A stretch of DNA of 34,905 nucleotides from a virus: the IMG/VR virus record IMGVR_UViG_3300045242_000311, positions 1-34,905 of that record, one strand, 5' to 3'. A model generated the notes under the pieces. The model saw only the letters and a list, made by a program, of their open reading frames with translations, did not search any database and had not been told where the DNA came from. The position numbers and the translations under genes are program-made. Positions 1 to 34,905 of the stretch are shown here, piece after piece; positions within the stretch are counted from its first letter, which is position 1, and every line of letters begins with the position of its first letter.

Positions 1-570
1 CTAACTCTTGCGGCTGCGTCTCCAGAGAGTTGTAGCAGACGGGCCTTTATCGCCGATCTTCGGACCTGGCTTTTTTGCGCCCGCCTTCTTCATGCCGTTG
101 CGGATCCGCTCCGCGATCAGGCTGCGTTCAAACTCTGCGATGGCGGCCAGCAGTGTGAAGACCAGCTTTCCGACTGGCGTCGACGTATCGATCTGCTCGG
201 TGAGAGAGATGAACTCGAGTTTCTTCTGCTGGAAAGTTTCCAGCACCTTGAGCATGTGCTGAGTCGATCGAAAGAAGCGATCGAATTTCCAAACGACGAC
301 GGCCTTGAAGTTCTGCACCTTCGCGTTCACGGCCGCCATCAGCTCATCGAGATGCGGCCTGGATTCCTTCGCTCCGCTCCAGCCCTCGTCGATGTACTCG
401 TGCACGATCACCCAGCCGCGCATTTTGCAAAACTCCCGCAGTGGCTGCAGCTGCGCCTCGGGATCCTGCCCGTGGAACGGATGATCCTCGCCGGCATGCT
501 GCTCTCCCTCGAGCTTCCCGCACTTTCGGCAGCGGTCCTTCGAGACGCGAGCGTAGAGAACAACGTTCAT
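1..570 (-). CDS. Serine recombinase (resolvase/invertase family)
   Basis: A 189-residue small serine recombinase that would cut and rejoin DNA through a covalent phosphoserine link. The start MNVVLYARVS holds the nucleophile Ser10. KFDRFFRS (about residues 95-102) supplies the conserved D-R and following Arg, and the long E-helix is seen around AEFERSLIAERIR (145-157). Two oddities stand out. About 25 residues are inserted directly after the catalytic serine, with Cys14, Cys17, His25, His30 and His33, which could bind zinc. The C-terminal helix-turn-helix is very short: only a recognition-helix-like SATTLWRR remains before the stop at the window edge. The start at 570 overlaps the stop of the upstream membrane gene (ATGA). 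It could be the phage integrase, a DNA invertase or a resolvase. The family is certain, the role is not. Confidence 0.93.
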   Translation of the reverse strand: MNVVLYARVSKDRCRKCGKLEGEQHAGEDHPFHGQDPEAQLQPLREFCKMRGWVIVHEYIDEGWSGAKESRPHLDELMAAVNAKVQNFKAVVVWKFDRFFRSTQHMLKVLETFQQKKLEFISLTEQIDTSTPVGKLVFTLLAAIAEFERSLIAERIRNGMKKAGAKKPGPKIGDKGPSATTLWRRSRKS

Positions 571-713
571 GAGTGGAAGAAATAGGCGATGGCCACAGCG
601 AGGAGCACACCCAGCGGAATCAACCAACCGAATCGGGGCTCGCCGCCAAAGGGATCACCCGGTATCTTTCCCCGATACGGAGGAGGCGGCGGTGGTATCG
701 GCTTCAATCCCAT
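567..713 (-). CDS. Small proline-rich single-pass membrane protein
   Basis: A 48-residue reading frame starting MGLKPIPPPPPPYRG and ending with a hydrophobic helix (about residues 30-46, WLIPLGVLLAVAIAYFF). The polyproline run followed by one membrane segment suggests a small membrane-anchored protein. Its stop codon overlaps the ATG of the recombinase by 4 bases, so the two are probably translationally coupled. A 16-bp inverted repeat and a 17-bp repeated motif lie just upstream. Function is unknown. Support comes from the exact overlap and the membrane helix, not from a recognised family. Confidence 0.6.
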   Translation of the reverse strand: MGLKPIPPPPPPYRGKIPGDPFGGEPRFGWLIPLGVLLAVAIAYFFHS

Positions 714-715
714 TT

Positions 716-732
716 CTCTGTTAACTCACTAG
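716..732 (-). repeat. 17-bp repeat, copy 1 (upstream of membrane/recombinase genes)
   Basis: On the minus strand this reads CTAGTGAGTTAACAGAG and ends 2 bases before the ATG at 713. The same 17-mer with a single mismatch occurs at 1517-1533, also upstream of a minus-strand gene. It is probably part of a shared leader or promoter. Which element binds it is unknown. Confidence 0.55.
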
Positions 733-761
733 TAAAATATCGGCTCAAAAAGGCCCTTTTC

Positions 762-777
762 CAATTCAGGTGAATTG
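762..777. promoter_or_regulatory. Inverted repeat, candidate operator
   Basis: CAATTCAGGTGAATTG is a perfect inverted repeat with 7-base arms and a GG centre. It lies about 50 bases upstream of the small membrane/recombinase operon, in one of the few non-coding stretches. Size and symmetry fit a dimeric repressor site. A -10-like TATTTT lies between it and the gene on the minus strand. The operator role is inferred. Confidence 0.45.
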
Positions 778-797
778 AAACGCCCGTTTTTAGCCCC

Positions 798-818
798 GTA
801 GCCGCTCCTTCTGGCTAC
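798..818 (-). terminator. Small hairpin after the 60-residue gene
   Basis: GTAGCC and GGCTAC form a 6-bp stem around a 9-base loop, beginning 4 bases after the stop codon of the gene ending at 822. No T-run follows on the minus strand, so an intrinsic terminator is only possible, not shown. Confidence 0.3.
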
Positions 819-821
819 CGC

Positions 822-1004
822 CTATCGTTTCGGCACTTGGGCCATGCGGGTCAACGGCAAAACCTCATCCCTCGCTGCTCTGCGTCGCTCAATCGCAGCG
901 AAGATGCGAATCTCCCGGTCATGTTCAGTGACACGCCACTTCGCTAGCCACCAGCCGGCGGCACCGATCGTGTAAACCTTCTCGGGTTGGGTGGGAAAAA
1001 GCAT
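822..1004 (-). CDS. Hypothetical protein, last gene of the accessory operon
   Basis: A 60-residue protein starting MLFPTQPEKVYTIGAAGWW, with a basic, charged C-terminal half (AAIERRRAARDEVLPL). It follows the Acb2-like gene with a 9-base gap and is the last gene of a three-gene minus-strand operon (1495 to 822). I do not recognise the family, and no membrane helix, signal peptide or metal motif is visible. Position next to a possible anti-defence gene makes it worth noting, but no function can be assigned. Confidence 0.55.
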   Translation of the reverse strand: MLFPTQPEKVYTIGAAGWWLAKWRVTEHDREIRIFAAIERRRAARDEVLPLTRMAQVPKR

Positions 1005-1013
1005 TGCAGCACA

Positions 1014-1199
1014 TCACAGCCTTGCTCTCACGAAGCAGTCTTTCGCCTCGAGTAGTTTGCGCAGCCCGGCCGTTTTCTCCGCGGAGTCCGGAAGTTCCTG
1101 GTCGAGCTTTTCAGCGAGCTCGCCAATCGGCTTCGAGATCTGCTGTAGCTCCGCCGGCAGATGCGCGAATGCGAAGAACTTCATGATCGGTCCATTCAT
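1014..1199 (-). CDS. Acb2/Tad1-hairpin-like small protein (candidate anti-CBASS sponge)
   Basis: A 61-residue protein. The visible pattern is an aromatic N-terminus (KFFAFAHLP), LQQISKPIGELAEKL, then LPDSAEKTAGLRKLLEAKD and VRARL. This is the helix-LP..E...LRKLLEAKD-helix plan of small phage proteins that I associate with the Acb2/Tad1 hairpin group. Acb2 itself is known to sequester the cyclic oligonucleotides used by CBASS defence. The family link is from memory of the motif and no search was possible. The start at 1199 was chosen because its ATG overlaps the stop of the preceding gene (ATGA), giving translational coupling; a later ATG at 1184 is also possible. The upstream partner is often found with it in phages. 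Family likely, sponge activity inferred. Confidence 0.6.
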   Translation of the reverse strand: MNGPIMKFFAFAHLPAELQQISKPIGELAEKLDQELPDSAEKTAGLRKLLEAKDCFVRARL

Positions 1200-1495
1200 T
1201 TCGAGAGGTCCACGATGTCGAGATCCCAATGGCGCACTCCACCGTGACCCCAAACGATTTCCTTTCCTGCAAAGTTGTCTAGCAACACGACGTGCTTGCC
1301 GGCGCCGTTGATCGGCGACGGCTCGCCTGGCGTGAGTTTCGTCGAGAGATCGATCAGCATCCGGTCCGCGCGATCGTAAAGCGCCTTCGCGCGCGCCTTC
1401 GTTTTTTGCCAGCGCTTCACCTTCGCAGCGATCGACGCCTGCTTGCGCGTGAGTCTGACGGCCTTCTCTTCGGCCAATGTGGCAGCGGTACTCAT
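1196..1495 (-). CDS. Phage hypothetical protein, partner of the Acb2-like gene
   Basis: A 99-residue protein with a basic helical N-terminal half (RLTRKQASIAAKVKRWQKTKARAKALYDRAD) and a beta-rich C-terminal half containing KHVVLLDNFAGKEIVWGHGG. The latter resembles a conserved phage motif of the form v-D-N-F-a-x-K-n-x-v-w found in small proteins near Acb2-like genes. The start has a GGAAAAG sequence directly upstream, and the stop overlaps the next start by 4 bases. It is the first gene of the 1495-822 operon, preceded by the second copy of the 17-bp leader repeat. Function unknown. Confidence 0.75.
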   Translation of the reverse strand: MSTAATLAEEKAVRLTRKQASIAAKVKRWQKTKARAKALYDRADRMLIDLSTKLTPGEPSPINGAGKHVVLLDNFAGKEIVWGHGGVRHWDLDIVDLSK

Positions 1496-1516
1496 CTTTT
1501 CCAGCGTGCGCTTCTG

Positions 1517-1533
1517 CTCTGTTAACTGACTAG
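1517..1533 (-). repeat. 17-bp repeat, copy 2
   Basis: On the minus strand this reads CTAGTCAGTTAACAGAG, one mismatch from the copy at 716-732. It lies about 22 bases before the ATG of the 1196-1495 gene. Two copies, each at the head of a minus-strand operon, suggest a shared control element. Confidence 0.55.
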
Positions 1534-1572
1534 ATTCCCGAGGTAACCGCGTGCTGCTAGAGTGGTTTTCAT

Positions 1573-1588
1573 TAGCCGCTAGCGGCTA
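1573..1588. repeat. 16-bp perfect palindrome, left copy
   Basis: TAGCCGCTAGCGGCTA, a perfect palindrome, immediately before the ribosome binding site (GGGGAG) of the plus-strand gene at 1600. An identical copy closes the same gene at 1987-2002. As RNA it can fold as a 6-bp stem with a CUAG loop. No T-run follows on either side, so it is not an ordinary intrinsic terminator. It could be an operator or a cassette boundary. Confidence 0.85.
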
Positions 1589-1599
1589 GGGGAGAAAAC

Positions 1600-1989
1600 A
1601 TGGAAATGCAGGGTTGCGTGCGGTGCGGCCGTCAGCTTCGAGTCCCTCAAACGATCAATGAAACCGGCGACCCGGCATGCAGTGTGTTTCTATTCTGCCA
1701 GAGCCTCGGTGTTCGACCACGCGTGAAATCGAAGGCGATGCGGGGATTGTTTTGCGCGTCATGTATGATCTCCGTCGCACAAAACACGCTTACCCCGGAA
1801 GGCGCTTTCAATGCGATGATCTGGGAGCAGCTGCGCGATCTGGTAAGACAGACAGGCGCCTTTCATGAAATCGCCCGCATGGAAATCGTCAACCCCTCCG
1901 CACGAATCAAACTCATGCCCGGATCAAAACCAGACTCCACACTGGCCGCGCGAGTGTTGAAAGTCCCTGTACTTAGCGAGGCCGTCTAG
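1600..1989 (+). CDS. Plus-strand moron: zinc-ribbon-like hypothetical protein
   Basis: A 129-residue protein on the strand opposite to its neighbours. It has CVRCG (Cys6, Cys9) and FCASC (two further Cys near residue 50), a four-cysteine zinc-ribbon-like arrangement, followed by a helical C-terminal part (IWEQLRDLVRQTG). The start is supported by GGGGAG 6 bases upstream. The stop TAG is the first three bases of the downstream palindrome copy. The gene has its own boundaries and reversed orientation between minus-strand operons, which is typical of a moron carried for lysogenic or host-interaction functions. I do not recognise a named family, and DNA or RNA binding is only a guess from the ribbon. 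Confidence 0.8.
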   Translation: MEMQGCVRCGRQLRVPQTINETGDPACSVFLFCQSLGVRPRVKSKAMRGLFCASCMISVAQNTLTPEGAFNAMIWEQLRDLVRQTGAFHEIARMEIVNPSARIKLMPGSKPDSTLAARVLKVPVLSEAV

Positions 1990-2002
1990 CCGCTAGCGGC
2001 TA
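1987..2002. repeat. 16-bp perfect palindrome, right copy
   Basis: An identical copy of TAGCCGCTAGCGGCTA. Its first TAG is the stop codon of the plus-strand gene 1600-1989. The central TAG read on the minus strand is the stop codon of the 24-codon frame 1993-2067. The palindrome therefore ends reading frames on both strands. Confidence 0.85.
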
Positions 2003-2067
2003 AGGCTGATCGATCTGCCTGGCAGGAAGACCGTGAACGCCGTTGCTTCGCGAATTGCCGGATCCAT
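1993..2067 (-). CDS. Possible 24-residue microprotein
   Basis: MDPAIREATAFTVFLPGRSI followed by a few residues. It is preceded by a good ribosome binding site (GGAG, 8 bases upstream), and its ATG starts 3 bases after the stop of the zinc-knuckle gene. It ends inside the right palindrome. Nothing beyond spacing and ribosome binding site supports it; it may not be translated. Confidence 0.3.
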   Translation of the reverse strand: MDPAIREATAFTVFLPGRSISLSR

Positions 2068-2070
2068 GAT

Positions 2071-2199
2071 TTACTCCGGAGCTCGCGGCCGCGGAGGGTT
2101 CACTCCGTAAGGATCCTGCCGCATCAATGTAGCGCGGTAAGGACAGCGCACGCTGCCGGCGCGATGCCCCCACGATCCACAATTTGCGCAGTTGACCAT
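2071..2199 (-). CDS. Small zinc-knuckle protein
   Basis: A 42-residue frame with CANCGSWGH and a fourth ligand in VRCP, giving a C-X2-C-X4-H-X6-C zinc-knuckle-like pattern at residues 4-19. It is followed by a short basic and proline-rich tail (NPPRPRAPE). The start is 2 bases after the stop of the upstream membrane gene, indicating coupling. Zinc-knuckle peptides of this size are common in phages, and single-stranded nucleic acid binding is the usual guess. Function is not known here. Confidence 0.65.
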   Translation of the reverse strand: MVNCANCGSWGHRAGSVRCPYRATLMRQDPYGVNPPRPRAPE

Positions 2200-2201
2200 C
2201 G

Positions 2202-2396
2202 CTACAGCTTTTTCGCGACGTCGGCCAGGCCGACCTGCGCGTCGGACTTCACCGCGGCGAGCGTTGCGGTGACGTGAGCCTTCACTGCGGATGCTTCGGC
2301 GGAAACGTGAGCCGCAACGCTGTGGCCATAGAGAGCGCCCAGCGGAAGGAATACGACTGCGGAGACAGCAACGGTTACAGCTACAGTTTCAAACAT
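2202..2396 (-). CDS. Small membrane protein
   Basis: A 64-residue protein with an N-terminal hydrophobic helix (about residues 4-24, VAVTVAVSAVVFLPLGALYG) followed by an Ala/Val-rich amphipathic helix (SAEASAVKAHVTATLAAVKS). The start has GAGGTG at good spacing within a duplicated leader. It lies downstream of the holin-like gene in the lysis region, so a role as a second holin or lysis accessory is possible, but one membrane helix alone does not show this. Confidence 0.65.
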   Translation of the reverse strand: MFETVAVTVAVSAVVFLPLGALYGHSVAAHVSAEASAVKAHVTATLAAVKSDAQVGLADVAKKL

Positions 2397-2448
2397 CGAA
2401 TCACCTCGAGTTCAGAATTGTGGAGCGAGAAATCTATTTCTGCGAGAT
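2394..2448 (-). repeat. Duplicated leader, copy A
   Basis: A 55-base segment covering the last codons of the gene ending at 2434 (ISQK-stop), the gap, and the ribosome binding site and ATG of the next gene. It closely matches 2731-2785, which does the same for the preceding gene pair. Shared core: CAATTCTGAACTC then GAGGTGATTC before ATG. Confidence 0.7.
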
Positions 2449-2733
2449 CGCCGGGGGATGCTTTTCCGCATCTGCGGCATTGCGTTTCAGCTTGTGCCAG
2501 ATCGCAATAATGGCGCGACGCACTCGATAGGACCAAGAGCCGATCACCCGTCCCCTCAGGGTCAGACTCTTCGGAAGCAGCGTGACGCTCACGCGCGGAA
2601 GCTTGTTGGTTCCTAGTCGGACGGTGACGGACTCCACGCCGCGGAGTCGTTGGCCATCAATAACAATGCTGCTGCCGAACGGCGCCGCTTTCGAATCAAT
2701 GGCGATATCGTGAAAGTCGTCGGTCGTGGTCAT
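2434..2733 (-). CDS. Phage hypothetical protein
   Basis: A 99-residue protein beginning MTTTDDFHDIAIDSKAAPFG, with a beta-rich first half (SSIVIDGQRLRGVESVTVRLG, PRVSVTLLPKSLTLRG) and a basic helical second half (YRVRRAIIAIWHKLKR). It ends PPAISQK, the same last four residues as the upstream holin-like protein, because that segment is part of a local duplication. The start has AAGGTG upstream. The pattern resembles small conserved phage proteins near lysis genes. Function unknown. Confidence 0.7.
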   Translation of the reverse strand: MTTTDDFHDIAIDSKAAPFGSSIVIDGQRLRGVESVTVRLGTNKLPRVSVTLLPKSLTLRGRVIGSWSYRVRRAIIAIWHKLKRNAADAEKHPPAISQK

Positions 2734-2785
2734 GGAATCACCTTGAGTTCAGAATTTTGGAGGCGGAAGTTTATTTCTGGGAGAT
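2731..2785 (-). repeat. Duplicated leader, copy B
   Basis: Partner of 2394-2448. It spans the last codons of the holin-like gene (ISQK-stop), the gap, AAAATTCTGAACTC, AAGGTGATTC and the ATG at 2733. The two copies differ at only a minority of positions, indicating tandem duplication or copying of a gene junction. Confidence 0.7.
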
Positions 2786-3319
2786 CGACGGTGCCTGGGC
2801 GAGCAGCTCCGTCTTGCGATCGCTGCCGGCGGAGCTGCCGAAATAGTAAGCGATGATCGAAGTCCACGCCGTACCCAAGCTGCCCAGCAACAGCAGCATC
2901 GTGTCATGGCTGGCATCCGGCACCGTGTGAGTGAGCATGTACCAGAGCACGCCGAAGAATCCCAAGGTGACCAGGCCCGCAAGCATCGCCGGCACTTTGT
3001 CTTTCAGCGTCATCTCGCGCTGCCGTGCGTTAGCGCGATCGGATGCGGCCGTGGCGGCGAGCTCCTCAGCGTCTTTGTAGCCCAGCTCTGCCATCTGCGC
3101 CTGAAACTGCTGCTCAGCCTGGATCAGCGCCTGGCGTTGCGCGGGATCCGCGAGTGCCGTGGCGATCGCGTTCGAGATCCCATCGGCCGTCGCTGGAACT
3201 TTGTCGACGCCGATCGCCTTTCCCACCAGCGATGCAGCGATCGTGCCAACCGGACCGCCCAGCGAAGCCGCGGCAGAGATGAAAGGAAAGCTCTTCTTCA
3301 AAACGTCGGTGAAGCTCAT
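2771..3319 (-). CDS. Holin-like protein (3-TM GTA-type family)
   Basis: A 182-residue membrane protein. The N-terminal part contains a glycine/alanine-rich hydrophobic stretch (FPFISAAASLGGPVGTIAAS). A charged helical middle carries LIQAEQQFQAQMAELG and DRANARQREM. Two strong membrane helices follow (VPAMLAGLVTLGFFGVLWYM and MLLLLGSLGTAWTSIIAYYFG), ending YYFGSSAGSDRKTELL. The DRANAR motif and the YYFGSS-x-GS ending are typical of the holin of 3 TMs family known from gene transfer agents and prophages. Its ATG overlaps the endolysin stop by 4 bases, a classic lysis-cassette arrangement. It probably forms the membrane lesion that lets the endolysin reach the wall. Confidence 0.82.
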   Translation of the reverse strand: MSFTDVLKKSFPFISAAASLGGPVGTIAASLVGKAIGVDKVPATADGISNAIATALADPAQRQALIQAEQQFQAQMAELGYKDAEELAATAASDRANARQREMTLKDKVPAMLAGLVTLGFFGVLWYMLTHTVPDASHDTMLLLLGSLGTAWTSIIAYYFGSSAGSDRKTELLAQAPSISQK

Positions 3320-3819
3320 GAGGTTGCTCCTTGATTTGCAGACGCTGGATTCGCAGCCGGTGACGACAGGCTACGGTAATCGTTGTAAATTCCAATCACG
3401 TGCTCAGCCCTGGTCTTGTCCGTGCTCCACGTCATCGAGACTTGCGTCACATAGACGGCAGCATCCGGAGCTTCGAGCGCGGCCTTATAGTGCGGGTAGG
3501 CGTTCGAGAGCCGCTGCAGCGTGGCCAGCCGATCGGCGAAACAGCTTGCCCAGTCCGGATATTCCACAAATGCGGCCGAGATTTCCTTCCAGTCAGCATG
3601 CCCCGGCGTGCCTTCGTGCGTGGGCAAGTTCACCGTCTTGTAAATCGGGTGGGCATGCTGCTTCATGCCGAACAGGTTGTTTTCTTCGCGCGCGAGCTGG
3701 CTGTGTCCCCACGAAGATTCGAGAGCCGCTTCGCACGCAGCCATCTGCGGGAAGGGATGGTTCGCCTTCGCAGCCTGCGCGGCCGCGGAGTCTAGAAATT
3801 GTCGCTGTGCGTCATTCAT
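3316..3819 (-). CDS. Endolysin, glucosaminidase (FlgJ-like) family
   Basis: A 167-residue peptidoglycan hydrolase. The motif ACEAALESSWGHSQLAREEN followed by NLFGMK is the hallmark of the mannosyl-glycoprotein endo-beta-N-acetylglucosaminidase/FlgJ family, with the catalytic Glu at about residue 34. YVTQVSMTWSTD (residues 123-134) matches the conserved C-terminal motif of the fold. There is no signal peptide, so release should depend on the adjacent holin-like gene, whose start it overlaps. It would cleave the glycan strand at the end of infection. The start at 3819 has AAGGAATTC upstream and faces the divergent small gene starting at 3839. Confidence 0.92.
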   Translation of the reverse strand: MNDAQRQFLDSAAAQAAKANHPFPQMAACEAALESSWGHSQLAREENNLFGMKQHAHPIYKTVNLPTHEGTPGHADWKEISAAFVEYPDWASCFADRLATLQRLSNAYPHYKAALEAPDAAVYVTQVSMTWSTDKTRAEHVIGIYNDYRSLSSPAANPASANQGATS

Positions 3820-3838
3820 GAATTAGAATTCCTTCACT

Positions 3839-4030
3839 ATGGAAATCGAACTCGCTAGTGACGTGATCATTTTCCGCTGCGGGTGCGGAGCTCCAGCTGT
3901 GCGCGCTCGCGTCGAAAACTTGAGCCCGGAAAGCATTCGCATCGTCTACAGCTGCAAAGAACATCCGGAGGGCTTTGGACCTCCCGAAGTGTTTCCACCA
4001 TCTACTCCACGCCCGTCATCACACCCGTGA
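3839..4030 (+). CDS. Plus-strand moron: small zinc-ribbon-like protein
   Basis: A 63-residue protein with RCGCGAP near residue 14 and YSCKEHPE near residue 40, giving Cys/Cys and Cys/His pairs that could bind zinc, separated by beta-like segments (AVRARVEN, SIRIVYSC). It is encoded opposite to the endolysin, 19 bases away, and runs 29 bases into the 3' end of the tail tip gene, which supplies its Pro/Ser-rich tail. The ribosome binding site is weak. Reversed orientation and self-contained size suggest a moron. Function unknown. Confidence 0.6.
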   Translation: MEIELASDVIIFRCGCGAPAVRARVENLSPESIRIVYSCKEHPEGFGPPEVFPPSTPRPSSHP

Positions 4031-6107
4031 TCCCGTAAGGCGAATACTCTCCGAAGTTCGACGGCGACGTCGGCCCCTGGAATTCGTAGATCGACGGATC
4101 CGTTTGCCGCGCGATCAGGTCAACACCCAGCGCCGGCGAGACTGCCTGCTTCGATCCTCCGGAGGCGCCGCGCGTATCGAGCACCAAAGCCCACTGCGTA
4201 ACCTCGAACGTCTGCGAGACAATTCCCCAACGCTTGTGCGTGAAGCTGAACGTGTCGCCGGCCTCGAGCTGGAAGGCGGATAGCTTGCAGGGCAGCGTGA
4301 GCGTCTGCGGGAAGCGCAACCGCATTAGCGCGATCTTCTCGAGCCGTTGCGCCATCCACAGCGACGTCGTGAAGTCGAGCTGCAGCTTAGGCGCGCGAAT
4401 CACCTGGCCACCGTCTTCGGTGTTGAGATAGTTTGGTTTGCCGGCAAGTCCGTTCACCTGGTACTCCGGCGCAGATTGCTTAGTCCAGATCGTCGGCACC
4501 TGGTTAAGAGTCAGGCCGGCCGGAGGATTCGAAGGCAGATACGCCGGTATGTAGTCCGCGGGCATGGTGTTAGCCAGATCGCGCTTCGGAAGCCGGAAGT
4601 CGCCTTTCACCGTGTCGCGAAAGTCAGTATCGCCGAGCGCGATCGTTGGCGTCTGGTAGCTCCCAGCGAAGATGCGCCAGAGATCTCCGGGTGGGACACA
4701 ATAGCCAGCCATCGATCCGCAGAGCGAAGAGAGAACGGTGCCACGCGTCTGGGAATAGTCGAAGCTGCCGTCGCAGGCGTAAAGATTTTCCAGCACAGTT
4801 GAGCCATCGGCGTTGTAAATAATCGTGACCTGCTCCTCGCAGATGTTAGCCGCGGCGATCGTTGCGAAGCTGTCGATCGTCGAAGCCGCGGCGCCAAAGC
4901 CCCAATCGGAATTTTGCAGGTAATCATTCACCACGAGTGCCGAGTTCGATGGATTGATCGCATTCCAGCTTCGCCCGAGACACGTCCAGGTCACGCTGCC
5001 ATCCGTCGTTGTGGCGCCCACCGTTTTAGCAAATGCCGGCTCGCTGGCTCCTGTCGTCCCTCCGGCCGAGGTCTGCTGCTGTAGATAGCCCACCGGCGCT
5101 TCGATGATTCGGTATTGTCCAGGCGTGTAGCCCGGCAGCCAGGCGTCGTTCATCAAGCGATTGCCAACGAGATGGCCCTGCGGCGCGGCATCACTGCCGG
5201 CCGAGACGCCCACCTGGTTAAATCCGTAAGTCGTCCAGCTGCAGGTGTTGTCGGCAAGGGTGACGGGAAAAGTGAACCCGATACCTTCGAAGTTTGGGCG
5301 GCTGGCGAGCACACCGCTCGTGCCAGAGGAATTGGTCTGCACCCAGACCAATCCGTGCCCGTCGACGATATAGTTGAAATCCACGTAGCCGGTGGACGGC
5401 TGCCAGGCCGTGACCACACGCGGATCGATGATTTTCTTTCCCGTGACCAGGAACTGAAGGTTCGGGATCTGGCCGCTCGGGAACAACGCCGTAATGCCAG
5501 AGTCGTAGCGAAGAATCACATGCACTTTCGCGCATCCTTGCTGCACGCAGTTCGCGGTCCAACCGGAATCGTTGGCCGCGAGATTCGGGAAAGGCTGGCT
5601 CGCAGAATTGCGGCCGAAGTCGAACTCGAAAAACATGTGCTGCAAATAAAAGTCGATCGGGTTGCCGCCTTGCGGGTTCACATGCCAGAGCGTGCTGCCA
5701 TCCCAAATCAAATCCCCACTCGACGTCGAGGCGCCGAAGTTGTAAACCGTCCCATTGATACTCACGGCATCAAAGCTCGTGATCTCGTGGGCCGCCAGTG
5801 TGTAGATCAGATGAAGATACTGATTGGTCAGGGCGAGATTTTGCGAAGGCGGATAGCTCGCATAGGTGAGCACTCCCGCCGTTTGGAACTGACCATAGAT
5901 GACACGCCTCGGCGCGTCACCGCTCTGAAACGAGATCGAGCTTCCGGTACCTACGCTCTTAGGCGTCGAGCGTAACTCGATGCCGATGCCGCCGAGCATG
6001 GCACTTACGCCAAGCCCCGCCAGGAGGGGATTTCCGGACACAACTCCAATCGCCCCGATGGCGGCGCCCACAACGATCAGCCCAACGGCTTCAATAGTCT
6101 TTGACAT
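4002..6107 (-). CDS. Tail tip / receptor-binding region protein
   Basis: A 701-residue tail protein. The N-terminus has a glycine-rich hydrophobic stretch (residues 8-42, IVVGAAIGAIGVVSG onwards), then APRRVIYGQFQTAGVLTY, the pattern seen at the start of tail tip attachment (gpJ-type) proteins. Residues 235-295 and 323-378 are two copies of a Trp/Gly-rich module ending CSWTTYG and VTWTCLG. The second half (AGYCVPPGDLWRIFAG, RLEKIALMRLRFPQTLTLPC, LEAGDTF) matches the phage tail-hub region that follows in gpJ-like proteins. It is the last large tail gene before the lysis cassette. It should sit at the distal end of the tail and help contact the host, possibly through the repeated module. The fibronectin-type C-terminal half of lambda gpJ is missing. 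Confidence 0.85.
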   Translation of the reverse strand: MSKTIEAVGLIVVGAAIGAIGVVSGNPLLAGLGVSAMLGGIGIELRSTPKSVGTGSSISFQSGDAPRRVIYGQFQTAGVLTYASYPPSQNLALTNQYLHLIYTLAAHEITSFDAVSINGTVYNFGASTSSGDLIWDGSTLWHVNPQGGNPIDFYLQHMFFEFDFGRNSASQPFPNLAANDSGWTANCVQQGCAKVHVILRYDSGITALFPSGQIPNLQFLVTGKKIIDPRVVTAWQPSTGYVDFNYIVDGHGLVWVQTNSSGTSGVLASRPNFEGIGFTFPVTLADNTCSWTTYGFNQVGVSAGSDAAPQGHLVGNRLMNDAWLPGYTPGQYRIIEAPVGYLQQQTSAGGTTGASEPAFAKTVGATTTDGSVTWTCLGRSWNAINPSNSALVVNDYLQNSDWGFGAAASTIDSFATIAAANICEEQVTIIYNADGSTVLENLYACDGSFDYSQTRGTVLSSLCGSMAGYCVPPGDLWRIFAGSYQTPTIALGDTDFRDTVKGDFRLPKRDLANTMPADYIPAYLPSNPPAGLTLNQVPTIWTKQSAPEYQVNGLAGKPNYLNTEDGGQVIRAPKLQLDFTTSLWMAQRLEKIALMRLRFPQTLTLPCKLSAFQLEAGDTFSFTHKRWGIVSQTFEVTQWALVLDTRGASGGSKQAVSPALGVDLIARQTDPSIYEFQGPTSPSNFGEYSPYGITGVMTGVE

Positions 6108-6116
6108 TCAGCGTCC

Positions 6117-6542
6117 CTAGCCGATCTGCCACGCGCGCAGCCAATACATCATGTGAACGCCCACAACTCCGGTGCTCGACATTACGACCGCGTGACGGCC
6201 GTCGAGCGACACCACTCCGAGCGCTCCATCGGCGGTTCCGTTGTTCACGAAGACAATGTCACCGCGGCGAGCTAGGGTGGGCGTCACTTCCACCGCGCCG
6301 ATCGGCACGAGGATCCCGGCCGCGAAGGCACCCAAGTCCGGAGAAAATATGGCTTCAGCTCCTGCCTGCGTCGAGTAAGTTCCGCGATATGCGGCGCCGG
6401 GATCCACACCGACGAGCTCACGGCACCAGTGGGCGCAGAACATCGCGCAGTCGTATTGTCCCCACTGAAATGGGATTTGCGCGATGCTCTCGATGAGCTG
6501 CGCAAGTTTCCGCGGCCAGTTTTGCGATCGCTGCAGAGCCAT
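6117..6542 (-). CDS. Tail assembly protein, DUF6950/NlpC-P60-like
   Basis: A 141-residue protein with FQWGQYDCAMFCAHWCRELVG (candidate catalytic Cys32), AAYRGTYSTQAGAE and a C-terminal WLRAWQIG. This is the DUF6950 pattern, a NlpC/P60-like fold found next to tail tip genes, where such proteins act in tail assembly or local wall digestion. The His expected later could be that of GRHAVVMS, but the active site cannot be proven by eye. It lies between the tail hub protein (12-base gap) and the tail tip gene (9-base gap), the normal position. Confidence 0.82.
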   Translation of the reverse strand: MALQRSQNWPRKLAQLIESIAQIPFQWGQYDCAMFCAHWCRELVGVDPGAAYRGTYSTQAGAEAIFSPDLGAFAAGILVPIGAVEVTPTLARRGDIVFVNNGTADGALGVVSLDGRHAVVMSSTGVVGVHMMYWLRAWQIG

Positions 6543-6554
6543 GCCGAAGGGTTC

Positions 6555-7490
6555 TTAACCGTGAACGATGATCCCGCAGGCGGCACGATAGATTTGAATC
6601 TGGATCGGAGTCCCGCCGCTGGGAAAGCTGTAGAACGTAACCCTGGTCATAATCGAGCAAGTACCTCGACTCCTGCCGGTCACGATCCCGGTGGAAGGAT
6701 CCACCGTCGCGATCGCTGGATTCGAGCTGGCCAGAAGATTGGTGAAATTCGCTCCGCTGCCGCCTCCTGGATGCGAATACGTCGTGCCATCGCTGTAGAC
6801 CATCGTCACCGTAATCTGTTGGGTCCCTCCCACCGCGATATCGGCGCCTTGTGGCGACATCGTCAGAAAGTTTGGATAGGTGGAAGAGTTGGGGCCTGGC
6901 GACGGCCAAAACAAGTTCTGATTGGCGAGCGCCTGCACAAAGCTGAAGCCCAGATCGCCGGGATGGATGATCTGCTGATCGGTATCGTTGAACCGGCGCT
7001 CCGGCGCTAGGTTAAGTGAGAGCAGCGGATTTTCGCACGTGATCAGGATCTCGCAGGTGTCTCCCATGTCGCTGCACGTGGGAACATCGAGAGCGCCGCC
7101 GAAGACCTGATTCGGATCGAGGATCAGGTTTCCATTCGTATCAAGAAATCCCAGCCATAGAGTCGCGGTGCCGGTGATCCGCACCTGGTTGATGGCATCG
7201 AGCACCAACTCCGAAGGAATACCTGAGAGCGAAAGCGTTATGTTTTGCGCCTGAACCTTAGTGGTCTGCGGAACTGCCGAAACCTTCGCCAGCCATCCGA
7301 GCCCGATAAAGGTTTGCCCATAAGGAAAAGTTGAAAGCGGATTTGCCGGCGGTCCCGCGGGCGTGAGCTTGCCCACTCCGCAAAAGAGATAGAGCGTCTC
7401 GTTGGCGAAAGCAAGCTGCGCAAAGAGCACCGGAGAACATTGCCCGGCCGTCAGCTGCGCGAGAAAGGATGAAGAGAGAGTGCGAGGCAC
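6555..7490 (-). CDS. Tail hub protein with C-terminal Ig-like (Big_2) domain
   Basis: A 311-residue protein. Residues 1-195 carry the conserved phage tail pattern: FIGLGWLAKVSAVPQTT, ITLSLSGIPSELVLDAI, LWLGFLDTNGNLILDPNQVF, TCENPLLSLNL, ERRFNDTDQQIIHPGDLGFS. Residues about 208-285 form a bacterial Ig-like type 2 domain (MSPQGADIAVGGTQQITVT, ASSNPAIATVDPSTGIVTG). Such Ig domains are common virion add-ons for weak surface binding. The start is GTG at 7490, chosen because the conserved region begins just after it; the ribosome binding site is weak. Confidence 0.82.
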   Translation of the reverse strand: MPRTLSSSFLAQLTAGQCSPVLFAQLAFANETLYLFCGVGKLTPAGPPANPLSTFPYGQTFIGLGWLAKVSAVPQTTKVQAQNITLSLSGIPSELVLDAINQVRITGTATLWLGFLDTNGNLILDPNQVFGGALDVPTCSDMGDTCEILITCENPLLSLNLAPERRFNDTDQQIIHPGDLGFSFVQALANQNLFWPSPGPNSSTYPNFLTMSPQGADIAVGGTQQITVTMVYSDGTTYSHPGGGSGANFTNLLASSNPAIATVDPSTGIVTGRSRGTCSIMTRVTFYSFPSGGTPIQIQIYRAACGIIVHG

Positions 7491-7534
7491 GGGAATTCGA
7501 TAGCTTTCGGCTTAGGGAAGGGAAGAGCTAGTGT

Positions 7535-7789
7535 TTATGAGGTTCCGGCGCCAACGTCGTTTCCGATATCGAGGCCTGCCGGCGAGCTCGTCATCTTCCT
7601 CAAAGCTAAGCAAGAATGACCCGCCTGCGCAGCCACAATCCATGCGTTCTTAACCTGCGAAGCTTGCTCATCCCAGGACGTCGGCGACGTCGGCGAAGCA
7701 ATCCACGGGCGCATATTATCGAGAAAAGCTTCATAGGCCGCGCGGCCGGCAGCGACCTCGGCGTCACCTGGCAATGGTCCGAGTCCCAC
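7535..7789 (-). CDS. Small tail-region hypothetical protein
   Basis: An 84-residue protein starting with GTG (VGLGPLPGDAEVAAGRAAYE). The GTG is 1 base after the upstream stop codon and has AAGGAGG upstream inside the previous gene, which decides this start over longer frames. A helical middle (AYEAFLDNMRPWIAS, WDEQASQVKNAWIVAAQAG) suggests a compact helical protein. It lies between two tail structural genes and is probably a small tail component or assembly factor. Family not recognised. Confidence 0.65.
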   Translation of the reverse strand: MGLGPLPGDAEVAAGRAAYEAFLDNMRPWIASPTSPTSWDEQASQVKNAWIVAAQAGHSCLALRKMTSSPAGLDIGNDVGAGTS

Positions 7790-7790
7790 T

Positions 7791-8537
7791 TTAGATCGCC
7801 TCCTTCGCTTTGAAGCTGATCGTGTACATGCGATTGCGATCAACCTTCGGAGTCACCGTGTTTTCCTGCATGCGGAAAGTTCCAACACAGTTCGCAATCA
7901 CGATCGCTGTTCCGTCGCTCAGCGTCTCGCGGATGTTAGGAAAGATCGAGAGCGCCACGGCGCCCCCAGCGCTCGATGCTGCGTTCTGCAAAACCTTGTA
8001 GAGTCGCTTAGGCTGCCCAGCGCCCGCGCTCACCTGCAGATAATCGCCGGCAACGGCCCAGTTCGCGAGCGGACCAGCCGCGCCGCGCAGATTGAGACTG
8101 TTGCTTCCGTTGGCGTTGCTTCCGCTGATGACCGGACTTCCACTCCACAGGCCTTGATTGCTCGGCCGGTTGTAGTCTCCCATCTCGAACGTGCCGTACT
8201 TTCCAAATAGGGAACCGAGAAACGCGATCCACTGCTCCGCCTCCGCATAGGGCATGGGAGGCAGGTTCGCCTCGATCGTGAACATCTGCCCTGGCCACTG
8301 CTGCTCCTGCTGCCCAAACGTGAAAGGCGAAACCGTTTCGCCCACGTCGTTCACCATGGCGAGCGTGAAATCCTGCGGACCGATGCCGGTGATCGCCGGC
8401 GGTGTTACGGGATAAACGATTGAGCTCACTGGAATCGGAACTTCAAAGATGAGACAGTCTTGCGTGTCGCGAATGCCTCCCGTGCCAACCGTGGGCACTT
8501 CGAAGATGAGGCAGTCCTGCGTATCACGGATGGCCAT
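7791..8537 (-). CDS. Distal tail structural protein with duplicated N-terminal motif
   Basis: A 248-residue protein. The core has WPGQMFTIEANLPPMPYAEA and WIAFLGSLFGKYGTFEMGDY, then ANWAVAGDYLQVSAG, RLYKVLQ, FPNIRETLSDGTAIVIANCV and MYTISFKAKEAI, a pattern recurring in tail genes between the tape measure and hub. The N-terminus carries the 13-residue motif IRDTQDCLIFEVP twice (about residues 3-15 and 22-34). The two DNA copies differ at several synonymous positions. It is probably part of the tail tip complex. A distal-tail (Dit-like) role is inferred from position. Confidence 0.78.
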   Translation of the reverse strand: MAIRDTQDCLIFEVPTVGTGGIRDTQDCLIFEVPIPVSSIVYPVTPPAITGIGPQDFTLAMVNDVGETVSPFTFGQQEQQWPGQMFTIEANLPPMPYAEAEQWIAFLGSLFGKYGTFEMGDYNRPSNQGLWSGSPVISGSNANGSNSLNLRGAAGPLANWAVAGDYLQVSAGAGQPKRLYKVLQNAASSAGGAVALSIFPNIRETLSDGTAIVIANCVGTFRMQENTVTPKVDRNRMYTISFKAKEAI

Positions 8538-8543
8538 GAAAAG

Positions 8544-9674
8544 CTACGCGGTTTCGTACTTGTAGGGCTGGGCCGTATCAGCTCCAGCGGCCGTCCACGG
8601 CAAGATCGTGGCCGGATCGTCGGCTATGCAGCAATCAATGAAGGCGTAAGTGGACCCGATGGTTAAGATTCCTCCGGCAACGCCCGCCGTGGCGCCTTGC
8701 GATGCACCAATCTCGACCGACCGCGTGGCGCCGTCATCCTTGCGCATCCGGAAGCGCGCGACCACCATCGCCGGAGCTGCGGTAAAACCCGCGCTGGGCA
8801 CGGCATAGGAATCCTGCAGCCCGATCGTGGCCCCAGAAACGTAGCTCGTATCGTCATCCGGAGGATCATCGTCAACACACTGCCAGTTCGCGGCCGCCCC
8901 GTTGGGTGTCCATTGAGTAAAGGCGCCGGCGCCGCTCGCCAATTTCGTTACCATCCTGCTGTCAGTTCCGAGCGCCGCGTTCTGCGTGCCGCCCGTCGAA
9001 TCCCATACTCGAAAGTCGTCCATATAAAATCTGGATCCGCCCAGCCCGCTGTTGTCGAGATCGCCGATCGCTACTTGGTTGAAGTAGGCGTTCGCAGTGG
9101 ACTGCGTATTGATGCCGCTCGCGTTGATGATCTGAGCACCGTTCATCCAGACCTGTGCGGTGACAGAAGCGCCAACGGGAATCGAGCATTCGAAGGACGG
9201 GTAACTGTTGGCCATCACTACTCCCGGCCCGGTTTGGTAAATGACGGTGCCCCCCGTATAGCTCCCCGTCAGGATTCCGACCGCACCATTTTGAAAGACG
9301 ATGAGGGACCACTGAGGACTTCCGTTATCGAGCACAGAGAAGAATGGATTTCCGCGAGTGCCGTTGCCACCAAGGCCGTTGCCGAAGTAGACGGCGATCT
9401 TCGGGATCGCCGACGCGGTAATATTTACCCCAAGGTTCTTTCGCACCCACGTGTTGCCGGAGAATTGAATGCCCTGACCAGGCAGCCCTGCAGGGGGCGC
9501 AAAACGCGCATAGGCCGAAGAGTAGGCAGGCGTCCCCTGGACGGTGTCGTACATCTTTGTCGCTGTGTTGTAGTTGTCGAACGAATCGCAGAATTGGTAA
9601 ATCTGGCACCTCTGCGCACGCGCGATCAGACGCTTCGCGTCGAGCACCGCGGCGTCCCAGGAAGGGGTTCTCAT
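8544..9674 (-). CDS. LamG-like virion surface protein
   Basis: A 376-residue protein with the features of a concanavalin/LamG jelly roll: FCDSFDNYNTATKMYDTVQG near the start, GIQFSGNTWVRKNLG, SLIVFQNGAVGILTGSY, IPVGASVTAQVWMNGAQI, and the closing FYMDDFRVWDSTGG. The C-terminal part (ARFRMRKDDGATRSVEIGAS, YAFIDCCIADDP) is a separate beta domain common in phage structural proteins. It lies between the tape measure region and distal tail genes. Such proteins often bind sugars on the host surface. The start at 9674 faces the divergent plus-strand island. Confidence 0.75.
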   Translation of the reverse strand: MRTPSWDAAVLDAKRLIARAQRCQIYQFCDSFDNYNTATKMYDTVQGTPAYSSAYARFAPPAGLPGQGIQFSGNTWVRKNLGVNITASAIPKIAVYFGNGLGGNGTRGNPFFSVLDNGSPQWSLIVFQNGAVGILTGSYTGGTVIYQTGPGVVMANSYPSFECSIPVGASVTAQVWMNGAQIINASGINTQSTANAYFNQVAIGDLDNSGLGGSRFYMDDFRVWDSTGGTQNAALGTDSRMVTKLASGAGAFTQWTPNGAAANWQCVDDDPPDDDTSYVSGATIGLQDSYAVPSAGFTAAPAMVVARFRMRKDDGATRSVEIGASQGATAGVAGGILTIGSTYAFIDCCIADDPATILPWTAAGADTAQPYKYETA

Positions 9675-9724
9675 AAAGTTATGGCTCTTTGGTGGGGTTG
9701 ACGGTGAGGCTAGACGGTGGAAAC

Positions 9725-10225
9725 ATGCTGGGCGCTATGAAAGTCGCTGCCACTCTGCTCTTCGTCCTGGCCATCCCGTCAGTCTGGGCTCAGGGTCCGA
9801 TGGTTTTTATCAACGGCAACACCGGCCTCTCCGGAGGCAGCAGTGCAGTTGCGATCGGCGGAATCGGCGTGGGCGGATCGTCCATTTCGAAGCACGATAA
9901 GACGGCAGAGATGGCTCGCGTGATGCTCAAGTCCTGCCCGGAAGTCTCGCTCACTGTGAACGATTCAGACTCCCACAGCGATTACCTCATGGTGCTCAGC
10001 CGCGACGAAGGCACCTTCGGAAGCTCAACCCATCAGATCATGGTTCTGCGGCCAGATAAGTCCGTACTCTTCGCCAGCAATCAGAGTTCGGTGCCTCGCG
10101 CGACCAAACAGAGCTGCAAAGCGATCATGGCCGACTGGAAGAACCGAAGGCCTCACACAATTGACTCGAGCTATCCACCATCGACGTGGAACATAACCAA
10201 GCCGGTAAAGGAGGAAAAACATTGA
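9725..10225 (+). CDS. Plus-strand moron: secreted hypothetical protein
   Basis: A 166-residue protein with a clear Sec signal peptide (MKVAATLLFVLAIPSVWA, cleavage likely before QG). A glycine-rich segment (GNTGLSGGSSAVAIGGIGVGG) follows, then a domain with CPEVSLTVNDSDSHSDYLMV, IMVLRPDKSVLFAS and KQSCKAIMADW, whose two Cys may form a disulfide. The style matches small periplasmic proteins of acidobacterial chromosomes, so host origin is plausible. The start at 9725 is chosen for the GGTGG upstream; an internal ATG at 9737 also fits. The gene overlaps the next by 4 bases. It is probably expressed in the lysogen. Function unknown. Confidence 0.75.
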   Translation: MLGAMKVAATLLFVLAIPSVWAQGPMVFINGNTGLSGGSSAVAIGGIGVGGSSISKHDKTAEMARVMLKSCPEVSLTVNDSDSHSDYLMVLSRDEGTFGSSTHQIMVLRPDKSVLFASNQSSVPRATKQSCKAIMADWKNRRPHTIDSSYPPSTWNITKPVKEEKH

Positions 10226-10497
10226 GCGATGAATCTGATTTGCGCGATTTTTGCCCGAACTGTGGCAGCGTCGGATATCCGGAGCTTCAGAAGTCGGGAT
10301 CGACCTTTGTCGAGGTCATACTTTGGCTTTTGTTTTTGGTGCCAGGCATCATCTACTCAATCTGGCGTGCTTCCAGTAAGCGATTGGTTTGCTCAACATG
10401 TGAGCATGCCGGAACGATCCCGATTGATTCGCCAGTTGCGCAGGCAGCACTGGCAAAGCTTGGCACTAATAGCCATCTCCCGCAATCGACCGATTAA
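10222..10497 (+). CDS. Plus-strand moron: zinc-ribbon membrane protein, TTG start
   Basis: A 91-residue protein with FCPNCGSVG near the N-terminus and LVCSTCEHAG after the membrane segment (EVILWLLFLVPGIIYSIW), so the two Cys pairs could make one zinc ribbon around a hydrophobic hairpin. The start is TTG at 10222, decided by AAGGAGG 8 bases upstream and the TTGA overlap with the preceding stop. A longer frame from 10186 would ignore that site. The stop overlaps the tape-measure stop by 4 bases on the opposite strand (TTAA). It is co-transcribed with the secreted protein before it. Function unknown. Confidence 0.7.
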   Translation: MSDESDLRDFCPNCGSVGYPELQKSGSTFVEVILWLLFLVPGIIYSIWRASSKRLVCSTCEHAGTIPIDSPVAQAALAKLGTNSHLPQSTD

Positions 10498-12875
10498 CCC
10501 CCCAGAGATCGCCGCCGAATCTCGCTGAAATTGGCGAGCGCTTCGCCGATGATCGCCGGCTTCATCGAATTCATCATGCGAGCGGCTTCGGCTTTTCGCA
10601 TCAGATCGTCAGTCACCACAGCTCCCCGCATATCGTAATAGTGACTGTCGCCGCTGCCGCGCAGCGAGGCCGCTGGCGTCACTGAGCTTCCTCCCGGAAG
10701 ATTAACCAGCTCGGGCCCGCGCTCGCCCACCCAAGCAAAACCACCGGGAGCGAAATCGGTGCCACTGGCAAATCCCGCAACAGATCCGGAAGCGGCGGCT
10801 CCAGCAAATGCTGATGCCCCTCCCGCAGCCGAGGATGCGGTCAAGGCTGCGGTAAGCCCAACCAGAGCTCCTGTGTTCCCTAAGAGCGCAGTCGTGTTAG
10901 CCGACAGAGCCACAGACTGAGCCGTCTGTCCGGGCTTCGGAATGAGGTTCGGAATCAGTTTGTCGAGGCCCAGGCTCTTTCCCGCGCCGGTGCCAGAGAT
11001 CATCTGAAAGAGTTGGGCAACGTCTTTTTGGAGCATGAACTTGAAGGCCTCTTCCGTCAGACTGCGGAAAAGATCCTTCCAGTTTGCTTTACTGGTAAAG
11101 ACCGCCTTCGTGAGCTCGTCTTCGAAGCCCTTTAACCCTTGGTTCAATAGATCGAACGCGAACTTTCCATTTTGCGCGCTCTCGACCTGAATCTGCAGAA
11201 AAAATGCCTGCACTCCGTCCCTGGCTGAAGTGGAATGTGAGAGCAGTTTTTCAAGCTTTTTAGACATTTCCTGCAGGTGGAGTTCTTCCTTCGTCGCGGC
11301 TTGATTTACCTTTGCTATTGCCGCGGCGAACGCCTCCTGAGCCTGCGCTGAGCTCTTCAGAGCATCTGGCATCGAATCGAAGGCGATGTGCAGTTCCTGA
11401 ATTTTAAGGGCGAGCTCTTCTGCTGGAGTGATTGAATCGAGAAAGACCTGCCTTACCAGATTCTGCTGAGCTACAGTGTCTTTACTGAACGCATCGAGCT
11501 GCGCTCCCGCTGTTCCACCCGCACCGAGCGTGGGAATAACCGGAGTCGTCGTCGTGGATAAGCCAGGGACTGTTGTCCCCGTAAACGGTCCGCCGGGCAG
11601 CTTATCGGGCAATTGCTTCGCGAGGATGTCGCCTTCGAGCTTCAACTTCAACTGATCCAGCTTTCGCTCGTACACATCGAGCGATTCGGAAGCCTTGCCA
11701 AAATCAAATCCGCTAATCAGGCCGCGTTGAGCGGCAACGCCGATCGCAAGGAAATCGGTAGCAGCCTTGCCACGCAGTCCCTCGATCTCCAAATCAAGCT
11801 TTTTGAGTGGGTCGGTTTCAGGCTGCAGCTTTTTTAGCCCGTCACGCATGACATTTTGCAGTGAGCTTATCGATGCCTGCGCCTTTTCCTGTTCAGCACG
11901 CAGCGAAGCTGCAGCGTTCGCCCTCTCTAGCTCACCGCGATCCTTCTCGATTCCGAGTGCACGATTGAGTAAGTCTATCCACCGCTGAACAGCCGCAAGC
12001 TGCTCGGGAGCGATGCTGCTCACGCCAGCCGCTTGCGCTCCCGTGGAATTGCCCATCGCATCGAAGGTTTCGATCAACCTCGCCTCTTCGATAGCTTTCT
12101 GTCGCTGCATCTCACTTAGCTTCTGAGTGGCGAGCGCAAGATCATCCTGGAATACCTTCATTGCCTCGTGCGTGCCGTGGAGCGCGTCCAAACGAAAAGC
12201 GGCATCAATCTCAGTCTTCAAGTTGCCGAATTGTTCGTTTAAATGTTCCACCTCGAGGCTGGCATCGCTTGTGAAGCTCTGATGGAACAGATCGCCGATA
12301 CCAGCTTTGATGAGCGTCCAGGTGCCGGCCGCTTCCTCGGCTTTTTTATTTTCGTTATCGATCGCCGCGGCAATCTGATCGAAGGCTTTACGGGCTTCGT
12401 CTGCGCCGGTCATAGCGGCCTTAGTGAATGCGCTGATCCCGTTCGCTTCGGCGATCTTGCGCTGGTAGCTATCGGCGACGGATTCGATGATGGTCTCGGT
12501 TTTCTCTGTTGCCGCCTTCCACTCTTCCTGCGCCTTTTGTGCCTTCTCGATGCTCCGCTCGACTTTCTCTATTGCTTCAACGCCGATCGTGGCCAGCGCT
12601 CCGAAGACAGCGCCGCCGAGCACGCTCTGCAGCGCCGTAGCGAGGCTAGGGAACTCCTGCGTGAGTATCCGCGTGAGCGGCCGCGATACATGGATCCCAA
12701 GCGCTTCATCGATCAGACGGAAGGATTCGGCCCCCTCGCGCGAGGAGCGCTTCATCTCGGCCGACATCCCGAGCGTCTGCGAGTTCAGGATCCGGAAAGC
12801 TTCAGGCGCGTCCTTCTGCAGCGCAGAAAGATCGAGGCCGAAGCCCACCATCAGGTTTGCTAAATTGTTCGACAC
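10494..12875 (-). CDS. Tail tape measure protein
   Basis: A 793-residue protein, the largest in the window, rich in long coiled-coil helices (for example EKVERSIEKAQKAQEEWKAA and DPLKKLDLEIEGLRGKAATD). Hydrophobic helices are seen near residue 90 (VLGGAVFGALATIGVEAI) and near residues 690-720. The C-terminus FAPGGFAWVGERGPELVNLP is the usual tape-measure ending. These proteins set tail length and are ejected to help DNA cross the membrane. It lies downstream of the tail tube and chaperone genes as expected, though separated from them by the gp10-like and two small genes. The start codon is GTG. Confidence 0.93.
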   Translation of the reverse strand: MSNNLANLMVGFGLDLSALQKDAPEAFRILNSQTLGMSAEMKRSSREGAESFRLIDEALGIHVSRPLTRILTQEFPSLATALQSVLGGAVFGALATIGVEAIEKVERSIEKAQKAQEEWKAATEKTETIIESVADSYQRKIAEANGISAFTKAAMTGADEARKAFDQIAAAIDNENKKAEEAAGTWTLIKAGIGDLFHQSFTSDASLEVEHLNEQFGNLKTEIDAAFRLDALHGTHEAMKVFQDDLALATQKLSEMQRQKAIEEARLIETFDAMGNSTGAQAAGVSSIAPEQLAAVQRWIDLLNRALGIEKDRGELERANAAASLRAEQEKAQASISSLQNVMRDGLKKLQPETDPLKKLDLEIEGLRGKAATDFLAIGVAAQRGLISGFDFGKASESLDVYERKLDQLKLKLEGDILAKQLPDKLPGGPFTGTTVPGLSTTTTPVIPTLGAGGTAGAQLDAFSKDTVAQQNLVRQVFLDSITPAEELALKIQELHIAFDSMPDALKSSAQAQEAFAAAIAKVNQAATKEELHLQEMSKKLEKLLSHSTSARDGVQAFFLQIQVESAQNGKFAFDLLNQGLKGFEDELTKAVFTSKANWKDLFRSLTEEAFKFMLQKDVAQLFQMISGTGAGKSLGLDKLIPNLIPKPGQTAQSVALSANTTALLGNTGALVGLTAALTASSAAGGASAFAGAAASGSVAGFASGTDFAPGGFAWVGERGPELVNLPGGSSVTPAASLRGSGDSHYYDMRGAVVTDDLMRKAEAARMMNSMKPAIIGEALANFSEIRRRSLGG

Positions 12876-12905
12876 GAAGATTTCTTGGTTTAAACTAGCG
12901 AGGTC

Positions 12906-13061
12906 ATGGACGGTGAACTAGAAGGAGCGCTCCTCGCTTGCTGCTGCACACTGATTCTTGCGGATGAAAGCATGCAACGGCTCGGTGAAGCCGTGATGAA
13001 TGCAACCAAGGCTTGTGCCAACTTCGCACGGGTTATTGAACCAATGACTCCACTCGATTGA
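12906..13061 (+). CDS. Possible plus-strand small protein
   Basis: A 51-residue frame, MDGELEGALLACCCTLILAD followed by SMQRLGEAVMNATKACANFA and a short tail. It has GAGG 5 bases before the ATG and lies opposite the tape measure start, 30 bases away. Its 3' end overlaps the end of the gp10-like gene. Three adjacent Cys and an amphipathic helix are visible. Position and orientation match the other plus-strand islands, but there is no family recognition, so this is tentative. Confidence 0.4.
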   Translation: MDGELEGALLACCCTLILADESMQRLGEAVMNATKACANFARVIEPMTPLD

Positions 13062-13587
13062 GGGCTTCACGGAAGTGCTCGGCGACTTTTTCGATCGCCG
13101 CGTCCTGTGTGCTATCGAACGCCGGTCGCAACCAGGGATACGGTGGGACATCGTGCGACCCGAGCTCGATCTGGCGGCCGGTGCGCCGGCGCTGCTTTGC
13201 CGATCCGTAGCGCGATGCCCAGCTGTAACCCGGCATGCCGTGCCCACGTTCCACAAAGCCGCCGGATACTCCGGGCGACGTCGTTGGATCCTGCTGGCCT
13301 GCATACTTCCCGCGTTTACGAGTCTTCATGCCCGGACCGGGATAGCCCGGACCGACCAGCACGCGCATGTTCGCCAGGTCGCCGCCAATTTTCACGACGA
13401 CAATCACATCCTCGGCGAGATCGCCTTTGATGCGATGCTGCTCAGCGTTGGCCTCAGCGGCCGCCCGTATGATCTCGCCAGCATCCTGTAGCGCCGGCCG
13501 CGCGACCTGTTGCGCCAGCGCGAGCGGCAGCTGATCGAGCCGCCGCGCCAGCTCAGCAAGTCCACTTACTTCGAAGGCGTCAGGCAT
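13033..13587 (-). CDS. HK97 gp10-like neck/tail-completion protein
   Basis: A 184-residue protein matching the HK97-gp10 family: SGLAELARRLDQLPLALAQQ at the start, ALQDAGEIIRAAAEANAEQ, DVIVVVKIGGDLANMRVLVG, and the C-terminal PPYPWLRPAFDSTQDAAIEK. Members act at the head-tail junction or in joining head and tail. The family is normally encoded just before the tail terminator; here it lies after the tail chaperones, next to the tape measure. It overlaps the upstream small gene by 22 bases. Confidence 0.85.
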   Translation of the reverse strand: MPDAFEVSGLAELARRLDQLPLALAQQVARPALQDAGEIIRAAAEANAEQHRIKGDLAEDVIVVVKIGGDLANMRVLVGPGYPGPGMKTRKRGKYAGQQDPTTSPGVSGGFVERGHGMPGYSWASRYGSAKQRRRTGRQIELGSHDVPPYPWLRPAFDSTQDAAIEKVAEHFREALNRVESLVQ

Positions 13588-13793
13588 TTGTCGTCGGCTA
13601 ATGGCTCGAAGGCCGTAAGCTCCGAATCGGCGACGGCGCCGCCGAGCACTTCATCATGCTTGACGCCGACGAGGATCTCGAGTTCGGAGTTCATCACGCG
13701 CACGCGAACTCCGCTCTCGTCGATCGCGAGAACTTCGCAGAGCAGCATAGCCATGCCGCCCTCGCGGATCTCGCCGCCGTTGATGTCCTTCAT
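13566..13793 (-). CDS. Small beta-barrel-like protein, paralogue 1
   Basis: A 75-residue protein, MKDINGGEIREGGMAMLLCE then VLAIDESGVRVRVMNSELEI. The KD-x2-G-x-EI-x2-G start and repeated beta segments resemble the 74-residue protein immediately upstream (KD-x2-G-x-EI-x2-G, C-x-V), so the two are probably tandem paralogues with a small SH3/KOW-like barrel. Its ATG directly follows the upstream stop (TAAATG). Role in tail assembly unknown. Confidence 0.65.
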   Translation of the reverse strand: MKDINGGEIREGGMAMLLCEVLAIDESGVRVRVMNSELEILVGVKHDEVLGGAVADSELTAFEPLADDKCLTPSK

Positions 13794-14018
13794 TTAGGCT
13801 TTCTGAATTTCGAACTGGTCCGGCTCCGCCCAAAATGCGGTTCTGGTACGGCCTTTCAGAGCACCTTCGGCATTGGGGTTGATATGGCCATAGGCTTCCA
13901 CGCTTTCGAGGTGAACCAGCGCACCGCCGCGGCCGCCAACAAGTTTCACCACTCGGCAGGGAACTAGCACGACGTCGCCGTGTTTGATCTCGTTTCCTTT
14001 GCTGTCTTTGTATTCCAT
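13794..14018 (-). CDS. Small beta-barrel-like protein, paralogue 2
   Basis: A 74-residue protein, MEYKDSKGNEIKHGDVVLVP then CRVVKLVGGRGGALVHLESV, ending PDQFEIQKA. It has a good ribosome binding site (GGAGG, 5 bases upstream) and is similar in plan to the next gene. The short glycine-containing beta strands suggest an SH3/KOW-like barrel. It follows the tail chaperone pair, so an accessory role in tail assembly is possible. Confidence 0.7.
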   Translation of the reverse strand: MEYKDSKGNEIKHGDVVLVPCRVVKLVGGRGGALVHLESVEAYGHINPNAEGALKGRTRTAFWAEPDQFEIQKA

Positions 14019-14033
14019 TGCTTCCTCCAGTTT

Positions 14034-14824
14034 CTATCTCACATTCTTAAAAGTCCGGGCGATATCGCGCCGGCACCGCTCCAACTCTTCTATGTCAGGC
14101 GCCCCGTCGTCGAAAGTGTCTCCGGCGGCAACCCGCTCGGCGAACTCGAGGAGCTTCTCCTCTTCGCTCTGGATGACGGCACCGGGCATGAAGTCCGCAG
14201 CCGTAAAACCTTCCGGGCGCTTCTCCCAGTTGTTATGCGTATTCCAGATCTGCGCACAGATCATGGCTGCGGCCAAGATACGATCGAGCCGGCAATCTTC
14301 ATCCGCCTCGAACAACAACCCGAGCTCGCGCGGCGTGGTAGCTAGGAACTCTGCCCGGCTAAAACCAAATCGGCGGCGGGTACGGGCGTAGAGCCAGGCG
14401 GTGTCAGGCTCAGGCCTTGGACCGGTAGTATCCTGTCGTCCTCCGCCGCCGCGGCGTTTGGGCGTGAATCCTCTTCCCGCGGTTTGGGCGAATCCCCACG
14501 AAACGCCGTCCACATCGCAGCGTCGATCTCCACCAGGTTCGCCTGCGCGATCTTCAAACGCTTGAGCTCCTGCAGGCTGATGGGCGCGGACCATTTGCCG
14601 GCCGCATCTTCCTGATGCAGCCCAGCCCACAGACAGGCCAGCCATCGCTCTGGATCCTCGACCAGGCTAATGCTCCTGCTTTCCTCGAGGTTGAAGAGCG
14701 ACTTGCCGGTGGCCTGTTTATAGGCGATCGCGGCCGCCATGGTGAAGGCGAGTGGACATTCCTTGCCGCCGATCGTCACCGTCACCGGCGGCCGCGTAAG
14801 TTCTTGCTGCAGTAAATCAGTCAT
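14034..14824 (-). CDS. Tail assembly chaperone GT, -1 frameshift product
   Basis: The fused product of the tail chaperone pair, about 263 residues: residues 1-123 from the G frame, then a slip to the -1 frame at 14456 and reading to the stop at 14034. The T part contains DTAWLYARTRRRFGFSRAEF, TTPRELGLLFEADEDCRLDR, ILAAAMICAQIWNTHN and FTAADFMPGA, which match the downstream chaperone domain and have no good start of their own. In lambda and many siphophages the GT form recruits tail tube subunits onto the tape measure, and the G to GT ratio is set by the slip. Canonical slippery site, correct phase and gene position all agree. Confidence 0.85.
14342..14824 (-). CDS. Tail assembly chaperone G (zero-frame product)
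   Basis: A 160-residue protein. VTVTIGGKECPLAFTMAAAI and AYKQATGKSLFNLEE are typical of the tail assembly chaperone G domain, followed by PERWLACLWAGLHQEDA and LVEIDAAMWTAFRGDS. After residue 123 the zero-frame tail is low-complexity (PNAAAAEDDRILPVQG), as usual for G proteins whose functional extension lies in the other frame. It binds the tape measure during tail assembly and is not part of the finished virion. Confidence 0.88.
   Translation of the reverse strand: MTDLLQQELTRPPVTVTIGGKECPLAFTMAAAIAYKQATGKSLFNLEESRSISLVEDPERWLACLWAGLHQEDAAGKWSAPISLQELKRLKIAQANLVEIDAAMWTAFRGDSPKPREEDSRPNAAAAEDDRILPVQGLSLTPPGSTPVPAADLVLAGQSS
14456..14462 (-). other. -1 ribosomal slippery heptamer CCCAAAC
   Basis: On the minus strand the zero frame reads CGC CCA AAC GCC, so the heptamer is C CCA AAC, the canonical X XXY YYZ phase. 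Slippage moves both tRNAs back one base (CCC AAA) and opens the GT frame. A very GC-rich stretch follows (CGCCGCGGCG is self-complementary), which may pause the ribosome. A second CCCAAAC at 14482-14488 is out of phase. Confidence 0.85.
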
Positions 14825-14849
14825 GCTGCTCCTAACTAAGAACCGAGAT

Positions 14850-15299
14850 TTACGACCAGGTAATGTTGATCGGACCGCTGACTTTGATCGAGGCTTTCGC
14901 CACTACAGCTTTGTCGTATTTGAAGTCCGGATCGTCGCTTTCGATCATGCCCTGGAAGACGAACGTCGTCCCATCCTGCGAGGTGAGGCGCCAGTAGTTC
15001 AACGCCGTAGTGGGACTGGCCTGCAGATTCGCCGCGACCGCCTCTTGGGTGGGATCAGCGGGACTGAAGACCATGCCAAAGCTAACGCTGCCAGCTTCGA
15101 CCATCGTCTTAATGAATTCCTGGTAGACCGCGCCTCCGCCGCCACTGGTGGGGCTGTCGAAGTTAGTGATGTCATCGGTTTTAATTTTACCGATGGGAAG
15201 CTTCACATCCGTGACTTGCGCCACGTTGGTATAGCTGGAACCGGAAACGCCTCCGTTCGCGAGCTTGGTGCCAAAGCCGGGTACGGCGATCGAGGACAT
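14850..15299 (-). CDS. Major tail tube protein, copy 1 in gene order nearer the chaperones
   Basis: A 149-residue protein, SSIAVPGFGTKLANGGVSG, then VAQVTDVKLPIGKIKTDDIT and NFDSP. This N-terminal pattern (G-T-K-L, a-q-V, K-x2-D-x-T-N) with later VYQEFIKTMVEAGSVSFGMV and TFVFQGMIESDD is typical of siphophage tail tube proteins of the lambda gpV-N type. It polymerises around the tape measure. The ribosome binding site AAGGAG lies upstream, following a longer leader. It resembles the adjacent 142-residue protein, so the phage has two tube-like genes. Confidence 0.85.
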   Translation of the reverse strand: MSSIAVPGFGTKLANGGVSGSSYTNVAQVTDVKLPIGKIKTDDITNFDSPTSGGGGAVYQEFIKTMVEAGSVSFGMVFSPADPTQEAVAANLQASPTTALNYWRLTSQDGTTFVFQGMIESDDPDFKYDKAVVAKASIKVSGPINITWS

Positions 15300-15347
15300 G
15301 GTGATTTCTCCTTGTGGACTGGGAACTTGTTAGAATCGGAAATTTGT

Positions 15348-15776
15348 TTAGGCTGCGCCGAGTGGACCGGTGAGCGCTCCGGAGATGCGAATCTTGGCCG
15401 AGAACGCGACCGCTTTCATAACGTCGAGATCGAAGGGCAGATACTCGCTAACGAATCCCTGAAAGGTCCAAACCGTGATGCCATCGGAGAGCAGAACCTT
15501 CCACCAGGCCAGCGTGCGCTGCACGTGCAGCTGCCCGAGCGTGAGCTGCGAACTATCCTGCGGGCTGAGCACGCCATCCATCTGGAGTTCGCCTGCGGAA
15601 ACGCGCGCGGCGTAGGGGGCATCTCCGCTGGGATCGGTCAAAATGTTCGTCTGGTCGACGATCGTCTGTTTTGACCCCACGGGCTTGGCCTTCCGTAGCT
15701 GAGCCACCGCGGTAAAGTGCACGTTGTCAGTGGAGAACTGCAACTTTGATCCGATGCTGACGATGCTCTGAGTCAC
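15348..15776 (-). CDS. Second tail tube-like protein
   Basis: A 142-residue protein with the same plan as its neighbour: IGSKLQFSTDNVHFTAVAQL, KPVGSKQTIVDQTNILTDP, ELQMDGVLSPQDSSQL, then ITVWTFQGFVSEYLPFDLDV and AFSAKIRISGAL. The G-x-K-L start and the D-x-T-N motif are shared. It could be a minor tube form, a tail cap or neck-proximal ring. Two tandem tube paralogues are known in some siphophages, and the functional split cannot be read from sequence. Confidence 0.82.
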   Translation of the reverse strand: MTQSIVSIGSKLQFSTDNVHFTAVAQLRKAKPVGSKQTIVDQTNILTDPSGDAPYAARVSAGELQMDGVLSPQDSSQLTLGQLHVQRTLAWWKVLLSDGITVWTFQGFVSEYLPFDLDVMKAVAFSAKIRISGALTGPLGAA

Positions 15777-15779
15777 GCT

Positions 15780-16229
15780 TCAGTTTCCCGGCTCGGTGTA
15801 GAACGCGCGCTGCTTTAGCACGCGGCGAAAGACGTAGCCCCCGCCGCCCTGTTCATAAGGCTCGTCGGCGTCCATCGTTATTTTGTAAAACTGAATCACA
15901 GTGCCGTCGCTCAACGCAGTGGACAGACTCTCGGTCGCCGACTTCACCGCGTTCGAGAGCTGCTGAGCAGTGAGCTGATCGGGCGCATAGCTATCGAACT
16001 GGAATTCTCCATCCTGCAGCCCGCTGGGCCCGTCCTGCGAGTGCGCGGCCGGCGTCGTATCGCCGTGGATCACGATATAGTTCGCCGGAGGCTGCTTATC
16101 CGCGCGCGAAAGGTAAACCGGAAACTGCTTCACTCCATCGATCGGCGGCAGCGGCGAAAGCAAGGCCTGCACCGCCGCCGCGGCCGGGCTCAGCGTAAGA
16201 AAGTTATAGAGTCCTCCGGAGACTGGCAC
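15780..16229 (-). CDS. Tail terminator / completion protein (DUF3168-like)
   Basis: A 149-residue protein from a GTG start (VPVSGGLYNFLTLSPAAAAV). It shows LLSPLPPIDGVKQFPVYLSR, PPANYIVIHGDTTP, GLQDGEFQFDSYAPDQLTAQ and late QGGGGYVFRRVLKQRAFYTE, the usual order of the DUF3168 tail completion family, which caps the growing tail tube and joins it to the head. The GTG at 16229 lies 1 base after the upstream stop and has GAGG at about 10 bases. The longer open frame upstream is Arg/Ser-rich and overlaps the previous gene, so it was not used. Confidence 0.8.
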   Translation of the reverse strand: MPVSGGLYNFLTLSPAAAAVQALLSPLPPIDGVKQFPVYLSRADKQPPANYIVIHGDTTPAAHSQDGPSGLQDGEFQFDSYAPDQLTAQQLSNAVKSATESLSTALSDGTVIQFYKITMDADEPYEQGGGGYVFRRVLKQRAFYTEPGN

Positions 16230-16230
16230 T

Positions 16231-17745
16231 TCAGTGAGACCTCGGCGCCAGGGCCGAAGCCAGCGGCGCCGGAACTCCCTGCGCGAGCTGCGCGAAGAGC
16301 TGCTGATAAGCGATGACCGGCGCCAGGCCCGCGGTGCATCCGTTTGCATCGCTGTAGCTGGATTCATAAGCGCAGCGGAGATCTCCAGGCCAGGCCTCGA
16401 AATAAATCCTCGTGTTGCCACGGAGCCTGGCAAAGAGCGGAATGAGATTAACTAGGGACTTCACCGGGCCAGTCGTATCCGTGGGATCGCTCTGACCCAC
16501 GGTCTGCATCTCGAACAGAGTGCTGTTCGGATAGGTTTGCAGGATCGCGCACCAATCGTTGACGCAGCTGGATCCGCTCGCGAAATTGTTGATGTCGGCG
16601 GTCTGCAGCCCTTGCATCCCCATCCCCATGCCGAGCTGGGCAGCATAGCTAGCCATCGTGTCCGCGGCGCCTGCGGTAAGTCCGAACTGGCCGCCTTCGA
16701 ATGCGCCATCGAGCGGGAAGCTCACGGCCGCGGTTAAAGCCTGGCCAACGGCCGCGCTCTCGTTCAGGTAGAGATATTCGAGCCACTGATTCTGCAGACG
16801 TGTCGAGTTGTTGCCGACGAGCAGCTGCAGCTGCGTGTTGTTGCGCGACCAGTTTTCGCCGCCCTCACCGATGCAGACGCGCAGATACTGAATCGTCGAG
16901 TAGTAACTTGCCGCTTTGATGTGAGCCAGCAGCGCCGCGCGGAATTGCTGCTTCGCGATCATGATCGGCGTCTCTGGCGCCGCGAAGCCGGCAACCAGCA
17001 GCGCCGCGGTGCATTGCGATCCGCCGCAAGCCGTCGCTGAGTTGATGTTGGCCGTGGTGTTTACGGGCCAGTTCGGGTTCGAGGTTCCCGGCAAACCGTT
17101 CGAGAATGCGAAGTTCTGCGGCGCGGCGTGCGGTCCAAAGTTTGCCCAGGTGCATCCGGATCCGAACGTGACGTCAGTACAGGTCGCTCCGGAGTTCTGC
17201 TGGTAATAAACGCCGGCCTTCAGCACAGTCATGTTCTCGGCATAAGTGCCGGGAGCCCACGCGGGCGCCGCAGCATCGGCCCAGGCCTGCGTGGGCACGT
17301 ATTGCGGGACATTCGTGTTTGGATTGTTGTTCGGGACGTTGCTATCGAATCCGTCGACCAGGGCAACGTAGCAGGGATGGCCTCCACCTGGAAGATTCGC
17401 TCCGCACGTCTGGCCGGCGTAGTTGTTGACCATCGTGTCGAAGTTCGTCCAGCTGTAGCTGCCCTGCGTCGCATTGCTCTCGATCCCGAGATCCATGCCG
17501 TTAACGGTCTGACCCTGCGCCCAGAAAACGGAGAACATCACACCTGGAATATTTGGAAGATCAGCCTGCACTGCACAGAAGCCGGAACTGCCACCGCCTC
17601 CCGGACATCCCCCACCGGGCGCGACCAGTGGAGGGAGTCCCATCAGGACGATGACCGGAGGCAATGAGATATTCCCGCCACTCGCCGGGGCGATCGCGAT
17701 CAGCGCGATCAGCAGCAACGCAAGAATGGAGCGAAGAGTTTTCAT
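16231..17745 (-). CDS. Secreted glycoside-hydrolase-like protein
   Basis: A 504-residue protein with a Sec signal peptide (LRSILALLLIALIAIAPASG). After a glycine-rich linker the chain looks like a TIM-barrel glycosidase: PGVMFSVFWAQGQTVNG, YSWTNFDTMVNNYA, YVALVDGFDS, FRAALLAHIKAAS, then YLRVCIGEGGENWS (Glu294/Glu297, candidate acid/base), LFEMQT (Glu412) and RIYFEAWPGDLRCAY (Glu450, candidate nucleophile). Residues about 163-206 contain a copy of the Trp/Gly module found in the tail tip and connector proteins (CTWANFG ending). It lies between head-closure and tail-terminator genes, an odd place for a secreted enzyme. It could degrade exopolysaccharide. Hydrolase assignment is by motif and fold impression only. 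Confidence 0.6.
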   Translation of the reverse strand: MKTLRSILALLLIALIAIAPASGGNISLPPVIVLMGLPPLVAPGGGCPGGGGSSGFCAVQADLPNIPGVMFSVFWAQGQTVNGMDLGIESNATQGSYSWTNFDTMVNNYAGQTCGANLPGGGHPCYVALVDGFDSNVPNNNPNTNVPQYVPTQAWADAAAPAWAPGTYAENMTVLKAGVYYQQNSGATCTDVTFGSGCTWANFGPHAAPQNFAFSNGLPGTSNPNWPVNTTANINSATACGGSQCTAALLVAGFAAPETPIMIAKQQFRAALLAHIKAASYYSTIQYLRVCIGEGGENWSRNNTQLQLLVGNNSTRLQNQWLEYLYLNESAAVGQALTAAVSFPLDGAFEGGQFGLTAGAADTMASYAAQLGMGMGMQGLQTADINNFASGSSCVNDWCAILQTYPNSTLFEMQTVGQSDPTDTTGPVKSLVNLIPLFARLRGNTRIYFEAWPGDLRCAYESSYSDANGCTAGLAPVIAYQQLFAQLAQGVPAPLASALAPRSH

Positions 17746-19986
17746 TTAGTCGTAGAAGATCACTCCGGTTGCCGCGGTTCCACATTGAGTCGATCCGTTG
17801 TAGGCCGTGGCCATACCGACGCTGATGCCAGTGCCATTGCGGCTCAGAGCAAAGCTGCCCGGCGGAAGAGTGAGTGTGCCGGATGCTGGCACGGCAAAGG
17901 AGTAGACCGCCGCCGTTCCCAAACTCGGTGCGCTCGCAGCGTTGATGAATTCCAGATAGCAGACCGAGGCCGCGCCGTTAGTCACCTGAAACCCGTAAAT
18001 GTTTCCAGCGCTCGCCTTCACCACGACGGCCGTTGTCAATGCAGACTGTGGAGACGGGGTGAGAGCGCCGACAGCGAGGTTCGTGGGGTTCGGAACGGTG
18101 TTGATGCTGTTGTTGGTGATCGAAACGCTTTCAGCAGGACATTCCGTCCCTGTGGGCGCCGAGCCGTAAGCGGAAATGCATGAAGTGGTTGCCGTTATGC
18201 CGTCCGTTATTCGAACGTACAGGGGATTGGTCGCCGACATGATGGCGCCCAGCACATAGTTCAAATCGGCGAGCGTCTGCCCCTTCGAATCCAGCTGGAT
18301 CGGCTCTTGCTGTCCGGTGCTGGGTGAGGGAAGGGAACTGTTATAGACTCCTCCGGTTTGCAGAGAATTCGCCGCCGCGCTCGCCCCTGCAGCCGCGTCA
18401 ACCGCGGCGCCGGCGTTGCCCAGGAGGTCGACCTTGCCGATGGTGTTGGCGCCGGCCGGTATAGCGATTTTCAGGTTGACCAGGAGATTGCCAGCTGAAT
18501 CGAGCTGTAGCGGTTCTTGCTGCCCGGTGCTCGGAGCCGGCGGAGAACTGTTATAGACTCCTCCGGCCTGCAAAGAGTTTGTAGCTGCGCTCGCGCCGGC
18601 CGCCGCATCGAGGCCAACGTTGGTGCTGCCGATGATCGCGATCTTCCCGATGATATTTCCGCCCGCCACAAGCGAAGTGGCCACGGAGACGAGAAGGCGG
18701 CCGCTCGAGTCGCATTGAGCGGCGCTGTACTGGCCGGTAGTGAGTGAGGGCAGGGAAGTCAGATATTCGCAATAGGCGCTCGCCGCGAGAATTCCGGTTG
18801 CGGCCACTCCGTTGCCAACGCCAGCAGTGCGCAGACGATCGGAACTGGATCCGTTCCAGCCCATCGGCCAGCTCTGCGTGTGTACCGCCTCCACGGGCGT
18901 GCCGGCGGCATCCGCGGGCGTATTCAATCCGGAGGACACCACATCTTCCACGCCAGGACTGGCAACCACGGTAACGACGGCCGTACCTGTGGCAACGGTG
19001 TTACCGATCGCTTCAAAACTGTTTCCAGCCGCTACCGGAGCGGCATAAGTCCCGTTCGCCGTGATCGTGCTCTGCCATGGTCCGACAGGGTTCGTGGGAT
19101 GAACCATTGTGTTGATGTAGTTGCTTCCGTCTCCACTGATCTTTGGCTGAATCGTTCCTGTCCAGGTGCCGGTGACCGTGATCTGCGCTTCGCTCGCTCC
19201 GCCCGCAGTTACGACGACGGCCTGCGTGCTGGTGACATTCGTCGGGCCCTGGGTCGCGGTTGTGTTCTGAATGTTCACGCCAACGTTGCCGGTGGAGTCA
19301 GTCGCAACCGGCGTGAGGTTGCCGGCGTTCTTGCCAGCGATGCCGATCGATTTCGAAGGAACCGCGGATCCGCTCGTGCCGCTCGCAGCGTCCTGCGTTC
19401 CCCAAGTGCCGCTGCCCGCATTCGCCGTGACCGTTCCGCTATCAATTTGGGTGTGCAGGCTGGATCCCGTGGGCTGAACTACCGTTGTGCTGGAAGGGAA
19501 ATTGGTGACCGCGACGCTACCGCCAATCGAGCCTCCGGCTGCAGGGTTGTCGGTGTAGCCGAAGAGCACAACCGTCACCTGCCCGGATCCGGTAATCGTC
19601 GGCGTGAGGCGGCCGAAATTGGAGACGCCAGCAGCGGTTGACGTGACAAACATTCCTGGACTCGCGCAGGATCCAATCGTGCCGGCGCTGAGAATTCCGC
19701 CGCTCGTGTAAGGACTAGATCCCGTGGAAGAAGAGTCGATCGCCAGCGAACAGCCACTCACCGTGCCCGAAGATGCAAACAGGACGCGGTAGTAACTGAT
19801 TCCCGCGATGTTGAAAGCATTCGTCGGCGGAGAACTCGAGTTAAATGTCCAGCTGAGCCCGAGCTGCCAGGGAGTGCCTGACGACTGCGATATGGGGTTT
19901 GCCTGTTGCGCTCCTCCATTCGGCACGAAACACAGCAACAGGAAGATCAACAAACCCACGATCGTAAAAATGGAATTTCGTTTCAT
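17746..19986 (-). CDS. Secreted, repeat-containing virion-like surface protein
   Basis: A 746-residue Ser/Thr/Gly-rich protein with a signal peptide (FTIVGLLIFLLLCFVPNGGA, cleavage near QQ). The middle carries about two and a half copies of a 70-residue repeat: GVYNSSPPAPSTGQQEPLQL then DSAGNLLV, and a near-copy VYNSSLPSPSTGQQEPIQLD, each followed by GKVDLLG-type and DAAAGASAA segments (residues about 409-575). This GQ-x-x-P-L-Q-x-DS-x-G-x-L-x-V motif is widespread in phage fibre and decoration proteins. The last 90 residues (AGNIYGFQVTNGAASVCYLE, PPGSFALSRNGTGISVG) match a common phage C-terminal domain. A virion protein with a Sec signal is unusual. Function is probably surface display or adhesion. 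Confidence 0.65.
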   Translation of the reverse strand: MKRNSIFTIVGLLIFLLLCFVPNGGAQQANPISQSSGTPWQLGLSWTFNSSSPPTNAFNIAGISYYRVLFASSGTVSGCSLAIDSSSTGSSPYTSGGILSAGTIGSCASPGMFVTSTAAGVSNFGRLTPTITGSGQVTVVLFGYTDNPAAGGSIGGSVAVTNFPSSTTVVQPTGSSLHTQIDSGTVTANAGSGTWGTQDAASGTSGSAVPSKSIGIAGKNAGNLTPVATDSTGNVGVNIQNTTATQGPTNVTSTQAVVVTAGGASEAQITVTGTWTGTIQPKISGDGSNYINTMVHPTNPVGPWQSTITANGTYAAPVAAGNSFEAIGNTVATGTAVVTVVASPGVEDVVSSGLNTPADAAGTPVEAVHTQSWPMGWNGSSSDRLRTAGVGNGVAATGILAASAYCEYLTSLPSLTTGQYSAAQCDSSGRLLVSVATSLVAGGNIIGKIAIIGSTNVGLDAAAGASAATNSLQAGGVYNSSPPAPSTGQQEPLQLDSAGNLLVNLKIAIPAGANTIGKVDLLGNAGAAVDAAAGASAAANSLQTGGVYNSSLPSPSTGQQEPIQLDSKGQTLADLNYVLGAIMSATNPLYVRITDGITATTSCISAYGSAPTGTECPAESVSITNNSINTVPNPTNLAVGALTPSPQSALTTAVVVKASAGNIYGFQVTNGAASVCYLEFINAASAPSLGTAAVYSFAVPASGTLTLPPGSFALSRNGTGISVGMATAYNGSTQCGTAATGVIFYD

Positions 19987-20002
19987 TGGTTTCTCCGCCC
20001 TC

Positions 20003-20398
20003 TCAGTTCGCGCCGCCGGCGTTCTGATTGATTTCGAAGCAGTAGACTTTCAGCTGCCACTTTTGTCCATCCGGATCCGCGATCGCCGCAACCTGCAGCG
20101 TGCGAATCGAGCCGGCTTCCGGCACCTGCACCGTCATGTTTTCCTGAATGCCGAGCTGGTAGTTGATGACGAGAAGGTCCGTGACCTTCTGCGCAATCTG
20201 CTGAGCCTTATCGACCTCGCCGCCGGTGATCGCGTAAAGAGCAGCCCAGACCGCGGGGAAAGCCGGAGAGGGTGGACCGGCCTTTCCCTGCGTATCTCTG
20301 GCGCCTGGCGAATAGAAAGTCACCAGACGGTTCATCGCGCCGATCGGCGCATAGCGGCCAGCCACAGGCGGCCGATTGCTGAGGCGCGGCAACGGCAT
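20003..20398 (-). CDS. Head closure / head-tail joining protein
   Basis: A 131-residue protein matching the phage head-tail joining family: NRLVTFYSPGARDTQGKAGP, FPAVWAALYAITGGEVDKAQ, VTDLLVINYQLGIQENMTVQ, and RTLQVAAIADPDGQKWQLKV. It caps the connector ring and receives the tail. The start at 20398 overlaps the upstream stop by one base (TAATG); an internal ATG 21 codons later (MNRLVTF) is an alternative start closer to the family norm. Confidence 0.82.
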   Translation of the reverse strand: MPLPRLSNRPPVAGRYAPIGAMNRLVTFYSPGARDTQGKAGPPSPAFPAVWAALYAITGGEVDKAQQIAQKVTDLLVINYQLGIQENMTVQVPEAGSIRTLQVAAIADPDGQKWQLKVYCFEINQNAGGAN

Positions 20399-20844
20399 TA
20401 CTTTGTCTGTAGCACTGCGAACTTCATGGTGGCGGCGCTGCAGGTTAGGTTGATGGACCCAGTCTGTTGCCAGCCCGAAAGATTCTTCATTTGCACCGCG
20501 GCAAAGCCAGATGCAGCAACCGAGTATGCCGTGAGCGAAGTATCGAGCCGATTCAGCGCGTCCGCGACGCTAGTGACGGTGAAAGTTCCAGACGAGCCAC
20601 CTGTGTTTTGCACAAGCAACACTTCGGCGCCAGTGGCGACAAAGGAGTTCCCGTTCACGTTATCGCAGGCGGTAAAGGTCACCAACAGTGAACCGCCAAC
20701 AATCGGATTATTTATGTCGCCGTTCTTGAACAGCACGATGGTGGTGAGTGGCGTAGGGCCGGTAGCGAAGGCCTGACTCGCGAACATCAGCACGGCTGCG
20801 ACCAGGCAGATAGCCTTTTTCACAAGTGATGTTTGCTGCTTCAT
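20398..20844 (-). CDS. Decoration-like protein with Sec signal peptide
   Basis: A 148-residue protein. After VKKAICLVAAVLMFASQAFA, a clear signal peptide, the mature part (TTIVLFKNGDINNPIVGGSL, VATGAEVLLVQNTGGSSGTF, TVTSVADALNRLDTSLTAYS, GWQQTGSINLTCSAATMKFA) matches a small beta-rich phage family that is normally cytoplasmic and thought to decorate the capsid. The start has GAGGAG at good spacing. Export would take it away from assembling capsids, so either the signal is not used, or the protein has been re-targeted to the periplasm or cell surface. Confidence 0.7.
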   Translation of the reverse strand: MKQQTSLVKKAICLVAAVLMFASQAFATGPTPLTTIVLFKNGDINNPIVGGSLLVTFTACDNVNGNSFVATGAEVLLVQNTGGSSGTFTVTSVADALNRLDTSLTAYSVAASGFAAVQMKNLSGWQQTGSINLTCSAATMKFAVLQTK

Positions 20845-20875
20845 GGGTATAGTCTCCTCTTGAGAATTTCTAAAT

Positions 20876-21106
20876 TTATGGATTGCCGCGCAACAATTGC
20901 TCCATCTGGCGCTCCTGGTGAATCTGCAGCAGCTGCGCATGCTGGCTTTGGCACAGTGCATGGTGAATCGCTTCGGCGGACGCTCGATCTTCGGGCGTCG
21001 TCGCCTCGCGAATCGCCTTCTCGCTCTCTGCAATCTGTTGCGGCGTAACAGCCGTAGCCGGCGGATGCTTATCCGCATCGGGGACGGAATTGAAGTTTGG
21101 CTTCAT
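20876..21106 (-). CDS. Small helical hypothetical protein
   Basis: A 76-residue hydrophilic, helix-rich protein (PQQIAESEKAIREATTPEDR, HHALCQSQHAQLLQIHQERQ). The start is 3 bases after the stop of the connector gene (TAGGCGATG). It lies between connector and decoration-like genes, so a small assembly or scaffolding role is possible. Family not recognised. Confidence 0.65.
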   Translation of the reverse strand: MKPNFNSVPDADKHPPATAVTPQQIAESEKAIREATTPEDRASAEAIHHALCQSQHAQLLQIHQERQMEQLLRGNP

Positions 21107-21109
21107 CGC

Positions 21110-22288
21110 CTACGACGGGATCGGACCGAAGTCGTACACGCGATTGGTTTGCACAATCGCTTCCACGCTGAAAGGCACCGGGCCGGCTTGCCCCGGCACA
21201 ACCGGCTCGCGGTTGTAATACCAGTGCGAGGCAAGAATCATGATCGCGACCTTGAACTGCTCAGGGATCCCGATGTCGCCAACATAGCTGGTGATCTCAT
21301 CCGAAGGGTTTTGCGTACCAGGCTCATTCGGACCTAAGCAGAGCCAGGCGCCGGAAACTCCGTTGTCACTCGAGGTGACGCCGCGGGCTGTTGCCCAGTT
21401 GGGCGCGGCAGCCCCAGTGGTGAGATTCGCAACGTTCAGCAGCTGCAGATTGTTGTTGCCGTCGAAGACGATCATGGGCTGCTGTAGCGCCTGGCCTGCG
21501 ACCCATGGCCCTACGACCGGACCATAGTTTGTCCAGGAGCATCCGCCATCGCCGGCAATCACCGCACCGACAGCACCGGCTTCAAAATTCGGTCGCACGG
21601 TTCCAGAAACTTGCGTTCCGGAAACGGTCTGAACCCAGACGTTGTCATTCGAATCGTAGATGTAGCCGTACTGTGGAACCTGCAGCTCCACTTCCCAGAT
21701 AGCCGGCTCGATTACGAATTGCTGCGAGGTCGCCTGATAGCCCGCGGTGAAGAAGATCTGCACCGTGTTGATGCCGAGGATCCCCACCGGCCAGCGCTGG
21801 CCTGGAAGCGGCGTAAGACGACCAGGCTGCGAAGAGTAGTCGACAACGAAGTCGACGCCGGCGGTGAGCTGATGCGTCTTTCCATCGGTTCCCACGTAGA
21901 GGATTTTTTCGACCGCGGTGACAGGAGTCTTCATCAACCGTTTTTCAAACGGCGACATCATCTGATTTTGCAGACCACCGATCGCCGGATACGGATAGCT
22001 CGCGATCGGACCATAGCCAAAATAGAAAGGGAACGCGGCGCCGAACAGCGGCGCATACGGCGACTGAAAATAAGGGAAGAAAGGGAATCCATCTTCGTAT
22101 TGCACGAAGCTGCGATTCGCCAAGGTGAGCCCGAGCATGTCCTCGAGCTGACGCCGCGCGGCGATGCCGAGCGTCTTGATGAGCGCGGCGTCGGGAGATC
22201 CGGGCTGCTGCTTCAGAAACGGAGTCAGCTCGGCAACGGGATCCACCGGCTCAATGGCGGGAAGCGATATTTCGAGAATCGAAGACAT
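21110..22288 (-). CDS. Head-tail connector (gp6-like) with inserted Trp/Gly modules
   Basis: A 392-residue protein. The N-terminal PVAELTPFLKQQPGSPDAAL, ARRQLEDMLGLTLANRSFVQ and the later TPVTAVEKILYVGTDGKTHQ with FTAGYQATSQQ match the gp6-like head-tail connector family, and the C-terminal end (IPEQFKVAIMILASHWYYNR EP) is its usual last helix. These proteins are normally about 190-220 residues. Here residues about 196-320 are an insertion made of two tandem Trp/Gly-rich modules, ending GDGGCSWTNYG and GAWLCLG. Closely similar modules occur in the tail tip protein. The gene starts 13 bases after a strong hairpin and has no evident Shine-Dalgarno sequence. Confidence 0.82.
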   Translation of the reverse strand: MSSILEISLPAIEPVDPVAELTPFLKQQPGSPDAALIKTLGIAARRQLEDMLGLTLANRSFVQYEDGFPFFPYFQSPYAPLFGAAFPFYFGYGPIASYPYPAIGGLQNQMMSPFEKRLMKTPVTAVEKILYVGTDGKTHQLTAGVDFVVDYSSQPGRLTPLPGQRWPVGILGINTVQIFFTAGYQATSQQFVIEPAIWEVELQVPQYGYIYDSNDNVWVQTVSGTQVSGTVRPNFEAGAVGAVIAGDGGCSWTNYGPVVGPWVAGQALQQPMIVFDGNNNLQLLNVANLTTGAAAPNWATARGVTSSDNGVSGAWLCLGPNEPGTQNPSDEITSYVGDIGIPEQFKVAIMILASHWYYNREPVVPGQAGPVPFSVEAIVQTNRVYDFGPIPS

Positions 22289-22301
22289 GACAAGAGGAAG
22301 A

Positions 22302-22335
22302 CCGAGGCCTCTGGCGTTTACGCCAGAGGCCTCGG
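22302..22335 (-). terminator. Strong hairpin between capsid and connector genes
   Basis: Perfect 15-bp arms (CCGAGGCCTCTGGCG and its complement) enclose a 4-base loop. It lies 20 bases after the capsid stop and 13 bases before the next ATG. On the minus strand it is followed by TCTTCCTCTTG, which is pyrimidine-rich but not a pure T-run. It is probably a partial terminator or RNA-stabilising element that lets capsid protein be made in excess over downstream genes. Confidence 0.75.
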
Positions 22336-22355
22336 AACCGTGCTAGGCAACGACG

Positions 22356-23705
22356 TTAAGCGTGTTGCTGCAGCAGCGAGAACGCCTTTTGCTGCAGGCG
22401 GTTTCCGTCAGTTCGCAGGTAAGCCTGGAAGCCGACCTGGTGATTCGGCATGTACAGCTCGTTGTAACGAACCATGGTCATGCCCAACACATCGCGGATG
22501 ATGTACTTGTCGAACTTTCCGAAGAGCACGGAATACGCGCTGGCGCTAGGAAGACCTGAAACAGTGGCGGCCATCGCAGCATTCCAGTCGAGCTCGTAGC
22601 CCATGATCTTCTTGAGTTCGCCAGTGGTGGGGTCGGTGAAGAGAGGACGTCCGTATTTGTCCTTCACCTTGCGCAGGTAATCGAGATACGTCCAGTGCGC
22701 CATGAACTTCGCGCCCACACGGTACGCTGGATCGACGGCCGCGATGAGGCTCTCGAAGTCGTCAGAGCCGATGGAGTTGGTTCCAGTGTTGCCTCCGATA
22801 CCGTCGTTGGTGGACGAACCGATCGCGGTGACAACGTTCGGCGAAGCATCGTTCTGGATCGCCGTCAGGATGCCGGTAGGTTGGTTGGCTCCGGATCCCG
22901 TGCCTGTGGTGTAGCCAGCTTCGGTGAGACGGCCCAGGCGAATACCGAGCAACTGCGAGAGCAGCGCCTCCAGATCGAAAGCGGAGTCCTGCAGCAGCTG
23001 CACTTCCACGAGCACCTGGTCGCTCGACGCCAGATAGGCGTTGTACACGACTTCGGAGAACGTGGGATTAGTTTGCGAGACACCAGCGTTCGGAGCCTGC
23101 GCGAGCCAGCGGCCCTGATTGCCTGTGTCATCCACCGCCGGCCAGTGCAAGGCGTTACCGGTGTTGGTAGGCACGACGCGCGCATTGCGACGCATGCCTC
23201 CGTAGGCCTTCATGGCGATTTCGAGCTCGCGCTGGAAACCCACCGGGATGGTGAACTCGCCCTGAGAGCCGTTGCCGGCGTTCATGGCGGTATAGCGCAG
23301 TTCCTTCGCAAAGCCCTGCAGCTTAGCCGAAGCCTGTCCAGTCCGCGCCCAACGCAGGAACTCAGTCCGATACTCGCGACTGTTGGCGATCTGGAAAGCG
23401 CGGCGCTCGGCTTCGGGCAGTTCGGCGAGCCGCACTTCTTCGTCCGTGGCGTTCTCGCGCGTAGCTGTGGGATCTCCAGAGCCAGGTTGCGGTTGTGGAG
23501 GCGGCGTGACTCGGCGCATCTCTTCATCGAGCACGCCCTGCGAGGCACACGCTTCGATCTGCGCTTTCAGTTGACTCTGTTCAGTGTTGAGCGTTGCCCA
23601 GCGACGTTGCGACTCAGGCTTGAAATCATCGCCCGCGGTGAGCTCCCCCATTTCCTTAACGACGGCTGCGCGCTTCTCGCGCAGTTTTTGCTCTTTGTCG
23701 GTCAT
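22356..23705 (-). CDS. Major capsid protein, HK97 fold
   Basis: A 449-residue HK97-type capsid protein. Residues 1-65 are a charged coiled coil (delta/scaffold domain, KEQKLREKRAAVVKEMGELT), which the prohead protease would remove. The shell domain follows: SQGEFTIPVGFQRELEIAMK, ALHWPAVDDTGNQGRWLAQA, VYNAYLASSDQVLVEVQLLQ, DSAFDLEALLSQLLG, FMAHWTYLDYLRKVKDKYGR and the C-terminal FGKFDKYIIRDVLGMTMVRY. The leader contains AATTCTGAGGAATT before the ATG. Position after the protease and portal is canonical. Confidence 0.95.
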   Translation of the reverse strand: MTDKEQKLREKRAAVVKEMGELTAGDDFKPESQRRWATLNTEQSQLKAQIEACASQGVLDEEMRRVTPPPQPQPGSGDPTATRENATDEEVRLAELPEAERRAFQIANSREYRTEFLRWARTGQASAKLQGFAKELRYTAMNAGNGSQGEFTIPVGFQRELEIAMKAYGGMRRNARVVPTNTGNALHWPAVDDTGNQGRWLAQAPNAGVSQTNPTFSEVVYNAYLASSDQVLVEVQLLQDSAFDLEALLSQLLGIRLGRLTEAGYTTGTGSGANQPTGILTAIQNDASPNVVTAIGSSTNDGIGGNTGTNSIGSDDFESLIAAVDPAYRVGAKFMAHWTYLDYLRKVKDKYGRPLFTDPTTGELKKIMGYELDWNAAMAATVSGLPSASAYSVLFGKFDKYIIRDVLGMTMVRYNELYMPNHQVGFQAYLRTDGNRLQQKAFSLLQQHA

Positions 23706-23863
23706 GGTAATAATTCCTCAGAATTGGATTTGTGCAACACGCATCCGAGGCCCGCGGCTTGCGGGATTGTGCGCATCGCCACAGCAGCGCTCAGGCTCCT
23801 AGCCCAGGCCCCATCGGGCCGCGCCGCGCGGCGGCAGAACTCGAAACACCGATACGAAAATCT

Positions 23864-24343
23864 CTAGGTGAGGGTGAACCCCGTATTTGTGGGGTTGGTG
23901 ATCCACTTCCCGTTGAAAGGACGGAGCACGATCTCGTCTCCGATGTTTCCAGCACAGGTAGCAATATGCTTATTGCCGTTGATGCCGTTCGCCGGCGTGG
24001 TGATGGTGTGCGCGTGCCCGGTGCCGTCGACGATCCTCAGCGTCTGACCGTCATTTCCACCGGCCGCCGGGGCTCCTGCTACAGGAGCTGCAAGCGTGTA
24101 CGCTCCCACTCCGGCATCAGTGATGAACAACGTTCCATGAGTGACACCGATGGCGCCGCCGCCAGTAATACCGACTCCGGAGAGTTCCTGATCAAGGTAT
24201 GGACCGAGCGTTCCGCCGAGTTGATCGAGAGCTCCAAGATTGGTGCCGGTGTAAGTTAAGGTGACGCCCACGAGCAGCGCGGCAAGAATGCCTAACGCGG
24301 CGGGCAGATTATGAACTGCGAAAAGCGCGAGAGCGAATTCCAT
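23864..24343 (-). CDS. Capsid decoration/fibre-like protein with N-terminal hydrophobic helix
   Basis: A 159-residue protein. An N-terminal hydrophobic stretch (NLPAALGILAALLVGVTLTY) could be a membrane anchor or uncleaved signal. The rest follows a phage decoration pattern: THGTLFITDAGVGAYTLAAP, GGNDGQTLRIVDGTGHAHTI, and GDEIVLRPFNGKWITNPTNT near the end. The start at 24343 is fixed by AAGGAG 8 bases upstream, within a CTCAAGGAG leader similar to that of other structural genes. It lies between protease and capsid genes, where a decoration protein is expected. Confidence 0.72.
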   Translation of the reverse strand: MEFALALFAVHNLPAALGILAALLVGVTLTYTGTNLGALDQLGGTLGPYLDQELSGVGITGGGAIGVTHGTLFITDAGVGAYTLAAPVAGAPAAGGNDGQTLRIVDGTGHAHTITTPANGINGNKHIATCAGNIGDEIVLRPFNGKWITNPTNTGFTLT

Positions 24344-24364
24344 CAGATTGTCTCCTTGAGAATT

Positions 24365-24484
24365 TTCACCACAGAGGCACCGAGACACCGAGAAGGCCAG
24401 GACAGGATGGGACGCGGTCGCGAATGGACTTGGTGCGCTCTCATTGCTAGAGTGTTCTCTGTGTCTCTGTGTCTCTGTGGTGGG
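24365..24484. repeat. CACAGAG-type inverted repeat element
   Basis: Two roughly 28-30 base arms face each other: CACCACAGAGGCACCGAGAC onward at 24367-24394, and on the other strand CACCACAGAGACACAGAGAC onward at 24455-24482, with about 3 mismatches and a 60-base spacer. Motifs built of ACCACAGAGACACAGAG are a widespread intergenic repeat of bacterial chromosomes. Finding one inside a virion operon suggests it was captured from a host. It fills the gap between the decoration-like and protease genes. Confidence 0.75.
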
Positions 24485-24499
24485 GCAAACGTTTTGTGA

Positions 24500-25279
24500 C
24501 TACTGCTCTAAATCGAGTTCCGCGGCGAGGGTGCGAGCGCGCGCCAGATCGATCGGGATCGGCTTCGAGCGCTTGTTCACGCAATCGACACAGCGCTCGC
24601 AACGACAGTTGCATTCGCCCTCGCCGACCTGGTGATCGTGTTCATCGCCATCAGGAATATCGCCGCCGGTGACAACATCCTCGCGAGCAAGGATCTTGCT
24701 ACGGATCTCGGCGGGCATACCTTCCGCCCAGGGCGCCGAGCGGAGCTCGCGGGCGAAAGCGGCAACGGTACGCGTACCGACGCTGGTCGCGTCATAAGCG
24801 GGATAAGTTACAGGGCCAACGTCGAATAGGTCGACGTCCTCGATCTCGCGCTGGTAGGTGGTAAAACCGTCTTCCTCGGTCTCCGTCCAAGTCTGTTTGC
24901 GCACAAAAAAGGCGAAGCTGCATCCGGTTACGTCTTCGCGATCGACGAAGCAGCGAACGTCCTGCGCCACGTGAGTGCGCGCATCCAGATCGAGATCGAA
25001 ACTCAAGCCCTTCTGATCCTGATTCAGCATCAGAGTGCCGTTGGTTGTGCGCGCGAGAAGATTATCCGGATTGTGATTGAAGAGGCCTCGAACGTCCTGC
25101 TCTTCGTCAATGGCGCGCGTGAAGGCACCCGGCTTAATGCGTTCGACCATGCGAAACGACTTCGAGTCATAGATGACATAGTCCTGGCCGAAAACGGCCG
25201 CGTAACCGGTGAGTCCCGGCTTGGCATCGTCACCCTTGGCGCGAACCTTCGCGCCTTTTGTAAAACGGCGTTCAATCAT
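24500..25279 (-). CDS. HK97-family prohead protease with cysteine-rich tail
   Basis: A 259-residue protein. LTGYAAVFGQDYVIYDSKSF and ERIKPGAFTRAI open the family pattern, GLFNHNPDNLLARTTNGTL holds the catalytic His69, DVTGCSFAFFVRKQTW the catalytic Ser121, and VDLFDVGPVTYPAYDATSVG the conserved closing strand. It matures the capsid by removing the delta domain and itself. The C-terminus has an unusual CNCRCERCVDC cluster (five Cys at residues 223-233) after an Asp/His-rich stretch. The start has AGGAGATAAC upstream. Confidence 0.93.
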   Translation of the reverse strand: MIERRFTKGAKVRAKGDDAKPGLTGYAAVFGQDYVIYDSKSFRMVERIKPGAFTRAIDEEQDVRGLFNHNPDNLLARTTNGTLMLNQDQKGLSFDLDLDARTHVAQDVRCFVDREDVTGCSFAFFVRKQTWTETEEDGFTTYQREIEDVDLFDVGPVTYPAYDATSVGTRTVAAFARELRSAPWAEGMPAEIRSKILAREDVVTGGDIPDGDEHDHQVGEGECNCRCERCVDCVNKRSKPIPIDLARARTLAAELDLEQ

Positions 25280-25284
25280 GAGAG

Positions 25285-25506
25285 TTATCTCCTATGGCCA
25301 CGCTTCTCGCGTTTTGGCGCGGGACGCGGCTGCGGATTCGGTTTGGTCATGGTGCTTGCGGAGCGATCGAGCATCGAAGATTCCGGAGCTGGCTTCTGTT
25401 CGGTGGGCATTGGAGCCTCCACGGCTATGCCGGCACAGATCCGGCGCACTGCCTCGATGTCATCAACGTCCTCCACGCGCAAAACGTCGAGCATCAGAAT
25501 TCTCAT
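25285..25506 (-). CDS. Small hydrophilic protein between portal and protease
   Basis: A 73-residue protein: MRILMLDVLRVEDVDDIEAV, then RRICAGIAVEAP and a Pro/Lys/Arg-rich tail (KPNPQPRPAPKREKRGHRR). The ATG overlaps the portal stop by 4 bases (ATGA), which decides the start over a longer Arg-rich frame. It is probably an accessory of head assembly. Family not recognised. Confidence 0.65.
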   Translation of the reverse strand: MRILMLDVLRVEDVDDIEAVRRICAGIAVEAPMPTEQKPAPESSMLDRSASTMTKPNPQPRPAPKREKRGHRR

Positions 25507-27287
25507 TGCGCCGGCAGATCGTCCTCTGCCTCGTCTTCTTCTTCCGGATCCGGCGGCTGGCATTTGGTGCGAAGGAATTCGATCGCCCGGCGTAGCTCGC
25601 CGGCAGCCAGGTTGTCTGCCCGATCGCGCTCCTGATTCCATTGCTTCGCCCGATGCGCCATGCTGCGGATGTAGTCGCTAACAATCTGGGCGCTCTTGTC
25701 GCTCAAGCGAACGTCGCCAGGTTCACGCTGGGCTGGATCGCATTCGAACGCCGCGGCGACCGCGGTCAAAATGGGTGAAAAACATCGCTGAAAATCGGCG
25801 GCATCAGGCTTGCTACGAGCCAGAATGCGCCCGAGAGCGTCGCGGAAGAGAGGGGAAAATAGCCGGAAATAGTGCTTAATCTCGGCATCTGCCGAGCGTT
25901 TTCCGCCCTGTGTGGATCCACTGGGAACCGCGCTGCCGCCATCACCGCCGTTCTGATCGTTCCCCCCCTGGCCTTTTCCTTTGCCATCGCCTTCCGTGGA
26001 TCCTGGCTGCTGTCCTTTCACCGACTCTTCGTTGACGACAATCATGTTGACCGGCTGCCAGAGTTTGTCGCCAGGGCGATTGCTCTTGAACTGCTTTTCC
26101 GAGTAAGGCTGCTCGCCCAGCAGCGCGCGGCCTTCGTCGACGGTGTAGAGGCCTGCATAGCGTCCCATCTGCACACCCTTGAGGAGATCGGCATAAGTGG
26201 CACGCTCGAAGTTGGTGGTGTTGAACCGGGAATAGAAGCGGCCGGCGTTGCGTCCATTGCGCGGGAACAGTTTGATGTTGATTGCCTGTTCCCACTTGTT
26301 GAGCCACGGCTTCAGCACGAACACCAGGAACTCGAGGGCCCGCTGTTCCATATTCGCGCGCGACTCTTCCGAGATTCCGAGAAAGTGTGGCGGCACTCCA
26401 AAGACGGCCGCGATCTGCTCGCGATTGAACTTCCGAGTTTCGATGAACTGCGCCTCGTTGGGAGGCACACCCACTTTTTCCCAGCTCATGCCACCATCGA
26501 GCAGCGTCATCTTGTGCGCCTGGCCGCGGCCGTGACCGGCCATCCAGGAGGCGATCGCCTGTTGCTTCTTTTCTTTCGCCAGGAACCCCGTCGACTTAAG
26601 GTATCCGCCGGGACGCGCATCATTGGCGAAGAACTTTGCAGAGAAGGACTGCGCAGCGAGATCCGTGCCGATCACTTCACGGCCGTAATACTTGATCGGG
26701 CTAAGCCCCACCAACGAATCGAGACCGAGACCCTTGATGTGGACCATGTCCTGCCGGCGGATCGCGCGCTCGTAATGACCGGGGGTGTCGGTGGTTTTGT
26801 AGAACAGCTCGCCATTGTCGAGCGGCCCGTCTGGACGCCTGCCCTGCTCACCAGCGATGTTGCGATAGGGAAACGTGGCAAAAGGACTCCGGAGATAGAG
26901 CGCCGCGGGCTGGCCGGCACCGTTGTATCCGATCTCTGCAAAACAGTTTCCGGTCTGCAGGAGATGGACCTGCCCAGTCTGCTTCACATCAGCCGCGCTG
27001 GTTTCAGGATTCATCTGCAATCCGAGAACATCGGCGAGCGGGTGTTCGTAGGTCACCGATTCGCTGCCATCTTTGTTGATCTCCACTACTTCGAGCGGCG
27101 TGAGCTGAACTGCATCACTCAGCACGCGAACGCAGCCCACATAGGCCGCGATCTGCATAGCTGTGAGTTCGTTGACTTCAACGCCAGACTCAGATGGCGC
27201 CACTCCAAACCAGCCGGCGAAATAATCGGCTGGAAAAGAGATAACGGAGCTGAGGAAGTCACGAAACTCAGTGCGTAAGGGAGGCAT
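25503..27287 (-). CDS. Portal protein, HK97 family
   Basis: A 594-residue portal. The family pattern is clear: NELTAMQIAAYVGCVRVLSD, AVQLTPLEVVEINKDG, HLLQTGNCFAEIGYNGAGQP, MVHIKGLGLDSLVGLSPIKY, FFANDARPGGYLKSTGFLAK, FIETRKFNREQIAAVFGVPP then HFLGISEESRANMEQ. The dodecameric ring forms the entry vertex and packaging motor base. The C-terminal 170 residues include a Gln/Gly/Asp-rich linker (QGGNDQNGGDGGSAVPSG) and a charged helical end (ELRRAIEFLRTKCQPPDPEE), making it longer than the roughly 400-residue core. Confidence 0.95.
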   Translation of the reverse strand: MPPLRTEFRDFLSSVISFPADYFAGWFGVAPSESGVEVNELTAMQIAAYVGCVRVLSDAVQLTPLEVVEINKDGSESVTYEHPLADVLGLQMNPETSAADVKQTGQVHLLQTGNCFAEIGYNGAGQPAALYLRSPFATFPYRNIAGEQGRRPDGPLDNGELFYKTTDTPGHYERAIRRQDMVHIKGLGLDSLVGLSPIKYYGREVIGTDLAAQSFSAKFFANDARPGGYLKSTGFLAKEKKQQAIASWMAGHGRGQAHKMTLLDGGMSWEKVGVPPNEAQFIETRKFNREQIAAVFGVPPHFLGISEESRANMEQRALEFLVFVLKPWLNKWEQAINIKLFPRNGRNAGRFYSRFNTTNFERATYADLLKGVQMGRYAGLYTVDEGRALLGEQPYSEKQFKSNRPGDKLWQPVNMIVVNEESVKGQQPGSTEGDGKGKGQGGNDQNGGDGGSAVPSGSTQGGKRSADAEIKHYFRLFSPLFRDALGRILARSKPDAADFQRCFSPILTAVAAAFECDPAQREPGDVRLSDKSAQIVSDYIRSMAHRAKQWNQERDRADNLAAGELRRAIEFLRTKCQPPDPEEEDEAEDDLPAQ

Positions 27288-27303
27288 CAGCTATCGAATT
27301 TAT

Positions 27304-27456
27304 TTAGCCCTGGCTCTTGCTTCGCGCCGACGTCAGAGCGGCAAACAAAAGCATGCTGCCTGCAGCGAGCGCACCGAGCGGCCGATAGATCGAGGCAGCT
27401 CCGTAAACGATCAGTACAAAGCCCAGGAGGAACGCCAGAATCGTGAATCGGTTCAT
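27304..27456 (-). CDS. Small two-helix membrane protein
   Basis: A 50-residue protein with two hydrophobic helices (FTILAFLLGFVLIVYGAASI and LGALAAGSMLLFAALTS) and a basic end. The ATG overlaps the terminase stop by 4 bases (ATGA). Small membrane proteins between terminase and portal genes are seen in several siphophages. Function unknown. Confidence 0.65.
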   Translation of the reverse strand: MNRFTILAFLLGFVLIVYGAASIYRPLGALAAGSMLLFAALTSARSKSQG

Positions 27457-29591
27457 CCGTGCGCTCCGCAATTGAAAACCATCCGGTCGTTCGCCAGCTT
27501 GCCCTCACAAATCTCGCCGCACTTTTCACAGCGATCGAAGACGCTGACGCTGCCGCCGTCTTCCGTGCCCGCCGTCGCCATCACTCGATTCATCGCATTC
27601 AGGAGAGCGCTCACGGGATCGATCTTCTTTTCCGGTTTTTCCTTGGTGGGGAACAAATTGTCGTTGCGATCGCGACGCGCAATCACATTGCTAACCGCCC
27701 ACTCGAGTACCGGATCACCGTCATAGTGGAAACGGCCGTCATACACGGCCGCTTCCAGTTCGTTCATCGGTTCACTGAGACTCTTTACCACCTGCGGGAT
27801 CTCAACCATGGTGAGACCTTCCTGCTGTAGGTGGTTTACGATTTCAACGGCGTTCCAGGGATCGTGAGCAACTTCACGGACGTCGAAGCGGCGAGCATCT
27901 TCGCGGATGGCTTCCTCAACCTGGTCAAAGTCGTTAACCTCGCCCGGCGAGGTGCGTATCCGCCCTTCGATGACCCATCCCTGATACTGCGAGTTCTGCG
28001 CTTCCTCGACCCTGGCTTCGGGGAGGAAATAGGTTCCGAAAACGAAGTAGTGACGCCGCTTTTTGTCACTCTGCTGGATCTCATTGCGATGATTCTCGCA
28101 AACAAACCAGTCCTTGAATCCGTCAGAGGCACGGAATCGCCACGCGACTGTTTCACATCCCCTGACGTCACAGCGGCCTCGATCGCACTGCTCAACTGCG
28201 ACAATGACAGGGACGTCCTTCCAGAAGAGCTTGATGCTAGCGAGGATGTCGATCTTGTTCGCAAGGTCCAGGCCAATGACGCAGGACTGACCGATGAAGT
28301 CTTCCTCTCGCAGGCTCGGATCCGCACACTTGCGGAATCGCTGCATATCCATCCAGGCGTGATCGGCATTGACCCAGACGTTGCAGTGCTTGGTCTTGAA
28401 CGTGGGCTGAGCGCTGGCGAGCTGCAGAGCCTTCTGCAGCTTCTGGCCAATCTCCGCGGGATCCACGGAGACTCCCCAGTTCGGATTGGCCTTGCGGATG
28501 TTCTCAATAAGAGCCCAGTCATCGTCCTCGTCAATCGTGAAGATGATTCCGAAGTAAGAATCGTCGCGCGCGGTTCCCTCGAGCAACTTGGTGACGTAGC
28601 GATGCTGCTCGTAGCAAATTCCGGCCTGATCGCTGCCGGCCGTCGTGATCGCCCAGAGCAGACTCCCTTCGCGCTTGCCATTGGCGGTGTCGAGATTGTC
28701 GTAGAGGTCGCGGCTAGGATGGGCGTGGAGTTCGTCGATACATGTGAAGTAGGGATTGATACCCTCGACGGAGTTGGCATCGGAGCTGAGGGGCCGGAAG
28801 AATGAGTTCGTGCCGATCTGATTGATGGAGTGCGAACAGACTTCGACGCCGGCGCGATCGCAGAATTCCGACATCGCGCGCAGCATGGCCTGGGAGACCG
28901 AGAAGACGATACGCGCCTGGTCACGAGTAGTGGCAGCAGAATAAACCTCAGCGCCTGGCTCTTCGTCGGCAAAGGCCATGTAGTTACCCGCCGGCGAAGT
29001 GAGCGCGGATTTTCCGTTACCCTTGGCAACCTCGGTGTAGGCGCGGCGAAAGCGGCGAAGGTGAACATCGCGGCGAAGCCATCCCCAAACCGTGGTGAAG
29101 ATGAAACACTCCCACGGCTCAAGGTGCATGAGCTGGCCGGCAAACTTCTTTCCCTTGACGTGCGGATGTAGCTCAACGAATTCGCAGATCCGCTCGGCCG
29201 CTTCGACATCGAAGCGGTAACGGAAGGCTGGATCATTCTGCTCGGCCCGGGCAAGGTCGTTGAGCTGGCGCTGACAGGCGAGGCGAACCCACTTGCAGGC
29301 AGGGATCTCGCCGGCAAGCACCTGGCGAATGTACTCATTAGCAAGAGCGACGTGAGGAGCGGGATCCGGCCGCTGAGGAATCCGAGCCGCGGGAATGGTG
29401 TACTGAGAATCATCGGCTAGTGTTTCTTTGGAGTGAACTTGCTCCAGGGATCGCTTTTTGCCGCGGGCGCCGGCGCTGCGCTTACGCGACTGCGATCGCT
29501 TGGGGTCATTCCGAACTTTGCGAGCAGGCTTAACAGCTGGCTTACCTCGCCGCCGAGAGCGGTTCGCTCTCGAAACTTTGCCATCAGGCAT
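27453..29591 (-). CDS. terL: Terminase large subunit with extra cysteine clusters
   Basis: A 712-residue DNA packaging motor. Walker A is AKGNGKS (189-195), Walker B is FTCIDELHAH (Asp286, Glu287), and the nuclease motif is SCVIGLDLANKIDI (Asp442) with a later AHDPWNAVEIV (Asp577). Two unusual parts are visible. About 35 residues inserted in the nuclease domain (469-503) hold Cys469, Cys474, Cys479, Cys498 and His501. The C-terminus (688-711) has CEKCGEIC plus NCGAH. Both look zinc-binding. The N-terminal 60 residues are a basic, low-complexity stretch encoded in the 175-base overlap with the small subunit gene. A later start is possible, but no good ATG/GTG/TTG follows until well into the conserved domain. 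Confidence 0.93.
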   Translation of the reverse strand: MPDGKVSRANRSRRRGKPAVKPARKVRNDPKRSQSRKRSAGARGKKRSLEQVHSKETLADDSQYTIPAARIPQRPDPAPHVALANEYIRQVLAGEIPACKWVRLACQRQLNDLARAEQNDPAFRYRFDVEAAERICEFVELHPHVKGKKFAGQLMHLEPWECFIFTTVWGWLRRDVHLRRFRRAYTEVAKGNGKSALTSPAGNYMAFADEEPGAEVYSAATTRDQARIVFSVSQAMLRAMSEFCDRAGVEVCSHSINQIGTNSFFRPLSSDANSVEGINPYFTCIDELHAHPSRDLYDNLDTANGKREGSLLWAITTAGSDQAGICYEQHRYVTKLLEGTARDDSYFGIIFTIDEDDDWALIENIRKANPNWGVSVDPAEIGQKLQKALQLASAQPTFKTKHCNVWVNADHAWMDMQRFRKCADPSLREEDFIGQSCVIGLDLANKIDILASIKLFWKDVPVIVAVEQCDRGRCDVRGCETVAWRFRASDGFKDWFVCENHRNEIQQSDKKRRHYFVFGTYFLPEARVEEAQNSQYQGWVIEGRIRTSPGEVNDFDQVEEAIREDARRFDVREVAHDPWNAVEIVNHLQQEGLTMVEIPQVVKSLSEPMNELEAAVYDGRFHYDGDPVLEWAVSNVIARRDRNDNLFPTKEKPEKKIDPVSALLNAMNRVMATAGTEDGGSVSVFDRCEKCGEICEGKLANDRMVFNCGAHG

Positions 29592-29818
29592 ACGAGAACT
29601 TCGAACGTCCAGCGATCGGAATGCTCAGCAACGCCAGGCGGAACAAGACTTGCCAGCTCTGCCCAGAGTTCTCGATGCGCCGGCCGCATCTTTTCCGGCG
29701 GATCGCCGAGCGGTCCGGTGAATTTCGGTTCGTGAACGCGTTTGCGAATACGCTCCGGATGGCGAAGATGAGATCCGCGCGCTTTGAGAACACGCGACGC
29801 GGTTCTACGCTGTGGCAT
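29417..29818 (-). CDS. terS: Terminase small subunit
   Basis: A 133-residue protein: RHPERIRKRVHEPKFTGPLG, PPEKMRPAHRELWAELASLV, PPGVAEHSDRWTFEVLVCLM, then LLAKFGMTPSDRSRVSAAPA. The helical middle and the GMTPSDRSRV ending are typical of P27-like phage small terminases, which recognise the packaging site and load the large subunit. The start at 29818 lies inside the end of the HNH gene. The gene runs 175 bases past the large-subunit ATG in a different frame, a much longer overlap than elsewhere in the window. Confidence 0.85.
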   Translation of the reverse strand: MPQRRTASRVLKARGSHLRHPERIRKRVHEPKFTGPLGDPPEKMRPAHRELWAELASLVPPGVAEHSDRWTFEVLVCLMAKFRERTALGGEVSQLLSLLAKFGMTPSDRSRVSAAPAPAAKSDPWSKFTPKKH

Positions 29819-30287
29819 CGCAAAATGGCTCCAATTTTTGTGAACGGGAGACGCGCGTAAAAGGCTTGACGTAGGTCGCTGGCCGGGGCGCCTCCGGAGG
29901 TCGACCCCCACATCCCCTGGCGTTCTCCTCTGCCGTCTTCTTTGCGTGGCACGCCTTTCCTAGGCCTCGCAGATTCTCATAGTCGAAAAAATATTCCGTG
30001 TCGCCGCCATTTTGTGCGACGTACTCCGCAGCCGGCACCTCGTGATCAGCGAGCGCCGAAGCTTCGCGGCCGCACGCAACGCAGATGGGATCCCGCGCAA
30101 GAATATAGAGACTCGTGCGGCGCCAACGGCGCGTCCCATAAAGACGTCGGACGGGATCGTTTGCCCTGGCCAGGTCATAGACCTTCGCCATTCTCTGCGG
30201 CTCGCCGGCGTGGGCTGCGCAGAAACCCGATGCAGTCAGCGCTCCGCATCCAGCCTTCGCGCACGGACGCAATGCTCGTGCCGGCAT
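29805..30287 (-). CDS. HNH endonuclease
   Basis: A 160-residue HNH protein. An N-terminal cysteine cluster (RPCAKAGCGALTASGFCAAH) precedes the nuclease core: RRLYGTRRWRRTSLYILARD, PICVACGREASALADHEVPA (Cys pair and D-H), then YENLRGLGKACHAKKTAEEN (Asn and second Cys-His). It lies directly upstream of the terminase genes, where HNH proteins (as in HK97) assist the terminase in cutting DNA at cos sites. The start at 30287 has GGGGAAAC upstream and overlaps the previous stop (TAATG). Confidence 0.9.
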   Translation of the reverse strand: MPARALRPCAKAGCGALTASGFCAAHAGEPQRMAKVYDLARANDPVRRLYGTRRWRRTSLYILARDPICVACGREASALADHEVPAAEYVAQNGGDTEYFFDYENLRGLGKACHAKKTAEENARGCGGRPPEAPRPATYVKPFTRVSRSQKLEPFCDATA

Positions 30288-30586
30288 TACAGTTTCCCCA
30301 AAAGAATTTTGACTAGCACAAGAATCACAGCCCATGCCGCAACCACCGCAGCACTAAGGATCCGCCGCCAAACTCGTTCCCAGCCCAGCCTGCGCTCAGT
30401 CCTGGTCAGCTGCGCATACAGCCGCGTATTGATCCCAACCTGCTTTGCCAGGTTGTCATGAGCTTTACTGAGTGACTTCTGCAGTCCCTGCAGCGAACCT
30501 CTTTCGAACTCACGCGGCGCTCGCACATCATGTTGCTGCACGTAAAATTGAAAATCAGCCGGCGTTTGGATTTCGGGTTCTGCCAT
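30287..30586 (-). CDS. Coiled-coil protein with C-terminal membrane anchor
   Basis: A 99-residue protein: ADFQFYVQQHDVRAPREFER, a helical coiled-coil-like part (SLQGLQKSLSKAHDNLAKQV), a basic segment (RTERRLGWERVWRR), and a single membrane helix (ILSAAVVAAWAVILVLVKIL) at the C-terminus. The start at 30586 is chosen for the AAGGA 9 bases upstream; a longer frame from 30622 exists. The topology suggests a membrane-tethered helical rod with its bulk in the cytoplasm. Function unknown. Confidence 0.65.
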   Translation of the reverse strand: MAEPEIQTPADFQFYVQQHDVRAPREFERGSLQGLQKSLSKAHDNLAKQVGINTRLYAQLTRTERRLGWERVWRRILSAAVVAAWAVILVLVKILLGKL

Positions 30587-30737
30587 TGCGTTCGTCCTTG
30601 CTCGGGAAAAGAAGATAGTCACGAAATACGATCAGCGCCAGCAGCTGCGAAAAATCCTCAGAATCGATCCGACCGCCGTACAGAAGCGTATCGAGGTAGG
30701 CATAAAAACAATCAGCACGGCTGCGCTCAAACCACAC
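30555..30737 (-). CDS. Small hypothetical protein, GTG start
   Basis: A 60-residue frame starting VWFERSRADCFYAYLDTLLY and continuing GGRIDSEDFSQLLALIVFRD with a charged end. The GTG start lies 2 bases after the upstream stop codon. It overlaps the next gene by 32 bases. The composition (aromatic and acidic helix) looks protein-like, unlike the Arg/Ser-rich extension upstream in the same frame. Family not recognised. Confidence 0.5.
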   Translation of the reverse strand: MWFERSRADCFYAYLDTLLYGGRIDSEDFSQLLALIVFRDYLLFPSKDERNGRTRNPNAG

Positions 30738-30739
30738 AT

Positions 30740-31192
30740 TCAGGCTGTGGCAGCTTCTTTCATTTGTAGCGGGATGAACGGCAGGATCTGTTTGGAAAAC
30801 AGACTTCTCGATGAGACTCGGATCACGCGCCGGCGATGCCGCGCAAAACAAGTGCGATCGCCAGCCATCGGGATCTCGTAATGAAGTAAATCGCCGTAGT
30901 TGCGGATACGAGCGAATGGAAGAATGTTGCCGCGCCCGAGCGGACCGTCCCACAGAAGGATTCGAACGATCTCTTTCTGGATCGCTTTCTGCACCGCATC
31001 GCGCGCGGCCTTAGCTTGTCGGATGGCATCAGCAGCTTTTGCGCTGACCATCTGAATCAACCGTTTTCCGATTCGACGAGCTTCTCTTGTCGTCACGAGA
31101 CGCTCCGCGATCGCGCGGCCGCAGAAAGTCTGCGGGACACAGGAATTCGGGGCCTCATAGGCCTCTAGCACGCCAACACGTCGTTTAGCCAT
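30740..31192 (-). CDS. Hypothetical protein at the head of the packaging operon
   Basis: A 150-residue basic protein: MAKRRVGVLEAYEAPNSCVP, then a long amphipathic helix (REARRIGKRLIQMVSAKAAD, AIRQAKAARDAVQKAIQKEI) and a C-terminal RNYGDLLHYEIP region followed by a very basic stretch (RHRRRVIRVSSRS). The high Lys/Arg content could mean nucleic acid binding. It is the first gene after a 168-base stretch (31193-31360) that shows no convincing gene and may hold the promoter for packaging genes. Family not recognised. Confidence 0.6.
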   Translation of the reverse strand: MAKRRVGVLEAYEAPNSCVPQTFCGRAIAERLVTTREARRIGKRLIQMVSAKAADAIRQAKAARDAVQKAIQKEIVRILLWDGPLGRGNILPFARIRNYGDLLHYEIPMAGDRTCFARHRRRVIRVSSRSLFSKQILPFIPLQMKEAATA

Positions 31193-31360
31193 GATTTTGG
31201 GAACACTTTTCCGAGGTATGTGAAAAAGCCGTTTTAGCGCACGGCGGGACGCATGGAAACGCGGGGACCTGGCGGTCCGAGATGATTGTGCCTCTTAGGG
31301 AAGGGAATTGCGAAGTTACCGAGGTGCCAGCATCATTGGTCAAGCGCTGGACAACCGCGG

Positions 31361-31519
31361 TCAGTCCAGCCTGGGAACAAATCCTCGCCAAAGCTTTCCG
31401 GCATCAGCGGCAGCCAGATTTCGGGCATAGCCGTTGGGCCAGATTCGAATTTCCATCGCGACCATGGCCTCGCGTCTTCCAGTCCACGTTAGGCGTTCAT
31501 TCTGGCAAGGGTCGATCAT
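31361..31519 (-). CDS. Small hypothetical protein
   Basis: A 52-residue frame: MIDPCQNERLTWTGRREAMV, AMEIRIWPNGYARNLAAADA, ending LWRGFVPRLD. The ATG overlaps the stop of the preceding frame (ATGA) and has GAGG about 7 bases upstream. These two facts are the main support. Family not recognised. Confidence 0.5.
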   Translation of the reverse strand: MIDPCQNERLTWTGRREAMVAMEIRIWPNGYARNLAAADAGKLWRGFVPRLD

Positions 31520-31744
31520 CTTTCTGCCTCGCAATTTCTGCCTTGACCGCGGCGCTCGGGCTCGTACTGCGGATACTTAGTCCGCAGCACGAGCAATAGC
31601 GGCCGCATCAGCGGATAGTTTTCGTAATCGGCGACCAGCGCAGCTTTCGCGATCGAGGAGATAAAACCGCCCGCCGCTGAGCATTGCATTCGACAGCCAT
31701 TCCAGCATTTCAGGCTCGTCGCTCTGAGCGATCAGGATAGGCAT
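31516..31744 (-). pseudogene. Conserved small phage protein, apparently frameshifted
   Basis: Two frames together make a familiar small phage protein: PEMLEWLSNAMLSGG in the frame starting at 31744, then GGFISSIAKAALVADYENYP and LMRPLLLVLRTKYPQYE in the next frame. The conserved pattern W-x-GGF-x-A-AL-AD-ENYP-LRP-KYPQY crosses the junction without loss if one G is removed from GGCGGGCGG. The second frame alone is open from an ATG at 31689 (57 residues) and couples to the next gene by ATGA. So either the gene is broken by a one-base insertion, there is a sequence error, or translation uses the internal ATG. Function of the family is unknown. Confidence 0.55.
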
Positions 31745-32703
31745 CAGAAGTTCGCCTCCACATAAGAGACCATCGCCGCCGCTCCATTTATCCCTTCCGG
31801 CGTAGTTCCCGTCTGCGTGCCTTCCTCTCCCGAGCAGTTATTGATCGCAACGATCCACGCATTCATTGGTTTGAGCCAGAGGTAACCCTGAGCGGCGCTA
31901 TTGTTCACTTCCTTCGCGGTCTGACAGAGCTGCGCGTAGATCGGAACGTAAGGGAATTCGGCGCCGGCCGCGAGAATCGATTGCGCTTCCCAGATCGCGT
32001 ACTCCTGCGATGTGGTGTTCTGTTTTGGACGGCACGGTTGCCCGGTATCCGTCGTCATCTGGGTTGGGACGCCGTTGCCGTAATTCAAAGGACCGTACCA
32101 GGCGGTTCCATCATTCGGAACAATCCACTGCTGCGCCGGCGGAGGAGTCTCACAACCGAGCCCGATGTCAGAAAACACCGGTCCGCTGCTGATTCCGCCC
32201 CCTGCGATGAACGAACTGCACCCGTACCAACTAATACAGTAGGCCAGCGCTCCGGAGCCTCCAGAGGCCGCAATAACAAAAACTTTCTGATTCCCCGCCC
32301 AGTAGTTCATCAGGGTGGCAGGACGACAGGCAGCTTCGAGAATGTTGTCCGCACCTTCCTCCCATGGCGAGGCCCATGCCGCAGTGTTGGTCTGGAAGCC
32401 GGCAGCGGCAAGAGTAGTCGCATAACCACTCATGCCAGGAATGGTCCAGCCGGATCCGTTCGCCAACTCAACGATCCCGAGCGTCCCCGCAACGATCGCC
32501 GACGTCACATTTAAGTCTGGAAGGTTCGGACAAGAGATGGTCAACGATTCGCATGCCGCATTTTTCTGGAAACCTGCCGGACAGAACATGGAGCCGTTGT
32601 CGATCACAGTGCCGAGCGGGAGTGGATTCGATTGACAGCGAACAGCGACGGTGAGGAAGGCCAGAGTTGCTACCACGAGAATGACGAAGAGCGGAGTTTT
32701 CAT
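31744..32703 (-). CDS. Secreted alpha/beta-hydrolase-like protein
   Basis: A 319-residue protein with a signal peptide (LFVILVVATLAFLTVAVRCQ). The mature part has paired Cys (CESLTISCPNLPDLNVTSA), a hydrolase-like first half (GTLGIVELANGSGWTIPGMS) and a nucleophile-elbow-like segment VFVIAASGGSGALAYCISWY (Ser147 or Ser150), then SSGPVFSDIGLGCETPPP. This plan resembles secreted esterase/PHB-depolymerase-like proteins of acidobacteria. Its stop overlaps the next ATG by one base and its start overlaps the previous gene's stop, so it is part of the phage operon and not a stray host gene. Activity and substrate are not known. Confidence 0.6.
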   Translation of the reverse strand: MKTPLFVILVVATLAFLTVAVRCQSNPLPLGTVIDNGSMFCPAGFQKNAACESLTISCPNLPDLNVTSAIVAGTLGIVELANGSGWTIPGMSGYATTLAAAGFQTNTAAWASPWEEGADNILEAACRPATLMNYWAGNQKVFVIAASGGSGALAYCISWYGCSSFIAGGGISSGPVFSDIGLGCETPPPAQQWIVPNDGTAWYGPLNYGNGVPTQMTTDTGQPCRPKQNTTSQEYAIWEAQSILAAGAEFPYVPIYAQLCQTAKEVNNSAAQGYLWLKPMNAWIVAINNCSGEEGTQTGTTPEGINGAAAMVSYVEANF

Positions 32704-32951
32704 TTTGTTTTTCCTTTCGCGTTGGTTAAATCAGCGCAATCGGGGGAGGGGCTGAGATTGTAAGGACGGTAGTTGGGATTGCCTTCGTTGAGAGAATCCA
32801 GCAGACCCATCGTGTTCTCGACGGCACGCGGGAACTCCGCTCTGAGCGTCATTCCTTTCATCGTTGCCATCGCGAAGACCATCAGCAAACGCTCGTATTC
32901 GAGAGGAGTCATCGTCAGGACTATTTGGCCGTTCTCTTCGCGATAGCTCAC
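32700..32951 (-). CDS. Hypothetical protein
   Basis: An 83-residue protein: MSYREENGQIVLTMTPLEYE, a helical hydrophobic part (RLLMVFAMATMKGMTLRAEF), ending in a polar tail. The MTPLEYERLL-type segment resembles a small conserved family of unknown function seen in bacterial accessory regions. Start and stop each overlap a neighbour by 4 bases, supporting translation. Confidence 0.68.
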   Translation of the reverse strand: MSYREENGQIVLTMTPLEYERLLMVFAMATMKGMTLRAEFPRAVENTMGLLDSLNEGNPNYRPYNLSPSPDCADLTNAKGKTK

Positions 32952-33136
32952 GGCTTCGGCCTCTTCGGATACTTCACGACGTTGATCGACTGAACATCGC
33001 CTTCCATGCCGATCCGCATAAACTCGGCTTGGCGCATAGCGGCGGCGTAGGAAGGGAAGCCAGTGATCGCCCCGTTACTCTCGCGCAGATAAACTTCGTC
33101 GCCGTTTTTCTGAACAACCTTGATTGCGTACTTCAT
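32948..33136 (-). CDS. Small hypothetical protein
   Basis: A 62-residue protein: MKYAIKVVQKNGDEVYLRES, NGAITGFPSYAAAMRQAEFM, ending in a basic KYPKRPKP. A beta-alpha-beta plan with a central amphipathic helix is suggested. It overlaps both neighbours by 4 bases. Similar short proteins are common in phage accessory operons, but no function is known. Confidence 0.68.
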   Translation of the reverse strand: MKYAIKVVQKNGDEVYLRESNGAITGFPSYAAAMRQAEFMRIGMEGDVQSINVVKYPKRPKP

Positions 33137-33540
33137 GCCCTCAAGTCCAATTCACACCGGCAAACTCGCCCGCCGCCCAACGACTCGCCGCATTCGGCAT
33201 CGCCCTGGTGAACGTGGCCACAGCGATGGCAGGTGTCTCCCCAACGCGGCTGAGGCCTGGGCGGCGTGGGACGCATGACGAATGAACGTGTCCCACTTTC
33301 TTCGTCGGCTATCACCTTCGTGCTTTGTGGAATTGCGGCAAAGATCCGCGCTTCGTCAGCCAATTCGTGCAGCAACACCTTGAACGCGGTCGCATCAGAT
33401 ACACGTTCACCGCTGTTTAAGCACACTTCGTAAAGGTGATCAGCCAGGTAGGCAGCGTGCAGCCGGAAACAGAGATAAGTCTGCCGAGGATCTCCGGGGC
33501 CGAGCGGCAGATCGGCGACGAGCTCGCGCGGCGTCCTCAT
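33133..33540 (-). CDS. Hypothetical protein with C-terminal zinc ribbon
   Basis: A 135-residue protein. The helical N-terminal part (RQTYLCFRLHAAYLADHLYE, FKVLLHELADEARIFAAIPQ) is joined by a Pro-rich linker to a zinc-ribbon-like end, CHRCGHVHQGDAECGESLGG then CRCEL, with five Cys and two His. Start and stop overlap neighbours by 4 bases. It could bind nucleic acid or another protein. Family not recognised. Confidence 0.68.
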   Translation of the reverse strand: MRTPRELVADLPLGPGDPRQTYLCFRLHAAYLADHLYEVCLNSGERVSDATAFKVLLHELADEARIFAAIPQSTKVIADEESGTRSFVMRPTPPRPQPRWGDTCHRCGHVHQGDAECGESLGGGRVCRCELDLRA

Positions 33541-33995
33541 GCCAGCATCCTTCGCAGAAAACGCACGCGATCAAGAATCGCCTCGCGCGTAATCTCCTCA
33601 GGCGCCAGCCCGAGCTCCCGGCCGATCAAAGCAAAGTCGCGATCCGCCGCAGCGAGATCCAGATCGCGATTGCCATCAGCATCCCCGTGAAGGCGAACGG
33701 TTCTGCCCTGGCCGTCGAAGAGCAACACGCGCGGCGACGTCGTGCCTCGCTGCTCTGCGATCAGCCTCTCCACGCATGCCGGCGCGTTGCAGACGCGGTC
33801 GAGGTACCAGGCGCAGGCCTGCACCTCGAAAACTTCCTCATCGTTGCGCGCCAGCCGCAACGTTCCATCGGGATCCGCTGCCAGCGCAATCCCGCATGGG
33901 GTGAACTCAGTACAGTGGCAGAAGCGGCACTGCTGCAGCTCCTCCTGGTCGAGAATCATTTCCAGAGAACGGCTAAGCGAATGAACTGCGCTCAT
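33537..33995 (-). CDS. Phage zinc-binding protein
   Basis: A 152-residue protein: QCRFCHCTEFTPCGIAL and ACAWYLDRVCNAPACVERLI show the C-x2-C-x-C ... C and C-x7-C-x4-C pattern of a small phage zinc protein family, followed by a helical C-terminal domain (RDFALIGRELGLAPEEITRE AI). The start at 33995 is fixed by AGGAGG upstream and the ATGA overlap; a longer frame to 34127 was not used. Function unknown. Confidence 0.75.
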   Translation of the reverse strand: MSAVHSLSRSLEMILDQEELQQCRFCHCTEFTPCGIALAADPDGTLRLARNDEEVFEVQACAWYLDRVCNAPACVERLIAEQRGTTSPRVLLFDGQGRTVRLHGDADGNRDLDLAAADRDFALIGRELGLAPEEITREAILDRVRFLRRMLA

Positions 33996-34282
33996 GTGGC
34001 CTCCTGAAATCGAAACAATGACGGTTGCACCGGGATGTTGTGCCGGTGCTGCCAGTCTTCCCACCGCCGCTGATGTTCGGGGCAAAGATGCTTCAGCGGC
34101 GCAACCTGCTTCCCGTGCTGCACACAAAGCGGACGATCACACGTCCCAGATTTGCTATCGCGCACTTTCCAGTCGCAAAGAAACTTCGCCTCGCGACCGC
34201 ACGCGCAAAACTTCGGCTTGCTGCCGCGCAAGCCGCAAAAGATGACGGCGTTTCCGTCCGGAAGTTTTATCTCGTCGCACAT
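33992..34282 (-). CDS. Phage zinc-binding protein with cysteine/histidine pairs
   Basis: A 96-residue protein with the repeated pairs CACGREAKFLCDWKVRDSKS, CDRPLCVQHG and HLCPEHQRRW, about eight Cys/His candidate ligands, a pattern (C-x-CG ... LCDW ... C-D-x-PLC-x-H ... CPEH) recurrent in small phage zinc proteins. The insertion in the terminase large subunit has a related Cys-rich style. It overlaps both neighbours (4 and 16 bases). Function unknown. Confidence 0.75.
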   Translation of the reverse strand: MCDEIKLPDGNAVIFCGLRGSKPKFCACGREAKFLCDWKVRDSKSGTCDRPLCVQHGKQVAPLKHLCPEHQRRWEDWQHRHNIPVQPSLFRFQEAT

Positions 34283-34503
34283 CGGACTTCGTCTCCAACG
34301 GTTCGCGTGAACGCAGCCACTCGCTCATCTCCACAGCGCGTGCAGCTGCCGAAGAATCCGTTCGCGAAAACAAACTCGATCACGAAGCGCGTCTCAGACC
34401 CGCACTCCGCACAAAATCTTTCGAGCACGATGGGATGGTTGAGGACGGCGAGAACCAAAGCCCCGCCGTCACTCCACCCACGGAATTGTGCAGATGAGCA
34501 CAT
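34267..34503 (-). CDS. Small zinc-ribbon protein
   Basis: A 78-residue protein: FCAECGSETRFVIEFVFANG then FFGSCTRCGDERVAAFTRTV. Two CxxC knuckles around a beta hairpin form a classic four-cysteine zinc ribbon, of a kind found in small phage proteins. The start at 34503 lies 6 bases after the upstream stop; the first 20 residues are less protein-like, so a later start is possible. Confidence 0.7.
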   Translation of the reverse strand: MCSSAQFRGWSDGGALVLAVLNHPIVLERFCAECGSETRFVIEFVFANGFFGSCTRCGDERVAAFTRTVGDEVRCATR

Positions 34504-34509
34504 AGAGAT

Positions 34510-34905
34510 CTAGCCGACCAAATACTCGAACCCGGCCTCTCTCGATTTGCCAACCTGCACATCGAACACCTTCATCGCGCTCTGATTTTCTTTTTGGAAC
34601 GAGGAATCGTCCGACGTATAGCGAATGTCGAACCAAAAACCGAGCGGGTTGCCATGAATGCGATGGAAAACCATCTGCATTTTTCGTTCGAGATCAGCGG
34701 TCGCGAGACAGGTGTAGAATTTCCCGCTCTCATCACTGATGAGATATTCGGGAACGTGCTTGCCTTTCACCTCTTTCGGCTCGATAGCCAGCAAAACCCC
34801 ACTGAGCATTTGGTTGAGTTTGGTGAATTGAAATTGTTCCGGCGCTTTGACCGTCTGCATCTCGCGCCGGGGCTTCTGGATCGGTGTTGCTGGTGCTGTT
34901 GCCAT
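34510..34905 (-). CDS. Hypothetical protein at the window edge
   Basis: A 131-residue protein whose ATG is exactly the last three bases of the window, so an upstream extension cannot be excluded. A Pro/Ala/Lys-rich start (MATAPATPIQKPRREMQTVK) leads into QFQFTKLNQMLSGVLLAIEP, KEVKGKHVPEYLISDESGKF, YTCLATADLERKMQMVFHRI and a final beta segment (FDVQVGKSREAGFEYLVG). The beta-rich fold with SGVLLAIEP looks OB-like, so a single-stranded DNA-binding role is one possibility. This is only an impression. Confidence 0.6.
   Translation of the reverse strand: MATAPATPIQKPRREMQTVKAPEQFQFTKLNQMLSGVLLAIEPKEVKGKHVPEYLISDESGKFYTCLATADLERKMQMVFHRIHGNPLGFWFDIRYTSDDSSFQKENQSAMKVFDVQVGKSREAGFEYLVG

Follow-up and report, generated by a model that had tools for sequence, protein, structure and literature searches.

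A 61-residue phage protein remotely related to the Acb2/Tad1 hairpin and its possible role as a nucleotide-signal sponge

The window, the whole stretch of DNA analysed here, is a 34.9-kb linear IMG/VR record of a tailed phage, and it raises a question about a short reading frame at 1014-1199 on the minus strand, the translation of which is MNGPIMKFFAFAHLPAELQQISKPIGELAEKLDQELPDSAEKTAGLRKLLEAKDCFVRARL: does this 61-residue product belong with the Acb2 and Tad1 hairpin proteins, small proteins that mop up alarm signals of bacteria, and might it, like a sponge, sequester a nucleotide signal of host immunity? The original prediction had put it forward as a candidate Acb2/Tad1 hairpin on the grounds of an aromatic-HLP start and LPDSAEKTAGLRKLLEAKD, both of which are indeed read in the translation of this frame. 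We have examined its family, remote homology, predicted fold and pocket positions as well as the genes that accompany its relatives.

The gene, its family and its neighbourhood

The minus-strand late block of the window contains terminase, portal, major head protein, tape measure and tail fibre J-like genes; an endolysin gene (3316-3819) lies at its far end, and beyond this come ORFs of 99, 61 and 60 residues, and then a serine recombinase. The ATG of the hairpin gene overlaps the TGA of the upstream 99-residue ORF (1196-1495, minus strand) in an ATGA at 1199-1196, an overlap by which the two genes are probably translationally coupled. The 60-residue ORF (822-1004, minus strand) begins 9 bases past the hairpin stop, and neither of these two ORFs has a family match. 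The serine recombinase (1-627, minus strand), directly past the accessory cluster and at the contig edge, carries a resolvase N-terminal domain and matches invertase/integrase PHROGs.

Relatives of the 61-residue protein are numerous. In tblastn searches, 358 phage records cover at least 80% of it, and relatives were also found in 544 confirmed IMG/VR stretches and 196 bacterial-genome stretches; together with a match to PHROG 1761 (E 4.5e-31) these counts leave no room for a chance ORF. PHROG 5120 matches as well (E 4e-23), and PHROG assigns a function to neither family. The phages concerned infect Vibrio, Erwinia, Acinetobacter, Mycobacterium, Gordonia, Brevibacterium, Ruegeria and others, and none of the listed phage relatives has an assigned function. 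Since terminase, portal, head morphogenesis, spanin, endolysin and integrase genes are the recurrent neighbours in the bacterial loci, these look mainly like prophages. Among 65 sequences, F9, H13, L14, P15, L18, S22, A29, E41, K42 and G45 are invariant, as are R47, K48, L50, E51, A52, K53, D54, C55, V57 and R58.

The two ORFs next to the gene, on the other hand, are not shared with this family. The original prediction had called the 99-residue partner conserved, a description that does not hold: both neighbouring ORFs are real, but the longer has a single IMG/VR relative (L179, 79% identity) and none in the phage collection, the 60-residue ORF has no IMG/VR relative, and among 80 hairpin loci none carries either of them. 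L179 itself is without a hairpin gene; in the slot after its 99-residue relative, where the hairpin gene would be, there is a small zinc-knuckle-like ORF similar to a 42-residue ORF of the window (2071-2199, minus strand; CX2CX4HX5C pattern). A conserved three-gene operon of the 99-, 61- and 60-residue ORFs was therefore rejected. Because the window neighbours do not travel with it, the hairpin gene looks like an exchangeable accessory gene.

Two repeated elements were also seen in this region. A 14-bp palindrome, AGCCGCTAGCGGCT, occurs in two perfect copies (1574-1587 and 1988-2001) on either side of a lone plus-strand gene at 1600-1989, a count equalled in 0 of 100 shuffles; GTGCTAGCAC-type palindromes adjoin the related gene in L179, and the palindromes around the plus-strand gene are possibly operator sites. 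In addition, GTTAACTSACTAG at 720-732 and 1521-1533 stands just upstream of the minus-strand 48-residue and 99-residue ORFs and brackets the 99/61/60-residue cluster; its match count was equalled in 4 of 100 shuffles, and it is absent from L179.

Remote homology and predicted fold

The Pfam model of the hairpin family, PF24729 (Acb2_Tad1_hairpin; curated cut-off 27 bits), gave no match to the 61-residue protein at E up to 1 and none in the whole record, and its best score against 19 relatives was only E 0.12, while T4 Acb2 scored 71 bits with the same model and a Bacillus phage Tad1 34 bits. PHROG 1454, however, matches the 61-residue protein with an E-value of 5.1e-5, which refers to the whole library, and it is likewise matched by all nine PF24729 members tried; the Bacillus phage Tad1 and T4 Acb2 match it as well. 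The profile-profile comparison that had been proposed as a check bore the relationship out: HHalign, of which each E-value refers to one comparison, aligned the hairpin family with the canonical alignment at a probability of 94-96% over about residues 18-52, and the score of 44.5 compares with a maximum of 17.75 among 200 column shuffles and with 10.2 for a reversed alignment. Thus, the original assignment stands as remote superfamily homology, but not as membership of PF24729.

A search of PDB sequences with the protein and with the family profile returned no Acb2 or Tad1 chain; a weak match to a chain named 'Gp22' is probably due to chance. The entry 9PTQ ('Acb2 homolog 43') suggests an existing survey of homologues, which may already cover the present family.

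AlphaFold2, run with 65 sequences, predicts helices at residues 4-9, 16-35 and 40-60 (pLDDT 95.1), that is, a short N-terminal helix followed by two long antiparallel helices. This is the layout described for the Acb2 protomer (PMC10419184), and a canonical hairpin modelled likewise took the same form. Of the matches in a viral structure library, the first six, at 44-49% identity, include known members of the family itself (e.g. from Dickeya phage JA13), and after the family's own members most of the named matches are Acb2/Tad1 hairpin proteins: rank 7 has a probability of 0.99 and a TM score of 0.70, and ranks 10, 11 and 12 have probabilities of 0.96, 0.87 and 0.93. The E-values of these hairpin matches are weak (0.09 to 1), as is expected for helical proteins of 60 residues. 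A Foldseek search of the PDB with the model found nothing useful, and neither Acb2 nor Tad1; this says little, because the search is nearly blind even to a canonical hairpin used as a control, for which T4 Acb2 came up with no better than E 6.7 and probability 0.25.

Could the profile similarity then be a convergence of short helical hairpins that share neither ancestry nor function? Such proteins are prone to false matches, and the PDB sequence and fold searches both came back without Acb2 or Tad1. Nevertheless, the real alignment scores far above its shuffled and reversed versions, the aligned stretch spans most of both long helices as well as the connecting loop, and the fold search would hardly have recovered even a true canonical hairpin, so that we regard convergence as highly improbable. 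The link to the Acb2/Tad1 hairpin holds, if only remotely, and the 61-residue family is very probably homologous to that superfamily.

Resemblance to known hairpins and the pocket positions

One close resemblance is to the stand-alone hairpins of PF24729 and PHROG 1454 (the type found in actinophages and Paenibacillus phages; PDB 9PTQ), which share with the present protein their size, gene style and three-helix layout as well as the turn LP-x-x-x-EK-(S/T/A)-x-x-x-x-K-L-x-E-A; they differ in that their REKALAITKLEEAMFWANAAIAR is replaced here by (P/A)EKSAGLRKLLEAKDCFVRA, and in falling into another PHROG. To Acb2 (T4 Vs.4, PDB 7UQ2; Pseudomonas phage p26, PDB 8H2J and 8IXZ) the protein is related remotely through the hairpin profile and by helix layout, but it has 61 residues against about 90. 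With Tad1 (Thoeris anti-defence 1), it shares the C-terminal helical hairpin, homologous by way of PHROG 1454 and PF24729, yet it lacks the N-terminal beta-sheet domain, no strand being predicted.

In T4 Acb2, the substitution Y8A disrupts binding and F82 stacks on the ligand (PMC12657218, PMC12657230), and T68M reduces affinity (PMC12657230). Thr68 is the Thr of AKTKLKEA; canonical members have a nearly invariant Thr here, in ITKLEEA, whereas the present family has Arg47 at this position in all 73 sequences. Indeed, the invariant Arg25 and Arg43 and the nearly invariant Thr50 of the canonical hairpins correspond to Ser22, Ala/Pro40 and Arg47, respectively. Of the two replaced arginines, both invariant in 45 canonical members, one belongs to the xREKSLA turn and the other lies close to where the first long helix begins. 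Other features appear to be kept. Near the Tyr8 position, as judged by eye from a short alignment with the N-termini of T4 and p26, the protein has F8, and of 73 sequences of the family 51 have Y and 14 have F; moreover, Arg58, 11 residues past the Thr68 position, aligns with an Arg in both T4 and p26 Acb2. We take K26 and R67 of p26 Acb2 to be ligand contacts, which makes them a lead.

By the original prediction, the fold should show a helical hairpin with the nucleotide-pocket residues of Acb2; the hairpin is predicted with high confidence, but several of the pocket positions are replaced. That the fold is kept while these positions are rewritten argues for a different ligand preference. It also bears on whether the protein is simply an ordinary Acb2 of known ligand range (cyclic di- and trinucleotides) that has diverged too far for the Pfam model. 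The same fold, the remote homology, the aromatic residue and the retained Arg58 would all suit such a protein, but it would have to tolerate an Arg where the T4 substitution lowers affinity (PMC12657230) and the loss of both canonical arginines, and we therefore consider it quite unlikely.

Companion genes and possible function

PF13876 is the family of the Acb4 sponge (PMC11722364). It has no match in the 61-residue protein or its record, and neither PF13876 nor the Tad2-like PF11195 was found in the ORFs beside the window's copy; no sponge family at all was matched by the neighbouring ORFs in the libraries used. Among relatives, the picture is different. Although these families are unrelated to the hairpin, several of its relatives adjoin them: one PF13876 and one Tad2-like protein were found among 101 immediate neighbours in bacterial loci, and in scans of whole records 7 of 87 with a hairpin also had PF13876, six times within 375 bp of the hairpin (214, 375, 363, 363, 227 and 175 bp) and once 3.4 kb away in a 197-kb genome. 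PF11195 is present in 6 of 82 hairpin records, in four of them within 536 bp (41, 21, 536 and 402 bp) and in the other two tens of kilobases off. The Tad2-like ORF of L080 starts at 3193, just after the end of the hairpin ORF at 3189, and that of L069 overlaps its hairpin ORF by four bases. Three more adjacent sponge pairs occur in bacterial loci (L182, L224 and L233); all hairpin-sponge pairs found within the flanks are on the same strand. With two near-identical PF13876 records counted once, the combined proximity has a p of ~1e-8 under uniform gene placement, a value that overstates the true significance because accessory genes cluster. The association is not general to phages with a hairpin: an Acb4-like gene is present in 0 of 50 canonical PF24729-type records (a set biased to actinophages), against the 7 of 87 given above. 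A PF24729 gene, the base rate of which is not established, occurs in 0 of 50 hairpin records.

The two kinds of protein are also linked by a common fusion, as PF21825 is attached C-terminally both to hairpin proteins (L036, residues 92-150; L069, residues 99-157) and to Acb4-like proteins (L022, residues 196-254; L074, residues 366-424). This domain may serve as an accessory to anti-defence proteins in general. PF21825 is crAss001_48-related, and a related stretch is found in Stenotrophomonas phage ORFs annotated as MazG-like. In another fusion, in L065 (about 2605-3183, plus strand), the hairpin follows an N-terminal domain of the 'KFKKKPVIIEA ...' type, which has no match in Pfam; L062 is grouped with it, and the top match in the viral library is named an anti-TRAP domain protein.

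Sponge genes are not the only company that the hairpin keeps. At least 8 of the 101 genes directly beside the hairpin in bacterial loci match a single Rz-like spanin PHROG, endolysin and head genes are found among the rest, and the window's own copy lies downstream of an endolysin gene too. That no sponge gene stands beside this copy, and that lysis genes turn up in the neighbourhood at least as often, counts against a sponge. One could thus suppose that the hairpin, though sharing ancestry with Acb2/Tad1, is an oligomerisation module that, without binding any immune signal, multimerises itself or its fused domains in some other late function such as lysis timing or packaging; its fusion to several unrelated domains and the pocket positions not conserved with Acb2 would agree with this. 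However, the third helix has mostly charged invariant residues, which are kept even in stand-alone 61-residue copies, beyond what a bare helix bundle needs, some relatives have adjacent sponge genes and share PF21825 with Acb4-like proteins, and the region beside the lysis genes is a usual site for accessory genes as well. We hold such a module to be unlikely, if less so than an ordinary Acb2.

Taken as a sponge, the protein would be a phage accessory (anti-defence) protein that assembles into a small helical oligomer; this oligomer would bind and sequester a nucleotide-derived signal, either a cyclic oligonucleotide of the CBASS type or an ADP-ribose signal of the Thoeris type, such that the host effector would not be triggered. 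Oligomerisation, ligand binding and an anti-defence effect are what homology, fold and sponge neighbours most likely point to. A nucleotide-signal sponge in the broad sense, with the ordinary Acb2 range included, appears likely; that the protein represents a divergent branch of the Acb2/Tad1 superfamily sequestering such an immune signal is somewhat less certain, though we still favour it. A more specific proposal can be put forward only tentatively, as being rather doubtful in its entirety: the family might form a third, unrecognised and very widespread Acb2/Tad1 branch, with an Arg-based pocket for a signal poorly covered by Acb2 and Tad1, and be deployed in cassettes of several sponges, next to Acb4-like or Tad2-like proteins.

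Common as the family is in phages and prophages, its listed annotated relatives are without a function. Should it prove to act as a sponge, an anti-defence gene could be predicted in hundreds of phages, and the invariant Arg47, which stands where Acb2 has its Thr, would point to a ligand beyond the known Acb2 range. In that case, the operons with Tad2-like or Acb4-like partners would represent phages that stack sponges against several alarm signals at once.
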